Positions 1 through 64,000 of a DNA stretch of 64,000 nt are shown here, piece after piece. Positions within the stretch are counted from its first letter, which is position 1, and every line of letters starts with the position of its first letter. Under the pieces are notes generated by a model, which was not told the DNA's origin, did no database searches, and saw only the letters and a list, made by a program, of their open reading frames with translations. The DNA comes from Streptomyces sp. MRC013 (lineage in GTDB: Bacteria > Actinomycetota > Actinomycetes > Streptomycetales > Streptomycetaceae). Location of the stretch: contig NZ_CP094264.1 of the NCBI RefSeq assembly GCF_023614235.1, forward strand, positions 2,170,001 to 2,234,000. Direction: 5' to 3'. Position numbers and translations under genes: made by a program.

Positions 1-508
1 ACCGTATCGGTCGCCGTGCCCCGCGAAGGACCCGGCGTACGGGAGCGCCGCGAGCAGGAGCACCAGCGGCAACCACGGCCCCGCGCGGACTCCACACCTC
101 CCCGAGGGCGCCGACGAGCGGGGACCCGACGAGGGTGCCCCCGTACGTGAAGACGTCGAGCCGCGCGACGGCCGCGCCGGCGGCGAGCCCGGACGGGCCC
201 GGCGCTCCGGCCGTCTGCCACGTCCGCTCCCCGGCGCCGACCGCGGCGAGGGCGAGGAGCACCAGGGGCTGCGCCCACCGCAGGACGGCATGGGCGGGGA
301 CGCGCCGGACGAGCGCGCCGGTGACGGCGCTGCCCGGTCCGGCGAGCACGGGCACACCCGCCAGGTGGGCGGGCAGGAGCGGGTCGGGAACACCGTACTG
401 CTGCTGGACCGCGGGGACGCGGGTGGCGAGCAGCGCGAGGGCGGTGCCCTGCACGAGGAACGAGGGGGCCAGCGCACACCGTCCGCGCCGCAGCCGCGCA
501 TCGGTCAC
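1..508 (-). pseudogene. MFS transporter remnant (degenerate, runs off window edge)
   Basis: Reading the minus strand from a GTG at 508 gives about 145 residues like the start of a Streptomyces major facilitator permease: a hydrophobic first helix (FLVQGTALALLATRVPA), a loop with QQQYG, then VPVLAGPGSAVTG and a short RRVP basic loop. The frame then jumps, after only about 90 residues, to text resembling the last helices (GTLVGSPLVGALGEVWSPRG), so most of the middle is missing. Near position 70 the helix text PLVLLLAALPYAGSF continues in another frame, so there is also a frameshift. Intact family members have about 400 residues and 12 helices. I infer a dead gene. Assignment to MFS rests on my reading of the helix text. 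Confidence 0.55.
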
Positions 509-566
509 GGCGGGAGAGGGTGCGGCGGGAAAGGGCGCGGCGGTGCTCTGCCGCCGGACAGCGTCG

Positions 567-1211
567 TCACAGGATGAGCGCGGGCAACCGGGCCATGTCG
601 TCGAAGTACCCGTCGGCGCCGGGCAGTTCACCGGGATCGCTCATGGCGGTGAAGGCGTAGACGGCCATGCCCGCGGCGCGGGCGGCCCGGACGCCGAGGG
701 GGCTGTCCTCGACGACGGCGCACCGTTCGGGGGCGACGCCCATGCGCTCGGCGGCGTGGAGGAACAGGTCGGGGGCCGGCTTGCCGCGACCGACGTCCTC
801 GGCGCTGAACACGGTGCCGGGCGCGAACCACGGGTCGAGCCCGGTTCTGCGGTGCCCCGTGCGGATGCGTTCGTGACCGCTGGAGGAGGCGACGCAGTAC
901 GGCACCCCCGCGGCGACGAGCCCGCCGAGGACGTCGGCCACCCCGGGCACGGCGGTGAGGTCGCGTTCGAAGGCGGCGAAGACACGGGCGTGGAAGGTGG
1001 CGTCGAAGTCCTCGGGCAGCCGCCGTCCGGTCCGTTCGAGGATGGTGTCGTGAACGCGGTGCAGTGCGCCCCCCATGTAGTCGCGGAGGGAGTCCTCGTA
1101 GGTGGTGGGGTACCCGAGTTCGGTCAGGTACCCGGCCAGGATGGCGTTGGAGAGGGGCTCGCTGTCCACCAGGACGCCGTCGTTGTCGAATATGATCAGG
1201 TCGTGGCGCAT
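567..1211 (-). CDS. HAD-IA family hydrolase (beta-phosphoglucomutase/phosphatase-like)
   Basis: A 214-residue cytosolic haloacid-dehalogenase phosphohydrolase. Motif I is FDNDGVLVDSEP with the nucleophile Asp9 and general acid Asp11; motif II is the Ser in VASSSG; motif III is the Lys in GKPAPDLF; motif IV is the Asp of VVEDSPLG. The helical cap sits between motifs I and II, as in beta-phosphoglucomutase and related sugar-phosphate phosphatases. Substrate cannot be told from sequence. The ATG at 1211 follows GAGGGTGGG. The gene starts only 23 bp past the rRNA terminator stem, leaving little room for its own promoter. Confidence 0.88.
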   Translation of the reverse strand: MRHDLIIFDNDGVLVDSEPLSNAILAGYLTELGYPTTYEDSLRDYMGGALHRVHDTILERTGRRLPEDFDATFHARVFAAFERDLTAVPGVADVLGGLVAAGVPYCVASSSGHERIRTGHRRTGLDPWFAPGTVFSAEDVGRGKPAPDLFLHAAERMGVAPERCAVVEDSPLGVRAARAAGMAVYAFTAMSDPGELPGADGYFDDMARLPALIL

Positions 1212-1234
1212 GAACCCACCCTCAACGCGGAAAT

Positions 1235-1274
1235 GCCCCGGTCCGGGAAAGCCAGAGGCTTCCCGGACCGGGGC
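1235..1274 (-). terminator. rrn operon terminator
   Basis: Near-perfect inverted repeat just past 5S: arms 1235-1253 and 1257-1274, 18 bp with one bulged A (1250) and a 3-nt loop (1254-1256). There is little U-tract on the minus side, as is common for Streptomyces terminators. It should end the rRNA transcript before the HAD gene. Confidence 0.8.
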
Positions 1275-1284
1275 TCAAGAATTG

Positions 1285-1402
1285 TTCGGCGGTGTCCTAC
1301 TCTCCCACAGGATCCCCCCTGCAGTACCATCGGCGCTGAAAGGCTTAGCTTCCGGGTTCGGAATGTAACCGGGCGTTTCCCTAACGCTATGACCACCGAA
1401 AC
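1285..1402 (-). rRNA. rrf: 5S ribosomal RNA
   Basis: About 118 nt. The minus strand begins with the GTTTCGGTGGTCATAGCG type 5' end and ends with GTAGGACACCGCCGAAC, which pair to form helix I; the internal CCGAACCCGGAAG loop is typical. Ends are estimated to within about 2 nt. It is the last gene of the 16S-23S-5S operon. Confidence 0.95.
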
Positions 1403-1458
1403 ACTATGAAGATACCGACACTCCACCGGCACACCGGGAGGTCGTTCCTTCAGAACAA

Positions 1459-1475
1459 CACAGTGGACGCGAGCA
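1459..1475 (-). repeat. 23S processing stem, 3' arm
   Basis: A 17-nt sequence in the 23S-5S spacer that is the exact reverse complement of 4609-4625 just upstream of 23S. The two arms bring the ends of pre-23S rRNA together, the usual RNase III processing stalk of bacterial rRNA operons. Confidence 0.8.
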
Positions 1476-1481
1476 ACTGAG

Positions 1482-6437
<4,956 letters not shown>

Positions 6438-6674
6438 AATGCTTCCCGGTCATCCGGGCAAACACCCGCGTTGAGCGGGACCGGAAGAAGGAATGATCCT
6501 CCCGATCCACAGCATCCTCGCTGTGTTCTTCAAAGGAACCACGTCTCACAGAGACGGGGTTATCAACATATCTGGCGTTGACTTTTGGCACGCTGTTGAG
6601 TTCTCAAGGAACGAACGCTTCCCTCGTACTCACCCTCTCGGGCTTTCCTCCGGGCGCTTCCCTTCGGTTTCTCC
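6438..6674 (-). other. rrn leader (transcribed, non-coding)
   Basis: Leader between the most proximal promoter and 16S. It carries the conserved actinobacterial box CTTGAGAACTCAACAGCGTG (6594-6613) followed by CCAAAAGTCAACGCCAGA, found before 16S in many actinobacteria and thought to serve antitermination or processing. No open reading frame here is credible. Confidence 0.7.
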
Positions 6675-6680
6675 AGCCTA
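6675..6680 (-). promoter_or_regulatory. rrn promoter -10 (proximal)
   Basis: Minus-strand TAGGCT inside GGATCTGCTAGGCT. The same GGATCTG-TAG frame recurs at 6767, suggesting a duplicated promoter module. No good -35 hexamer is visible at 17 bp, which is common for rrn promoters in this genus. Confidence 0.5.
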
Positions 6681-6766
6681 GCAGATCCGTTTACCGTCTC
6701 CGCCACCCGCTGGAGCGGGCCACCGGACCGTTCCCCGCTTTCGCGTTTCCCTTTCCGGCGATTCCG

Positions 6767-6772
6767 ACTCTA
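6767..6772 (-). promoter_or_regulatory. rrn promoter -10 (middle)
   Basis: Minus-strand TAGAGT inside GGATCTGATAGAGTCGGAA, a sequence I recognise from before Streptomyces rRNA operons. The -35 side is weak. Confidence 0.55.
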
Positions 6773-6846
6773 TCAGATCCTTTCGGCCCTGATTCCCCGT
6801 CAGAAGGGGTTGTCCTCACAGCCTTCCGGCCGCTCCGACGACGTGA

Positions 6847-6876
6847 ACCTTAGCGAATCCACAGGCCCGACGCTAA
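6847..6876 (-). promoter_or_regulatory. rrn promoter (upstream of middle)
   Basis: Minus-strand TTAGCG (6876-6871), 18-bp spacer, TAAGGT (6852-6847). Plausible vegetative sigma promoter, one of several stacked before the rrn operon. Confidence 0.45.
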
Positions 6877-7026
6877 TCGGGCTTCCACTCTCTCGAGCGG
6901 GGATTCTTCATTCCACAAAAGCACGTGCAAAGCGTCGCGACGGAGAGTCGCTCGCCGGGGGTGTTTTTGCGGGATGGCTGTCCGGGGACCGACCGGGGTC
7001 GGCGCTCACGTCGGACAACTCGGAGA

Positions 7027-7055
7027 ACAGTACGTATCGGCCGCACCGCTGTCAA
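7027..7055 (-). promoter_or_regulatory. rrn distal promoter, near-consensus
   Basis: Minus-strand TTGACA (7055-7050), exactly 17 bp, TACTGT (7032-7027). This is the best vegetative-type promoter in the window. It lies about 590 bp from 16S and back to back with the trp-leader relic that starts at 7087 on the plus strand. Confidence 0.7.
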
Positions 7056-7086
7056 CCCGTCCCCCTACCCCGGCAGGGTGAGGGTC

Positions 7087-7209
7087 ATGACGGCGCATGC
7101 GCACAGCCTCCTGTGGTGGACCGCCGCTCCGGCGGCCGTCCGCGTTTCCCCCTCCGGGCGGGACGGCCGCGGGAAGCGGCGGTCCCGAACGGAAGCGAGA
7201 GGGACATGA
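7087..7209 (+). promoter_or_regulatory. Relic tryptophan attenuator: leader peptide with tandem Trp codons
   Basis: A short frame opens at ATG 7087 after GGGTGAGGG and reads MTAHAHSLLWWTAAPAAVR, with two adjacent Trp codons at 7114-7119. The shape resembles the Streptomyces trp leader peptide (TrpL, with a WWW run and a TAHPAA-like tail). Downstream lie two nested perfect stems: 7118-7128 with 7175-7185 (11 bp) and 7132-7141 with 7161-7170 (10 bp). The outer stem begins inside the second Trp codon, as ribosome-mediated attenuation requires. The frame now runs on 40 codons to a TGA overlapping the ATG of the trpS remnant (ATGA), so the original leader stop seems lost. Function is inferred; the gene it served is dead. 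Confidence 0.6.
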
Positions 7210-7401
7210 CGCGGATCTTCAGCGGGATCAAGCCGACCGGGCACCTGACCCCGGGCAACCCCATCGGCACCGTCCGCCGGTGGGCCGAGGAGGACCAGTG
7301 CCGGGCGGAGGCGCTGTTCGGCGACGTCGACCCGGCGGGCCGTGGCGCGGCCGGTGGTGGACCGCGCCTACCGGGCGGTGGGGCCGGTGCCCGCCGTCTG
7401 A
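7206..7401 (+). pseudogene. trpS: Tryptophanyl-tRNA synthetase remnant
   Basis: From ATG 7206 the frame reads MTRIFSGIKPTGHLTPGN, then VRRWAEEDQ and RAEALFGDVD. This is the N-terminus of TrpRS, including the class I HIGH-like motif (TGHLTPGN; living enzymes usually read TGxxHLGN/GHLTLGN). After about 45 codons the rest of the catalytic domain is absent. In another frame the sequence continues VVDRAYRAVGPVPAV and stops at 7399-7401, like the last residues of TrpRS. So an internal deletion removed roughly 270 codons and left both ends. Streptomyces often has two TrpRS genes; I take this as the dispensable copy next to proC. It overlaps the end of the convergent regulator gene by 34 bp. Confidence 0.65.
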
Positions 7402-8353
7402 CGGAACGCGGCCCGGTAGTCGCGCGGGCTGGTGGCGAGGTGCGCCGCGAAGTGCTGCCGCATGGTGACCTCGCTGCCGAAGCCCGCGAGGCGGGCCACC
7501 TCGGGCAGGGGGTGGTCGGTGCGTTCGAGGAGCTTCTGGGCGGCGGCGACGCGCTGGGCGACGAGCCAGCGGAGGGGGTTGTGCCGGTGGTGGCCCGGAA
7601 GTGGCGGGCGAAGGTGCGCGGGGACATGCCGGCGCGGGCGGCGAGGGAGGCGACGGTGTGCGGTCGGTCGAGGTGGGCGAGGGCGTGGGCGCGTACGGCG
7701 GCGAGGGCGTCGGCGTCGCGGTCGGCGCGCGGAGTGGGGTGCTCGATGAACTGGGCCTGGGTGCCGGTGCGGAACGGGGCGGTGACCATGGAGCGGGCGA
7801 TGGCCGCGGCGGTCTCGGCCCCGTGGACGGTGCGGACGAGGTGGAGGCAGAGGTCGACGCCGGCGGCGGTGCCGGCCGAGGTCCACAGGCCGCCGTCCTC
7901 GACGAACAGGGCGTTCGGTTCGACGGTGACGGCGGGGTGGCGGCGGCGGAGGCGGTCGGCCAGGTACCAGTGGGTGACGGCGCGGCGGCCGTCGAGGAGG
8001 CCGGCGCGCGCGAGGGCGAACGCGCCGGCGCACAGCGCGGCGACCGGGGTGCCCGCCCGGTGGGCGCGGCGCAGGGCGTCGAGGACGGGGGCGGCGATGG
8101 AGCCGTCGGGGTCGACGAGTCCGGGGACGACGACGAGGTCGGCCTCGTCGAGCCAGGTCAGGGGGCGGTCCGGGGTGAGGGCCATGTCACCGTCGAGGGG
8201 GACCGGCACGCCGGGCTCGACGGCGGTGCGGCGCAGCTCGAACGGGGGGACGCCGCGGTCGGCGCGGTCGACGCCCCAGACCTCGGTGATGACGGAGACG
8301 TCGAAGGCGCGTACGCCCGGGAAGGCGAGCATCGCCACGCGGTACACGGACAT
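7368..8353 (-). pseudogene. GlxA/FtrA-type AraC family regulator (one-base frameshift)
   Basis: Regulator with an N-terminal DJ-1/PfpI-like domain (from MSVYRVAMLAFPGV to the ALCAGAFALARAG nucleophile-elbow region, Cys present) and a C-terminal AraC helix-turn-helix pair (VASLAARAGMSPRTFARHF, then VARLAGFGSEVTMRQHF). The frame breaks inside the HTH at a G run (7574-7578); adding one base rejoins FRATTGTTP to LRWLVAQRVAAAQ and gives 328 residues, the normal size. It is divergent from the isochorismatase-like gene at 8447, a common regulator-target arrangement. Because both halves are otherwise pristine, a sequencing error is at least as likely as true loss. Confidence 0.75.
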
Positions 8354-8446
8354 GGGACCAGGATCGCATCGGGGTGTCGGTATCCCATCGACGGGTGTCG
8401 TCACCGCCACTGGTGACGGTCCGGGCGGAGGTCGGAGGATTCCGGC

Positions 8447-9073
8447 ATGGAACTGAACGGAAGTGTCGAGGTCGAGATCGCGGCTGACGCCGCGCTGGTC
8501 GTGGTGGACGTGCAGAAGGGGTTCGCGGACCCGTACTGGGGGCGGCGGAACAATCCGGCGGCGGAGGGGAACATCGCCGCGCTGATCGACGTGTGGCAGG
8601 GGTCGGGGCGGCCGGTCGTGTTCGTGCGGCACGACTCGGTGAACCCGCGGTCGCCGCTGCGGCCGGGGCAGCCGGGGAACGACTTCCAGGACGTGGTGGA
8701 GGAGCGGCGGGGGAAGGGTGCGGGGCCCGAGCTGCTGGTGGCGAAGTCGGTGAACTCGGCGTTCTACGGCGAGCCGGACCTGGACGCGTGGCTGCGGGAG
8801 GCGGGGGTGCGGCAGATCGTGATCGCGGGCGTCCAGACGAACATGTGCAACGAGACGACGGCCCGGATGGGCGGGAACCTCGGGTACGACGTGCTCTTCC
8901 CGCTGGACGCGATGCACACGTTCGACGCGACCGGACCGTTCGGGTGGTCGCTGACCGCCGACGAGCTGTCGCGGGCGACGGCGGTGTCGCTGCACTCGGA
9001 GAAGTTCGCGAGGGTCGTGACGACGGCGGCCGTGTTGCGGGGCGCCGGGGTGGAGGTGGCCGGGACGGTGTGA
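8447..9073 (+). CDS. Isochorismatase-family cysteine hydrolase
   Basis: A 208-residue cytosolic hydrolase of the isochorismatase/nicotinamidase fold. The catalytic triad is visible: Asp of VVVDVQKGF, Lys of VAKSVNSAF, Cys of QTNMCNETTARMG. The start ATG follows GGAGG by 7 bp. The divergent GlxA-type gene is its likely regulator. The substrate (an amide or a vinyl ether) cannot be decided; the HDSVNPRSPLRPGQPGNDF segment is typical of a Streptomyces subfamily annotated only as cysteine hydrolase. Confidence 0.88.
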   Translation: MELNGSVEVEIAADAALVVVDVQKGFADPYWGRRNNPAAEGNIAALIDVWQGSGRPVVFVRHDSVNPRSPLRPGQPGNDFQDVVEERRGKGAGPELLVAKSVNSAFYGEPDLDAWLREAGVRQIVIAGVQTNMCNETTARMGGNLGYDVLFPLDAMHTFDATGPFGWSLTADELSRATAVSLHSEKFARVVTTAAVLRGAGVEVAGTV

Positions 9074-9114
9074 CCGCCGGGCGCGCCGCCCCTCCTGGCC
9101 GGGACAGACGGGAC

Positions 9115-9136
9115 GCCGGGGCGGTACGGCCCCGGC
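9115..9136. terminator. Possible bidirectional terminator
   Basis: Inverted repeat GCCGGGGC (9115-9122) / GCCCCGGC (9129-9136) with a 6-nt loop, between the convergent hydrolase gene and proC. No U-tract. Confidence 0.4.
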
Positions 9137-9194
9137 AGCCGGGGGCCACGCCCCTCCGGCCGGGGACGGCGGGGGGCCGGGGGGCGGGGCAGGG

Positions 9195-10004
9195 TCAGCC
9201 GTTGCCGGAGCCCAGTTCGCGGCTGCGGTCGCGGGCGGCCTCCAGGGCGGCGATGAGGGCCGCCCGTACACCGTGGTTCTCCAGCTCGCGGATGGCGCTG
9301 ATGGTCGTGCCGGCGGGGGAGGTGACGGCCTCGCGGAGCTTGACCGGGTGCTCGCCGCTGTCGCGGAGCATCACGGCGGCGCCGATGGCGGCCTGGACGA
9401 TGAGGTCATGGGCCTGGGCACGGGGCAGACCGAGGAGGATGCCCGCGTCGGTCATGGCCTCGACGAGGAAGTAGAAGTAGGCCGGCCCGGAGCCGGACAG
9501 GGCCGTCGCGGCGTCCTGCTGGGACTCGGGGACGCGGAGGGTCTTGCCGACGCCGCCGAAGATCTCCTCGGTGTGGGCGAGGTGCGCGCCGGTGGCGTGG
9601 GTGCCCGCGGAGATGACGGACATCCCCTCGTCGACGAGGACGGGGGTGTTCGGCATGACGCGGACGACCGGGGTCCCGAGGGCGAGGCGCTCCTCGATGA
9701 ACGCGGTGGTGATGCCCGCCGCCGCGCTGACGACCAGGTGGTCGCGGGTGACGTGGTGGGCGAGTTCGTCGAGGAGCCGGCCCATGTCCTGGGGCTTCAC
9801 GGCGAGGATGAGGGTGTCGGCGCGCCGGGCGGCCTCGGAGTTGGGGACGGCCTCGACGCCGTAACGGGTGCGGAGCTCCCCGGCGCGTTCGGGGCGGCGG
9901 GCGGTGACGAGGAGGTGGGCGGTGGGCCAGCCGGCCCGGATCATGCCGCTGAGGAGGGCCTCTCCGATCTTTCCGGTGCCGAGGACCGCGACTGTCTGGG
10001 TCAT
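9195..10004 (-). CDS. proC: Pyrroline-5-carboxylate reductase
   Basis: A 269-residue enzyme for the last step of proline synthesis: NAD(P)H reduction of 1-pyrroline-5-carboxylate. The Rossmann motif VLGTGKIGEALLSG is at residues 6-19. Family signatures VVRVMPNTPVLV and ALSGSGPAYFYFLVEAM are present, and the C-terminal LREAVTSPAGTTISAI matches the dimerisation helix signature. Length is typical. The ATG at 10004 is the first in frame. It is monocistronic by spacing and convergent with the hydrolase gene. Confidence 0.95.
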   Translation of the reverse strand: MTQTVAVLGTGKIGEALLSGMIRAGWPTAHLLVTARRPERAGELRTRYGVEAVPNSEAARRADTLILAVKPQDMGRLLDELAHHVTRDHLVVSAAAGITTAFIEERLALGTPVVRVMPNTPVLVDEGMSVISAGTHATGAHLAHTEEIFGGVGKTLRVPESQQDAATALSGSGPAYFYFLVEAMTDAGILLGLPRAQAHDLIVQAAIGAAVMLRDSGEHPVKLREAVTSPAGTTISAIRELENHGVRAALIAALEAARDRSRELGSGNG

Positions 10005-10181
10005 TGCTCCGCTCGCCTTGCCGTGGGGTGACTGCCGGCGCCATCCTCCCACCCGGCCGGTCGGTGGTCGCGGTGGTCGGCGGCGGTGCCGGCTCCGGGC
10101 CGTGGTACGGGGCCGGGGCCGCGGGGCTCCGGGGGGCGGTACGGGGGCGGGGCGGAGGTGAGGCTGCACGGCCTCCGGGCG

Positions 10182-10251
10182 GGGCCGGGGCCGCGGTACG
10201 GGGCCGGGGCCGCGGTACGGGGCCGGGGCCGCGGTACGGGGCCGGGGCCGC
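10182..10251. repeat. 19-bp GC-rich tandem repeat
   Basis: Unit CCGCGGTACGGGGCCGGGG begins at 10191, 10210 and 10229 with partial copies on each side, about 3.5 copies. It ends 1 bp before the stop codon of the permease gene, so it lies in that gene's 3' untranslated region. Strand bias (G runs on plus) could allow hairpins between CCGCGG cores. Likely a variable-number repeat. Confidence 0.85.
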
Positions 10252-10252
10252 T

Positions 10253-10990
10253 TCAGGGGGTGCGGCGGCGGAGGGTGGCGGCGCCGAGGGCGAGGACGAG
10301 GAGGGCGCAGCCGGTGACGACCAGGACGTCGCGGAGGAAGTCGCCGGTGACGTCCGGGTGGCGGAGGACCTGGTTCATGCCGTCGACGGCGTAGGACATG
10401 GGCAGCGCGTTCGAGACGGCCTCCAGGACGGGCTGCATCCTGTCGCGCGGTGTGAACAGGCCGCAGAGGAGCAACTGCGGGAAGATCACGGCCGGCATGA
10501 ACTGGACGGCCTGGAACTCGGACGCGGCGAAGGCGGAGACGAACAGGCCGAGCGCGGTGCCGAGGAGCGCGTCGAGCAGGGCGACGAGGAGCAGCAGCCA
10601 GGGTGAGCCCGCCACGTCGAGGCCGAGGACCCACACGGCGACGGCGGTGGTGAGGGCCGACTGGACGGCGGCGAGCAGGCCGAAGGCGAGGGCGTAGCCG
10701 GCGACGAGGTCGGCTTTGCCGAGCGGCATGGCGAGGAGCCGTTCGAGGGTGCCGGAGGTGCGTTCGCGTAGGGTGGCGATGGACGTCACCAGGAACATCG
10801 TGATCAGCGGGAAGATCCCGAGCAGGGACGCGCCGATCGTGTCGAACACGCGCGGGCTGCCGTCGAAGACGTACCGGAGCAGCGTGGTCATCAGCACCGG
10901 GACGAAGAGCATCAGGGCGACGGTCCGCGGGTCGTGCCTGAGCTGGCGCAGGACTCGGGCGGCGGTGGCCAGGGTGCGGAAGCCGTTCAC
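10253..10990 (-). CDS. ABC-2 type transporter permease
   Basis: A 245-residue integral membrane protein with six predicted helices, including ALMLFVPVLMTTLLRYVF, LLGIFPLITMFLVTSIATL and LLVVLTGC-like C-terminal segments. After helix 2 comes RERTSGTLERLLAMPLGKAD, the cytoplasmic coupling motif of ABC-2 permeases. It starts with GTG overlapping the ATPase stop (GTGA, 10987-10990), so translation is coupled. With the preceding gene it forms a two-gene exporter of unknown substrate, resembling DrrB or NodJ. Confidence 0.9.
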   Translation of the reverse strand: MNGFRTLATAARVLRQLRHDPRTVALMLFVPVLMTTLLRYVFDGSPRVFDTIGASLLGIFPLITMFLVTSIATLRERTSGTLERLLAMPLGKADLVAGYALAFGLLAAVQSALTTAVAVWVLGLDVAGSPWLLLLVALLDALLGTALGLFVSAFAASEFQAVQFMPAVIFPQLLLCGLFTPRDRMQPVLEAVSNALPMSYAVDGMNQVLRHPDVTGDFLRDVLVVTGCALLVLALGAATLRRRTP

Positions 10991-11769
10991 GGCTGCTCCT
11001 CGAGGGGGGTGCGGGCGGTGGCCGCGGCGGCGGTGTCGACCATGTGGAGGAAGGCGTCCTCGACGGTGCCGGTGCCGCTGCGGCGGCGGAGGGCCTCGGG
11101 GGTGTCGTCGGCGAGGAGCTCGCCCTCCCGCAGGAGGAGGAGGCGGTGGCAGCGCTCGGCCTCGTCCATGACGTGGGAGGAGACGAGGAGGGCGGCGCCC
11201 CGGTCGGCGGCGATGCGGTGGAAGAGGTCCCACAGGTCGCGGCGGAGGACGGGGTCGAGGCCGACCGTCGGCTCGTCGAGGACCAGGAGGTCGGGAGTGC
11301 CGAGGAGGGCCACGGCGAGGGAGACGCGGCTGCGCTGTCCGCCGGAGAGCCGGCCGGCGAGGGCGTCGGCGTGACCGGTGAGGTCCACGTCGGCGAGGGC
11401 ACGGGTGACGGCTTCGGCGCGCCGGTCGCGGTGGCGGCGCCCGGGGTGGAGGACCTGGGCGAAGTAGGCGAGGTTCTGCCGGACCGACAGGTCGGCGTAG
11501 ACCGACGGGGACTGGGTGACGTAGCCGATGCGGGAGCGGAGCGCCGGGTCGCCGGCGGGTCGGCCGAGGACGTTCAGGGTGCCGGTGACCTCGGCCTGGG
11601 CGCCGATGACGGCGCGCATGAGGGTGGTCTTCCCGCAGCCGGAGGGGCCGAGGAGGCCGGTGATCCGGCCCGGGGGTACGGAGAAGTCGAGGCCGCGCAG
11701 AACGGTGCGGCTCCCCCGGACGACCGTCAGGTCCCGGGCCTCGACGGCCGCGCCAGAATAATTCACCAT
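10987..11769 (-). CDS. ABC transporter ATP-binding protein
   Basis: A 260-residue nucleotide-binding subunit. Walker A GPSGCGKTT, Q-loop VTQSPSVYADLSV, signature RLSGGQRSRVSLA, Walker B LLVLDEPTVGLDP and H-loop LLVSSHVMDEAERC are all intact. It pairs with the coupled ABC-2 permease. The start codon (MVNYSGAAVEARDL) lies within an AT-rich imperfect palindrome (11758-11781), which probably binds a repressor. No regulator gene is adjacent in this operon. Confidence 0.92.
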   Translation of the reverse strand: MVNYSGAAVEARDLTVVRGSRTVLRGLDFSVPPGRITGLLGPSGCGKTTLMRAVIGAQAEVTGTLNVLGRPAGDPALRSRIGYVTQSPSVYADLSVRQNLAYFAQVLHPGRRHRDRRAEAVTRALADVDLTGHADALAGRLSGGQRSRVSLAVALLGTPDLLVLDEPTVGLDPVLRRDLWDLFHRIAADRGAALLVSSHVMDEAERCHRLLLLREGELLADDTPEALRRRSGTGTVEDAFLHMVDTAAAATARTPLEEQP

Positions 11770-11781
11770 GTGATGAATAAT
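11758..11781. promoter_or_regulatory. AT-rich palindromic operator over the ATPase start codon
   Basis: A 24-bp imperfect palindrome, ATAATTCACC-ATGT-GATGAATAAT, 18 of 24 positions symmetric, in an otherwise very GC-rich area. It covers the ATG at 11769-11767. Such islands near a start are typical of TetR, MarR or PadR operators; the binding protein is not identifiable here. Confidence 0.5.
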
Positions 11782-12116
11782 GATGCTAGGGACGGGGAGT
11801 GTCAAGGCACACCCGGCCCCGACACCGAGGCGGCGGGGCCGCCCGGGTACGGCGCCCGGGGCGGCTCCCCGCCATCCCGGTACGAGGGCGGGGCGGCTCC
11901 GGCGGGACCGGGCGACCGGCGCGGGCGGGCCGGTGCGGGCAGGTGGATGCGGGCAGGTCGGCGTGAGTCGCCCGGTACGGGTCGATCGGCACAGCTGGAC
12001 GGGCGCGGGCGGGTCAACGCGACCCGGCCGGCACGAACCGGTCCGCACGAACCGCCCGGAGGCGCGGCGACGCCGGCCGGCACGGGGCGCGGCCGGGGCG
12101 AGTGGGGCCGGGGCGA

Positions 12117-12211
12117 GGGGGCCGACGCGAAGGGGCCGACGCGAAGGGGCCGACGCGAAGGGGCCGACGCGAAGGGGCCGACGCGAAGGGGCCGACGCGA
12201 AGGGGCCGACG
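12117..12211. repeat. 14-bp tandem repeat, about 7 copies
   Basis: Unit GGGGCCGACGCGAA repeats with an exact 14-bp period; GCCGACG occurs at 12121, 12135, 12149, 12163, 12177, 12191 and 12205. Copies are virtually identical, implying recent expansion. As 14 is not a multiple of 3, the false reading frames through it cycle through three peptide phases. Confidence 0.92.
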
Positions 12212-12212
12212 T

Positions 12213-12247
12213 GGGCGCCGTGCGCCGGGCGCCGTGCGCCGGGCGCC
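12213..12247. repeat. Second 14-bp tandem repeat, about 2.5 copies
   Basis: Unit GGGCGCCGTGCGCC starting at 12213, 12227 and 12241 (partial), immediately next to the first array and with the same period but a different sequence. Confidence 0.8.
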
Positions 12248-12490
12248 ACCGCCGGCGCGTGCCGGGTGGGAGTGGGGGCGGGCCGCGCGGGCCACCCGGA
12301 CGACGCGGCACTCTCCGCCTGCATCTCCCCTCCCCCTCCCCCTGCTCCTCCACCTCCGCCTCCGCCTCCCCCTCCGCCTGCCCTTCCGTCTCCGAGGACC
12401 CGACACCACGACACCCCGCGAACACGCCGTCGGGTACGTCCCGGAGCTCGGATCGGCGGCGGATCGCTCGGAGGGAGCGAGCCCCCTCCC

Positions 12491-12590
12491 GCGACGCCGA
12501 ACGGCACCGCGCGGCACCGACTGGCGCCATCCGGCACCACTTGACGCCACTTGGCGCCACTTGGCAGCACCCAGTGCCATGCGGCGTCAC
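12491..12590. promoter_or_regulatory. Ten degenerate decamers (nnGGCGCCAC-like), candidate operator array
   Basis: Ten consecutive 10-bp units align on a GGCGCC/GGCACC/GACGCC core at positions 3-8 of each unit, for example CTGGCGCCAT (12521), CCGGCACCAC (12531), TTGACGCCAC (12541), TTGGCGCCAC (12551), TTGGCAGCAC (12561), GCGGCGTCAC (12581). A 10-bp period puts every core on one face of the helix. The array lies 158-257 bp before the start of a ribbon-helix-helix regulator gene; proteins of that fold (MetJ, Omega) bind tandem short repeats. Binding by this regulator is inference. Confidence 0.55.
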
Positions 12591-12717
12591 TTCAGCTTCC
12601 GAGGGACCCCCGCAAGCGCATGACGCCACAGCGGCCTGGGGCACCCCGCACCCACCTCCGCAGCTCAGGCGCCCTCATTTCGGCCCGCGCCCGTCAATGC
12701 GCCACCCGGGCTTGCAC

Positions 12718-12749
12718 ATGGCACCACAATGGCGCCATAATGGCGCCAT
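12718..12749. promoter_or_regulatory. Three 11-bp operator units over the regulator's start codon
   Basis: ATGGCACCAC (12718), ATGGCGCCAT (12729) and ATGGCGCCAT (12740) at exact 11-bp steps. The last two are perfect 10-bp palindromes and the third overlaps the ATG at 12748. No Shine-Dalgarno is visible in this position, so the units may also mask or replace the initiation region (leaderless start possible). Most likely autoregulation. Confidence 0.6.
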
Positions 12750-13260
12750 GGACCTCACGCCGTATATCGACACCCTCCACCGCGAGCTCGCGGTGGCCGC
12801 CGAGGCCGGCGGGGAAGACGCCCGCGAGCTGGCCGAGCGGCTCACCGCTCCCCTGGAGTCGGCGACCCGCCTGGCGATGCTCAACGTGCTCTCCGCCGCG
12901 ATGGACGAGATCACCCGCGAACTCGCTCCCGGATCGGTCGACGTACGGCTGCGCGGATTGGACCCGGACTTCGTGGTGACGCCGCCGCCCACCGGCGACG
13001 GCGCCCCCGCGGAACCGACCGCGCCCGCCGAACCGCCCAGGACCCCGGCCGACGGCGACGACGGCGGCACCGCCCGCGTCAACCTGCGTCTGCCGGCACA
13101 CCTCAAGGCCCGTGTCGAGGAGGCCGCGAGCCACGAGGGCCTGTCGGTCAACGCCTGGCTGGTGCGCGCCGTGTCGGTCGCGGTCGACGGCGGCACCCGG
13201 CCGCGTACGACGGGGAGGATCCAGACCATCGGACAGAGCGTCACGGGCTGGGTCCGCTAG
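12748..13260 (+). CDS. Ribbon-helix-helix (HicB/Arc-type) regulator
   Basis: A 170-residue protein. The N-terminal 75 residues are helical (LTPYIDTLHRELAVAAE, ATRLAMLNVLSAAMDEI). A Pro/Ala linker (PPPTGDGAPAEPTAPAEP) follows. Residues about 111-150 hold a ribbon-helix-helix: ARVNLRLPAHLKARVEEA as strand and helix A, then GLSVNAWLVRAVSVAV as helix B. This fold is annotated as HicB-family antitoxin in many Streptomyces, but there is no hicA toxin beside it. It heads a likely operon with a DUF4097 protein and an ABC exporter, so it is better read as their repressor. Palindromic units cover its start codon. Confidence 0.78.
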   Translation: MDLTPYIDTLHRELAVAAEAGGEDARELAERLTAPLESATRLAMLNVLSAAMDEITRELAPGSVDVRLRGLDPDFVVTPPPTGDGAPAEPTAPAEPPRTPADGDDGGTARVNLRLPAHLKARVEEAASHEGLSVNAWLVRAVSVAVDGGTRPRTTGRIQTIGQSVTGWVR

Positions 13261-13343
13261 CCGCCCCCACGCCCGACCCACTCCACCCCTCACCACGTCC
13301 CACCAGCGGGAACGTGGCCACGACCCAAGAGAACGGGACAGCC

Positions 13344-14189
13344 ATGCCTTCTTTCGACACTCCCGAACCGATCTCGGCCACGGCGCACGTGGAGGCCGGT
13401 TCCATCCGCTTCGCCGCGGGCGACCGCCCCCACACCGTCGTCGAGGTGCGGCCCCGCGACGCCGGGCGGGACCAGGACGTCCGCGCGGCCGAACAGACCG
13501 AGGTCGCCTGCGCGGACGGCGCGCTGACCGTCAGGACGCCCAAAGGGCGCCACCTGTTCGGCCGTACCGGCGTCGTCGACGTGACGGTCGAACTGCCCGC
13601 GGGCTCGCACGTCGACACGACCGGCGCCTGGACCCAGGTGCTCGGCGAGGGCCGGCTCGGCGAGGTCCGGGTGAAGACCTCGTCCGGCGACGTCCGTCTC
13701 GACACCACCGGCCCGCTGCACCTGACCGCCACCCACGGCTCGATCGCCGTGGACCGGGTCGAGGGCGCGGCCGAGATCACCACCAGCTCCGGCAGCCTGC
13801 GCGTCGGCACCGTCGACGGCCCCGCCGTCCTGAAGAACTCGCACGGCACCACGACCGTCGGCGCCGTCACCGGCGACCTGCGGGTGAGCAACGCCCACGG
13901 CGGCATCGACATCGGGCGCGCCGGGGCCTCCGTCACCGCCACCACCGCCACCGGCACCCTGCGCGTCGCCGAGGTCGTGCGCGGCACCGTCCGGTTGGAG
14001 ACCTCCCACGGCGCCATCGAGGTCGGAGTCCGGGAGGGCACCGCCGCCTGGCTCGACGCCGGCTCGAACGCCGGCCAGGTGCGCAACGCGCTCACCGCGT
14101 CCGAGGCCCCGGAGGGCACCGAGGAGACCGTCGAGATCCACGCGCGCACCCGGTACGGCAACATCGACGTCCTCCGCGCCGGAGCCTGA
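13344..14189 (+). CDS. DUF4097 beta-strand repeat protein
   Basis: A 281-residue protein starting MPSFDTPEPISATAHVE, the usual family start (an in-frame GTG lies 10 codons upstream). The body consists of repeated short beta strands with VKTSSGDVRLDTTG, LTATHGSIAVDRV, ITTSSGSLRVGTV and LRVSNAHGGIDIG, predicted to stack into a right-handed parallel beta structure. No signal peptide or helix is visible. The family's role is unknown. It often precedes DrrA/DrrB-like exporters, as here, so a role in sensing or in coupling to the transporter is possible. Confidence 0.85.
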   Translation: MPSFDTPEPISATAHVEAGSIRFAAGDRPHTVVEVRPRDAGRDQDVRAAEQTEVACADGALTVRTPKGRHLFGRTGVVDVTVELPAGSHVDTTGAWTQVLGEGRLGEVRVKTSSGDVRLDTTGPLHLTATHGSIAVDRVEGAAEITTSSGSLRVGTVDGPAVLKNSHGTTTVGAVTGDLRVSNAHGGIDIGRAGASVTATTATGTLRVAEVVRGTVRLETSHGAIEVGVREGTAAWLDAGSNAGQVRNALTASEAPEGTEETVEIHARTRYGNIDVLRAGA

Positions 14190-14254
14190 ACGCCGCGTAC
14201 CCGGCCGTTCCCGCCTCCCACCCGCACCGTCCCCGCCCTCGAACGGAGGACTCC

Positions 14255-15286
14255 ATGTCTTCTTTTGTCATGCCCACATCCAAAGTGCCCGGCAGCCGCA
14301 CGGCTCCGGCCGCCGTGTCCGCCGTCGGCCTGCGCAAGTCGTACGGCGGCGGGGCCGTCCTCGACGGCATCGACCTGCACATCCCGGCCGGCTCGGTCTT
14401 CGCGCTGCTCGGGCCCAACGGCGCCGGCAAGACCACCACGGTGCGCATCCTCTCCACGCTCGTCGCCGCCGACGGCGGCCGGGCGCAGGTGGCGGGCCAC
14501 GACGTCGCCGCGTCACCGGACGGGGTACGCGCCGCGATCGGCGTGACCGGGCAGTTCTCCGCCGTGGACGGACTGATCACCGGTGAGGAGAACATGCTCC
14601 TCATGGCGGACCTGCACCACCTCCCCCGCGAGGAGGGCCGCCGCACCGCCACCGAACTGCTGGGGCGTTTCGGCCTGGTGGACGCGGCGAAGAAGCCCGC
14701 CGCCACCTACTCCGGCGGCATGAGGCGCCGCCTCGACATCGCCATGACGCTGGTCGGCGGCCCGCGGATCATCTTCCTCGACGAACCGACCACCGGTCTC
14801 GACCCGCGCAGCCGCCGCGACATGTGGCGGATCATCCGCGAACTGGTCGCCGACGGCGTCACCGTCCTCCTCACCACGCAGTACCTGGAGGAGGCCGACC
14901 AACTCGCCGACCGCATCGCCGTGCTCGACGGCGGCAGGATCGCGGCGGAGGGCACCGCCGGGGAACTGAAGCGGCTGGTGCCCGGCGGGCACGTGCGTCT
15001 GCGCTTCTCCGACCCGGCCTCCCTCCGGAGCGCCGCCCTCGCGCTGCGCGGGACCGCCCTCCCCCGGCCCCCCGCCCCCACCCGGGCGGGGCACACTCCC
15101 GCCGACGAGGCGCTGACGCTGCGGATCCCCGGCGACGGCAGCCCGCGCGAACTGCGCTCCATCCTCGACCGGCTGGACTCGGCCGGTGTCGAGGCGGACG
15201 GGCTGACCGTGCACACCCCCGACCTCGACGACGTGTTCTTCGCCCTGACCGGCGGCACCGACCAGCCCCAGGAGGCCGACCGATGA
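14255..15286 (+). CDS. Daunorubicin-resistance-type ABC transporter ATP-binding protein
   Basis: A 343-residue DrrA-like ATPase. Walker A GPNGAGKTT, Q-loop TGQFSAVDGLITGEEN, signature YSGGMRRRLDIAM, Walker B IIFLDEPTTGLDP and LLTTQYLEEADQLADRI are intact. The C-terminal 100 residues form the DrrA-type domain ending in DLDDVFFALTGG. ACGGAGGA lies 6 bp before ATG 14255. It overlaps the permease gene by ATGA. It likely powers export of a hydrophobic compound; the substrate is unknown. Confidence 0.93.
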   Translation: MSSFVMPTSKVPGSRTAPAAVSAVGLRKSYGGGAVLDGIDLHIPAGSVFALLGPNGAGKTTTVRILSTLVAADGGRAQVAGHDVAASPDGVRAAIGVTGQFSAVDGLITGEENMLLMADLHHLPREEGRRTATELLGRFGLVDAAKKPAATYSGGMRRRLDIAMTLVGGPRIIFLDEPTTGLDPRSRRDMWRIIRELVADGVTVLLTTQYLEEADQLADRIAVLDGGRIAAEGTAGELKRLVPGGHVRLRFSDPASLRSAALALRGTALPRPPAPTRAGHTPADEALTLRIPGDGSPRELRSILDRLDSAGVEADGLTVHTPDLDDVFFALTGGTDQPQEADR

Positions 15287-16068
15287 GCTCCCTGCCCCTC
15301 GCCGTGCGCGACTCGTCCACGATGCTGCGCCGCAACCTCCTGCACGCGCGGCGCTATCCGTCCCTCACCCTGAACCTGCTGCTCACCCCGATCGTCCTGC
15401 TGCTGCTCTTCGTCTACGTCTTCGGCGACGTGATGGGCTCGGGCATGGGCGGCGGGGACCGCTCCGACTACGTCGCCTACGTCGTGCCGGGCATCCTGAT
15501 GATGACCGTCGGAGGCACCGTGGTGGGGACCGCGGTGTCGGTGTCCAACGACATGACCGAGGGCATCATCGCCCGCTTCCGCACGATGGCGATCCACCGC
15601 GGGTCCGTGCTCGTCGGGCACGTCCTCGGCAGCGTGCTGCAGTCGGTCGCCAGCGTGGTCCTCGTGGGCGCCGTCGCCGTGGCCGTCGGCTTCCGGTCGG
15701 TGGACGCCACGGTCCTGGAGTGGCTGGCCGCGCTCGGGCTCACGGCGCTGGTCGCCCTGGCCCTCGCCTGGATCGCGGCCGGGATGGGCATGGTCAGCCC
15801 GAACGCCGAGGCCGCCAGCAACAACGCCATGCCGCTGATCGTCCTGCCACTCGTCTCGAGCGCCTTCGTCCCGGTCGACGCGATGCCGGGCTGGTTCCAG
15901 CCGATCGCCGAGTACCAGCCGTTCACCCCGGTCATCGAGACACTGCGCGGGCTGCTGCTCGGCAGCGGGATCGGGCACGACGGGTGGCTCGCGGTCGCCT
16001 GGTGCCTGGCCCTCTCCGCGCTCGGCTGCCTCTGGTCGAGGGCGGCCTTCGACCGCGACCCGAAGTAG
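15283..16068 (+). CDS. DrrB-type ABC-2 permease
   Basis: A 261-residue membrane protein with six helices, starting SSTMLRRNLLHARRYPSLTLNLL and including LLTPIVLLLLFVYVFGDVMG and a long YVAYVVPGILMMTVGGT helix. The coupling motif is NDMTEGIIARFRTMAIHR and the C-terminal part has NAMPLIVLPLVSSAFVP and YQPFTPVIETLRGLLLG, both DrrB hallmarks. Translationally coupled to the ATPase. Last gene of the regulator - DUF4097 - DrrA - DrrB operon. Confidence 0.92.
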   Translation: MSSLPLAVRDSSTMLRRNLLHARRYPSLTLNLLLTPIVLLLLFVYVFGDVMGSGMGGGDRSDYVAYVVPGILMMTVGGTVVGTAVSVSNDMTEGIIARFRTMAIHRGSVLVGHVLGSVLQSVASVVLVGAVAVAVGFRSVDATVLEWLAALGLTALVALALAWIAAGMGMVSPNAEAASNNAMPLIVLPLVSSAFVPVDAMPGWFQPIAEYQPFTPVIETLRGLLLGSGIGHDGWLAVAWCLALSALGCLWSRAAFDRDPK

Positions 16069-16118
16069 CCCGGACGACCGCGGACCGGCGCCCCGCCCTC
16101 GCGGTCCCGGGTCCGCGG

Positions 16119-16167
16119 GCCGGCGCCCCGCCCCCACGGCCCCGGGTCCGCGGGGCGGGGCGCCGGC
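16119..16167. terminator. Bidirectional terminator
   Basis: Perfect 16-bp stem, GCCGGCGCCCCGCCCC (16119-16134) with its complement at 16152-16167, 17-nt loop. It lies between convergent genes. A second copy of the left arm (CCGGCGCCCCGCCC) about 35 bp upstream (16085-16098) shows a partial duplication of this element. Confidence 0.8.
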
Positions 16168-16175
16168 CGCACCGG

Positions 16176-16769
16176 CTAGCGGCGGGGGCGCTTCCCGCGG
16201 GCCGCCGGGTTGCCGGTGCGGGTGGTGCGACGCTTCTCGTACCGGGCGCGGGCCGCCTCGTACTCGGCGCGTACGAGCTTCTCGCCGGGGGCCTCGAAGA
16301 GGGAGCGGACGAAGTAGGCGAGGAGCGAGCCGAGGAAGCCGATCGCCTTCAGGCCGCGCAGGGCGTCCTCCCGGGCCGGGTCGGCGGGGCGGCGGTCGAA
16401 GCCCGCCCACGTCCGCTGGAAGGCGACGGCCGTGCAGACCGCGAACATCACGACGACCAGGCCGTCGGCGAAGCCCCCGAGTCTGGCGAGGGCCAGGCCC
16501 TCGTACGCGAGGCGCAGGACGAACGCGCCCGCGGCGGCCGCGGCCAGGGAGCCCGCGGCGACACCGGCGCGCCGCAGCGCGTACCCGCCGTCGTGGCCGA
16601 CCCAGGTCGTGCCGAAGAAGCGGAGGGGTTCGGGCCGGGGACCGCCGGACGCCTCCGCCGCGCGGGCCGCGCCGGCGGTACCGCCGGGACCGGTGGTGCC
16701 GGTGGGGTCCGCGGGGGCGGTGGTGCCGGTGGGGTCCGCGGGGGCGGTCGGGTCCGTGGGGTCGCTCAC
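16176..16769 (-). CDS. Membrane protein of unknown function
   Basis: A 197-residue protein. The N-terminus is a low-complexity Pro/Thr/Gly segment with two copies of TAPADPTGTT. Two to three hydrophobic segments follow (VAAGSLAAAAAGAFVLRLAYEG, GLVVVMFAVCTAVAFQ and IGFLGSLLAYFVRSLF), then a basic tail (RARYEKRRTTRTG, RGKRPRR). No family recognised. The repeated N-terminus may vary among strains. It is convergent with the DrrAB-like operon. Confidence 0.65.
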   Translation of the reverse strand: MSDPTDPTAPADPTGTTAPADPTGTTGPGGTAGAARAAEASGGPRPEPLRFFGTTWVGHDGGYALRRAGVAAGSLAAAAAGAFVLRLAYEGLALARLGGFADGLVVVMFAVCTAVAFQRTWAGFDRRPADPAREDALRGLKAIGFLGSLLAYFVRSLFEAPGEKLVRAEYEAARARYEKRRTTRTGNPAARGKRPRR

Positions 16770-16811
16770 GGAGCGATTATCCCCCGTCGGCCGGTGCCGC
16801 CGCGGTACGCG

Positions 16812-17075
16812 TCAGGCGCAGCGCACCGTCACGTACCCGTCGACCCCGGTCCGGACGTACGCGTCCGACACGTACTGGCCGTTGGCGATGTTGTTCCAGA
16901 TGTTCGACGTGCCGTACGGACCCGAGACCCAGGTGCCCGGCGTCTGGCAGTTGATCGGCACGTTCACGCCTTCCGGCAGGAGCTTCACGATGCCGTAGTG
17001 GGTGCCGGGGCCGCTGCGGACGTTGAGCCGGACCCCCGGCGCGACCGGGTAGCGCTTGACCGAGTTCGTGTCCAT
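16812..17075 (-). CDS. Small SH3-like domain protein
   Basis: An 87-residue protein beginning MDTNSVKRYPVAPG after GGGGGAGGT. It is essentially one bacterial SH3 (SH3b) domain: VRLNVRSGPGTHYGIVKLL is the classic first strand and RT loop, followed by two Cys residues (INCQTPG and VTVRCA) that could form a disulfide. SH3b domains usually bind cell wall peptides, but no signal peptide is present at this start. A longer frame upstream (start at 17159) has no ribosome site and no better signal. Confidence 0.75.
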   Translation of the reverse strand: MDTNSVKRYPVAPGVRLNVRSGPGTHYGIVKLLPEGVNVPINCQTPGTWVSGPYGTSNIWNNIANGQYVSDAYVRTGVDGYVTVRCA

Positions 17076-17211
17076 GTGTACCTCCCCCGGGCGCCCGCTC
17101 CGTGCGGGCACCCCTGTGGTGGGGAGGCTAACAAGCCGGACCGACATCGCACGCATCATCGACTAGGCTCCGTGCGTCGCGCGTCCGAGCGAGCACACAC
17201 GGGGGTGGACG

Positions 17212-19487
17212 ATGCCGCCGCTGCACAGCCCCGGGGCGGTACCGGAAGCGGAACATCCGGAGTACGCCGGGAGGTACCGGCTGGAGGACTGGCTGGGTTC
17301 GGGCGGCATGGGGGTCGTCCGGCTGGCCACGTCCGACTCGGGCCTGCGCCTCGCCGTAAAGGTCATCCACGCCGAGCACGCGGCGGACCCGGAGTTCAGG
17401 GCGCGTTTCCGGCAGGAGGTCGACGCCGCGCGGCGGGTCAGCGGGGCGTTCACCGCGCCGGTCGTCGACGCCGACCCGGAGGCCGCGAGGCCGTGGATGG
17501 CGACCCTGTTCATCGACGGGCCGACCCTGTCGGAACGCGTCAAGCGGAACGGGCCGATGGACACGGCGGAGCTGCGCCGGCTCGGCGCCGGACTCGCCGA
17601 GGCGCTGCGCGACATCCACCGGGCGGGGGTCGTCCACCGGGACCTGAAACCCAGCAACGTCCTGCTCGCGGCGGACGGGCCGAAGGTCATCGACTTCGGC
17701 ATCTCCCGGCCGAGCGACAGTGCCATGCGCACCGAGACCGGGAAGCTCATCGGCACGCCGCCGTTCATGGCGCCCGAGCAGTTCCAGCGGCCCCGGGACG
17801 TGGGGCCGGCGGCGGACGTGTTCGCGATGGGCGCGGTACTGGTGCACGCGGCGACGGGACGGGGGCCGTTCGACTCGCACAGCCCCTACGTGGTGGCGTA
17901 CCAGGTGGTGCACAACGAGCCGGACCTGACCGGTGTGCCGGACGAGGTCACGCCGTTGCTGCGGCGGTGCCTCGCGAAGGACCCGGCCGAGCGGCCCGCG
18001 CCGGAGCAGGTGATGGTCGCCCTGCGGGTGCCCGACGGCGGCATCGGCGAGGGAGGCCGGCACGGGGCCGGCGGCCCCGAGGAGAACCGCCGCGGGGCGG
18101 GCCGGGCCGCGGGACCGCCCGGGCGGAACAAGGCAGGGAGCCCTCCCGACGGCGGACCGGCGGACGACGGGCCGACTGGGGGCGAGCCCGTGGAGGACGG
18201 GCCGGCGAGTGGCGAGCCCGCGGGCGGCGGGTCGGCGGACGGCGGGGACGCCGGTGGGGCCCCGGCGTTCGGGCGGCGCCGGCACGGGCCCGGGACGCGA
18301 CGGCTGGTGTGGATCGCCGCGGCGGTCGCGGCGGCCGGGGCCCTGGTCGGGGGCTGGTCGCCGTACGGGGCGCGGACGCCGTGCGCGGCGCCGGACCCGC
18401 CGTCGTGGTGCGGGACTTCCGGGCCTGGGCGGTGCCCCTCGGTACGGGTGGCACGGGACGTACGGGTACCGAGGCGGCGCCGCCGGTGTGCGCCGCGGCG
18501 GACGGCGCGCTGTACTGCGCCGCTCCCGGGGTGAAGGCCGCGCGGCTGGACGCGGTGGACGGGACGGTGGCCTGGTCGGTGCCGGCCGGGGCGCCGGCCG
18601 GGGCGGAGGAGGGCGCCTCCGTGGTGGTGGCCGGGGGGCTGGTCCGTGTGGTCAGCCCCCGTACGGCGGCCGGCGGCGAGGCCCGGCTGGAGGCGCTCGA
18701 CCCGGCGACGGGCGCGGTCCGCTGGGGCGTCGGCCTCGGCTCGTACGCCCAGGTCGTGCACGGCGCCGACATGGTGCTCGTCGTCCACGGGGACGGGCGG
18801 GTGCGGGCGCTCGACGCCGCGACGGGTGCCGGGCGGTGGGTGGGCCGGCCCGCGGCGCGCGGCGCGCAGTGGGTGGCCGGAGCGGCGGGCGGACCGGTGT
18901 TCGCCGCGGCGGTCGCGGAGAACGGGGCGTCGACGCTGGTCAGCGCCGTGGACCCGGCGGACGGCAGGGTGCTGTGGCTCGAACGGGTGCCCGGTTCACT
19001 GACCCCCGTGCAGGCGACGGAGGAGGCGCTGGTGCTGCTCTCCGCCGACAGGGACCTGTACACCGACGCCGTGGTGCGGCTGGACCGGGACGACCGGGGG
19101 GTGCGGCGGGTCGCGCTGACGGCGGCGGCCGACCAGGCGCAGGCCGTGGTGGACGGGGACACCGCGTACGTGGTCGGGTCGGGCGGGTCGCTGGCCGCGG
19201 TCGACCTGGGCACCGGACCCGGACGGGGGCGGGAACTGTGGCGGCTGGAGACCGGTGCGGCGCGGGTGTCGCCGCCGGTGGTCGCGGCCGGCCGGGTCCT
19301 CCTGATGGCCGGCGACGGCCGGGTGCTCGGGGTCGACGCCGCACGCGGGGTACCGGTCGGGCAGAGCGGGCCGCGGATGGCGGCCGGGATCGTGCCGTCG
19401 CTGGCCCCTCCGGTGGTGTCCGGGGGCAGGGTGTACGGCGGGGCGCCGGACGGGGCGGTCTTCGCCGTGGACCCGGCCGGGTGGTGA
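17212..19487 (+). pseudogene. Ser/Thr protein kinase with C-terminal PQQ-like propeller (one-base frameshift)
   Basis: Residues 20-280 form a Hanks-type kinase: glycine loop LGSGGMGVVRLA, Lys of LAVKVI, catalytic VVHRDLKPSNVLL, metal site VIDFGISR and MAPEQF. A disordered Gly/Pro/Asp linker with GEPVEDGPASGEPAGG units leads to one transmembrane helix (RRLVWIAAAVAAAGALVGG). The frame then breaks at a G run (18349-18353); with one base added it continues LVAVRGADAVRG into about 360 residues of extracellular PQQ/beta-propeller repeats (ALDPATGAVRWG, ALDAATGAGRWVG, GDTAYVVGSGGSLAAVD). The corrected protein has 758 residues, a usual Streptomyces receptor kinase layout. ATG 17212 follows GGGGGTGG. 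Confidence 0.78.
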
Positions 19488-19668
19488 CCCGCCGCGGGGC
19501 GGCCCGGCACGGGCGGTGCCCCGGCACCCCGCCCGGCCCCCGCCCGGCAAGGCAGCCCGGTACGGTCGACGGCCCGTGCGGCTGACGGCCCGGTGCGGAC
19601 AGCGTCCCGACGCCGGGTCCGACACGGATGACGCCCGGCGGGCGACCGCCCGGTGCGGCCGACGGTCC

Positions 19669-19690
19669 GGCACCGGCGACCGCCGGTGCC
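19669..19690. terminator. Bidirectional terminator
   Basis: Perfect 9-bp stem GGCACCGGC / GCCGGTGCC with a 4-nt loop, in the gap between the convergent kinase gene and ilvD. Confidence 0.55.
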
Positions 19691-19724
19691 CCGGCGCGGG
19701 GCCGGCCGGGCCGCCGCCGCCCCG

Positions 19725-21578
19725 TCAGGGGAGCTTCGTGACGTCGCGGACGGCGCCCTTGTCGGCGCTGGTGGCCATGGCCGCGTAGGCGCGGAGCGCC
19801 GCCGAGACCTTGCGGGTGCGGTTCCGCGGGGCGTACACACCGGCCAGGGCGGTGCGGCGGGCGGCGAGGGTCGCGTCGTCGACCAGCAGCTCGATCGTCC
19901 GGTTCGGGATGTCGATGCGGATCCGGTCGCCGTCCTCGACCAGTGCGATCGTGCCGCCGGACGCCGCCTCCGGCGAGGCGTGGCCGATGGACAGGCCGGA
20001 CGTGCCGCCCGAGAAGCGGCCGTCGGTGATCAGCGCGCAGGTCTTGCCGAGGCCGCGGCCCTTCAGGAACGACGTCGGGTAGAGCATCTCCTGCATGCCG
20101 GGGCCGCCCCTGGGGCCCTCGTAGCGGATGACGACGACGTCGCCGTCCCTCACCCGCTTGTTCAGGATCTTCTCGACGGCCTCCTCCTGCGACTCGCAGA
20201 CGACCGCCGGTCCCTCGAACGTCCAGATCGACTCGTCGACGCCGGCCGTCTTCACGACGCACCCGTCGACCGCCAGGTTGCCCTTCAGGACCGCGAGGCC
20301 GCCGTCCTGGGAGTAGGCGTGCCCGGCGGAGCGGATGCAGCCGCCCTCGGCGTCGATGTCCAGCGCCTCCCAGCGCTCCGACTGGGAGAACGCCTCCGCG
20401 GAGCGCACGCAGCCGGGCGCCGCGTGCCACATCTCGACGGCCTCGGCGGACGGGGAGCCGCCGCGCACGTCCCAGGTCTTCAGCCAGTCCGCGAGGGAGG
20501 GGCTGTGGACGGCGTGCACGTCCTCGTCGAGCAGGCCCGCGCGGTGCAGCTCGCCCAGGAGGGCCGGGATGCCGCCGGCGCGGTGCACGTCCTCCATGTA
20601 GTACGTGCGGTCCTTCGCGGCGTTCGGCGCGACCTTCGCCAGGCAGGGCACGCGGCGCGAGACGGCGTCGATCTCCTCCAGCCCGAAGGGGACGCCGGCC
20701 TCCTGCGCGGCGGCCAGCAGGTGCAGGATCGTGTTGGTGGAGCCGCCCATGGCGATGTCCAGGGCCATCGCGTTCTCGAAGGCGGCGAACGTGGCGACGT
20801 TGCGGGGCAGGACCGACGCGTCGTCCTGCTCGTAGTACCGCCGGGTGATCTCGACGACGGTGCGCGCCGCGTCCTCGTACAGAGCGCGGCGGGCCGTGTG
20901 GGTGGCGAGGACGGAACCGTTGCCGGGGAGGGACAGGCCGATGGCCTCCGTCAGACAGTTCATCGAGTTGGCGGTGAACATGCCGGAGCAGGAGCCGCAG
21001 GTCGGGCAGGCGTTCTCCTCGATGCGGAGGATGTCCTCGTCGGAGACCGCGTCGTTGACCGCGTCGGAGATCGCGTCGACCAGGTCGAGGGTGCGGACCG
21101 TGCCGTCGACGAGGGTGGCGCGGCCGGACTCCATGGGGCCGCCGGAGACGAAGACCGCCGGGATGTTCAGGCGCAGCGCCGCCATCAGCATGCCGGGGGT
21201 GATCTTGTCGCAGTTGGAGATGCAGATCAGCGCGTCCGCGCAGTGCGCCTCGACCATGTACTCGACGGAGTCGGCGATCAGGTCGCGGGAGGGCAGCGAG
21301 TAGAGCATGCCGCCGTGGCCCATGGCGATGCCGTCGTCGACGGCGATCGTGTTGAACTCGCGCGGGATCGCCCCGGCGGCGCGGATCGCGTCGGCGACGA
21401 TCCGGCCGACGGGCTGGAGGTGCGTGTGGCCGGGGACGAACTCGGTGAAGGAGTTGGCGACGGCGATGACCGGCTTGCGGCCGATGTCCTCGCCCGGTAC
21501 CCCGGAGGCGCGCATGAGGGCGCGGGCGCCCGCCATGTTGCGGCCGTGGGTGACTGTGCGGGACCTCAGCTCGGGCAT
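19725..21578 (-). CDS. ilvD: Dihydroxy-acid dehydratase
   Basis: A 617-residue enzyme converting 2,3-dihydroxy-3-methylbutanoate or -pentanoate to the 2-oxo acids in valine, leucine and isoleucine synthesis. It is the E. coli-like form with Fe-S ligand cysteines in [10 protein letters not shown] (Cys123) and [12 protein letters not shown] (191-197). Signatures [17 protein letters not shown] and [20 protein letters not shown] are intact. An upstream extension of 40 codons is open, but [19 protein letters not shown] is the family start. Single-gene unit by spacing. Confidence 0.96.
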
Positions 21579-21786
21579 CCTCGCTCGCTCCTCGTCAGAG
21601 AGACTGGCTCCTCCGAGCGTACGCCGCCGCTCCAGGTGGTGGACGCCGTGTCCGCATGTCGGGACGGGCAGCTCGCCCACCGGGCACACCGCCCGCACCC
21701 GCTTCCCCGCCGGGCAGACGGTCCACCCCGTTTCCCGCCGCGCCCGCCGCCTCCGGACCGCGCCGGCGTCCCGGCCCCGCCCTCCG

Positions 21787-22404
21787 TCAGGCCTCCGCGA
21801 GGTACCGCTGCAGGGTCGGCGCGACCATCGCCACGATCGCCTCCGGCTCCGCCGACGCCAGCGGCTCGACCCGGACCACGTACCGCAGGATCGCGATGCC
21901 GATCATGTGGGCCGCCGCCAGTTCCGCCCGGAACCGCGGGTCCGGTACGTCGAGGTCCTTCGCGACCCGCTCCAGCAGGCGCCGCAGCACGTAGCCGCGC
22001 AGCACCCCCGCCGCCGCCTCGTGGGTGAGCGCCGAGCGGACGACCGCCAGGAGCGGTGCGCGCGTGGCCGGGTCCTCCCACACTCCGAGGAAGTACCGGG
22101 CCAGCCGCTCCCCCACGCCGTCGGGACCGGCGCCGACCACGGCGGGGACGAGCAGCGCGGGTTCGAAGGAGACCTCGACGGCCGCCGCGAAGACCTCCTC
22201 CTTGGTGCCGAAGTAGTGGTGGACCAGGGCCGCGTCGACACCGGCGGCCCTGGCGACGCCGCGCACCGACGTCCTGTCGTAGCCCCGCTCGGCGAACTCG
22301 GCGCGGGCCGCCTCCAGGATGCGCTCCCGGGTGCCGGGCCCGTCCGCGCGCCCGGCGGCGGGCGGCCTGCCCCGGCCCCTGCGCGGCGCCGTGCCGCCGG
22401 TCAC
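21787..22404 (-). CDS. TetR family transcriptional regulator
   Basis: A 205-residue repressor. A basic N-terminus ([15 protein letters not shown]) precedes the [22 protein letters not shown], then [20 protein letters not shown]. The C-terminal half (about residues 85-200, with [22 protein letters not shown]) is the ligand and dimer domain of the Streptomyces TetR_C type. The start GTG overlaps the stop of the isomerase gene (GTGA at 22401-22404), so it is the last gene of a coupled ppx - isomerase - tetR unit. Its target is not evident. Confidence 0.9.
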
Positions 22405-23270
22405 GGCAGGCGGGCCGACGGCGCCAGGTGCCGACGGGTGAAGGCCAGCGCCTCGGCGAGGTCGGCTTCCCGTTCGGCGGCGGACATGGCACGCCGCGTG
22501 TTGACCTCGATGACGACGTGCCCGTCGAAACCGGTGCGGACGAGGTGCTCCAGCAACTCGGCGCAGGGCTGCGTGCCGCGGCCCGGCACGAGGTGCTCGT
22601 CCTTCGCGGAGCCGCGCCCGTCCGCGAGGTGGACGTGGCCCAGCCGGTCGCCCATCCGGGAGACCATCGCCATCGCGTCCGCGCGGGCGGTCGCCGTGTG
22701 GGAGAGGTCGACCGTGTAGTGGCGGTAGTCGTCCTTGGTGACGTCCCACTCGGGGGCGTACGCGAGCATCTCGCGGTCGCGGTACCGCCAGGGGTACATG
22801 TTCTCGACGGCGAACCGCACGTCCGTCTCGCCCGCCATCCGCCAGATCCCGGTGACGAAGTCGCGGGCGTACTGCCGCTGCCAGCGGAACGGCGGGTGGA
22901 CGACGACCGTCGACGCGCCGAGCCCCTCCGCCGCCGCCCGGGCCCGCTGGAGCTTGGTCCACGGGTCGGTCGACCAGACGCGCTGGGTGATCAGCAGGCA
23001 GGGCGCGTGCACGGCGAGCACGGGCACCCCGTGGTAGTCGGAGAGCCGGCGCAGGGCCTCCACGTCCTGGCTGACCGGGTCCGTCCACACCATGACCTCG
23101 ACGCCGTCGTAGCCCAGGCGCGCGGCCACCTCGAAGGCCGTCGCCGTCGACTCGGGGTAGACCGAGGCCGTCGAGAGGGCGACCTTCGCACGGGGTGCGC
23201 GCCCCGACGGGCGCTCCGCTTGCTCTGCCACGTCTGCCACGAGGGAAAGGGTACGGGTCCGGTCCGTCAC
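22401..23270 (-). CDS. Sugar phosphate isomerase/epimerase family protein (TIM barrel)
   Basis: A 289-residue xylose-isomerase-like TIM barrel. Recognisable strands and metal ligands: [63 protein letters not shown] (Glu), YTVDLSHTA (Asp, His), GHVHLADG (His) and VVIEVNTR (Glu). The GTG at 23270 overlaps the ppx stop (GTGA); neither this nor the alternative GTG at 23241 has a clear ribosome site. Substrate unknown. The coupling to ppx is conserved in Streptomyces as I recall. Confidence 0.85.
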
Positions 23271-24195
23271 TCGGGGAGGTGGTCGAGGCGGCGCAGGATG
23301 ACGCCCTCGCGCAGCGCCCAGGGGCAGATCTCCAGCACCTCGACGCCCAGCAGGTCCATCGCGGCCTCCGCGACCAGCGCCCCGGCCGGCAGCTGCCCGG
23401 CCCGGCCCTCCGACACGCCGGGCAGGGCGCACCGCTGCTCGACGGTCATGCCCGCCAGCTTCGGCACCCACTCCTCCAGCGACGCACGGCTCAGCACGCG
23501 CTGCCCGTACAGGCCGTCGGCGGAACCCGGCGCCCCGGCGATCCGGGCGAGCTGCTTGAACGTCTTGGACGTGGCGACCACGCGGTCGGGTCCGCCGAAG
23601 CGGGCGAACTCGCCGACCGTACGGGCTATCTCCGCGCGCACGTGGCGGCGCAGCGCCTTCACGTCGGCCGTGCTCGGGGGTCGCCGGGCAGCCAGCCGGC
23701 GGTGAGCCGCCCGGCGCCGAGCGGGAGGGAGACGGCCGCGTCGGGCTCCTCGTCGACGCCGTACGCGATCTCCAGGGAGCCGCCGCCGATGTCGAGGAGC
23801 AGCAGTTTCCCGGCCGACCAGCCGAACCAGCGGCGGGCGGCGAGGAAGGTGAGCCGGGCCTCCTCCGGCCCGGTGAGGACCCGCAGGCCGACGCCCGTCT
23901 CCGCCTTCACGCGCGCGAGGACGGCCTCGGCGTTGGCGGCGTCGCGGACGGCGGAGGTCGCGAAGGGGAGGACCGCCTCGCAGCCCTTCTCCTCGGCGGT
24001 GCGCAGCGCCGCCCCGACGATCGCGACGAGCCGGTCGACGCCGGAGGTGCCGATGGCGCCGTCCGCGTCGAGCAGCTCGGCCAGGCGCAGCTCCGCCTTG
24101 TGCGAGTGAGCGGGTCGCGGCCGGGCGCCCGGGTGGGCGTCCATGACGAGCAGGTGCACCGTGTTCGAACCGACGTCGAGGACTGCGAGTCTCAT
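23267..24195 (-). pseudogene. ppx: Exopolyphosphatase/GppA-type phosphatase (one-base frameshift)
   Basis: ASKHA-fold phosphatase acting on polyphosphate or pppGpp. N-terminal phosphate motif [17 protein letters not shown], then [15 protein letters not shown], the conserved [16 protein letters not shown], and the second phosphate loop [15 protein letters not shown]. The frame ends early after [11 protein letters not shown]; adding one base in the run 23676-23680 rejoins [16 protein letters not shown] and the helical C-terminus ending [15 protein letters not shown]. Corrected length is 309 residues, the normal short Streptomyces Ppx. First gene of the coupled unit with the isomerase and TetR genes. 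Confidence 0.85.
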
Positions 24196-24244
24196 GCCTG
24201 CACGCTACTGCGCCCGTGTGACGGGCTGCGCCTACTCTGGACGG

Positions 24245-25093
24245 GTGCCAGAGACCAAGAAGGCCAAGCCGGGCGAAACGGGCCCCGGCGAGAAGTACGA
24301 GCTCCCGGAGGCCGGGGGCGGCGCCCCGCAGGAGGACGACGAGAAGGGTCTGGACTTCCCGCGCGCGTGGGTGGAGTTCCCCGACCCGGCCGACGAGGAC
24401 CAGGTCTTCCGCTGCGACCTGACGTGGCTGACGTCCCGCTGGACGTGCGTCTTCGGCAGCGGCTGCCGGGGCATCCGGGCGGGCCGCGCCGACGACGGGT
24501 GCTGCACGCTGGGCGCGCACTTCTCCGACGAGGAGGACGAGGAGCGGGTCGCCGGGCACGTGGAGCGGCTCACGCCGGAGCTGTGGCAGTTCCACGGGGT
24601 GGGGACGGAGTCGGGCTGGGTGCAGCTCGACGAGGACGGCGAGCGGCAGACGCGCCGCTGGAACGGCTCGTGCGTCTTCCAGAACCGCCCCGGCTTCGCG
24701 GGCGGCGCGGGGTGCGCGCTGCACATCCTGGCGCTGCGGGAGGGGCGCGAGCCGCTGGAGACCAAACCGGACGTGTGCTGGCAGCTCCCGGTCAGGCGGA
24801 CGTACGACTGGATCGAGCGGCCGGACGACACGAAGGTGCTCCAGGTGTCGATCGGCGAGTACGACCGCCGGGGCTGGGGCCCCGGCGGCCACGACCTGCA
24901 CTGGTGGTGCACCTCCGCCGCCTCGGCGCACGGCGCGGGCGAACCGGTGTACGCGACCTACCGGCCGGAGCTGACGGAGCTGATGGGCAAGGCGGCGTAC
25001 GACGTGCTGGCGGGGTTGTGCGAGGCGCGGCTGGCGTCCTCGCTGCCGCTGGTGGCCCCGCACCCGGCGGACCCGGCCGGCCCCGTGCCGTAG
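24245..25093 (+). CDS. Conserved cysteine-rich protein of unknown function
   Basis: A 282-residue protein starting GTG ([13 protein letters not shown]) with an acidic N-terminal tail. The core has an ordered cysteine set: [47 protein letters not shown] and WWCTS. The spacing CxxxC...CC resembles Fe/Zn-chelating cysteine-cluster families (YkgJ-like), but I cannot assign it. It is well conserved in actinobacteria as far as I recall. Divergent from ppx with 49 bp between starts, so promoters overlap. Confidence 0.75.
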
Positions 25094-25100
25094 CCGCCGG

Positions 25101-26783
25101 TCACCGCGACCGCGCGGCGGGCTCCGGCGGCGGGGACGCGGGCGGCGTCGTGGCCGGAGGCGGGGCGTCCGTCGCGGGCGGCGGGTCGGAGGACGGCGGG
25201 GGCTCCGCCGCCGGGGGCGGCTCGCTCGCCGCGGGCGGGGCGGGCGGCGGACCGGGCGGGTCGGACGGCGACGGGGCGGACGGCGCCGTGGGGCGGCCCG
25301 CGGACCCCGGGCGGACCGGAGGACGGTCGGCGCCGTGCCCCGTGAGGGCGACGACCACGCCGGACGGGGCGACGTGGATGCGGGCGCTCCACGGTCCGCG
25401 CGGTTCGCGGGCGCGGTCGAGGGAGACGTACACCGTGGCCGACCGGCCGGGCCCCAGCGTGCCGGACGTACGGCTGACGCGGAGCCACGGGGCGTCCGTC
25501 CGCAGGGACCAGTCGACGGGGCCGTCCGCCGACGCGGTGAGCGTCAGCACCGTGGCGTCGCCGCGTGCCCGGGCCGCGACCGCGACGCGGCCGGTGCCGA
25601 GCCGGCCGGAGAGCACCGGCGTGGGGGCCGGGCCGCCGACCACCTCGACCGAGACGTCCGCTCCCGGGCGGGCCGCGCGGGCGCCGGCACGGGTGCTGCC
25701 GGCGTTCGCGTAGAGGCTGTCGTCGCCCCGCGCACCGGCCCCGGCGGAGACGCTGAGGGCCTGGCCGCCGCGGTCCTCGCCGGTCCCCGCGTCGCCCCGG
25801 TACGCGGCCCAGAGCGCGAGGACCGGCGCCGCGACGACGGTGGCGATGACGGTGGTGGTCACGGCGCGGGCGCGCATCCGGTCGCGGCGCGCGGAGTGGT
25901 CCTTGGGGTCGAGGGGGAAGCCGTCCCGCCCGAAGCGCGGCCCGGCGGAGCGCGCGCGGGGGGCGTGCCGCGTCGCGGCGCGGACCGCCGGGCGGGGGGC
26001 CGGTACGAGCGGGAGCGTGGCGGGGGTGACCGTGGAGCCGGGCCAGGCTCCGGCGGCCTCGGCGCGTTCGGCGGCACGGCGGCACACCGGGCAGTCGTCG
26101 ACGTGCCGGACGAGCTCCCCGCGCAGCGCCGCGGACAGCGGCGCGGGGTGGCCCCCGGCGAGCCGGACGACGGCGGGGCAGGCGCCGGTCCCGACGACGG
26201 CGAGGGCCGCGCGGGTGCGCTCCACCTCGCACGCGGCGGCGGACAGCAGCTCGCGGGCGGCCTGCGGGGTCGTGCCGAGGACGGCGGCCACCTCGGGGGC
26301 GTCCAGTTGGTGCCGTACCGCGAGCTCCAGGGCCTCGCGCTGCTCCGGCGTGGTGCCGGCCGCCTCGGGCCAGGCGAGGAGGGCGAGCTCGCCGCGGCGC
26401 TGCCCGGCGGTCTCCTCACCGGCGCCGGGGGGCTCGGGGGCGGTCCGCCGCGGGGGCGTGCCGTACCGGGCGCGCCGCCGACGGGCCAGCTCGCGCAGGC
26501 AGGACCAGCGGGCGAGCGCGTAGAGCCACGCCCTGCGCAGTGACGGGTCCTCGGGGCGGCGTCCGTGCCGGCGCTCCGCGACGGCCAGGACCTCGCCGAG
26601 GACGGCGGTGGCCGCGTCGTGGTCGCACAGCACGGAGAGGCAGTAGGTGAAGAGGCCGTCGAGGTGCGCCTCGTGGGGGGCGGGCGGGCGCCGCGAGGCC
26701 GCCCGCCCGTCCCGGGGCGCACGGCGCCGTGCCCGGTGCGCCCCGGGGGTGTCCGTAGGGTTCTCCAGCCTGCTGCTCGTCAC
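25101..26783 (-). CDS. Sigma-like / anti-sigma-like fusion with BACON-type domain
   Basis: A 560-residue multi-domain protein. Residues about 35-105 resemble sigma region 2 ([39 protein letters not shown]). Residues about 135-190 resemble region 4 ([34 protein letters not shown]). Then an anti-sigma zinc-finger-like [13 protein letters not shown], one membrane helix ([20 protein letters not shown]), a BACON-like domain ([19 protein letters not shown]) and a Pro-rich tail of [12 protein letters not shown] units. So sigma-like DNA-binding parts and a membrane anti-sigma-like part share one chain. Start GTG 26783 chosen; GTG 26810 is possible. Confidence 0.75.
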
Positions 26784-27171
26784 CCGGCGACCGTAGGCGC
26801 CCCGAGGCACACTCTTCGCACCCCTTCGGCACTTTTAAGCCTTACGGGTGAACGTATCCCTCGAAAGGGGACAGAGCGATTTGCCAACGTCCCCCGGCGG
26901 TTCTAAGGAGCGCCCGCTCCGGCGGAGGGTGGCCGCGGTACCGCCCGGGACCCGTGCGCCGGGAGGGGCGCGGGGGCCGGGGGAGGCGCGGGGCCGGAGG
27001 AGGCGCACGCGCCGAAGGGGACGCACGGGTCCGCTCCGGCCGGCGGCGGGGAGGGCGCCGCGGCCCGCCGGCGCCCGGGCGTCGGACGGGGCCGCGGGGG
27101 TGCGCGCCCTCCGGCCGCGCGGCGACGGGCGGCGGCCCGCCTTGTCGGTGGCGGCGGCTACGGTGTGTCGC
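26784..27171. other. Divergent promoter region before radA
   Basis: About 390 bp between the sigma-like gene and radA. The radA frame stays open upstream to 26848, but there is no family similarity (Arg/Gly/Pro-rich) and [16 protein letters not shown] is the known start. TACGGT at 27161-27166 could be a -10 for a near-leaderless radA transcript. Nothing else seen. Confidence 0.5.
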
Positions 27172-28572
27172 ATGGCTGCCCGTACGAGACCCGCCAAGGA
27201 CCGTCCGTCCTACCGCTGCACCGAATGCGGCTGGACGACCGCCAAATGGCTCGGTCGCTGCCCCGAGTGCCAGGCGTGGGGGACGGTGGAGGAGTACGGC
27301 GGCGCACCCGCCGTCCGGACGACGGCGGCCGGCCGGGTGTCGACGGCGGCGGTGCCGATCGGCCAGGTCGACGGGCGGCAGGCCACCGCCCGCTCGACGG
27401 GCGTGGACGAGTTGGACCGGGTGCTGGGCGGGGGGCTCGTGCCCGGCGCGGTCGTCCTGCTCGCGGGCGAGCCCGGCGTCGGCAAGTCGACGCTGCTGCT
27501 GGACGTGGCGGCGAAGGCGGCGAGCGCGGATCACCCGACGCTGTACGTGACGGGCGAGGAGTCGGCGAGCCAGGTGCGGTTGCGGGCCGACCGGATCGGC
27601 GCGCTCCACGACCACCTGTACCTGGCGGCGGAGACGGACCTGTCGGCGGTGCTGGGCCACCTGGACGCGGTGAAGCCGTCGCTGCTGGTCCTCGACTCCG
27701 TCCAGACGGTGGCCTCGCCGGAGATCGACGGGGCGCCCGGCGGCATGGCGCAGGTGCGGGAGGTGGCCGGGGCGCTGATCCGGGCGTCCAAGGAACGGGG
27801 CATGGCCACCCTCCTGGTCGGCCACGTCACCAAGGACGGCGCCATCGCGGGGCCGCGGCTGCTGGAGCACCTGGTGGACGTGGTGCTGCACTTCGAGGGC
27901 GACCGGCACGCCCGGCTGCGGCTCGTGCGGGGCGTGAAGAACCGGTACGGCGCGACCGACGAGGTGGGCTGCTTCGAGCTGCACGACGAGGGCATCACGG
28001 GCCTGGCCGATCCGAGCGGGCTGTTCCTGACGCGGCGTGCCGAGCCCGTGCCGGGCACCTGTCTGACGGTCACGCTGGAGGGGCGGCGGCCGCTGGTGGC
28101 GGAGGTGCAGGCGCTGACGGTGGACTCCCAGATCCCGTCGCCGCGGCGCACGACGTCGGGCCTGGAGACGTCCCGCGTGTCGATGATGCTGGCGGTGCTG
28201 GAGCAGCGGGGGCGGATCAGCGCGCTCGGCAAGCGCGACATCTACAGCGCGACGGTGGGCGGCGTGCGGCTGTCCGAGCCCGCGGCGGACCTGGCGATCG
28301 CGCTGGCTCTGGCGTCGGCGGCGTCCGACACGCCGCTGCCGAAGAACCTGGTGGCGATCGGGGAGGTGGGCCTCGCCGGGGAGGTGCGGCGGGTGACGGG
28401 CGTGCAGCGGCGGCTCTCCGAGGCGCACCGGCTGGGCTTCACGCACGCGCTGGTGCCGGGGGATCCGGGGAAGGTCCCCGCGGGGATGCGGGTGCTGGAG
28501 GTCGCGGACATGGGCGAAGCCCTCCGGGTCCTCCCCCGTACCCGCCGGCCGTCCGCCCCGGCCGCGGAGTAG
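27172..28572 (+). CDS. radA: DNA repair protein RadA/Sms
   Basis: A 466-residue recombination ATPase that drives branch migration. Zinc finger Cys16, Cys19, Cys30, Cys33 ([20 protein letters not shown]). RecA-like core with Walker [18 protein letters not shown], Walker [11 protein letters not shown] and the RadA-specific [16 protein letters not shown] (KNRFG motif, here KNRYG). The C-terminal third is Lon-protease-like ([36 protein letters not shown]) without protease function. Followed at 140 bp by disA, a pairing conserved in actinobacteria and Bacillus; RadA modulates DisA activity there. Confidence 0.97.
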
Positions 28573-28712
28573 GCCGCCGGCCGCCCGGCCCGGACCACGG
28601 GCGGGCGGGGGGCGGGCGACGGGCGGGGGATTTGTCGGCGGAGCCCCTGGTGCGGTGGGGGTCGCTAGACTTTGGGCTGGTCTCGCCCACCCGTACGAGC
28701 CGGAGGAGTGCA

Positions 28713-29834
28713 GTGGCAGCCAACGACCGGGCAACACCCGGAAAGTCGGGCGGAGGCTCCGGCAACGAAGCGCTGATGCGCGCGTCCCTCAGCGCGGTCG
28801 CCCCCGGCACGGCGCTGAGGGACGGACTGGAGCGCATCCTCCGCGGCAACACGGGCGGTCTGATCGTCCTCGGCATGGACAGGACCGTCGAGTCGATGTG
28901 CACCGGCGGTTTCGTACTGGACGTGGAGTTCACCGCGACCCGCCTGCGCGAGCTGTGCAAGCTCGACGGCGCGCTCATCCTCGACAAGGACATCACCAAG
29001 ATCCTCCGCGCCGGCGTCCAGCTGGTCCCCGACGCGTCGATCCCGACCGAGGAGACCGGCACGCGGCACCGCACGGCGGACCGGGTGTCCAGGCAGTGCG
29101 GCTTCCCGGTGATCTCCGTGTCGCAGTCGATGCGTCTGATCGCCCTGTACGTGGACGGCGAGCGCCGCGTCCTGGAGGAGTCCGCCGCGATCCTCTCCCG
29201 CGCCAACCAGGCCCTCGCCACGCTGGAGCGGTACAAGCTGCGCCTCGACGAGGTGGCCGGGACGCTCTCCGCGCTGGAGATCGAGGACCTGGTGACGGTC
29301 CGGGACGTGACGGCCGTGGCACAGCGCCTGGAGATGGTCCGCCGGATCGCCACGGAGATCGCGGAGTACGTCGTCGAGCTGGGTACGGACGGCCGCCTCC
29401 TCGCCCTCCAGCTGGACGAGCTGATCGCGGGCGTCGAGCCGGAGCGGGAGCTGGTGGTGCGGGACTACGTGCCCGAGCCGACCGCGAAGCGGTCCCGTAC
29501 GGTCGCGGAGGCGCTGACGGAGCTGGACGCGCTGTCCCACGCCGAGCTGCTGGAGCTGCCGACGGTGGCCCGGGCGCTCGGCTACAGCGGTTCGCCGGAG
29601 ACGCTGGACTCGGCGGTCTCGCCGCGCGGCTACCGGCTGCTGGCGAAGGTGCCGCGGCTGCCGGGCGCCATCATCGAGCGGCTGGTGGAGCACTTCGGCG
29701 GGCTGCAGAAGCTGCTCGCGGCGAGCGTCGACGACCTGCAGGCCGTCGACGGCGTCGGCGAGGCGCGCGCCCGCAGCGTCCGGGAGGGCCTGTCTCGGCT
29801 CGCCGAGTCGTCGATCCTGGAGCGGTACGTCTGA
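28713..29834 (+). CDS. disA: Diadenylate cyclase DisA (DNA integrity scanning)
   Basis: A 373-residue c-di-AMP synthase. The DAC domain (residues about 25-155) has the active DGA motif in [11 protein letters not shown] (85-87) and RHRTA (118-122). A helical linker with [14 protein letters not shown] follows, then a C-terminal helix-hairpin-helix DNA-binding region ([29 protein letters not shown]). GTG 28713 follows CGGAGGAG. TAGACT at 28667-28672 is a good -10. In Streptomyces c-di-AMP controls osmotic balance and cell wall hydrolase expression. DisA is often the only DAC. Confidence 0.97.
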
Positions 29835-29840
29835 CGGCGG

Positions 29841-29862
29841 GGCGGGGGCGCCGGCCCCCGCC
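29841..29862. terminator. Bidirectional terminator
   Basis: Perfect 9-bp stem GGCGGGGGC / GCCCCCGCC with a 4-nt loop, between the convergent disA and the following minus-strand gene. Confidence 0.7.
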
Positions 29863-29864
29863 GC

Positions 29865-30709
29865 TCAGTCCTTCGCCAGTGTGATCGCCGACCGCAGCAC
29901 GCCCTTCACGCCCGGCACGGTCGCCTCCGCCAGGTAGGTGCCCGGCCCCGCCGTCCGCGCGGGCGGCGTGGCGCAGCGGGGCGCGCTGTGGCGGCGGTCC
30001 CACTCGACCGTGTAGGTGGCGGTGCCTCCGGCCGGGACGGCGACGTACACGCTGCCCGGCCCCGCGGGGCAGTCGTCGGACGACCAGATCTCGTCGCCGC
30101 CCTCGTCGCTGATCGTCAGGACCGCGGTGGCCGGGCCGAGGTCGGTCTTGCACGCGGTCGACGAGGTGTTCCGCGCGGTCAGCCGGAACCGCGGCTTCTC
30201 GCCGGGGGCGTACGAAACCTCCGTGCTGCGGAGCGCCAGCCGCAGCGCGCCCGAGGGGCAGTTCGGCAGCGGTGAACCGGCCGGGACCTGCTGGGCGGAG
30301 CCGGATCCGCGGCCGCCGCCCGCGCCCGCGTCCGCGCCGGAGCCCGCGCCGGTGCTCCCGCCCGTACCGGAACCGCTTCCGCCGGAACCGCTCCCGCCGG
30401 TGCCGGTGCCGCCGCCGTTCCCGGGGCCGCCCGTGCCGGACGAGCCGCCGGAACCCGTGGAGGTGCCGGATTCGTCACGGCCGCCGGGCTGCGTGCTGAT
30501 GGCGGGACCCGAGGGGACGGGCCCGGCGTGATGGAGGGGGCGGGCGAGCCGGCGTTGGCGTCGTCGCCCGGCCGGGACCCGCCGCCACCGGGGCCGAGGA
30601 ACCACACGGCCAGCGCGACGAGCAGCGCGATCACGGCCGCGACGACCGCCCTCCGCCGCCAGTAGATGGAGGAGGGAAGCGGCCCGACCGGATTGCGCAG
30701 AGATCCCAC
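29865..30709 (-). pseudogene. Membrane-anchored Gly-rich exported protein (one-base frameshift)
   Basis: GTG 30709 opens VGSLRNPVGPLPSSIYWRRR followed by one helix (AVVAAVIALLVALAVWFLG), so a type II anchored protein. The sequence SPAPSITPGPSP then breaks; one added base near 30513-30516 restores SGPAISTQPGGRDESG and a long GSGG/GTGG linker. The C-terminal 110 residues form an immunoglobulin-like domain with cysteines (LPNCPSGAL, TACKTDLG, DDCPAGPG, APRCATPP) and RFRLTARNTSS. Corrected length 281. Family of unknown role found next to disA in Streptomyces. Confidence 0.75.
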
Positions 30710-30877
30710 GGCGGAAACTGTACGAGAGATCGCGGCCGGCTCCCGCGCCACCCGCCGCTCCCGCGTCAAGTTTTACCGATGATCACACCTGCGTGGCCGG
30801 TTTACGAGGACGCGCGGGCGTGTCCCCGGCGGATGGCGCTGAACGAGTGATTCCGGTAGCCGGGTACCGTCCGGTGT

Positions 30878-31603
30878 ATGAGTGAGGACCTCTATCGCGC
30901 CGTCACCGACTTCGCCCGGGACACCCCCGCCTGGGTGCACGCCTTCACCGGGACGGGCACCGACGCCGGGCTGCTGGTCTTCGGCGTGCTGTTCGTCGCC
31001 GCCTGGTGGCGGGTGCGGCCCGCCGACGGGCGGGCGGTGGCGCTCGCCCTGCTCGCGCCGGTCGCCACCGTCTTCGGCTACGCCGTGAGCGAGACGCTGA
31101 AGTCGCTGGTGGACGAGGAGAGGCCGTGCCGCGCCGTGGTGGGCGCCGCCGCGTCGATCGCGCCGTGCCCCCCGTACGGGGACTGGTCGTTCCCGAGCAA
31201 CCACTCGGCCATCGCGGGCGCGTCGGCGATGGCGCTCGCGCTGGCGTGGCGGCGGATCGCGTGGCTGACGGCGCCGCTGGCGGTCGTGATGGCCTCCTCC
31301 CGGGTCTTCGTGGGCGTGCACTACCCGCACGACGTGGCGGCGGGCCTCGTGGTGGGCGCACTGGCGGTGGCCGTGTTCGTACGCCTGCTGACGGGCCCGG
31401 CGGAGCGCCTGGTGGAGGCGGCGCGCACGGGCCGTCCGGGCGCCCTGCGGCGGCTGGTCGGCCCCGGCCCCCGCCCCGCCCCGGCGGTGGCGGTCCCCCG
31501 GCAGCGCGACCGCCGCACGGCCGAGCTCCTGGAGGGGGCCGCCGGCCCGGCCCCCGTCCCGCGGAGGACCGCCCCGAAGCGGGGCCGGCACCGGATCCCC
31601 TGA
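30878..31603 (+). CDS. PAP2 family phosphatase (membrane lipid phosphatase)
   Basis: A 241-residue membrane protein with five to six helices. The three PAP2 motifs are present: KSLVDEERPCR, WSFPSNHSAIAGA and SRVFVGVHYPHDVAAG (catalytic His in each of the last two). Likely substrates are phosphatidic acid or undecaprenyl pyrophosphate; the latter would link it to the wall-related genes around it. The C-terminal 60 residues are a basic, Pro-rich cytoplasmic tail. Short gap (68 bp) to mutY on the same strand. Confidence 0.9.
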   Translation: MSEDLYRAVTDFARDTPAWVHAFTGTGTDAGLLVFGVLFVAAWWRVRPADGRAVALALLAPVATVFGYAVSETLKSLVDEERPCRAVVGAAASIAPCPPYGDWSFPSNHSAIAGASAMALALAWRRIAWLTAPLAVVMASSRVFVGVHYPHDVAAGLVVGALAVAVFVRLLTGPAERLVEAARTGRPGALRRLVGPGPRPAPAVAVPRQRDRRTAELLEGAAGPAPVPRRTAPKRGRHRIP

Positions 31604-31671
31604 GGCGCGCGGCGGCCGGGTCGGGGCGGAAGCGCGGAAAACCCGCCCGCCCGTGTCAGGATCGGGGGGTC

Positions 31672-32585
31672 ATGACTCTTACCGAGACTCCTGAAGCAGC
31701 CCCCTCCCCCCGGCCGGGCGGCTCCACGCGCCCGTCCTCGCCTGGTTCGAGCAGCACGCCCGCGACCTGCCCTGGCGGCGTCCCGAGGCGGGCGCCTGGG
31801 GGGTGATGGTGAGCGAGTTCATGCTCCAGCAGACCCCCGTCAGCCGGGTCCTGCCGGTGTACGAGCAGTGGATGGCGCGCTGGCCGCGCCCCGCCGCGCT
31901 GGCGGCCGAGGCACCCGGCGAGGCGGTCCGCGCCTGGGGACGGCTGGGGTACCCGCGCCGCGCCCTGCGGCTCCACGGCGCGGCCGTCGCCATAACGGAA
32001 CGGCACGGCGGCGACGTGCCGAGCGACCACGCCCAGCTGCTGGCGCTGCCGGGCATCGGCGAGTACACGGCGGCGGCGGTGGCGTCCTTCGCGTACGGCA
32101 GGCGCCACCCCGTCCTGGACACCAACGTCCGCCGCGTCCTCGCGCGCGCGGTGACCGGCGTCCAGTACCCGCCGAACGCCACGACCGCCGCCGAGCGCCG
32201 CCTCGCGCGCGCCCTGCTGCCGGACGACGAGGCGACGGCGGCCCGCTGGGCGGCGGCCTCGATGGAGCTGGGCGCGCTGGTGTGCACGGCCCGCAACGAG
32301 GACTGCGCGCGCTGTCCGATCGCGGACGCCTGCGCCTGGCGGCTCGCCGGGAAGCCCGCCCACGACGGCCCGCCGCGGCGCGGCCAGACGTACGCGGGCA
32401 CGGACCGGCAGGTGCGCGGCAGGCTGCTCGCCGTCCTGCGGGAGGCGACCGCCCCGGTGCCGCGGGCCGCGCTGGACGCGGTGTGGCACGACGCGGTGCA
32501 GCGCGCCCGCGCCCTGGACGGCCTGGTCGCGGACGGCCTCGTGGAACCCCTGGACGGCGGCCGGTACCGCCTCCCCTCCGCCTGA
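31672..32585 (+). pseudogene. mutY: A/G-specific adenine glycosylase (one-base frameshift)
   Basis: Base-excision repair enzyme removing adenine opposite 8-oxoguanine. The frame from ATG 31672 (MTLTETPEAAPSP) breaks at a C run 31706-31711; one added base gives APVLAWFEQHARDLPWRRP and the body. Present are the EFMLQQT catalytic helix, the HhH LPGIGEYTAAAVASFAYG with the VLDTNVRRVLAR catalytic Asp, and the 4Fe-4S ligands (VCTARNEDCARCPIADAC). Corrected length 304 residues, typical for actinobacterial MutY lacking a long MutT-like domain. Because MutY is normally conserved, I favour a consensus error. Confidence 0.85.
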
Positions 32586-32792
32586 CCGGCGCCCCTCCCC
32601 TCCCCCTCGCGCACCGCCGCGGGGAGCGCTGTTACACAACCGATGGACAGCCGTGCGTCCGCCGAGGGGCTCCCCGCACACTGCCGTGACAAGCGCTCCG
32701 TAGCTTCTCGGGGTGTCAGCGCGGGGACCGGCCGAAGGGGCCGGAGGCGCTGCCGGACCACGGTTTGCCACGGGGAGACGGAGGCGGTTGGG

Positions 32793-33335
32793 ATGTCGCA
32801 CGGCGAGGTGCTCGGGTTCGAGGAGTACGTGCGCGTACGGCAGGACGCCCTCCTGCGCAGCGCCCGGCGGCTGGTGCCGGACCCGATCGACGCGCAGGAC
32901 CTGTTGCAGACCGCCCTCGCCCGCACGTACGGCCGCTGGGACGGCATAGTCGACAAGACGCTCGCCGACGCCTACCTGCGCCGCGTCATGATCAACACCC
33001 GGACCGAGTGGTGGCGCGCCCGCAGGCTGGAGGAGGTGCCCACCGAGCAGCTGCCCGACGCGTCCGTCGACGACGTCACCGAGCAGCACGCCGACCGGGC
33101 GCTGCTGATGGACGTGCTGAAGGTGCTGGCGCCCAAGCAGCGCAGCGTCGTCGTGCTGCGCCACTGGGAGCAGATGAGCACCGAGGAGACCGCCGCGGCG
33201 CTCGGCATGTCGGCCGGTACGGTGAAGAGCACGCTGCACCGCGCACTCGCCCGCCTCCGCCAGGAACTGGAGAGCCGGGACGCCCGCGCCCCGCACGGGG
33301 CCGGGCCCGCGCGGGGCGCGGTGTGCGGGCGGTGA
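32793..33335 (+). CDS. sigE: ECF sigma factor SigE (cell envelope stress)
   Basis: A 180-residue extracytoplasmic-function sigma factor (SigE of the S. coelicolor CseBC system). Region 2: FEEYVRVRQDALLRSARRLV, DAQDLLQTALARTYGRWDGI, AYLRRVMINTRTEWWRAR. Region 4: VLAPKQRSVVVLRHWEQMST, ETAAALGMSAGTVKSTLHRA. ATG 32793 has GGAGG 8 bp upstream; the longer frame from 32643 is unsupported. In S. coelicolor SigE has no anti-sigma; it is set by CseB-driven transcription in response to wall damage, and it controls many cell wall genes. Followed by cseA, cseB and cseC. Confidence 0.96.
   Translation: MSHGEVLGFEEYVRVRQDALLRSARRLVPDPIDAQDLLQTALARTYGRWDGIVDKTLADAYLRRVMINTRTEWWRARRLEEVPTEQLPDASVDDVTEQHADRALLMDVLKVLAPKQRSVVVLRHWEQMSTEETAAALGMSAGTVKSTLHRALARLRQELESRDARAPHGAGPARGAVCGR
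33285..33320 (+). terminator. Candidate partial terminator at the end of sigE
   Basis: Perfect 10-bp inverted repeat CGCGCCCCGC (33285-33294) / GCGGGGCGCG (33311-33320), 16-nt loop, overlapping the last sigE codons. In S. coelicolor most sigE transcripts are reported to stop just after sigE with a minority reading into cseABC; this stem is a candidate for that attenuation. No U-tract. Confidence 0.45.
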
Positions 33336-33366
33336 ACGGGCGTCGTCACGGACGGGGGCAGGAGCG

Positions 33367-34035
33367 GTGCGCGGTCTGAGGAGCGGACGCGGGGGCGGCG
33401 GGGGGCCGCGGAGGAGGGCGGCCGGGCTCGCCGCCGTCGGCCTGTCCGGGCTGCTGGCGGCCGGCTGCTCCACCGGTGGCACCGGTGTGCGCGACGAGGG
33501 CGCCGCCCCCGCCGGGCGGGGCGCCCGGTCCGTGCAGCCCCCGCCGACCGCCCCGGCGTCGGCGCCGTTCCGGCGGGTCGACGCGATCGCGCTGCTGAGG
33601 ACCGACCCGAAGGTCGGGGACCGGGTGAAGCGGGACCTCAAGCCGTGCGCCTCGACCGCCTACCCCGTCGACACCGTGTACGGGAACCTCACCGGGACCG
33701 GTGTGGCGGACGTGGTCGTCAACGTGCTGACCTGCGGCGACGCGGTGGGCGTCGGCACGTACGTGTACCGGGTGCGGGGGCAGCGGTACGAGAACGTCTT
33801 CTCGCTGGAGGAGCCCGCCGTCTACGCGGAGATCGACCGCGGCGACCTGGTCGTCACCAAGCAGGTGTACGCGAAGGACGACCCGATCGCCTACCCGTCC
33901 GGCGAGGACGTGATCACCTACCGGTGGTCGGCGGACCGGTTCACCGAGCACTACGCGGTGCACCACGAGTACAGCAGGGCGGCCGAGGGCGGGGGCGTCG
34001 AAGATCCCGCGCCGACCGCGCCGAGCGGGAACTGA
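33367..34035 (+). CDS. cseA: Lipoprotein CseA, negative modulator of the SigE system
   Basis: A 222-residue lipoprotein. A basic start and hydrophobic core (RRAAGLAAVGLSGLLAAGC) lead to the lipobox LLAAGC with the lipidated Cys at about residue 34. The mature part has a Pro-rich spacer and a folded domain with FRRVDAIALLRTDPKVGDRV, DVVVNVLTCGDAVGVGTY and YENVFSLEEPAVYAE. GTG 33367 is preceded by GGGGCAGGAG. In S. coelicolor CseA loss raises sigE expression, so it acts on the outer face, probably dampening CseC. Second gene of the operon. Confidence 0.93.
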   Translation: MRGLRSGRGGGGGPRRRAAGLAAVGLSGLLAAGCSTGGTGVRDEGAAPAGRGARSVQPPPTAPASAPFRRVDAIALLRTDPKVGDRVKRDLKPCASTAYPVDTVYGNLTGTGVADVVVNVLTCGDAVGVGTYVYRVRGQRYENVFSLEEPAVYAEIDRGDLVVTKQVYAKDDPIAYPSGEDVITYRWSADRFTEHYAVHHEYSRAAEGGGVEDPAPTAPSGN

Positions 34036-34054
34036 AGGCGCGGGAGGGCGCGGT

Positions 34055-34747
34055 ATGGCGCAGACGCACGTGCTGTTCGTCGAGGACGACGACGTCATCC
34101 GGGAGGCCACGCAGCTGGCCCTGGAGCGGGACGGCTTCTCGGTCACGGCGATGCCGGACGGGCTGTCCGGACTGGAGGCGTTCCGGGCGCGGCGGCCGGA
34201 CATCGCGCTGCTGGACGTGATGCTGCCCGGCATGGACGGGGTCAGCCTGTGCCGCCGCATCCGGGACGAGTCGACCGCTCCGGTGATCATGCTCTCGGCG
34301 CGCGCGGACTCGATCGACGTGGTGCTGGGCCTGGAGGCGGGTGCGGACGACTACGTCACCAAGCCGTTCGACGGGGCCGTGCTGATGGCGCGCATCCGCG
34401 CCGTGCTGCGCCGCTTCGAGAACGCGGGAGGGGCGGCGGGCGCCGGGGACCGGGGCGGATGCGGGCCGCTGGCCTTCGGGGACCTGGAGGTCGACACCGA
34501 GGGCATGGAGGTCCGCCGGGGCGGGGCGCCGGTCGCGCTGACGCCGACGGAGATGCGGCTGCTGCTGGAGTTCTCGTCCGCGCCGGGCACCGTCCTGTCG
34601 CGGGACAGGCTGCTGGAACGCGTCTGGGACTACGGCTGGGGCGGTGACACGCGCGTGGTCGACGTCCACGTGCAGCGGCTGCGCGCCAAGGTCGGCCAGG
34701 ACCGGATCGAGACGGTCCGCGGCTTCGGCTACAAGCTCAGGGCCTGA
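34055..34747 (+). CDS. cseB: Response regulator CseB
   Basis: A 230-residue OmpR/PhoB-type regulator. Receiver with acidic pocket VEDDD (residues 9-13), phospho-acceptor Asp54 (ALLDVMLPGM) and Lys of YVTKPF. The C-terminal winged helix has LTPTEMRLLLEF, RDRLLERVWDYGWGGDTRVVDVHV and GFGYKLRA. It activates the sigE promoter when phosphorylated by CseC. Stop to the cseC start is 5 bp, so the two are co-translated. Confidence 0.95.
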   Translation: MAQTHVLFVEDDDVIREATQLALERDGFSVTAMPDGLSGLEAFRARRPDIALLDVMLPGMDGVSLCRRIRDESTAPVIMLSARADSIDVVLGLEAGADDYVTKPFDGAVLMARIRAVLRRFENAGGAAGAGDRGGCGPLAFGDLEVDTEGMEVRRGGAPVALTPTEMRLLLEFSSAPGTVLSRDRLLERVWDYGWGGDTRVVDVHVQRLRAKVGQDRIETVRGFGYKLRA

Positions 34748-34752
34748 CGCCG

Positions 34753-36081
34753 ATGAGGCAGCCCGCACTGCGGACCGGCGTGCGGTGGAAGATCTCCGTC
34801 GCGATCGCCGCCGTCGGCGCCCTGGTCGCGCTCGCGCTCAGCCTCGTCGTCCACAACGCCGCCCGGGTGTCGATGCTCGACAACGCGCGCGAGGTGCAGA
34901 TGGAGCGGCTGCTGTTCGCGCAGCGCGTGTACGAGGCGTCCAAGCCCAGGAAGCCGCGGTTCGGCACCGAGCTGAACGATCCCCGCCTCCCCCGGGAGCT
35001 GGGCCGGCTGACGGCGCGCAGGCACCGCGGTACGTACGTGGAGGAGCACGGGGACGGCACGCCGGACGTCTGGGCGGCGGTGCCGCTGGACAACGGCGAT
35101 GTGCTGTCGCTGCGCACGCCGTTCGCGGGCCGCAGCGCGACGGTGATGCGGCGGTTGGACGAGGCGCTGGTCGTCGGCTCGGTGTCGGTCGTGCTCGCCG
35201 GCTCGGCGCTGGGCGTGCTGATCGGCGGCCAGCTGTCGCGGCGGCTGCGCAAGGCGGCCGCCGCCGCGGGGAGGGTGGCGCAGGGCAACACGGACGTGCG
35301 GGTGCGGGAGGCCGTCGGCGGGGTCGTGCGCGACGAGACGGACGAGCTGGCGCGGGCGGTGGACGCCCTGACGGACGCCCTGCACGAGCGGATCGAGGCG
35401 GAGCGGCGGGTCACCGCGGACATCGCGCACGAGCTGCGCACCCCGGTCACGGGCCTGCTGACGGCCGCCGAGCTGCTGCCGCCCGGCCGGCCGAGCGAGC
35501 TGGTGCGGGACCGGGCGCGGGCGATGCGCACCCTGGTCGAGGAGGTGCTGGAGGTGGCCCGGCTGGACAGCGCGTCGGAGCGGGCCGAGCTCCAGGAGAT
35601 CGCGCTCGGCGAGTTCGTCGGCCGCCGGGTGGCGCTGCTGAACCCGGACGCGGTGGTGCGGGTGGTGCACGAGTCGCGGGTGAGCACCGACCCGCGCAGG
35701 CTGGAGCGCATCCTCGGCAACCTGCTGTCCAACGCCGTCAAGTACGGCGGGCCGCCGGTGGAGGTGACGGTCGAGGGCCGGGTGGTGCGGGTGCGGGACC
35801 ACGGTCCCGGTTTCCCGGAGGCACTGCTGCGGGAGGGGCCGAGCCGGTTCCGCACGGGCGCGAGCGACCGGGGCCGCGCGGGCGCCGGCCACGGACTGGG
35901 GCTGACGATCGCGGCCGGCCAGGCGCGGGTGCTGGGCGCCCGGCTGACCTTCCGCAACGCCGCCGCGCCGGACGGCACCGCCCCGGGGGTGGGCGGTGCC
36001 GTCGCGGTGCTGTGGCTGCCGGACCACGCTCCGACGGACACGGGGAGCTTCCCGGTGATCCGGTTCCCGGCGGAGGACTGA
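34753..36081 (+). CDS. cseC: Sensor histidine kinase CseC
   Basis: A 442-residue sensor. Helix 1 at about residues 15-33, an extracytoplasmic loop of about 100 residues (AQRVYEASKPRKPRFGTEL through LSLRTPFAGR), helix 2 at about 138-159, then HAMP (GGQLSRRLRKAAAAAGRVA). His226 in TADIAHELRTPVTG is the phosphorylation site; N box LGNLLSNAVKYG, G1 VRDHGPGFPEALL and G2 GAGHGLGLTIA complete the ATPase domain. It senses cell wall damage (vancomycin-type antibiotics, lysozyme in S. coelicolor). Last gene of sigE-cseABC. Confidence 0.95.
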   Translation: MRQPALRTGVRWKISVAIAAVGALVALALSLVVHNAARVSMLDNAREVQMERLLFAQRVYEASKPRKPRFGTELNDPRLPRELGRLTARRHRGTYVEEHGDGTPDVWAAVPLDNGDVLSLRTPFAGRSATVMRRLDEALVVGSVSVVLAGSALGVLIGGQLSRRLRKAAAAAGRVAQGNTDVRVREAVGGVVRDETDELARAVDALTDALHERIEAERRVTADIAHELRTPVTGLLTAAELLPPGRPSELVRDRARAMRTLVEEVLEVARLDSASERAELQEIALGEFVGRRVALLNPDAVVRVVHESRVSTDPRRLERILGNLLSNAVKYGGPPVEVTVEGRVVRVRDHGPGFPEALLREGPSRFRTGASDRGRAGAGHGLGLTIAAGQARVLGARLTFRNAAAPDGTAPGVGGAVAVLWLPDHAPTDTGSFPVIRFPAED

Positions 36082-36105
36082 ACCGCGGGGGAGCGCCCGG
36101 ACGGA

Positions 36106-36792
36106 TCAGAAGGAGACGCCCTCGGTGCGCAGGAACTTCGCCGGGTTGACGGCGGAGCCGTAGTTCGGCGTCGTGCGGATCTCGAAGTGCAGGTGGGGGC
36201 CGGAGGAGTTGCCGGTGTTGCCGGACCGGGCGATGGACTGGCCGGTCCTCACCTTCGAGCCGATCGACACGTTGATCTTCGAGAGGTGGGCGTACTGCGA
36301 GTAGGTGCCGTTGGCGTGCCTGATCACGATGGCGTTGCCGTACGCCGGGCCGTCGCCGCCGCCGTTGGGGCCGGCCTTGACGACGGTGCCGCCGTGGACG
36401 GCCTTCACCGGGGTGCCGACCGGGACGGCGAAGTCCTGGCCGGAGTGCTTGTGCGACCACATGGCGCCGCCCTGGTTGTAGCTGGCGGTCAGGGTGTAGC
36501 GGGTGACCGGCTTGACCCAGCCGACGGCCTTGACGGCCTTCCCGGCGGCGGCCGCCTTCTTCGCGGCGGCCTTGACGGCCTTCGCCTTGGCGGCCTGGGC
36601 GGTCTTGGCGGCGGCCTGGGCCTGGGCCTCGGCCTGGGCGGCGACGGCGGCGGCGGTGTCCATGGCGAGCGGAGCCTCGGCCCCGGCCGCGACGGCCGAC
36701 GCACCTGCTCCGAACACCGTGGCGACTCCCATGCCGGCGGCGGCGAGGGCGACGGCGGCGTTGCGGGTGGAGTGCTTGGCGCGCTGCGACAT
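36106..36792 (-). CDS. Secreted M23 family peptidoglycan endopeptidase
   Basis: A 228-residue exported zinc peptidase. Signal peptide RNAAVALAAAGMGVATVFGAGASAVAAG with cleavage near residue 36. An Ala/Lys-rich helical segment (residues about 44-90, AEAQAQAAAKTAQAAKAKAV) may be a coiled coil or wall-binding spacer. The C-terminal LytM domain has HSGQDFAVPVGTPVKAVHGG (His, Asp ligands) and GPHLHFEIRTTPN. A good AGGT-type ribosome site (GGAGGTTCACC) precedes ATG. In the Streptomyces SigE region; wall hydrolases of this type are often under c-di-AMP or SigE control. Confidence 0.92.
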   Translation of the reverse strand: MSQRAKHSTRNAAVALAAAGMGVATVFGAGASAVAAGAEAPLAMDTAAAVAAQAEAQAQAAAKTAQAAKAKAVKAAAKKAAAAGKAVKAVGWVKPVTRYTLTASYNQGGAMWSHKHSGQDFAVPVGTPVKAVHGGTVVKAGPNGGGDGPAYGNAIVIRHANGTYSQYAHLSKINVSIGSKVRTGQSIARSGNTGNSSGPHLHFEIRTTPNYGSAVNPAKFLRTEGVSF

Positions 36793-37233
36793 ACGAGGTG
36801 AACCTCCGAGCTAGGGGCGGGAACCGGCCCGAGGCGAGCGACGCGCCGGGCTTCGGTCATCCTTGGTACCGGCTTCTCCCGACATGTCTCAAACGCCGGT
36901 TCTACGACGCGGAGTCGTAGTGTTCGACGTGTGACGCGGACACTTGACGTCTCGGTCGATTCCGTCACCACCCCTGGGATATACACCCGAAAAGGGCATC
37001 CATCCCGTATCCCCAAGGCAGGTGGGCGCCGTCGCCCCCGCACCGGCGCACATTCGACCCCCGCGCGCCGGTCTTTCGCACCACCCGCCCCCCTCATGCC
37101 CACCCGGACGGGAGATCGACATGCGGAGAAACTCACTATTCCTCGTAGTACATCCGAATTGACCTGTGCGCATCGTCACGGAGGGCGGGTCCGCCTTCTT
37201 CCGGAACGCCCCCTGCTTCGGGATCCTCCGGCC
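36793..37233. other. Divergent intergenic region, M23 peptidase / dacB
   Basis: About 440 bp, comparatively AT-rich in part. A perfect inverted repeat CTACGAC / GTCGTAG (36902-36908, 36914-36920) is a candidate operator. Upstream of the M23 gene the leader holds GGGCCGGTTCCCGCCCC and CTCGGAGGTT, but I could not match the conserved ydaO (c-di-AMP) riboswitch motifs. No convincing open frame. Confidence 0.5.
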
Positions 37234-38850
37234 ATGGGACCCGTGACGCGCACCACGCAGACGCGCAAGACCCCCGCCACCCGAGCCACCGCGCTCGGCC
37301 TCGCCGCGCTCCTCCTCTGGGCCGCCCAGGGCCTGGCCGGCGCACCCGCCGGCGCCGGGCCGTCCGACACCGGCCTCAAGGGCGCCGTGGACGCGATCCT
37401 CGCCGACCCACGCCTCGACGGGGGCGCCGCCGGGGTCGTCGTCGCCGACGCCTCCACCGGCGCCGCGCTGTACCGGCGCGACGGCGACGACCGCCTCGTA
37501 CCCGCCTCCAACACCAAGATCCCCACGTCCGCGGCGGCCATGGCGCTCCTCGGCCCGGACCACCGGTTCCGCACCGAGGTGCTGGCCACCGGCCGCCTGG
37601 ACTCCGGCGTCCTCCACGGCGACCTCCACCTGCGCGGCACCGGCGACCCCACCACCCTCGCCGCCGACTACGACCGGCTCGCCGCGCGCGTGGCCGCCGC
37701 CGGTATCCGCCGGGTCACCGGCCGCCTCGTCGCCGACGACACCCGCTTCGACGCGAACCGGCTGGGCCGTTCCTGGGCCGCGGACGACGAGTCCTCGTAC
37801 TACTCGGCGCAGATCTCCGCCCTCACCCTCGCCCCGGACACGGACTACGACTCCGGCACCGTCATCGTCGAGGCCTCCCCCGCCGGCGCCCCGGGACGGC
37901 GCCCCGCCGTCACGCTCACCCCGCGCAACGACCACGTCCGCGTCGACAACCGCGCCACCACCGTCGGCGCCGGCCGCCCGGACACGCTCACCGTCGAGCG
38001 CGCCCACGGCACCAACACCCTCGTGGTCCGTGGCGGGATCCCGGTCGGGGCCTCCCCCGTCCGGGAGTGGGTCGCCGTCGACGACCCGACCGGGTACGCG
38101 ACCGCCGTCTTCGCGGACGCGCTGGCCGCCCGCGGCATACGGGTCGAGGGCCCCACCCGGCTCGGGGTGAGGACCCCGGCGTCGGCCAGGCCGGTGGCGG
38201 TGCACGAGTCCATGCCGCTGAAGCGGCTGCTGCACCCGCTCATGAAGCTCTCCAACAACATGCACGCCGAAGCCCTCGCCAAGGCGGTCGGGTACGAGGT
38301 CTCGGGCAGCGGGAGCTGGGAGGCCGGCCTCGCCGCCGTCGGCGCGTACCTGCGGGAGGAGGGCGTCGACACGGCCGGGCTGCGCCAGGCCGACGGCTCG
38401 GGCCTGTCCCGGATGAACCTCTTCCCGGCCGCTCGCCTCGCCGAGCTGCTCCTCGCCGTCCAGGACGCCCCCTGGTACGCCGACTGGTACGCCTCCCTGC
38501 CGGTGGCCTGCGACCCGGACCGCATGGTCGGCGGCACGCTGCGGAAGCGGATGTGCGGCACCCCCGCGGCCCTGAACGCCCGCGGCAAGACGGGCACCCT
38601 GACCGGCGCCTCGGCCCTCTCCGGGTACGTCACGGACGCGGCCGGCCGCCGACTCGTCTACAGCGTGGTCCTCAACAACCACCTGGCGGCGTCGGTCAAG
38701 GACGTCGAGGACGCCGTCGTGGTGACCCTCGCCTCCTCCGACACGGCGCGGGGCCGGATCACCGGGCCGGCCCCCTCCCCCGAACGGCGCGCGGCCCCGC
38801 CGGGAGCCGCGCTCGAGTGCAGTTGGCGGAAGCCCGGGGCGTCCTGCTGA
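37234..38850 (+). CDS. dacB: D-alanyl-D-alanine carboxypeptidase/endopeptidase, PBP4 type
   Basis: A 538-residue secreted penicillin-binding protein of MEROPS family S13. Signal peptide ATALGLAALLLWAAQGLAGAPAGAG. Active-site SxxK in VPASNTKIPTSAAA, second motif SNN in LMKLSNNMHAEALAKAV and KTG in NARGKTGTLTGASALSGYV. The large insertion between SxxK and SNN typical of PBP4 is present. It trims pentapeptides or cleaves cross-links in peptidoglycan. It lies beside the SigE operon and the M23 gene, suggesting shared envelope control. GTG 37243 is an alternative start. Confidence 0.93.
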   Translation: MGPVTRTTQTRKTPATRATALGLAALLLWAAQGLAGAPAGAGPSDTGLKGAVDAILADPRLDGGAAGVVVADASTGAALYRRDGDDRLVPASNTKIPTSAAAMALLGPDHRFRTEVLATGRLDSGVLHGDLHLRGTGDPTTLAADYDRLAARVAAAGIRRVTGRLVADDTRFDANRLGRSWAADDESSYYSAQISALTLAPDTDYDSGTVIVEASPAGAPGRRPAVTLTPRNDHVRVDNRATTVGAGRPDTLTVERAHGTNTLVVRGGIPVGASPVREWVAVDDPTGYATAVFADALAARGIRVEGPTRLGVRTPASARPVAVHESMPLKRLLHPLMKLSNNMHAEALAKAVGYEVSGSGSWEAGLAAVGAYLREEGVDTAGLRQADGSGLSRMNLFPAARLAELLLAVQDAPWYADWYASLPVACDPDRMVGGTLRKRMCGTPAALNARGKTGTLTGASALSGYVTDAAGRRLVYSVVLNNHLAASVKDVEDAVVVTLASSDTARGRITGPAPSPERRAAPPGAALECSWRKPGASC

Positions 38851-38865
38851 GGGACGGCGCACGAA

Positions 38866-38908
38866 GGGCCCGCCCCGGACCGTGGGTGTCACGGTCCGGG
38901 GCGGGCCC
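38866..38908. terminator. Bidirectional terminator, dacB / clpC
   Basis: Perfect 19-bp stem: arms 38866-38884 and 38890-38908, 5-nt loop GGTGT. It ends both convergent genes. Confidence 0.88.
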
Positions 38909-38938
38909 CGGCTCACCGCCGCGCGGCGGCGTCGCGCG

Positions 38939-41461
<2,523 letters not shown>

Positions 41462-41888
41462 CGTTAATCGCTCCTCAGAGCGGTCAGGCAGTAAGGGGTC
41501 GGTCCCCTCCCTGTCCTTCCGCAGCTTAGTCCCGCAAGCGGGGACCGCTCATTCCAACTGCCGACACCCGTCGATGGCCTCCTGACCCGAACGCCGACAA
41601 CTGCTCCAACCCGATGGTGCGAGACGATGTTCCCGCAGGCCAGGCAGATACCCGTACCGGCAGTACGCCGATGGCGAACGTGAAACGTCCGCGCCCGCGT
41701 GTCGTCCCTCCCACTAGGCATGTCTTACCCGCGGACGGCGGCGGTCCATGCGGCGGACCCCCACCGCCTCAGCTACGGGCGAACACCCTTGCGCCGCGGC
41801 CCGCCACCGTAGGCTCCGGGAGCCTCGCACCGGGTGACGCTTCCCCCACCCCACGTGACTTCGGGCGGCCTCCGGGAGTTCCCCCGGC
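41462..41888. other. Divergent intergenic region upstream of clpC
   Basis: About 430 bp. The clpC transcript probably starts near 41650 or beyond, giving a 5' leader of around 200 nt. It contains the ClgR-like box at 41664-41679. No credible gene; frames running through it are Arg/Pro-rich shadows. Confidence 0.5.
41664..41679 (-). promoter_or_regulatory. Candidate ClgR-binding box for clpC
   Basis: Minus strand reads GTTCGC-CATCG-GCGTA, fitting the reported Streptomyces ClgR consensus GTTCGCY-N5-GCG type. It is about 200 bp before the clpC start. ClgR is known to activate clpC1, clpP1 and lon in this genus. Confidence 0.5.
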
Positions 41889-42488
41889 ATGGCCGCGACC
41901 GTTCCCGCTTCCCGCGCGCCCCTGGCCGGACACCGGCCGGGCGGGTCGCCCGTGGCGCGGTGGTACGAGGAGGAGCTGGGCTGGACCACGACCGGCGGAT
42001 CGCCGGTACGGCTGCCGACCGGGCTCCGCTTCGACGTCCTCGACCTCCCCGCCCCCGCCGGGCTCGCCGTGGTGCGACGGGTGCGCGGCGACTGGCCCGT
42101 CGCGGTCGCCGGGCGGCGGGCGCGCATCCTCGTGGCCGCGGGGAGCGCCGGGGAGCTCCCCGGCCTCCTCGACTGGCTCGAGTGGGGCGGGGTCGGCCTG
42201 GACCTGGCCGCCCGGGGAGCGGGCGGCCGGATGACCGCCCCCGTCCCTCCGGGGTGGGACGCGTCCGGCGCGCCCGGTGGCGCGGTGTGGCTGCGGCCGC
42301 CCGACCCGGGCCGCGAGGTGGAGGCCACGCTCGTGGGACTCCCGGGTGCCGCGGGGCGCGCGGGGGTCCCGGACGGCTCCGGACTCGTACGGCTCGTCGC
42401 CGCGGCGGCGGTCGAGTGCCACCGGGCCGGACTGCTCGCCGCCGGAGCCCGCGACCGCACCCGGAGCCGGGGCGCCGCCCGGGGGTGA
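41889..42488 (+). CDS. Conserved protein of unknown function (clpC-lsr2 interval)
   Basis: A 199-residue protein. The N-terminus is disordered (MAATVPASRAPLAGHRPGG), then VARWYEEELGWTTTGGSPVRLPTGLRFDVLDLPAPAGLAVVRRV, a compact alpha/beta segment vaguely like the N-terminal part of bifunctional primase-polymerase proteins. Later segments VPPGWDASGAPGGAVWLRPPDPG and LVRLVAAAAVECHRAGLL are conserved in my memory of the S. coelicolor neighbour of clpC. I cannot assign a function. Divergent from clpC. Confidence 0.65.
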   Translation: MAATVPASRAPLAGHRPGGSPVARWYEEELGWTTTGGSPVRLPTGLRFDVLDLPAPAGLAVVRRVRGDWPVAVAGRRARILVAAGSAGELPGLLDWLEWGGVGLDLAARGAGGRMTAPVPPGWDASGAPGGAVWLRPPDPGREVEATLVGLPGAAGRAGVPDGSGLVRLVAAAAVECHRAGLLAAGARDRTRSRGAARG

Positions 42489-42576
42489 GGGCGCCCGGGG
42501 CCGGGTCACCGGCGCGGGCGGTGGGGTCGCCCGCGCGGGCGGGGCGGGCGGCGGCCGGGGATCAGGAGGCCGCCGT

Positions 42577-42918
42577 TCAGCGGTTGGCGTCCTCGTACGC
42601 CTGCTTGATCTCGGCCGGCACGCGACCGCGGTCGTTCACGTTGTAGCCGTTCTCCTTGGCCCACGCGCGGATCTTCGCGGTGTCCGGGCTGCCGCCGGCG
42701 GCAGCGGCGGCACGACCCTTGCCGCGGCCGCCCGCGGTGCGGCCACCGGTGCGCCGCCCGCTCTTGGTGTACGGCTCGAGCAGGGAACGCAACTTGTCCG
42801 CGTTGGCGGCGGTGAGGTCGATCTCGTAGGTCTTGCCGTCCAGAGCGAACGTCACCGTCTCGTCCGCCTCGCCGCCGTCGAGGTCGTCGACAAGAAGGAC
42901 CTGAACCTTCTGTGCCAC
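42577..42918 (-). CDS. lsr2: Nucleoid-associated xenogeneic silencer Lsr2
   Basis: A 113-residue H-NS-like protein of actinobacteria. N-terminal dimerisation domain (VAQKVQVLLVDDLDGGEADE, VTFALDGKTYEIDLTAANA). A basic linker (GRRTGGRTAGGRGKGR) follows, then the C-terminal DNA-binding domain IRAWAKENGYNVNDRGRVP, whose RGR inserts in the minor groove of AT-rich DNA. GTG 42918 has AAAGGAAA 6 bp upstream. It silences horizontally acquired and antibiotic genes. The promoter region is AT-rich, consistent with autoregulation. Confidence 0.95.
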   Translation of the reverse strand: MAQKVQVLLVDDLDGGEADETVTFALDGKTYEIDLTAANADKLRSLLEPYTKSGRRTGGRTAGGRGKGRAAAAAGGSPDTAKIRAWAKENGYNVNDRGRVPAEIKQAYEDANR

Positions 42919-43064
42919 CGGATTTCCTTTCATCGAAAATAGCAGTACGCGGAAAGGAAACCGCCTTTCTCCGGAAAACACAAACCCTCGGGGCGAGGTT
43001 CCCGACCACGAGGGCACGGGAAACATGTGCGATTCGGACATAGGGATCGGATCCAGCGGGGCGG
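42919..43064 (-). promoter_or_regulatory. AT-rich promoter region of lsr2
   Basis: About 145 bp with marked A/T runs (GAAAATAGC, GGAAAACACAAACC) and a hairpin CGGAAAGG...CCTTTCTCCG near 42951-42974. Likely the lsr2 promoter and a self-binding site. Confidence 0.45.
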
Positions 43065-43636
43065 TCACAGGTGCAGAAGCATCCGACTGTTACCCAAGGT
43101 GTTCGGCTTCACCCGTTCGAGACCGAGGAACTCGGCGACGCCCTCGTCATAGGAACGCAGTAGCTCGCTGTAGACGTCTCCGTCGACGGGCGTCTCGCCG
43201 ATCTCGACGAAGCCGTGCTTGGCGAAGAAGTCCACTTCGAAGGTGAGGCAGAATACCCGGCGCACTCCGAGCCAGCGGGCGGTCTGCAGCAACTTGCCCA
43301 GCACCTGGTGGCCGACACCGGCGCCCTTGAAGTCGGGGTCGACGGCGAGCGTGCGGACTTCGGCGAGGTCTTCCCACATCACGTGGAGCGCGCCGCACCC
43401 CACGACGGTCGCGTCCTCGTCCCGTTCGGCCACCCAGAACTCCTGGACGTCCTCGTAAAGCGTCACGGTCGCTTTGTCGAGAAGGATGCCCCGGGCGACG
43501 TACGGATCGACGAGGCGGCGCACGGACGGGACGTCGGCGGTCCGCGCGCGGCGGACGGTGACGGCTCTCCCCGGGCGTTCCCCGGCTGCTGCGGGGAGGG
43601 CGGGGGCGGCGCGGCGGGGTCGGGCGTGGAGGGCAT
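43065..43636 (-). CDS. Amino-acid N-acetyltransferase (N-acetylglutamate synthase type), possible frameshift near start
   Basis: GNAT enzyme similar to the stand-alone actinobacterial N-acetylglutamate synthases (ArgA-like), which start arginine synthesis. The fold covers AVTVRRARTADVPSVRRLV to the end, with the acetyl-CoA loop DPDFKGAGVGHQVLGKLL, FCLTFEVDFFAKHGF and the C-terminal GLERVKPNTLGNSRMLLHL. A likely start ATG at 43636 (MPSTPDPAAPPPPSPQQPG) is in another frame; one added base in 43569-43572 would join them into 190 residues. Without it a GTG near 43676 could serve. Stop is 12 bp before... the blaI stop lies just upstream, same strand. Confidence 0.72.
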
Positions 43637-43647
43637 GGCTGCGAACG

Positions 43648-44568
43648 CTACCGCCGCGTACCGCCCGGCCCGCCACCGCCCTCGCCCGCGGCGCCTCCGG
43701 CCCCTCCTCCCGCGGGGCGCGGGGCGCCGGCCCGCGGGCCGCCCGGGGCGGGGGTGCCGGGGCCTCCGGCCTCCGGCGCTCCGCTGGCGGGCCCCCCGGG
43801 GCGGCGGGCCGGCCGGGGCCGTCGCCGGCGGACGGCACGGGGCCGGGCGGCACCGGTCCGGGGGCGGGAGGGGAGGTCCCGGGGGTGGCCCGCGGGTCCT
43901 CCCCGGGGGGGCCGGGCGGTGTCCCCGGGGGCGCTTTGCGGAGTCGTACCGCCGAATCCGTCCGCCGGGCTTTCCACGGGGCGTTCGGCGTCGCTTTGCG
44001 GGCCGGTGGACGCAGTGGCGCTTCCGGAGTGCCCTTGGCCCGTTCCCCGGCCGGCGCTTTCGTCCGCACGGGGGGCGCCGACGTCCGAAGCGGCGCCCCG
44101 CGCCGGTGCATTCGGGGGTTCTCCCGGTGCGGAGGGGGAGGTTTTTCCGGCGGTTTCGCGTTCCGGCGGCGCGGTGCCTTCCGGCACTCCGGCTGTTCCT
44201 TCCGGAGTGCCGCGCCGGGCGATGCGGATCGCGTCGTTGAGCGCTTCCCGCTGCTCGGGTGACATCATGCCGAAGAAGGCGACGAGTGCGGCGGCCGGGT
44301 TGTCGCTCCGCGACCATGCTTCGTTCATCAGTGCGGCCGAGTACGCCGCCCGCGTGGACACCGCCGTATATCGATAGGCCCGCCCGACGACTTCTCTCCG
44401 CACCCAGCCCTTCTGGTGGAGATTGTCCAGCACGGTCATGACCGTGGTGTAGGCGATGGACCGCTCCCTCTGGAGATCCTCCAGGACTTCCCGGACGGTG
44501 ACCGGGCGGTTCCATTGCCAGACGCGCGTCATGACGGCGTCCTCCAGCTCTCCCAATTGACGGGGCAC
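43648..44568 (-). CDS. BlaI/MecI/CopY family regulator with long low-complexity tail
   Basis: Residues 1-115 form the winged helix of penicillinase-repressor regulators (VPRQLGELEDAVMTRVWQWN, TVREVLEDLQRERSIAYTTV, LDNLHQKGWVRREVVGRAYR) plus the dimerisation helices (AWSRSDNPAAALVAFFGMMS). The remaining 190 residues are Gly/Pro/Ala/Arg-rich and disordered, much longer than usual (family about 130-200). The tail after GGTTPQSAPGD may be a read-through frame. Start GTG 44568 chosen by family; ATG 44613 is also open. No BlaR-type sensor protease is adjacent. Confidence 0.78.
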   Translation of the reverse strand: MPRQLGELEDAVMTRVWQWNRPVTVREVLEDLQRERSIAYTTVMTVLDNLHQKGWVRREVVGRAYRYTAVSTRAAYSAALMNEAWSRSDNPAAALVAFFGMMSPEQREALNDAIRIARRGTPEGTAGVPEGTAPPERETAGKTSPSAPGEPPNAPARGAASDVGAPRADESAGRGTGQGHSGSATASTGPQSDAERPVESPADGFGGTTPQSAPGDTARPPRGGPAGHPRDLPSRPRTGAARPRAVRRRRPRPARRPGGPASGAPEAGGPGTPAPGGPRAGAPRPAGGGAGGAAGEGGGGPGGTRR

Positions 44569-44672
44569 ACCGCCACCATAGTGGGAGTTATCCGACTGAA
44601 CGGCTATTGACATAGCAAAGAGGACGTACGGCGCGCTCCGCGCCGTACGTCCTCCGAGCGGCCCTCAGGGGG

Positions 44673-44861
44673 TCACGCCCTGGCCGGCCCCGAGGGACCC
44701 TCGGGGAGACCCTCGGCCTCGGCGCGCGCGAACGCCGCGTCGACGGCCGCGTCCTCCTTGGACTTGTTCGGGCCGCCCTGGCTCTTGACGATCGTCACCA
44801 CGATCGCGGCGAAGAAGGCGGCCATCACCACGGGCGGAAGGAGCGCGGATACGTAGTCCAT
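44673..44861 (-). CDS. Small single-pass membrane protein
   Basis: A 62-residue protein: MDYVSALLPPVVMAAFFAAIV helix of about 20 residues at the very N-terminus, then VKSQGGPNKSKEDAAVDAAF and a charged tail. Such a small protein beside coaX/blaI is conserved in Streptomyces as I recall; unknown role. Too short for most gene callers but codon use fits. Confidence 0.7.
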   Translation of the reverse strand: MDYVSALLPPVVMAAFFAAIVVTIVKSQGGPNKSKEDAAVDAAFARAEAEGLPEGPSGPARA

Positions 44862-45316
44862 GGCACCCAGCCTAGCCAGCCCGCGCCCGGTACCCCGACG
44901 GGGGCGGGGCCGGGGGGCGCCGGGGTGGGAAGACCTCGGACGGCTTGGGCACCGGACGCCCCGCGGGGGCGGGGGCGGGCGGTTTGGGCGGCCGCGGCCT
45001 CCCCGGCTCCTCCGGCGCCCCTCCGCCGGCCGGGCCGCACGGAGCGGGGACGGCCGGGGGGCGCGGGGCGGAGCGGGCCGGGCGGCGCGGGGCGGGGCCG
45101 CCGCGGGGCGCCTCACCGCCGGGCGGGGCCGGGCGCGGAGTACGCCCCGGGGCTCGCGGCCCACCGGGGCCGGACGCCGGGCCGCCTCGTGGCCCGTGGG
45201 GCGTGAGCACGGTGACGACCGTACGCGCGAACAGGACGAATCGGATGGACGGGCGGTGCCGGGCGCGTTCGGCCCCCGCGCCGCTCCGGAACCGCGCCCG
45301 GTCCCCGCCCGAACGC
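44862..45316. other. Very GC-rich non-coding gap
   Basis: About 455 bp, over 80% GC, with GGCGCGGGGCGG-like direct repeats around 45050-45120. Frames through it (Pro/Gly/Arg-rich) have no family features, so I call nothing. It may hold the promoter of the small membrane protein gene. Confidence 0.5.
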
Positions 45317-46123
45317 TCACATGCGGAAGGCGTTCCGCTCGTACACCAGGCGGAGCCCGATCAGCGTCAGCCACGGCTCGTGCTCGTCGATCGCCCTCGC
45401 CTCGCTCAGCACCATCGGGGCCAGCCCGCCCGTCGCGATGACCGTCACGTCGGCGGGGTCGCCGTCCGGGCCGACCAGTTCCCTCCGCATGCGCTCGACC
45501 ACCCCGTCGGCCTGGCCGGCGAAGCCGTACAGGATGCCCGACTGCATCGCCTCGACCGTGTTCTTGCCGATCACCCCGCGCGGCCGCGTCACCTCGATCT
45601 TGCGGAGCTGGGCGCCCCGCACGCCGAGCGCCTCGACGGAGATCTCGATACCGGGGGCGATCACCCCGCCGAGGTACTCGCCGCGCGCGCTGACCGCGTC
45701 GAACGTCGTCGCCGTACCGAAGTCGACGACGATCGCCGGGCCGCCGTACAGCTCGACCGCCGCCAGCGAGTTGACGATCCGGTCGGCGCCGACCTCCTTG
45801 GGGTGGTCGGTCAGGATCGGCACCCCCGTCTTGATGCCGGGCTCCACGAGCACCGCGGGCACGTCCCCGTAGTAGCGCCGGGTCACCTCGCGCAGCTCGT
45901 GCAGCACGGACGGGACCGTGGAGCAGATCGCGATGCCCTCGATGCCGTCGCCCAGCTCCACGCCGAGCAGCGGGTGCATGCCCATCAGGCCCTGGAGGAC
46001 CACCGCCAGTTCGTCGGCGGTGCGGCGGGCATCGGTGGAGATCCGCCAGTGCTCGACGATCTCCTCGCCGTCGAAGAGGCCGAGGACGGTGTGGGTGTTG
46101 CCGACATCGATGGTGAGGAGCAT
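45317..46123 (-). CDS. coaX: Type III pantothenate kinase
   Basis: A 268-residue ASKHA kinase, first step of CoA synthesis. Phosphate loop MLLTIDVGNTHTVLGLFDG (Asp6), pantothenate site LVEPGIKTGVPIL with GADRIVNSLAAVELYGGP, the second Asp motif AIVVDFGTATTFDAV and GGVIAPGIEIS, LPKIEVTRP-like KIEVTRPRGVIGKNTVEA, and TGGLAPMVL. Last gene of the DUF2520 - panC - nadB - nadC - coaX operon, 3 bp after the nadC stop. It uses pantothenate made by PanC in the same operon. Confidence 0.96.
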   Translation of the reverse strand: MLLTIDVGNTHTVLGLFDGEEIVEHWRISTDARRTADELAVVLQGLMGMHPLLGVELGDGIEGIAICSTVPSVLHELREVTRRYYGDVPAVLVEPGIKTGVPILTDHPKEVGADRIVNSLAAVELYGGPAIVVDFGTATTFDAVSARGEYLGGVIAPGIEISVEALGVRGAQLRKIEVTRPRGVIGKNTVEAMQSGILYGFAGQADGVVERMRRELVGPDGDPADVTVIATGGLAPMVLSEARAIDEHEPWLTLIGLRLVYERNAFRM

Positions 46124-46126
46124 CCG

Positions 46127-47152
46127 TCAGCCCCGGGCCTCTCGCAGGTCGAGGCCGATGTCGAGGATCGGCGAGGAGTGGGTCAGGGCGCCCACCGCGA
46201 GGTAGTCCACACCGGTCGCGGCGTACGCGGCGGCGTTCTCCAGGGTGAGCCGGCCCGACGACTCCAGGACGGCGCGGCCCGCGACGAGCGCGACGGCCTC
46301 CTCGGTCTGGGCGGGCGTGAAGTTGTCCAGGAGGATCAGGTCGGCGCCCGCCTCGAGGACCTCGCGGACCTGGTGGAGGGTGTCCACCTCGACCTCGATC
46401 GGCACGTCGGGGAACCGCTCCCGCACGGCCTTGAACGCCTGGGCCACGCCGCCCGCCGCGACCACGTGGTTGTCCTTGACCAGCGCGGCGTCGGAGAGCG
46501 ACATGCGGTGGTTGGCGCCGCCGCCGCAGCGCACGGCGTACTTCTCCAGGGCGCGCAGGCCGGGAGTGGTCTTGCGGGTGTCGCGGACCTTCGCCCGGTG
46601 GCCCTCCAGGGCGTCCGCCCACGCACGCGTGGCGGTGGCGATGCCGGAGAGGCGGCACATGACGTTGAGGGCGCTGCGCTCGCCGGTCAGCAGGTCCCGG
46701 GTGCGGGTGGTGACGGAGAGGAGCTTCTGGCCCGCCTCGACGCGGTCGCCGTCCAGGACGTGCCGCTCGACCTCGAACTCGTCGGTGCAGACGATCGACA
46801 GCACCGCCTCGGCGACGTGGACGCCGGCGACCGTGCCCGCCTGGCGCGCGGTGAAGTCCGCCGTGGCGACCGCGGACTCGGGGACCGTCGCCACCGTGGT
46901 GACGTCCACGCCGCCGTCCAGGTCCTCCTCGATCGCACGGTACGCGAGGTCCTCGACGAGGACCGGGTCGAGCCCCGAAGCGGCGAGGAGCTCGGCGAGC
47001 GCCGGGTCGAGCCCGCACTCGTACGCCTCGTCGTCCCCCGGGCCGGCCGCGCAGCCGCAGCCGTCGCCGCAGCCGCCGCCCGCCCGGGCGGGCGCCCCGG
47101 CGCCGGGCGGGAGGACGTCCACGGGCTGCGGGTGTTCTTCGGGCGTGGTCAT
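46127..47152 (-). CDS. nadC: Nicotinate-nucleotide pyrophosphorylase (quinolinate phosphoribosyltransferase)
   Basis: A 341-residue enzyme converting quinolinate and PRPP to nicotinate mononucleotide. An extra N-terminal tail (MTTPEEHPQPVDVLPPG) with a Cys-rich GGGCGDGCGCAAG patch precedes the fold. The fold covers LVEDLAYRAIEEDLDGGVDV, RSALNVMCRLSGIATATRAW, VRDTRKTTPGLRALEKYAVR, GGGANHRMSLSDAALVKDNH and VEVDTLHQVREVLEAGADLI. Start ATG overlaps the nadB stop (ATGA, 47149-47152). It works directly after NadB/NadA in NAD synthesis; nadA is not in this operon. Confidence 0.95.
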   Translation of the reverse strand: MTTPEEHPQPVDVLPPGAGAPARAGGGCGDGCGCAAGPGDDEAYECGLDPALAELLAASGLDPVLVEDLAYRAIEEDLDGGVDVTTVATVPESAVATADFTARQAGTVAGVHVAEAVLSIVCTDEFEVERHVLDGDRVEAGQKLLSVTTRTRDLLTGERSALNVMCRLSGIATATRAWADALEGHRAKVRDTRKTTPGLRALEKYAVRCGGGANHRMSLSDAALVKDNHVVAAGGVAQAFKAVRERFPDVPIEVEVDTLHQVREVLEAGADLILLDNFTPAQTEEAVALVAGRAVLESSGRLTLENAAAYAATGVDYLAVGALTHSSPILDIGLDLREARG

Positions 47153-48869
47153 GCGTGCTGCTCCCTGCGGACGGCTGCCTGTTCGGCGGGCTGGATGGTC
47201 GGGGGGAAGTCTTGGGCACCGGTCGTGCGGACGTCCAGGCTGCGGTCCGGGCGGAGGCGTACGACGAGGTGGCGGCGCCAGGCGGCGTCGTCCCGGTCGG
47301 GGTGGTCCTCGCGCCAGTGGCAGCCGCGGGTCTCCTCGCGGCGGCGGGCCGCGGCGACCAGGACGCGGGCGACGCACAGGAGGTTGGTGGTCTCCCAGGA
47401 CTCGACGCCGGGTTCGGCCGTCTTGTGGCCGCCCCCTCGCCGCCGAGGGCCTCGCGGTGGATGGCGTCCAGCCGCCCGGCCGCCTCCGCGAGGCTGTCGG
47501 CGGAACGCAGGACGCCGGCGCCGAGCGTCATCACGTGCTGCACGCGCGCGCGGACGGCCGGGTCGAGCAGCGGCAGGACGCGCGGCGCGGGGTGCGCGGC
47601 GGGATCGGCCGCCCGCGCCCCCCGGGCGGCGGCCGCGATGTCGTCGGCGATGCGCTCCGCGAAGACCAGGCCCTCCAGGAGGGAGTTCGAGGCGAGCCGG
47701 TTCGCGCCGTGGACGCCGGTGCAGGCCACCTCCCCGCACGCGTACAGGCCCGGCACGGTCGTGCGGCCGCTGAGGTCGGTGCGGACGCCGCCGGAGGCGT
47801 AGTGGGCGGCGGGGGCGACCGGGATGGGCTCCGTCACCGGGTCGAAGCCGTGCCTGCGGCACGCGGCGAGGATGGTGGGGAAGCGGGACGCCCACATCTC
47901 GGCGCCGAAGTGGCGGGCGTCGAGGTACATGTGGGCGGCGCCCTGCTCGCGCATCCGCCGGATGATGCCCTTGGCGACGACGTCGCGCGGGGCCAGCTCG
48001 GCGAGTTCGTGCCGCCCGACCATGAACCGGACGCCGTCCGCGTCGACCAGGTGGGCGCCCTCGCCGCGTACCGCCTCGGAGACCAGCGGCTGCTGGCCCT
48101 CCGCCCCCGGGCCGAGGAAGAGGACGGTGGGGTGGAACTGGACGAACTCCAGGTCGCTGACCTCGGCGCCGGCGCGCAGGGCGAGCGCGACGCCGTCACC
48201 GGTGGAGACCGCCGGATTGGTGGTGGCGGAGAAGACCTGGCCCATGCCGCCGGTGGCGAGGACGACCGCCGGGGCGTGGACGGCGCCCACGCCGTCGTGC
48301 CGGCCCTCGCCCATGACGTGCAGGGTCACGCCCGCCGCACGGCCGTCGACATCGGTGAGGAGGTCGAGGACGAGCGCGTTCTCGACGGTGCGGACGGCTC
48401 GCTCGCGGACCGCGTCGACGAGGGCCCGGGAGATCTCGGCACCCGTCGCGTCCCCGCCCGCGTGCGCGATGCGGCGGCGGTGGTGGCCGCCCTCCCGGGT
48501 CAGCTCGATGGTGCCGGAGGCGTCCGTGTCGAACCGGGCGCCGGTCGCGATGAGGCGGCGCACCGCGTCGGGGCCCTCGGTGACCAGCGCGCGGACCGCC
48601 TCCTCGTCGCACAGGCCGGCGCCCGCGACGAGGGTGTCCCCCATGTGCTGCTCCGGGGTGTCGCCGTCGCCGATGGCGGCGGCGATGCCGCCCTGCGCCC
48701 AGCGGGTGGACCCGTCGTCGAGGCGGGCCTTGGTCACGACGACCGTACGGAGTCCGGCCGCCGTGCAGCGCAGGGCCGCGGTCAGCCCGGCGACGCCGGA
48801 GCCCACGACGACCACGTCGGCGTCGATGGCCCAGCCGGGCGCCGGGGCCTGCAGTCGTATGCCGGTCAT
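47149..48869 (-). pseudogene. nadB: L-aspartate oxidase (one-base frameshift near C-terminus)
   Basis: FAD enzyme oxidising L-aspartate to iminoaspartate for quinolinate synthesis. FAD-binding VVVGSGVAGLTAALRC, then RWAQGGIAAAIGDGDTPEQH, ELTREGGHHRRRIAHAGGDATG, ATGGMGQVFSATTNPAVST, FVQFHPTVLF, and ACGEVACTGVHGANRLASNSL are intact. The frame breaks in a C run 47432-47436 after LDAIHREALGGEG; one added base restores KTAEPGVESWETTNLLCVAR and the C-terminal helical part (REETRGCHWREDHPDRDDAAW). Corrected length 573. Overlaps panC and nadC by 4 bp each. Confidence 0.88.
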
Positions 48870-50123
48870 GAGGGGGCTCCGAAGGTCAGGGGCAGGTTGT
48901 CGATCAGCCGGGTGGTGCCGACCCGGGCGGCGACGAGGAGGACCGCGTCCCCGGTGTGGTCGTCGGGGACCTCGGTGAAGTCGGCCGGGTCCACGAGGGC
49001 GAGGTAGTCGAGGCGGAGCGGCGGCTTCTCCTCCGCGGCCTCGTCCAGGACGGCCCGGGCGGCGGCGCGGACCGCGTCGGCGCCGCCGCCCGGGCCGTGC
49101 TGGGCCGCCTGGGCGACGGCGTGGGCGTCGGCCGCCGCGCGGGACTCGCCGATCCGGGACAGGGCCTCGGCGCGGCTGGGCGGTGCGGGCAGGGTCGCGG
49201 CACGCGCGCGCAGCGCCTGCTGGGCGGCGAGCCGGTCCCGGGCGGCGAACAGCGCGGCGGACAGGGCGAGCGCGGTGCGGCGCTCCCGGGCCGACAGGTA
49301 GCGGTTGCGGCTGGACAGGGCCAGGCCGTCGGGCTCCCGGACGGTGGGCACGCCGACGATCTCCACGCGGAACGCCAGGTCGTGCACCATGCGCCGGATC
49401 AGGGCCAGCTGCTGGGCGTCCTTCTGACCGAAGAACGCCACGTCGGGGCGGGTGAGGTGGAGCAGCTTGGCGACGACCGTCAGCATGCCGTCGAAGTGGC
49501 CGGGCCGGGAGGCGCCCTCCAGCCGCCGTCCCATGGGACCGGCGGAGACGCGCACCTGCGGCTCGCCCCCGGGGTACACCTCCTCCACGGAGGGCGCGAA
49601 CACGACGTCGGCACCGGCCGCCCCGGCGACCCGCACGTCGGCGTCGAGGGTGCGGGGATAGCGGTCGAGGTCCTCCCCCGCCCCGAACTGCAGCGGGTTG
49701 ACGAAGACGGTGACGACGACGAGCCCGTCCCGGCCGACCCGCTCCCGCGCGGTCCGCACCAGCGTGGCGTGGCCGTCGTGGAGCGCGCCCATGGTCATGA
49801 CGACGGCGATCCGGGGGCGGGGGCCGGCCGGGGCCGCCTGGGCGGGGGCCGGGGCCGGCCGGGGGCCGGGCGGACGTGGTCGGCGGGTTCGACGCGGTCG
49901 GCGGGGCCGAGGGAGCCGGCGAAGCCGACGGGGTCGGAGGGGCGGACGGGCCCGGCGGGGTCGCAGAGGCCGGGGCGGCGGGCGGGGCCGGCGAGGCCGA
50001 AGGGGCGGACGGGGTCCGGTCCAGGAGCCGGTCCAGTGCCTCGCGGGTGTGGACGAGCGCGACACCGGGGCGGCCGCCCGGAGCCCCGCCGGACGCCCTG
50101 GCAGCGTGTGACGACGGACTCAT
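48866..50123 (-). pseudogene. panC: Pantothenate synthetase with low-complexity N-terminal insert (one-base frameshift)
   Basis: Joins pantoate and beta-alanine. Catalytic core: [20 protein letters not shown] (HIGH-like), [57 protein letters not shown] and [12 protein letters not shown]. The start [13 protein letters not shown] leads to [15 protein letters not shown], then about 75 residues of Pro/Ala/Ser ([20 protein letters not shown] type) before the core; normal enzymes pass directly. The frame breaks inside the insert, most likely at a G run (49861-49865) with one extra base. Corrected 418 residues against about 280-330 usual. Confidence 0.85.
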
Positions 50124-51065
50124 CGGCCGGTGTCTCCTTCCGGGCCTTCGGTGCCGGGGCGTCCTCCGCCGGCGGGTCCCGCGGCGAGGACCCCGAGCAG
50201 GGCCTCCGCGAGCTCGGGCTTGAGCAGACCGTGCGCGAGGGCCCGGTCGGCGGTCGAGCGGGCCATCGCCAGGTACCCGGCGACCGTGGCCGGGGCGTGC
50301 TTGCGCAACTCCGCGACGTGCGCGGCGACCGTACCGGCGTCACCGCGGGCGACGGGCCCGGTCAGGGCGGCGTCGCCGGACCGCAGCGCGTTGTCGAGGG
50401 CGGCGCCGAGGAGTGGGCCGAGCATCCGGTCGGGTGCGCCCACCCCGGCCCGGCGGAGCAGCTCCATCGACTGGGCCACCAGGGTGACGAGGTGGTTGGC
50501 GCCCAGGGCGAGGGCCGTGTGGTAGAGGGGGGCGGGCCTCCTCGGCGATCCACTCGGGCTCGCCGCCCATCTCGATGACGAGCGCCTCGGCGGCCAGGCG
50601 CAGCTCGTCGGGGGCGGTCACCCCGAAGGAGCACCCGGCGAGCCGCTGGACGTCGACGCCGGTACCGGTGAACGTCATGGCGGGGTGCAGGGCGAGCGGC
50701 AGGGCGCCGACCCGGCGGGCGGGATCGAGTACGCCGACGCCGTACCGGCCGGAGGTGTGGACGAGGAGCTGCCCGGGCCGTACGGCACCGGTCCCGGCGA
50801 GGCCCTCGACCAGACCGGGCAGGACGTCGTCGGGGACGGTCAGCAGAACCAGCTCGGCCCGCTCCAGCACCTGGGCGGGCGGGACGACGGGCACCCCGGG
50901 CAGCAGCTCGGCGGCGCGCCGCCGGGACGCGTCGGACACACCGGAGACGGCGACCGGGCGGTGTCCGGCGAGCCGCAGGGAGGCGGCCAGGGCGGGCCCG
51001 ACCCGGCCGGCGCCCACGACGCCTACGGCGAGCCTGGCGGGGCGGGGTTCTGCTGGTGGGTTCAC
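50120..51065 (-). pseudogene. Rossmann-like DUF2520 protein (one-base frameshift)
   Basis: N-terminal NAD(P)-binding domain (VGVVGAGRVGPALAASLRLA, ELVLLTVPDDVLPGL, LLVHTSGRYGVGVL, ALHPAMTFTGTG), then the helical DUF2520 domain (MELLRRAGVGAPDRMLGPLL, ALTGPVARGDAGTVAAHV). The break is at a G run 50528-50533; removing one base restores EEARPLYHTALALGANHLVTL. Corrected 314 residues. Fold resembles ketopantoate reductase/ProC-type dehydrogenases. Heading the panC operon hints at a step in pantothenate supply, but no activity is established that I know of. Starts with GTG 51065. Confidence 0.82.
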
Positions 51066-51223
51066 GGGGCGACGGCCTTCCGTTCCAGTCCTCGGCGGGT
51101 ACCGGACGATTTTTCGTCATGCTACGCCAGCGTTTGCCGCCGCTTCCGCACCGTCCACAGGCCGCCCCCGCCCGGTCCGATGATCCCACGTGGCTGTGGA
51201 CGACGCGTGGGCATGATCGGAGC

Positions 51224-52495
51224 ATGAACGATGCGATGGGTGATGACGGCGGCCTCCTCGGACGAGAGGACGGGACGGCGGCGGAGCGACGGGGAGCGCC
51301 GGAGGACGCGGCGCGCGGGAAGGAGGCGGAGGCCCGGGACGGGGAGGCCGCGCAGCGGCGGCGCCGGGTCGCGGCGTGGCGGGCGGCCGGCCGGCTGCTG
51401 CACCGGTCGTCGACGGAGGCGACACCGGGCGAGTGGCTCGCGGTGCTGGCCGCCGAGGGGCCGTCGGTGTACGACCTGGACGCGAACGTCGACGTGTACG
51501 GGGACGGGATCGTCGGGCACCTGGAGCGGCGGGTGGCGGAGCTGCTCGGGTTCCCGGCGGGGGTGTTCTTCCCCACCGGGACGATGGCGCAGCAGGTGGC
51601 GCTGCGGTGCTGGGCGGGGCGCACCGGCAACCGGGTCGTGGCGCTCCACCCGCTGGCCCACCCCGAGGTGCACGAGCGGGGCGCGCTCGGGGCGTTGAGC
51701 GGGCTGCGGACGGTCCATCCGACGCGTGCCGGCCGGCCGCCGACCGCGGACGAGGTGCGGGCGGTGGAGGAGCCGTTCGGGACGCTGATGCTGGAACTGC
51801 CGCTACGGGACGCGGGGTTCGTGCTGCCCGCGTGGGAGGAACTGGAGGGGGTGGTGGAGGCCGCCCGGGAGCGGGACGCGGTGGTGCACTTCGACGGCGC
51901 GCGGATGTGGGAGACGACGGCGCACTTCGGACGGGACCTGCCGGAGATCGCGGGCCTGGCGGACAGCGTGTACGTGTCCTTCTACAAGTCTCTGGGCGGG
52001 CTGTCCGGAGCGGCGCTGGTGGGGCCCGAGTCGTTCGCGGAGGAGGCGCGGGCGTGGCGCCACCGGTACGGGGGCAACGTGTTCCAGCAGCACCCGGTGG
52101 CGCTGGCGGCCCTGCTGGGCCTGGAGCGGGAGCTGCCGAGACTGCCGTCGTACGTGGCGGGAGCGCGGAGGGTGGCGGCCGCGGTGCGGGAGGGGTTCGA
52201 GGCGGCGGGGCTGCCGTGGTTCCGGGTGCACCCGGAGGTGCCGCACACGCACGAGTTCCAGGTGTGGCTCCCGTACCCGCCGGAGGTCCTGTCGGAGGCG
52301 GCCGTCCGCCAGGCCGAGGAGACGGGGACGGCCCTCTTCCGGCGCTGGTCCGAGGGGAGGCCGGGTGGTGTGCCCGGCGTCGCGATGACCGAGGTGACGG
52401 TCACGGCACCGGGGCTGGAGTGGACGGCGGACGACGTGAGGGAGGCCGTGCTGGAGTTCATGGGGTCGGTGCACCGGGTGATACGGGAGGGGTGA
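51224..52495 (+). CDS. Threonine aldolase / beta-eliminating lyase family protein
   Basis: A 423-residue PLP fold-type I enzyme. An N-terminal charged extension of about 60 residues (GREDGTAAERRGAPEDAARG) precedes VYDLDANVDVYGDGIVGHLE, FPTGTMAQQVALRCW and LHPLAHPEVHERGAL. The aspartate for PLP is in VVHFDGARMWET and the Schiff-base Lys in VYVSFYKSLGGLSGAALVG. Length without the extension fits low-specificity L-threonine aldolase. ATG 51224 has GGAGC upstream. Substrate is probably a beta-hydroxy amino acid. Divergent from the cofactor operon. Confidence 0.85.
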   Translation: MNDAMGDDGGLLGREDGTAAERRGAPEDAARGKEAEARDGEAAQRRRRVAAWRAAGRLLHRSSTEATPGEWLAVLAAEGPSVYDLDANVDVYGDGIVGHLERRVAELLGFPAGVFFPTGTMAQQVALRCWAGRTGNRVVALHPLAHPEVHERGALGALSGLRTVHPTRAGRPPTADEVRAVEEPFGTLMLELPLRDAGFVLPAWEELEGVVEAARERDAVVHFDGARMWETTAHFGRDLPEIAGLADSVYVSFYKSLGGLSGAALVGPESFAEEARAWRHRYGGNVFQQHPVALAALLGLERELPRLPSYVAGARRVAAAVREGFEAAGLPWFRVHPEVPHTHEFQVWLPYPPEVLSEAAVRQAEETGTALFRRWSEGRPGGVPGVAMTEVTVTAPGLEWTADDVREAVLEFMGSVHRVIREG

Positions 52496-53046
52496 GCGGC
52501 GGACGCTCGGGGCGCGGGGCTGCTCCGCGGTGCCGGCCCGGGAGGAGCCGGACGCCCGGAGCGGGCCGGTCCACGGAGCGGTGGGCCGCGTCGGGCGGCG
52601 GGGCCGAGGCGGTCCCCGCCGCCCGACGGGCTCGTCGGACGGGTCGGGCGGCGGGCGGCGGGCGGCGGTGGTGAGGCGAGCCGCGTGGGACGACGGACGC
52701 CTGACACGCCGTACTGATCGGCGCAGGGGGCGGGCGGCGGACGCCTGGGGCGGGCCGCCCGGATGCCGGGACGGACCGCCCGGCGCAGCGCGCCGCCCGG
52801 CGGGGGGTGCCGCCCGGCAGGGGGTGCCGCCGGGGCGCGTACGCGGAACCGCGCCGCGACCGGGGAGGCGCCGGGAGCGCGGCCGCGATCGCGGTCACCA
52901 CCGGAAGCGCGGTCGCGGCTGGGGATGTGGCCGCGGTCGCGGTCGCGGCCGGGATGCGTCCGAGGGGGCCGTGGCCGCGGGCGCGCCGATCGACGAGGGC
53001 CGTCAAGCGACCGTCCCCTCCCTCCGGCGCACCGCACCATGGGGGC
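52496..53046. other. GC-rich gap without a recognisable gene
   Basis: About 550 bp with degenerate CGGTCGCGG and GGCGGGCGGC repeats (around 52650-52960). Open frames in it show Arg/Gly-rich text without family features. Might be decayed coding sequence, but no remnant could be recognised. Confidence 0.5.
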
Positions 53047-54154
53047 GTGAGTGTGACGATAGACATCACGGGCCTGCCGCCCGAGCGGCTCGACTTCGCG
53101 ATCTCGCCCCTCGCCGAGCTGGGAGTGGCTCTGCACGCCCTGGCCGAGCCGGCGCACCACCCGGGGCTGCACGGGTGGGCGACGGCCACGACGGCGGGCC
53201 TCAAGCCCGACCTGGCCGATCGGCTCCACGAGGCGAACTTCCTGTGGACGGTGACGCTCTCCGACGTGTTCCAGCCGTACGCCGGGCTGCGGGGCCGGGA
53301 CGGGCGGCCGGGCGCGACGCTCGCGGAGGAGCTGGACCTGCTGGACCGGTTGGACGAGGAGCGGTTCGTCACGGCGGCGCTGGAGTTCAGCTGTTCCGCG
53401 TCGTACCCGGCCGGTGAGCCGGTGCGCCCCGCCCGCGTACTGGAGCTGGCCGCCAACCGGGGGGCCCCGGCAGCTGGACTTCACCCGCCGGCTGCTCGAC
53501 GACCCGAGCGGGGTCCGGGCGTGGCTGCGGCGCCTGTTCGAGGACTGCGACCAGGCGTTCTTCGCGGACACCTGGCGACGGGTCGGACCGGGGCTGGCGG
53601 CCGACGCGCGGGAGAAGGGCGAACTGCTGCGCCGCAGGGGCCTGGCCGAGACGGTCCGCGCGGTCTCCCCGGCGGTCGCGGTCGAGGAGGAAGGGGGGCG
53701 GCGGCGCATCCGGGTGGACAAGATGGCGCACGGCCGGACGACGGCGGTGGACCCGGCGGTCGGGGTCGGGGTGACGTTCGTGCCGACCAGCTTCGGCTGG
53801 CCGCACCTGCTGGTGCTGCACGCGCCGGGCTGGCGGCCGGTCGTGCAGTACCCGGTCGGCGCGCCGTCCGTACCGGGGCCGGCGCCGGTGGAGCTGCTGC
53901 AGCGGCGCATGAGGGCGCTGGCCCACCCCCTGCGGATGCGGCTGTGCCGGCGGCTGGCCCGCGGTTCGTGCACGACCAGCGAACTGGCCGACACGCACGG
54001 GATCACCCTGCCGGAGGTCTCCCGGCACCTGTCGGTGCTGAGGAAGGCCGAACTGGTGACGGTCCGCCGCCGGGGCCGCTACGTGCTGCACCAGCTGGAC
54101 GTGGCGGCGGTGGCGCGGATCGGCGGCGACTTCCTGGAGACGGTGCTGCGCTAG
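53047..54154 (+). pseudogene. ArsR-type winged-helix regulator with DUF5937-like N-terminus (one-base frameshift)
   Basis: N-terminal effector-like domain from VSVTIDITGLPPERLDFAIS to VLELAANRG; the frame then breaks at a G run (53459-53464). Removing one base restores PRQLDFTRRLLDDPSGVRAW and the rest. The C-terminal 90 residues form an ArsR/SmtB-type HTH: MRALAHPLRMRLCRRLARG, TTSELADTHGITLPEVSRHL, SVLRKAELVTVRRRGRYV. Corrected 368 residues. Its stop shares CTAG with that of the convergent tmrB-like gene. Target unknown; proximity to an antibiotic-resistance-type ATPase is suggestive only. Confidence 0.78.
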
Positions 54155-54756
54155 CCCAGCCTGATGTGGCGCAGCCCGACCGCGGCGCGGCGCAGCCGGT
54201 GCCGGAGCGGCCCGTGGGTGTCGGGCAGCGGGCGCAGTCCGGCCCGGGCGGCCACGGCGTCGGCGACCTGCGGGACGGTCAGCCGGTCGGTGTGGACGTG
54301 GTGGGCGAACTCGGGACGGGAGAGCCGCTCCAGGCAGTGGTCGAGGCGGGCGACGGCGAAGCTCTCCCGTTTCAGCCCGCGCCCCAGCCCGCGCTCGGTC
54401 AGCCGCCGCAGGACGGTCTCGCGCCGCGCGAGCAGCGCGAAGTGGTGCACCTCGTGGCCGTCGTCGCGCAGCCTGCCGACGATCTCGTCGAAGTGGCCCG
54501 GCTCGACGAGGGTCATCGGCGCGATGACCGGCCCGGCGCCGTGGCGGCGCAGGACCAGGTCGAGCACCTCGTGGACGCCCTGCCGCCAGGCCCGCAGGTC
54601 CTGGAAGTCGCCGCGCAGCGGGCGCGGGGTCATGCGGTGCAGGCCGAAGCCGACTTCCTCCGGGTCGCACACGACGCTTCCGGGCAGGCGGCGGTGGAGT
54701 TCGTGGGCGGTCTGGGTCTTGCCGCCGCCGAAGGGGCCGTTGAGCCACAGCAGCAT
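54151..54756 (-). CDS. TmrB-like P-loop ATPase/kinase
   Basis: A 201-residue P-loop protein, Walker [20 protein letters not shown], then [34 protein letters not shown] and [20 protein letters not shown]. This resembles Bacillus TmrB (tunicamycin resistance, a membrane-associated ATP-binding protein) and related small kinases. The start ATG overlaps the response-regulator stop by one base (TGATG), so it is the last gene of a histidine kinase - response regulator - tmrB-like run. Tunicamycin blocks wall and teichoic acid precursor steps, so a resistance role is possible. Confidence 0.78.
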
Positions 54757-55436
54757 CAGGACGGCCTCCCGCCGCCGGCGCGGACCAGGCCGGTCTCGTA
54801 GGCGAGGACGACGACCTGGACGCGGTCGCGGAGCTCCAGTTTGGTGAGGATGCGGCCGACGTGGGTCTTGACGGTCGCCTCGGAGAGGACGAGGCGGGCG
54901 GCGATCTCGCCGTTCGACAGTCCCTGGGCGACGAGGAGGGTGACCTCGCGCTCGCGGTCGGTGAGCCGGGACAGCGCCTTGTGCTCCGACCCCGGGCCGG
55001 TGGTGCTGGGCAGCATCGGGGAGAACCGGTCCAGGAGCCGGCGGGTCGTGGAGGGCGCGACCACCGCGTCACCGCTGTGGACGGCGCGGATCGCGGCGAG
55101 GAGCTCGCCGGGCGGCACGTCCTTGAGCATGAACCCGCTGGCCCCCGCCTTCAGCCCGGAGAAGGCGTACTCGTCCAGGTCGAAGGTGGTCAGGATGAGG
55201 ACGCGGGGCGCGCCGGGCCCGGCGCAGATGCGGCGGGTGGCCTCCACCCCGTCGAGCTTCGGCATGCGGACGTCCATGAGCACCACGTCGACCGGTGTCG
55301 ACTTCAGCACCTGCAGGGCCTCCACCCCGTCGCCGGCCTCCGCCACCACCTCCATGTCCGGCTGGGCGGCCAGCACCATGCGGAAGCCGGTGCGCAGCAG
55401 CACCTGGTCGTCGACGAGCATCAGACGGATCGTCAT
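54756..55436 (-). CDS. NarL/LuxR-type response regulator
   Basis: A 226-residue regulator. Receiver with DD at 9-10, phospho-acceptor Asp55 ([13 protein letters not shown]), Thr of [11 protein letters not shown] and Lys of FMLKDVPP. The C-terminal LuxR HTH has [20 protein letters not shown] and [20 protein letters not shown]. It works with the histidine kinase encoded 187 bp upstream and is coupled to the TmrB-like gene. Signals and targets unknown. Confidence 0.93.
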
Positions 55437-55622
55437 GTCTGGGTCCTGTTCCTGACGGGAGGGGTCGGGGTCGTGTCGGGGACTTGCCGGGGCCTGGGCC
55501 GGGACCTGGGCCGGGGCCGGGGCCGGGACCGCGGTCTCGCGGGGCCGGGGGCCGGGGTCCCACGGGCAGGCGGCCGGAGGCGCGCGCGACGCGGTGGAGC
55601 GCGGCCGGACGGGGCGGGGCCC

Positions 55623-56825
55623 TCACCGGTGGGCGGGTTTCAGGGGGAGCAGCGCGCTGATCCGGAAGCCCCCGCCCGGGCGCGGGCCGGCGTCCAGGGT
55701 GCCGCCGACCATGCCGACCCGCTCGCGCATGCCGATCAGGCCGTGCCCCCTGCCGTCGGCGCCGCCGTCCACGCACGTCTCGTGCGCCGCGCCCCGGCCG
55801 TCGTCCTCGACGAGCAGCCCGAGGCCGTCGTCGAAGTACGTCAGCCGCACGCGCGCGCCGGCGTCCGGACCGCCGTGCTTGCGGGTGTTGGTGAGGGCCT
55901 CCTGGACGATGCGGTACGCCGTGAGCTCCACCCCGGTGGGCAGCCGCCGCGGGGTGCCCTCGACCCTGAAGTCGACGGGAAGGCCGGCGGTGCGGACCTG
56001 CTCGACGAGGTCCCCGATCTGCTGCACGTCCGGCTGCGGGACGTACTGCCCCGCCTCCTCCGGCTCGCCGGTCCGCAGGATGCCGAGCAGCCGACGCATC
56101 TCCGCGAGGGCCTGGCGGCCGGTGGAGGAGATGGTCTCCAGCGCCTGCCGCGCCTGGTCCGGCGCGGCGTCGAGGACGTAGGCGGCGCCGTCCGCCTGGA
56201 CGACCATGACGGAGACGTTGTGGGCGACCACGTCGTGGAGTTCCCGCGCGATGCGGGCCCGCTCTGCGGCGACCGCCACCTTGGCCCGCGCCTCCCGCTC
56301 CCGCTCCAGCCGGTCCGCGCGCTCCTCCAGCTGGGCCAGGTAGGCGCGGCGGGTGCGCATCGAGTCGCCGAGCACCCAGGCGAGCACGAACGGCACCGAC
56401 ATCACGACGGTGAAGAACGCCTGCCCGGCGGCGGAGACGTTCTGCATCGGCCACCGCAGCTGCGAGAGGGTCGCCGCGCACGCCCCGCCGACCAGGGCGA
56501 GCCGCGACGCCCAGCGCGGCCCGTCGTGGGCGGCGACGCTGTAGACGGCGACGAGCATCGCGAAGTCGGCCGGGTTGGGCGGGAGGTCCACCAGGAGCTG
56601 TACGCCCCCGAGGGCCACGGCCAGCAGCAGCATCGCCTCCGGTGCGCGGCGGCGCAGCGCCACGACCGGACCGAACGCCAGGACGACCGCGGCGGCCACC
56701 GGCCCGTCCGGCCCGGCCTCCGGGACCGACCACACCCACAGGACGGAGAAGCCGGACAGCATCACCGCCCAGGAGCTGTCGACGCCCGTGGGGTGCCTGC
56801 GGAGGAAGTCGTAGAGGCGCTGCAC
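55623..56825 (-). CDS. Sensor histidine kinase (NarL-type, HisKA_3)
   Basis: A 400-residue membrane kinase starting GTG ([20 protein letters not shown]). Four to six N-terminal helices ([63 protein letters not shown]) form the sensor. A coiled-coil stretch [18 protein letters not shown] leads to His197 in [17 protein letters not shown]. The ATPase domain has [13 protein letters not shown] and [16 protein letters not shown]. Partner of the response regulator downstream. The intervening 186 bp is GC-repeat-rich, with GGGCCGGGACCT units. Confidence 0.93.
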
Positions 56826-56958
56826 GTAGCAAGGGTAGGGAGACCGGGCAGCCGCGCGGGTCAGCCGGGAGTGCGATCCGGTTCACCGGCCCCTACTCCC
56901 CAGGGTGGACACTGTGCCCGTGGCGGACGGGACGGCGAGGACGGGCGGAGGGAACGAC

Positions 56959-57957
56959 GTGACCTGGGACGACCGGTCGTGGCGGGGCTGGCGGGCGGCG
57001 ACGGAGGACGCGCTGTACGGACCCGGCGGGTTCTACCTGCGCCCCGAGGGGCCCGCCGGCCACTTCCGCACCTCCGTGCACGCCTCCCCCCTGTACGCCG
57101 CCGCCGTCGCCCGGCTGCTGGAGCGGGTCGCCGCGGAGACCGGACCGGGGGCGGGCGCGGGCGGTGCGGACGAGGTCGCGTTCGTCGACGTGGGCGCGGG
57201 CCGCGGCGAGCTGGTGACGGGGGTGCTGGAGGCGTTGCCGCCGGACCTGCGCGTACGGGCGTACGCCGTGGAGCGCGCGCCCCGGCCCCCGGGCCTGGAC
57301 CCGCGCGTCGAGTGGGTCGCCCGGCCGCCCGCCGGGGTGCGCGGGCTGCTGTTCGCGAACGAGTGGCTGGACAACGTGCCGGTCGACGTCGCCCAGGCCG
57401 ACGACGACGGCACCCCCCGGTACGTGGAGGTGCGGCGGGACGGCTCCGAGCGGCTCGGCGCCCCGGTGACCGGGGCGGACGCGGAGTGGCTCGACCGCTG
57501 GTGGCCGCTGCGGGAACCGGGCGGGCGCGCCGAGATCGGCCGGCCCCGCGACGAGGCGTGGGCGGCCGCGGCGGGCGGGCTGTCGGCGGGGCTGGCGGTC
57601 GCGGTGGACTACGCGCACACGGCGGACGCCAGGCCCCCCTTCGGCACGCTGACCGGCTTCCGCGCCGGCCGCGAGGTCCCGCCCGTCCCGGACGGCACCT
57701 GCGACCTCACGTCCCACGTGGCCCTCGACGCGTGCGGGGCGGCGGCGGCCGGGCCGGCGGAGCTGCTGCCCCAGCGGGAGGCCCTGCGGCGGCTCGGGGT
57801 GTCCGGGGAGCGGCCGCCGCTCGCGCTCGCCTCGTCCGACCCGGCGGCCTACGTCCGGGCCCTCGCCGCCGCCGGCCAGGCCGCCGAGCTGACCGCGCGC
57901 GGCGGTCTGGGCGGTTTCACCTGGCTGCTCCAGCGGCGGCCCGGCGGGGGATACTGA
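56959..57957 (+). CDS. SAM-dependent methyltransferase, MidA/NDUFAF7 family
   Basis: A 332-residue class I methyltransferase. [24 protein letters not shown] is the family N-terminal signature (GxFxTS), then the SAM motif [38 protein letters not shown] (the NExxDA-like motif), [13 protein letters not shown] and [14 protein letters not shown] (the DxTxHV motif). GTG 56959 follows GGAGGGAAC; an upstream extension is open but unsupported. The eukaryotic homologue methylates an Arg of complex I subunit NDUFS2. Here the next gene, 5 bp on, encodes the NuoD homologue, a direct hint to the substrate. Confidence 0.9.
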
Positions 57958-57962
57958 GCGGC

Positions 57963-59141
57963 ATGACGGAGACCACCCCGCCCAGGGGGACCACCCCGCC
58001 CAGGGAGACGACGGTCGGCATCGGCGGCGCCGCGGAGAGCACCGACATGGTGCTGAACATCGGCCCCCAGCACCCCTCGACGCACGGTGTGCTCCGCCTC
58101 CGCCTGGTCCTCGACGGCGAGGTGATCCGACACGCGGAGCCGGTGATCGGGTACATGCACCGCGGCGCCGAGAAGCTGTTCGAGGCGCGCGACTACCGGC
58201 AGATCATCATGCTGGCCAACCGCCACGACTGGCTGTCGGCGTTCTCCAACGAGCTGGGCGTCGTCCTCGCCGTCGAGCGGATGCTCGGCATGGAGGTCCC
58301 GGAGCGGGCCGTGTGGACGCGGACCCTGCTCGCCGAGCTGAACCGGGTCCTGAACCACCTGATGTTCCTCGGCTCGTACCCGCTGGAGCTGGGCGGCATC
58401 ACCCCGATCTTCCACGCGTTCCGGGAGCGGGAGGACCTCCAGCGCATCATGGAGGAGGTCTCCGGCGGCCGGATCCACTACATGTTCAACCGGGTCGGCG
58501 GGCTGAAGGAGGAGCTGCCCGCGGGCTGGCCGGGCCGCACCCGCGAGACCGTGGCTGCCGTCCGCTCCCGCATGGACGTGTACGACCGGCTGGTCCTCGG
58601 CAACGAGATCTTCCGCGGCCGCACCCGCGGGGTCGGCGTGCTCTCCCCGGAGGCGGCGCACGCGTACGGGGTGAGCGGCCCGATCGCCCGCGCCTCCGGC
58701 GTCGACTTCGACCTGCGCCGCGACGAGCCGTACCTCGCGTACGGGGAGCTGCGGGACACCCTGAAGGTCGTCACCCGGCAGGAGGGCGACTGCCTCGCCC
58801 GGTTCGAGTGCCTGCTGGAGCAGACCCACAACGCGCTGGACCTGGCCGACGCCTGCCTGGACCGGCTCGCCCAGCTGCCGCCCGGCCCGGTCAACCAGCG
58901 GCTGCCGAAGGTCCTCAAGGCCCCGGAGGGCCACACGTACGCCTGGACGGAGAACCCGCTCGGCGTCAACGGCTACTACCTGGTCTCCAAGGGCGACAAG
59001 ACCCCCTACCGGCTGAAGCTGCGCTCCGCCTCGTACAACAACATCCAGGTGCTGTCGGAGCTGTTGCCGGGGACGCTGGTCGCGGACATGGTGGCGATCC
59101 TCGGGTCGTTCTTCTTCGTCGTCGGCGACATCGACAAGTAG
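57963..59141 (+). CDS. nuoD2: NADH dehydrogenase subunit D-like protein (orphan NuoD2)
   Basis: A 392-residue homologue of the 49-kDa quinone-site subunit of complex [21 protein letters not shown] and [19 protein letters not shown] (His66-Arg67) are the conserved signatures, followed by [34 protein letters not shown] and the C-terminal [18 protein letters not shown]. An extra [11 protein letters not shown] repeat lies at the N-terminus. No other nuo gene is nearby, so it is an orphan copy outside the main nuo operon; similar copies are known in Streptomyces. It begins 5 bp after the methyltransferase stop, so the two are co-translated. Confidence 0.92.
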
Positions 59142-59146
59142 GCGCC

Positions 59147-59196
59147 GCGCGGGGACGGCGGCGGAGGACCCGGGTCCTCCGCCGCCGTCCCCGCGC
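59147..59196. terminator. 50-bp perfect palindromic terminator
   Basis: A perfect 25-bp inverted repeat without spacer (arms 59147-59171 and 59172-59196, centre CCC/GGG). It lies between nuoD2 and the convergent downstream gene, 5 bp after the nuoD2 stop. In RNA it folds with a small terminal loop. Exceptionally long for a terminator. Confidence 0.85.
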
Positions 59197-59207
59197 GCGA
59201 GGGCGTC

Positions 59208-60182
59208 CTACGAGCTGACCGCGTTCCGCAGCCCGGCCACGTCGAGCTGCTCGGTCTCGTCGTGCGCGGTGAGGTCGATGACCTCGCCGACGGCCTGCTC
59301 CCCGTCCCGCCGCGCGGCCGGCCGCGCGGCGGCGAGCGCCTCCTCGCCCACGACGTCCGCCAGGTCCTCGTCCTGGACGGCGGCCTCGACGGCGGCGGCG
59401 GGCTTGCCGGCGCCGTGCCCTTCGGTCCCCTTCCGGGTGCCGAAGAAGTCGAAGCCGCCCACGGGGCGCGGGGCGGGGCGGCGCTGGGCGGTGTGCGGGA
59501 CGACGGCGGCCGCCGCGGGGACCGGGCGCATCGCGAGGGCGGACGTCCCGGTCGTGCCGGTGGTCGCCCCCGAGGGACCGGGCACGGCCCCGGCGGCCCT
59601 GCGGGCCTCCTGGACGGCGGCGTTGTGCGTGAGGCGGCCCAGGGCCTGCGCGGCGCGGAGGTAGTCCTCCCGGGTCGGCGCGGAGGGCGCGGACGCCGGG
59701 CCCCCGCCGGCCGCCGGGGCGCCGGAGGCGGAGCCCAGGGCGAGCCGGCGGCGGCCCTCCAGGGCGCTGGCGCGCTTGGTCTCGGCGGTGGCGTACCGGC
59801 GCAGCAGTTCCGCGTGCTCGTTGCGGAGGGCGGCGAGTTCGACCCTCTTGGCGCGCAGCTTCGCGTCGAGCCTGGCGCGCAGCTCGCGGGCCTCCTCGAG
59901 GTCGGCCTCCAGGTCGGCTATGCGCTCCTCGGCCCTCCACTGGTCGCCGGCCCGGGCGCGGGTCAGTTCGGCGACGCGCCGACCGGCCGCGCGGTCCCAG
60001 GTGCGCATGAGGGCCGCACCCGTCACGGCGGCGGCCGCCGTGACGGCGACGAGCAGGCGCAGTCCGAGCGGATCGGCCAGGAGCCAGGCACCCCCGGCGC
60101 AGAGGACGGACGCGCCGGCCACAGCGGAAGGCGGCAGCAGCCGGTGCAGGGGTGGGGAATGGCGGTGGCGTCCACGTGGCAT
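59208..60182 (-). CDS. Membrane-anchored coiled-coil protein of unknown function
   Basis: A 324-residue protein. MPRGRHRHSPPLHRLLPPS is the usual Streptomyces start of this family. Two hydrophobic segments follow (AVAGASVLCAGGAWLLADPLG and LRLLVAVTAAAAVTGAAL), then a long coiled coil (about residues 72-140; RIADLEADLEEARELRARLD, LAALRNEHAELLRRYATAE) and a disordered, partly acidic C-terminal half with GFDFFGTRKG. It may be a polar-growth or division scaffold, but no function is known to me. Starts at ATG 60182. Confidence 0.72.
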   Translation of the reverse strand: MPRGRHRHSPPLHRLLPPSAVAGASVLCAGGAWLLADPLGLRLLVAVTAAAAVTGAALMRTWDRAAGRRVAELTRARAGDQWRAEERIADLEADLEEARELRARLDAKLRAKRVELAALRNEHAELLRRYATAETKRASALEGRRRLALGSASGAPAAGGGPASAPSAPTREDYLRAAQALGRLTHNAAVQEARRAAGAVPGPSGATTGTTGTSALAMRPVPAAAAVVPHTAQRRPAPRPVGGFDFFGTRKGTEGHGAGKPAAAVEAAVQDEDLADVVGEEALAAARPAARRDGEQAVGEVIDLTAHDETEQLDVAGLRNAVSS

Positions 60183-60288
60183 GGCCTGAAATTTACCGCG
60201 CGTACGAGCCTTTTGGGGTGTCGGCCCGGCATTGTTTCGCCTATGTGATCGTCCGGGCCGCTCCTTCCGCTTCCCGTGCCGGCGGCCG

Positions 60289-61269
60289 TCACCCATCGGT
60301 CAGCCCCTTCTCCTCCAGGTAGGCCTCCGCGACGTCGGCGGGCTTCGCACGTTCGGCGTCGACCTTCCGGTTCAGCTCGACCAGGTCGGCGGTCGACAGC
60401 ACTTCGGTGATCCTGCCGAGGGCGGCGGCGATCCCGGGTGACCCGGCCTCCCGCGCGTTGACGACGGGCAGCACGTTGTCGGCGTTCTGGAGCCCGCGGT
60501 CGTCCTCCAGGAGCACCAGTCCGAAGGCGTCGAGCGTGGCGTCCGTCGTCGTGGTGAGCACGAGCTGGTCGACGCCGTCCTTCACGGCCTGCTTGGCCTG
60601 CGGGGTTCCCACGCCCTTGGGGTCGACGCCCGCCACGTCGATTCCGTACACGGACTTCAGGCCGGGCGCGCAGAACGGCCGCACGGTGCACTCGTCCCCC
60701 GCCGCGATCCTCACCCTCAGCTTCGAACGGCCCAGATCGGAGAGCGACTCCAGCCCGTGCCGGGCCGCGAACTCCCGGGTCACCGCGAACGCGTTCCGGT
60801 CGACCGCCCCACCCGCCGGGAGGACCTTCAGCCCGCGCGGCGCCGCGAGCCTCTCCAGGGCCGCCACGGTGGCCGTCACGTCACCGGAGGCGACGGGCTT
60901 CTCCCGGGGCGCGTCCGGGCCGTTCGCCTTCGCGTTCAGGAACTCCGCGAACGTGGCCGCGTATTCCGGCACGACGTCGATCTCGCCCTTCTCCAGGGCC
61001 GGTTCGTACAGCTCGCGGTTCTCGACCGTCCTGACGGACGTGCGGTACCCGGCGTCGGCGAGGACGCCCGCGTACAGCTCCGCCAGTACCTGCGACTCGG
61101 TGAAGCCGGCCGAGCCGACGACCACCGTGCCCCCGGCCGCCGGGCCGGACGGCGCTCCGGGGGCCGCGCCGCGCTCCTCCAGGCTGCTTCCGCCGCATGC
61201 GGCGAGGCCACCGGTCAGCGCGAGCGCGCCCAGGGCCGCACCGGCCACGCGGGGGTTCGTGCTCCTCAC
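60289..61269 (-). CDS. Osmoprotectant (glycine betaine/choline-type) ABC transporter substrate-binding lipoprotein
   Basis: A 326-residue lipoprotein of the ProX/OpuC class. Signal and lipobox ALALTGGLAACGG (Cys at about residue 25). The mature part has VVVGSAGFTESQVLAELYAG (the family-typical FTES), IDVVPEYAATFAEFLNA, then the second lobe with FAVTREFAARHGLESL and LVLLEDDRGLQNADNVLPVV. GTG 61269 overlaps the permease stop (GTGA). Third gene of a permease - permease - binding protein operon. The ligand, likely a quaternary amine, is inferred. Confidence 0.92.
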   Translation of the reverse strand: MRSTNPRVAGAALGALALTGGLAACGGSSLEERGAAPGAPSGPAAGGTVVVGSAGFTESQVLAELYAGVLADAGYRTSVRTVENRELYEPALEKGEIDVVPEYAATFAEFLNAKANGPDAPREKPVASGDVTATVAALERLAAPRGLKVLPAGGAVDRNAFAVTREFAARHGLESLSDLGRSKLRVRIAAGDECTVRPFCAPGLKSVYGIDVAGVDPKGVGTPQAKQAVKDGVDQLVLTTTTDATLDAFGLVLLEDDRGLQNADNVLPVVNAREAGSPGIAAALGRITEVLSTADLVELNRKVDAERAKPADVAEAYLEEKGLTDG

Positions 61270-61949
61270 GATCCAGCTCTCCGTCCGTTCGGTCCACGGC
61301 CGGCGAGCACCCTGCCCGCCGCCACCAGCACGCCCTCGACGAGCAGGGCGAGAGCGCCGACGAGCAGCGCCCCGGAGAACACCTGCGCGGTGTCGTAGGT
61401 GTGGAAACCGGCGGTGATGATCCGCCCCAGGCCGCCTTCGCCGGCCATCGCGGCGAGCGTGGCCGTGGCGATCACCTGCACGGCGGCCAGCCGGACGCCC
61501 GTCATCACCAGGGGGAGGGCCAGCGGCAGCTCCACCGTGCGGAACAGCCGGCCGCCCGACATCCCCATGCCGCGCGCCGCCTCGACGACCGACCGGTCCA
61601 CCTCCCGCACGCCCAGGTAGGCGTTGGTCAGCAGCGGCGGTACGGCGAAGAGCACCAGTGCGAGGACCGTCGGCACACCGCCGTACCGGCCCAGCGGGGT
61701 GAGCGTCAGCAGCACCAGCACCGCCAGCGTGGGCACCGCCCGCCCGGTGTTCGACACGTTCACCGCCAGGGCGCCGCCCCGGCCGACGTGCCCGAGCCAG
61801 AACGCCAGGGGCAGCGCGACCAGGCAGGAGACCAGCAGGGACACGCCGCTGAACCACAGGTGCTCCCCCAACCGGTGCCACACCCCGTCCGCGCCCCGCC
61901 AGTTGGATCCGGTCGTCAGCCACGTCCAGGCCCCGCCCACCACGCCCAT
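61266..61949 (-). CDS. Osmoprotectant ABC transporter permease (second)
   Basis: A 227-residue permease with six helices (SGVSLLVSCLVALPLAFWLG, GRAVPTLAVLVLLTLTPLG, VLALVLFAVPPLLTNAYLG). The EAA coupling loop is VVEAARGMGMSGGRLFRTVELPLALP (the EAA-like AARGMG...P). Sequence resembles OpuCD/OsmY-type permeases. Stop overlaps the binding-protein start. Confidence 0.9.
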   Translation of the reverse strand: MGVVGGAWTWLTTGSNWRGADGVWHRLGEHLWFSGVSLLVSCLVALPLAFWLGHVGRGGALAVNVSNTGRAVPTLAVLVLLTLTPLGRYGGVPTVLALVLFAVPPLLTNAYLGVREVDRSVVEAARGMGMSGGRLFRTVELPLALPLVMTGVRLAAVQVIATATLAAMAGEGGLGRIITAGFHTYDTAQVFSGALLVGALALLVEGVLVAAGRVLAGRGPNGRRAGS

Positions 61950-61952
61950 CGT

Positions 61953-62792
61953 TCAGACCGCCTTCCCCGCTCCGCTCGCCCCACTCGCGCCGTCCGGCAC
62001 CCGCGTGCCGCCCGCGCCGTCCGGCGTCTCCGCACCACGCGCCTCACCCGCACCGCTCGGCGTCCGCGCACCACCCGCCTCGCCCGCCGCGCCGCCCGGC
62101 ACCGGCCGCCCCGCCGCCGGTGCCCGCCCGCGCGGTGCGCGCGTCCACGGCGTCAGCAGTCGCTGGAGGCCCAGCAGCAGTACGTCGGCGGCCACGGCCA
62201 GCAGCACGCACAGCACCGACGCGGTCAGCACCTGGGCCTTGAAGAAGCTCCTGAGGCCCCCGGTGATCAGCGTGCCCAGCCCGCCGTAGTCCACCAGTGC
62301 GCCCACGGTGGTCAGCGCGACCGTCGACACCGTCGCCGTCCTCACCCCGGCCAGCAGCGCGGGGAGGGCCAGCGGCACTTCGACCTCCCACAGCATCCGC
62401 CCCGGGCCGTACCCCATCCCCCGGGCGGCCTCCCGCACCTCGGCGGGCACGGCGGCGAGGCCGGCGAGGGTGTTCCGGACGAGGATCGTGAGCGAGTACA
62501 GCACCAGGCCCGTCACCACCAGCGCCGCCGACAGTCCGAACAGCGGGAGCAGCAGCGAGAACATCGCCAGCGACGGGATCGCGTACAGCAGGGTCGTCAG
62601 TCCCAGCACGGGCCCCGACAGCGCCGGTCTGGCCCGGACGAGCAGCGCCAGCGGGACGGCGACGGCGACCCCGACGAGGACGGACACACCGGTGATCCAC
62701 ACGTGCTGCACGGTCGCGTCGACGAGCTCCTGGGCGCGGGAGCGCACGTACTGGGGGCAGATCCAGTCGTTGGACGCCAGACAGCCGCTCAC
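61953..62792 (-). CDS. Osmoprotectant ABC transporter permease (first)
   Basis: A 279-residue permease starting GTG (VSGCLASNDWICPQYVRSR). Six helices including ITGVSVLVGVAVAVPLALLV, AIPSLAMFSLLLPLFGLSAA and VALTTVGALVDYGGLGTLI, with the coupling loop EVREAARGMGYGPGRMLWEV. The last 55 residues are a disordered Ala/Gly/Pro tail with repeats GARTPSGAGEARGAETPDGA, likely cytoplasmic. Its stop is 3 bp before the next permease ATG. Divergent from the ATPase gene. Confidence 0.9.
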   Translation of the reverse strand: MSGCLASNDWICPQYVRSRAQELVDATVQHVWITGVSVLVGVAVAVPLALLVRARPALSGPVLGLTTLLYAIPSLAMFSLLLPLFGLSAALVVTGLVLYSLTILVRNTLAGLAAVPAEVREAARGMGYGPGRMLWEVEVPLALPALLAGVRTATVSTVALTTVGALVDYGGLGTLITGGLRSFFKAQVLTASVLCVLLAVAADVLLLGLQRLLTPWTRAPRGRAPAAGRPVPGGAAGEAGGARTPSGAGEARGAETPDGAGGTRVPDGASGASGAGKAV

Positions 62793-62980
62793 CGCTCCCC
62801 CTCCCCGCTCTCCGGACGGGGCGCCGCCTCCCCGCCGTCGATGTGGTGTTCGATGGCACCGACCCTAACGCCCGGCACCGACACCCGTCCGGAAGGACGC
62901 CCCGGACCGGCACCACGGGTCCGGCACCGCGACACGGCACACGGCCACGCGGCACACCGCCGCACCGACAAGGGGGAGCA

Positions 62981-64000
62981 GTGATCCGCTTCGAACACGT
63001 CACCAAGCGGTACGCGGACGGCACGGCGGCCGTGGACGACCTGTCGTTCGAGGTGGCCCGGGGCGAGCTGGTCGCCCTCGTCGGACCGTCCGGCTGCGGC
63101 AAGACCACCACCGTGAAGATGGTCAACCGGCTCGTCGAGCCGACCTCCGGCCGGATCCTCCTCGACGGCCGGGACGTCGCCGACGCCGACCCCGTCGAGC
63201 TGCGGCGCGGCATCGGGTACGTCATCCAGCAGGTCGGCCTCTTCCCCCACCGCACGGTCCTGGAGAACACCGCGACCGTGCCGCGCCTCCTGGGGGTCGG
63301 CCGCGCCAGGGCGCACGCGCGCGCGGCGGAGCTCCTCGACCTGGTGGGCCTCGACCCGCGCACCTTCGGCGACCGCTACCCCGACCAGCTCTCCGGCGGC
63401 CAGCGCCAGCGCGTCGGCGTCGCCCGCGCCCTCGCGGCCGATCCGCCGGTCCTGCTGATGGACGAGCCGTTCGGGGCGGTGGACCCGGTCGTGCGGGAGC
63501 ACCTGCAGAGCGAGTTCCTCAGGCTCCAGGCCCAGGTACGCAAGACGGTCCTGCTCGTCACGCACGACCTGGAGGAGGCGGTCCGGCTCGGCGACCGCAT
63601 GGCCGTGTACGGACACGGCACGATCGAGCAGCTGGACGCGCCCGCCACCGTCCTGGGCGCCCCGGCCGGCCCGTACGTCGCGCGGTTCGTGGGCGCCGAC
63701 CGGGCCCTGCGGCGCCTGTCGGTCACCCCGGTCGAGGAGGCCCACCTGGACCGGCCGCCCGTCGTCCGCCTCGACGACCCCCTCCCGCGGGATCCGGACG
63801 GCGCGCGGGCCGTGGTCCTCGACGCCGACGGCCGCCCGTACGGCTGGCTGCCGGCCGCCGCGGGGACGACCGGCCGGTCGGGTTCCGTGCGGGAGCACGC
63901 CCGGCCCATGGAGGCGCGGGTACCGCTGGGCGGGTCCCTGCGGGAGGCGCTCTCCGCGATGCTCCGGTACGACGCGGGCTGGGTCGCCGTCGTGGACCCC
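62981..64000 (+). CDS. Osmoprotectant ABC transporter ATP-binding protein (cut by window end)
   Basis: At least 340 residues, no stop inside the window. ProV/OpuCA-type: VIRFEHVTKRYADGTAAVDD, Walker A VGPSGCGKTTTVKM (about residues 35-43), IQQVGLFPHRTVLENTA, signature QLSGGQRQRVGVARALAADP, Walker B LLMDEPFGAVDP and LLVTHDLEEAVRLGDRM. From about residue 245 a regulatory C-terminal region (CBS-domain-like) begins. GTG 62981 follows AGGGGGAGC. It faces the two permeases across a 188-bp divergent promoter region, an unusual split for an osmoprotectant importer. Confidence 0.93.
   Translation, partial: MIRFEHVTKRYADGTAAVDDLSFEVARGELVALVGPSGCGKTTTVKMVNRLVEPTSGRILLDGRDVADADPVELRRGIGYVIQQVGLFPHRTVLENTATVPRLLGVGRARAHARAAELLDLVGLDPRTFGDRYPDQLSGGQRQRVGVARALAADPPVLLMDEPFGAVDPVVREHLQSEFLRLQAQVRKTVLLVTHDLEEAVRLGDRMAVYGHGTIEQLDAPATVLGAPAGPYVARFVGADRALRRLSVTPVEEAHLDRPPVVRLDDPLPRDPDGARAVVLDADGRPYGWLPAAAGTTGRSGSVREHARPMEARVPLGGSLREALSAMLRYDAGWVAVVDP

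Follow-up and report, generated by a model that had tools for sequence, protein, structure and literature searches.

The 64,000-nucleotide stretch of Streptomyces sp. MRC013 DNA analysed here, referred to as the window, contains a gene for a 170-residue regulator that is followed in succession on the + strand by genes encoding a DUF4097 (toastrack) protein, a DrrA-type ABC ATPase, and an ABC-2 permease. Upstream of the regulator gene and over its start codon lie two groups of short repeated units, which are listed below together with the predicted promoter and the genes.

12492..12591, no strand: distal array of ten degenerate 10-bp units with a TGGCGCCA-like core
12621..12628, no strand: lone unit TGACGCCA at -127, a position common to many orthologues
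12712..12717, + strand: predicted -35 hexamer TTGCAC (the scan gives the register TGCACA at 12713)
12719..12726, no strand: putative operator unit 1, TGGCACCA, within the -35/-10 spacer
12730..12737, no strand: putative operator unit 2, TGGCGCCA, whose CA is the beginning of the -10
12736..12741, + strand: predicted -10 hexamer CATAAT, with a predicted transcription start at about 12748, the A of the ATG
12741..12748, no strand: putative operator unit 3, TGGCGCCA, whose final position coincides with the A of the ATG
12748..13260, + strand: 170-aa regulator with a helical N-terminal domain and a C-terminal ribbon-helix-helix (RHH) domain (residues 108-146)
13344..14189, + strand: DUF4097 (toastrack) protein
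14255..15286, + strand: DrrA-type ABC ATPase
15283..16068, + strand: DrrB-like ABC-2 permease, scoring above the cut-off of Pfam ABC2_membrane and below that of NCBIfam drrB

Farther upstream in the window, a 14-bp minisatellite, GGGGCCGACGCGAA (12104-12211, 7.7 copies), precedes a GGGCGCC repeat at 12213-12247 and a stretch rich in pyrimidines at 12313-12394, and a second ABC transporter pair, recognised from translation only, occupies 10253-11768 on the minus strand, divergent from the RHH operon.

The regulator and its gene neighbourhood

An earlier sequence-only reading of this DNA had placed an RHH domain at the C-terminus of the regulator, and both the domain and the fold were found there, at residues 108-146, with profile matches to Arc (1b28, E 0.009) and Mnt (1mnt, E 0.005). 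The RHH strand R110-V-N112-L-R114 aligns with the Arc strand Q-F-N-L-R, R110 and R114 are invariant in 61 aligned proteins, and, by analogy with Arc, Asn112 would sit in the strand facing the DNA. The HicB family profile (PF05534) also matches, at 29.6 bits vs a cut-off of 21, over residues 111-141 only. HicB antitoxins possess an RNase H-like N-terminal domain; the N-terminal part of the regulator gives no Pfam match of this kind (E up to 1) and is modelled as two helices and a hairpin. The family is large, with at least 7990 matches among 7999 candidates scored, and the closest relative of the regulator among the matches listed, from S. somaliensis, is 93% identical.

Orthologous loci were considered as a Streptomyces-type set and as loci of other families. 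The Streptomyces-type set comprises the window, 80 loci (the best 80 of 341), and L083-L096, L098, L190, and L191, giving 98 loci, or 95 distinct loci after removal of three near-identical ones; L082, a repeat of the window's own genome, was left out, and a few of the 80 loci are titled Kitasatospora, Wenjunlia, Actinacidiphila, or Saccharothrix. In wider searches, the protein was matched at class level in 103 of 296 genomes and at phylum level in 64 of 396, the phylum count including weak RHH-only matches, and the loci examined were the best 30 of each search plus 40 more from the class search.

DUF4097 comes after the RHH gene in all 70 Streptomyces-type loci having more than 3.3 kb of downstream sequence. 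Among 38 other-family loci with long flanks, it was detected by tblastn in 33 and additionally by Pfam at L186 and L189 (above the cut-off) and L182 (below it), and neither method detected it in the long flanks of L185 and L188. DrrA is present at 66 of the 70 Streptomyces-type loci and near 11 of the 38 other-family RHH genes, where it lies downstream at 9, on the opposite strand at one, and divergently at one. It is therefore DUF4097 that accompanies the RHH gene constantly, a correction to the earlier reading, which had named a DrrAB-type exporter alongside the regulator. At L187, divergent DrrA and DrrB genes lie across from the RHH gene and have an upstream region in common with it.

The promoter block and the distal array

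Three units at 11-bp steps over the start codon, two of them perfect palindromes, had been described previously, and this description was borne out by units starting at 12719, 12730, and 12741, of which the second and third lie within perfect ATGGCGCCAT palindromes. The only sigma-70-like site in the 951 bp scanned (12450-13400) is that at 12713-12741, with 0.0 expected, and the block extends over the spacer between the two predicted hexamers, the -10 hexamer itself, and the start codon. A Shine-Dalgarno-like 4-mer was found at -20 to -4 in none of 150 loci, and the regulator gene is probably leaderless; in S. coelicolor, 264 mRNAs have leaders shorter than 10 nt (PMC4681348). Because the -10 hexamer consists of the end of unit 2 and the beginning of unit 3, the -10 match and the missing Shine-Dalgarno sequence are partly forced by the unit sequence and do not constitute independent evidence. 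A TTGACA-like -35 is present in 44 of 52 other-family loci; at Streptomyces-type loci, a match to TTGACA at 4 of 6 positions occurs in 24 of 98, near the 18% background, and the conserved form is TTGC.

Under a criterion of 6 of 8 matches per unit with a 1-bp shift allowed, the three-unit block occupies the expected place in 97 of 98 Streptomyces-type loci (94 of the 95 distinct ones) and in 49 of 52 other-family loci, with proteins as low as 26% identical, and it occurs by the same criterion at 9 of 13,050 control positions in coding sequence. The exceptions are L015, L108, L159, and L160, and the block is retained in 35 of the 52 other-family loci when no shift is allowed. Its occurrence follows that of the protein. 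Of 28 Streptomyces genomes, all 16 that encode the protein have the block together with ATGGA, as do 0 of the 12 others (reversed control 0), and, in a partly overlapping sample of 199 Streptomyces genomes, the block occurs in 115 of the 124 that match the protein strongly vs 1 of 75 without, four genomes with weak matches only (E 5e-4 to 9e-4) being counted as protein-less. That single match is a simple TGACGTCAGGG tandem repeat, the reversed pattern matches in 2 of the surveyed genomes, and 9 of the 124 protein-bearing genomes lack the block pattern at 3 mismatches.

The ten degenerate 10-bp units that had been noted upstream are real and were placed at 12492-12591, with unit starts at 12492, 12502, and so on to 12582; five of the ten are recognised by the unit matrix, and these five share a single 10-bp register. 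Self-match of the array is 0.59, 0.59, and 0.61 at lags 10, 20, and 30 vs 0.11-0.40 at the remaining lags from 2 to 33, and the lag-10 value was reached at any of these lags by 0 of 5000 dinucleotide shuffles. It was also reached by 5 of 7988 segments of the window, four of which are the distal array itself and one a GC-rich stretch at 45041. A scan of the 5.33-Mb genome for the three-unit patterns with a 10- or 11-bp period and at most 3 mismatches gave no further occurrence, and the reversed patterns gave 0.

A search upstream of the orthologues showed that phased units are kept. Neither of the two outcomes named in the sequence-only reading as refuting it, orthologous promoters without phased repeats or equal 10-bp autocorrelation in shuffled sequence, was observed. 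The matrix derives from two promoter units of 81 loci, those at -29 and -18, the distal region being kept out of its construction, and in the distal regions of 80 orthologues (the best 80 of 341) it gives 416 matches vs a mean of 67 in 20 shuffles, with 191 exact 10-bp unit pairs vs 0-2. Control regions yield 2 matches downstream (80 loci) and, between -700 and -500, 30 matches with one 10-bp pair (76 loci). The common unit places are -226 to -166 in 10-bp steps, -127, -106, and -51, followed by -29, -18, and -7 in 11-bp steps. Three to nine detected units lie in one register (one gap allowed) in 69 of the 98 Streptomyces-type loci, and the longest distal register varies by locus from 1 to 9 detected units. 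Since the distance from array to promoter also varies among loci, there is little support for phased looping.

At other-family loci, extra units occur at high density between -50 and -93, mostly 10-12 bp apart (87 matches within -90..-41 at 52 loci vs 41 in a 262-bp control stretch), and short runs lie farther upstream in a few loci, such as L103, L110, and L168; the long distal array is absent from most loci of these families. On these counts of blocks and units in the two sets, the promoter block is what the families widely share, and long distal arrays belong mainly to Streptomyces. Searched alone across whole genomes at 2 mismatches, the 10-bp pattern is not a clean marker, with occurrences at the RHH locus in 9 of 16 protein-bearing genomes and in 3 of 12 genomes without the protein, and matches of its reversed form in 16 of 28.

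One toastrack-drrAB operon (L223, G173:C1:3456000-3462500) has an array and no adjacent RHH gene; upstream of it lie three units, the third degenerate, plus TTGCG, and the sole detected copy of the protein in that genome is about 2 Mb away, beside another toastrack gene. This arrangement suggests that the operator serves the operon and may be read in trans. At another locus (L222, G252:C12:754500-761000), a three-unit operator precedes a gene named from its translation as serine-hydrolase-like, and its product begins with MNLTSNV, similar to the N-terminus of the RHH protein.

Besides the units, another conserved element, GTTTYCGCAGSTCAGRGYRG, holds a near-fixed place, mostly -93 to -95, at loci L002-L081 (the best 80 of 341), and is degenerate in the window, at about 12655-12673. 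In five genomes it occurs in 9-14 copies each at 2 mismatches (reversed pattern 0-3), one copy adjoining a CarD-like gene and one preceding a SufR-like gene, both named from translations, and it is probably the site of another regulator.

Residue 112 and the rival explanations

Residue 112 of the protein is Asn, Thr, or Ser, and the bases of the unit vary with it. Loci with Asn112 mostly use units whose third base is G and sixth base C (TGGYRCCA), whereas loci with Thr112 or Ser112 mostly have A and T at these places (TGACGTCA). At the 52 other-family loci, residue 112 accounts for the largest share of the variation among the 170 columns (adjusted value 0.66; next column 0.44), and the comparison of 10 Asn loci with 42 Thr/Ser loci gives a one-sided p of 3.8e-7 with related loci treated as independent. 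A second set comprised 21 loci, 20 of other classes and one of the same class, of which 16 have units and five do not; units upstream of the block were also counted in this analysis, L201 was dropped, being the same gene as L188, and L205 was kept out of the tree. Here the G fraction separates fully, at 0.33-0.90 in 8 Asn loci vs 0-0.25 in 8 Thr/Ser loci (p = 4e-4, kinship ignored). Discordant rows number 3 of 79 (L174, L195, and L198). The tree contains only 5 changes of residue 112 and one usable pair of rows on well-supported branches, so that these p-values overstate independence. Asn-type Streptomyces loci have 720 G vs 141 A in the half-sites of their distal arrays, and upstream units in other families have G/A counts of 35/6 for Asn, 17/36 for Thr, and 27/28 for Ser, the Ser-type upstream units not following the base rule.

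From the covariation of residue and bases and the matched presence and absence of block and protein, the RHH product very probably binds the units, as the sequence-only reading had held. That a different regulator binds them, with the RHH gene merely its target, is improbable: the element at -93 does suggest that another factor acts here, but no other column predicts the bases of the site as well as residue 112, its rule repeats in the second set, and the block is missing from 74 of the 75 protein-less genomes. A toxin-antitoxin operator of the HicAB type is more improbable still, to the point of being negligible. Some homologues are named "toxin-antitoxin system HicB family antitoxin" and the PF05534 match passes its cut-off; against this, the next gene encodes a toastrack protein, and no match to PF07927 (HicA) was found in the 5.33-Mb genome, which is 98% complete, by a search that matches 7 of 14 control genomes. 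Identity as a HicB antitoxin was rejected, and the label is misleading because the genome shows no HicA.

Other alternatives concern what the bound protein would do. It might act as an activator, or as both activator and repressor with an activating distal array, in the manner of AvtR, another RHH protein that does both depending on concentration and protects about 100 nt (PMC5569661). This is unlikely, as the most conserved units overlie the predicted -10 and the start point, where a bound protein would normally block polymerase. Somewhat less doubtful, and compatible with the preferred reading of the promoter block, is the view that the protein binds the block and the distal array is a decaying repeat of little function. 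The distal units are indeed degenerate, their longest register ranges from 1 to 9 detected units, and most other-family loci are without long distal arrays; however, 80 loci (the best 80 of 341) hold 191 exact 10-bp pairs vs 0-2 in shuffles, the register from -226 to -166 is common to many loci, and the distal unit bases retain the Asn-type preference.

Proposed mechanism and its meaning for the family

The position of the units on the core promoter, as predicted, points most naturally to autorepression of the operon, and on the computational evidence it is highly likely that the protein is an Arc-like RHH autorepressor of the toastrack (often DrrAB) operon, with dimers on the promoter block and an extra upstream array. 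Each dimer would read one 8-bp two-fold symmetric unit, TGGYRCCA in Streptomyces, and three dimers spaced 11 bp, or one helical turn, apart would occupy a leaderless promoter from its -35/-10 spacer across the -10 to the start point, thereby excluding RNA polymerase. In Streptomyces, the 10-bp upstream array would bind further dimers on nearly one face, which could raise occupancy or buffer the repressor; a filament, as proposed in the sequence-only reading, or a loop would be further conceivable forms. Repression would be lifted by a signal that may act via the toastrack partner or via the helical N-terminal domain.

MetJ binds contiguous 8-bp boxes, and half-sites of Arc are spaced 11 bp apart. 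With periods of 10 and 11 bp at this locus, the MetJ-type model of tandem 8-bp boxes advanced in the sequence-only reading does not fit, and the closest models are Arc or RelB, RHH repressors whose dimers lie about one turn apart; the strand and profile matches here are to Arc. RelB dimers occupy one face of two adjoining 12-bp half-sites, the spacing being essential (PMC2812701). The present system differs from both in having three units and a long array rather than two units, an RHH domain placed C-terminally behind a helical domain, and no toxin partner. Long RHH arrays have precedents, in the parts of the literature consulted here, in a plasmid system and in archaeal viruses. The omega/ParB protein of pSM19035 binds long contiguous 7-bp repeats, at least four of which are needed for full activity (PMC9499535), although it serves plasmid partition and its period differs from the 10 and 11 bp found here. 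AvtR and SvtR of archaeal viruses are RHH autorepressors with proposed spreading from strong to weak sites, AvtR protecting about 100 nt (PMC5569661), although their site sequences and hosts are unrelated to those here.

The window holds toastrack, ABC ATPase, permease, and RHH genes together, the same kind of gene set as the toastrack-ABC-RHH operons of Actinobacteria in a published survey, the accessible part of which does not give operator, promoter, or specificity (PMC11237479). The earlier reading could point to no described operator of such length for this family; neither the operator nor the specificity rule was found in literature searches, and the gene neighbourhood is already in print in that survey.

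A more speculative extension, possible though doubtful, is that the distal array nucleates a multi-dimer RHH-DNA assembly acting as a concentration-sensing switch, in which the array would buffer the repressor or deliver it to the promoter and to a membrane-linked toastrack/exporter complex. If true, this would give an envelope-defence operon a sharp on/off response, with a threshold set by the species-variable array length. Because arrays differ naturally in length, with 1 to 9 detected units in the longest register, they provide a ready series for asking what long RHH operators do. A large family, some members of which are labelled toxin-antitoxin, gains a candidate site for binding, a candidate operon as target, and a specificity rule that turns on one residue.
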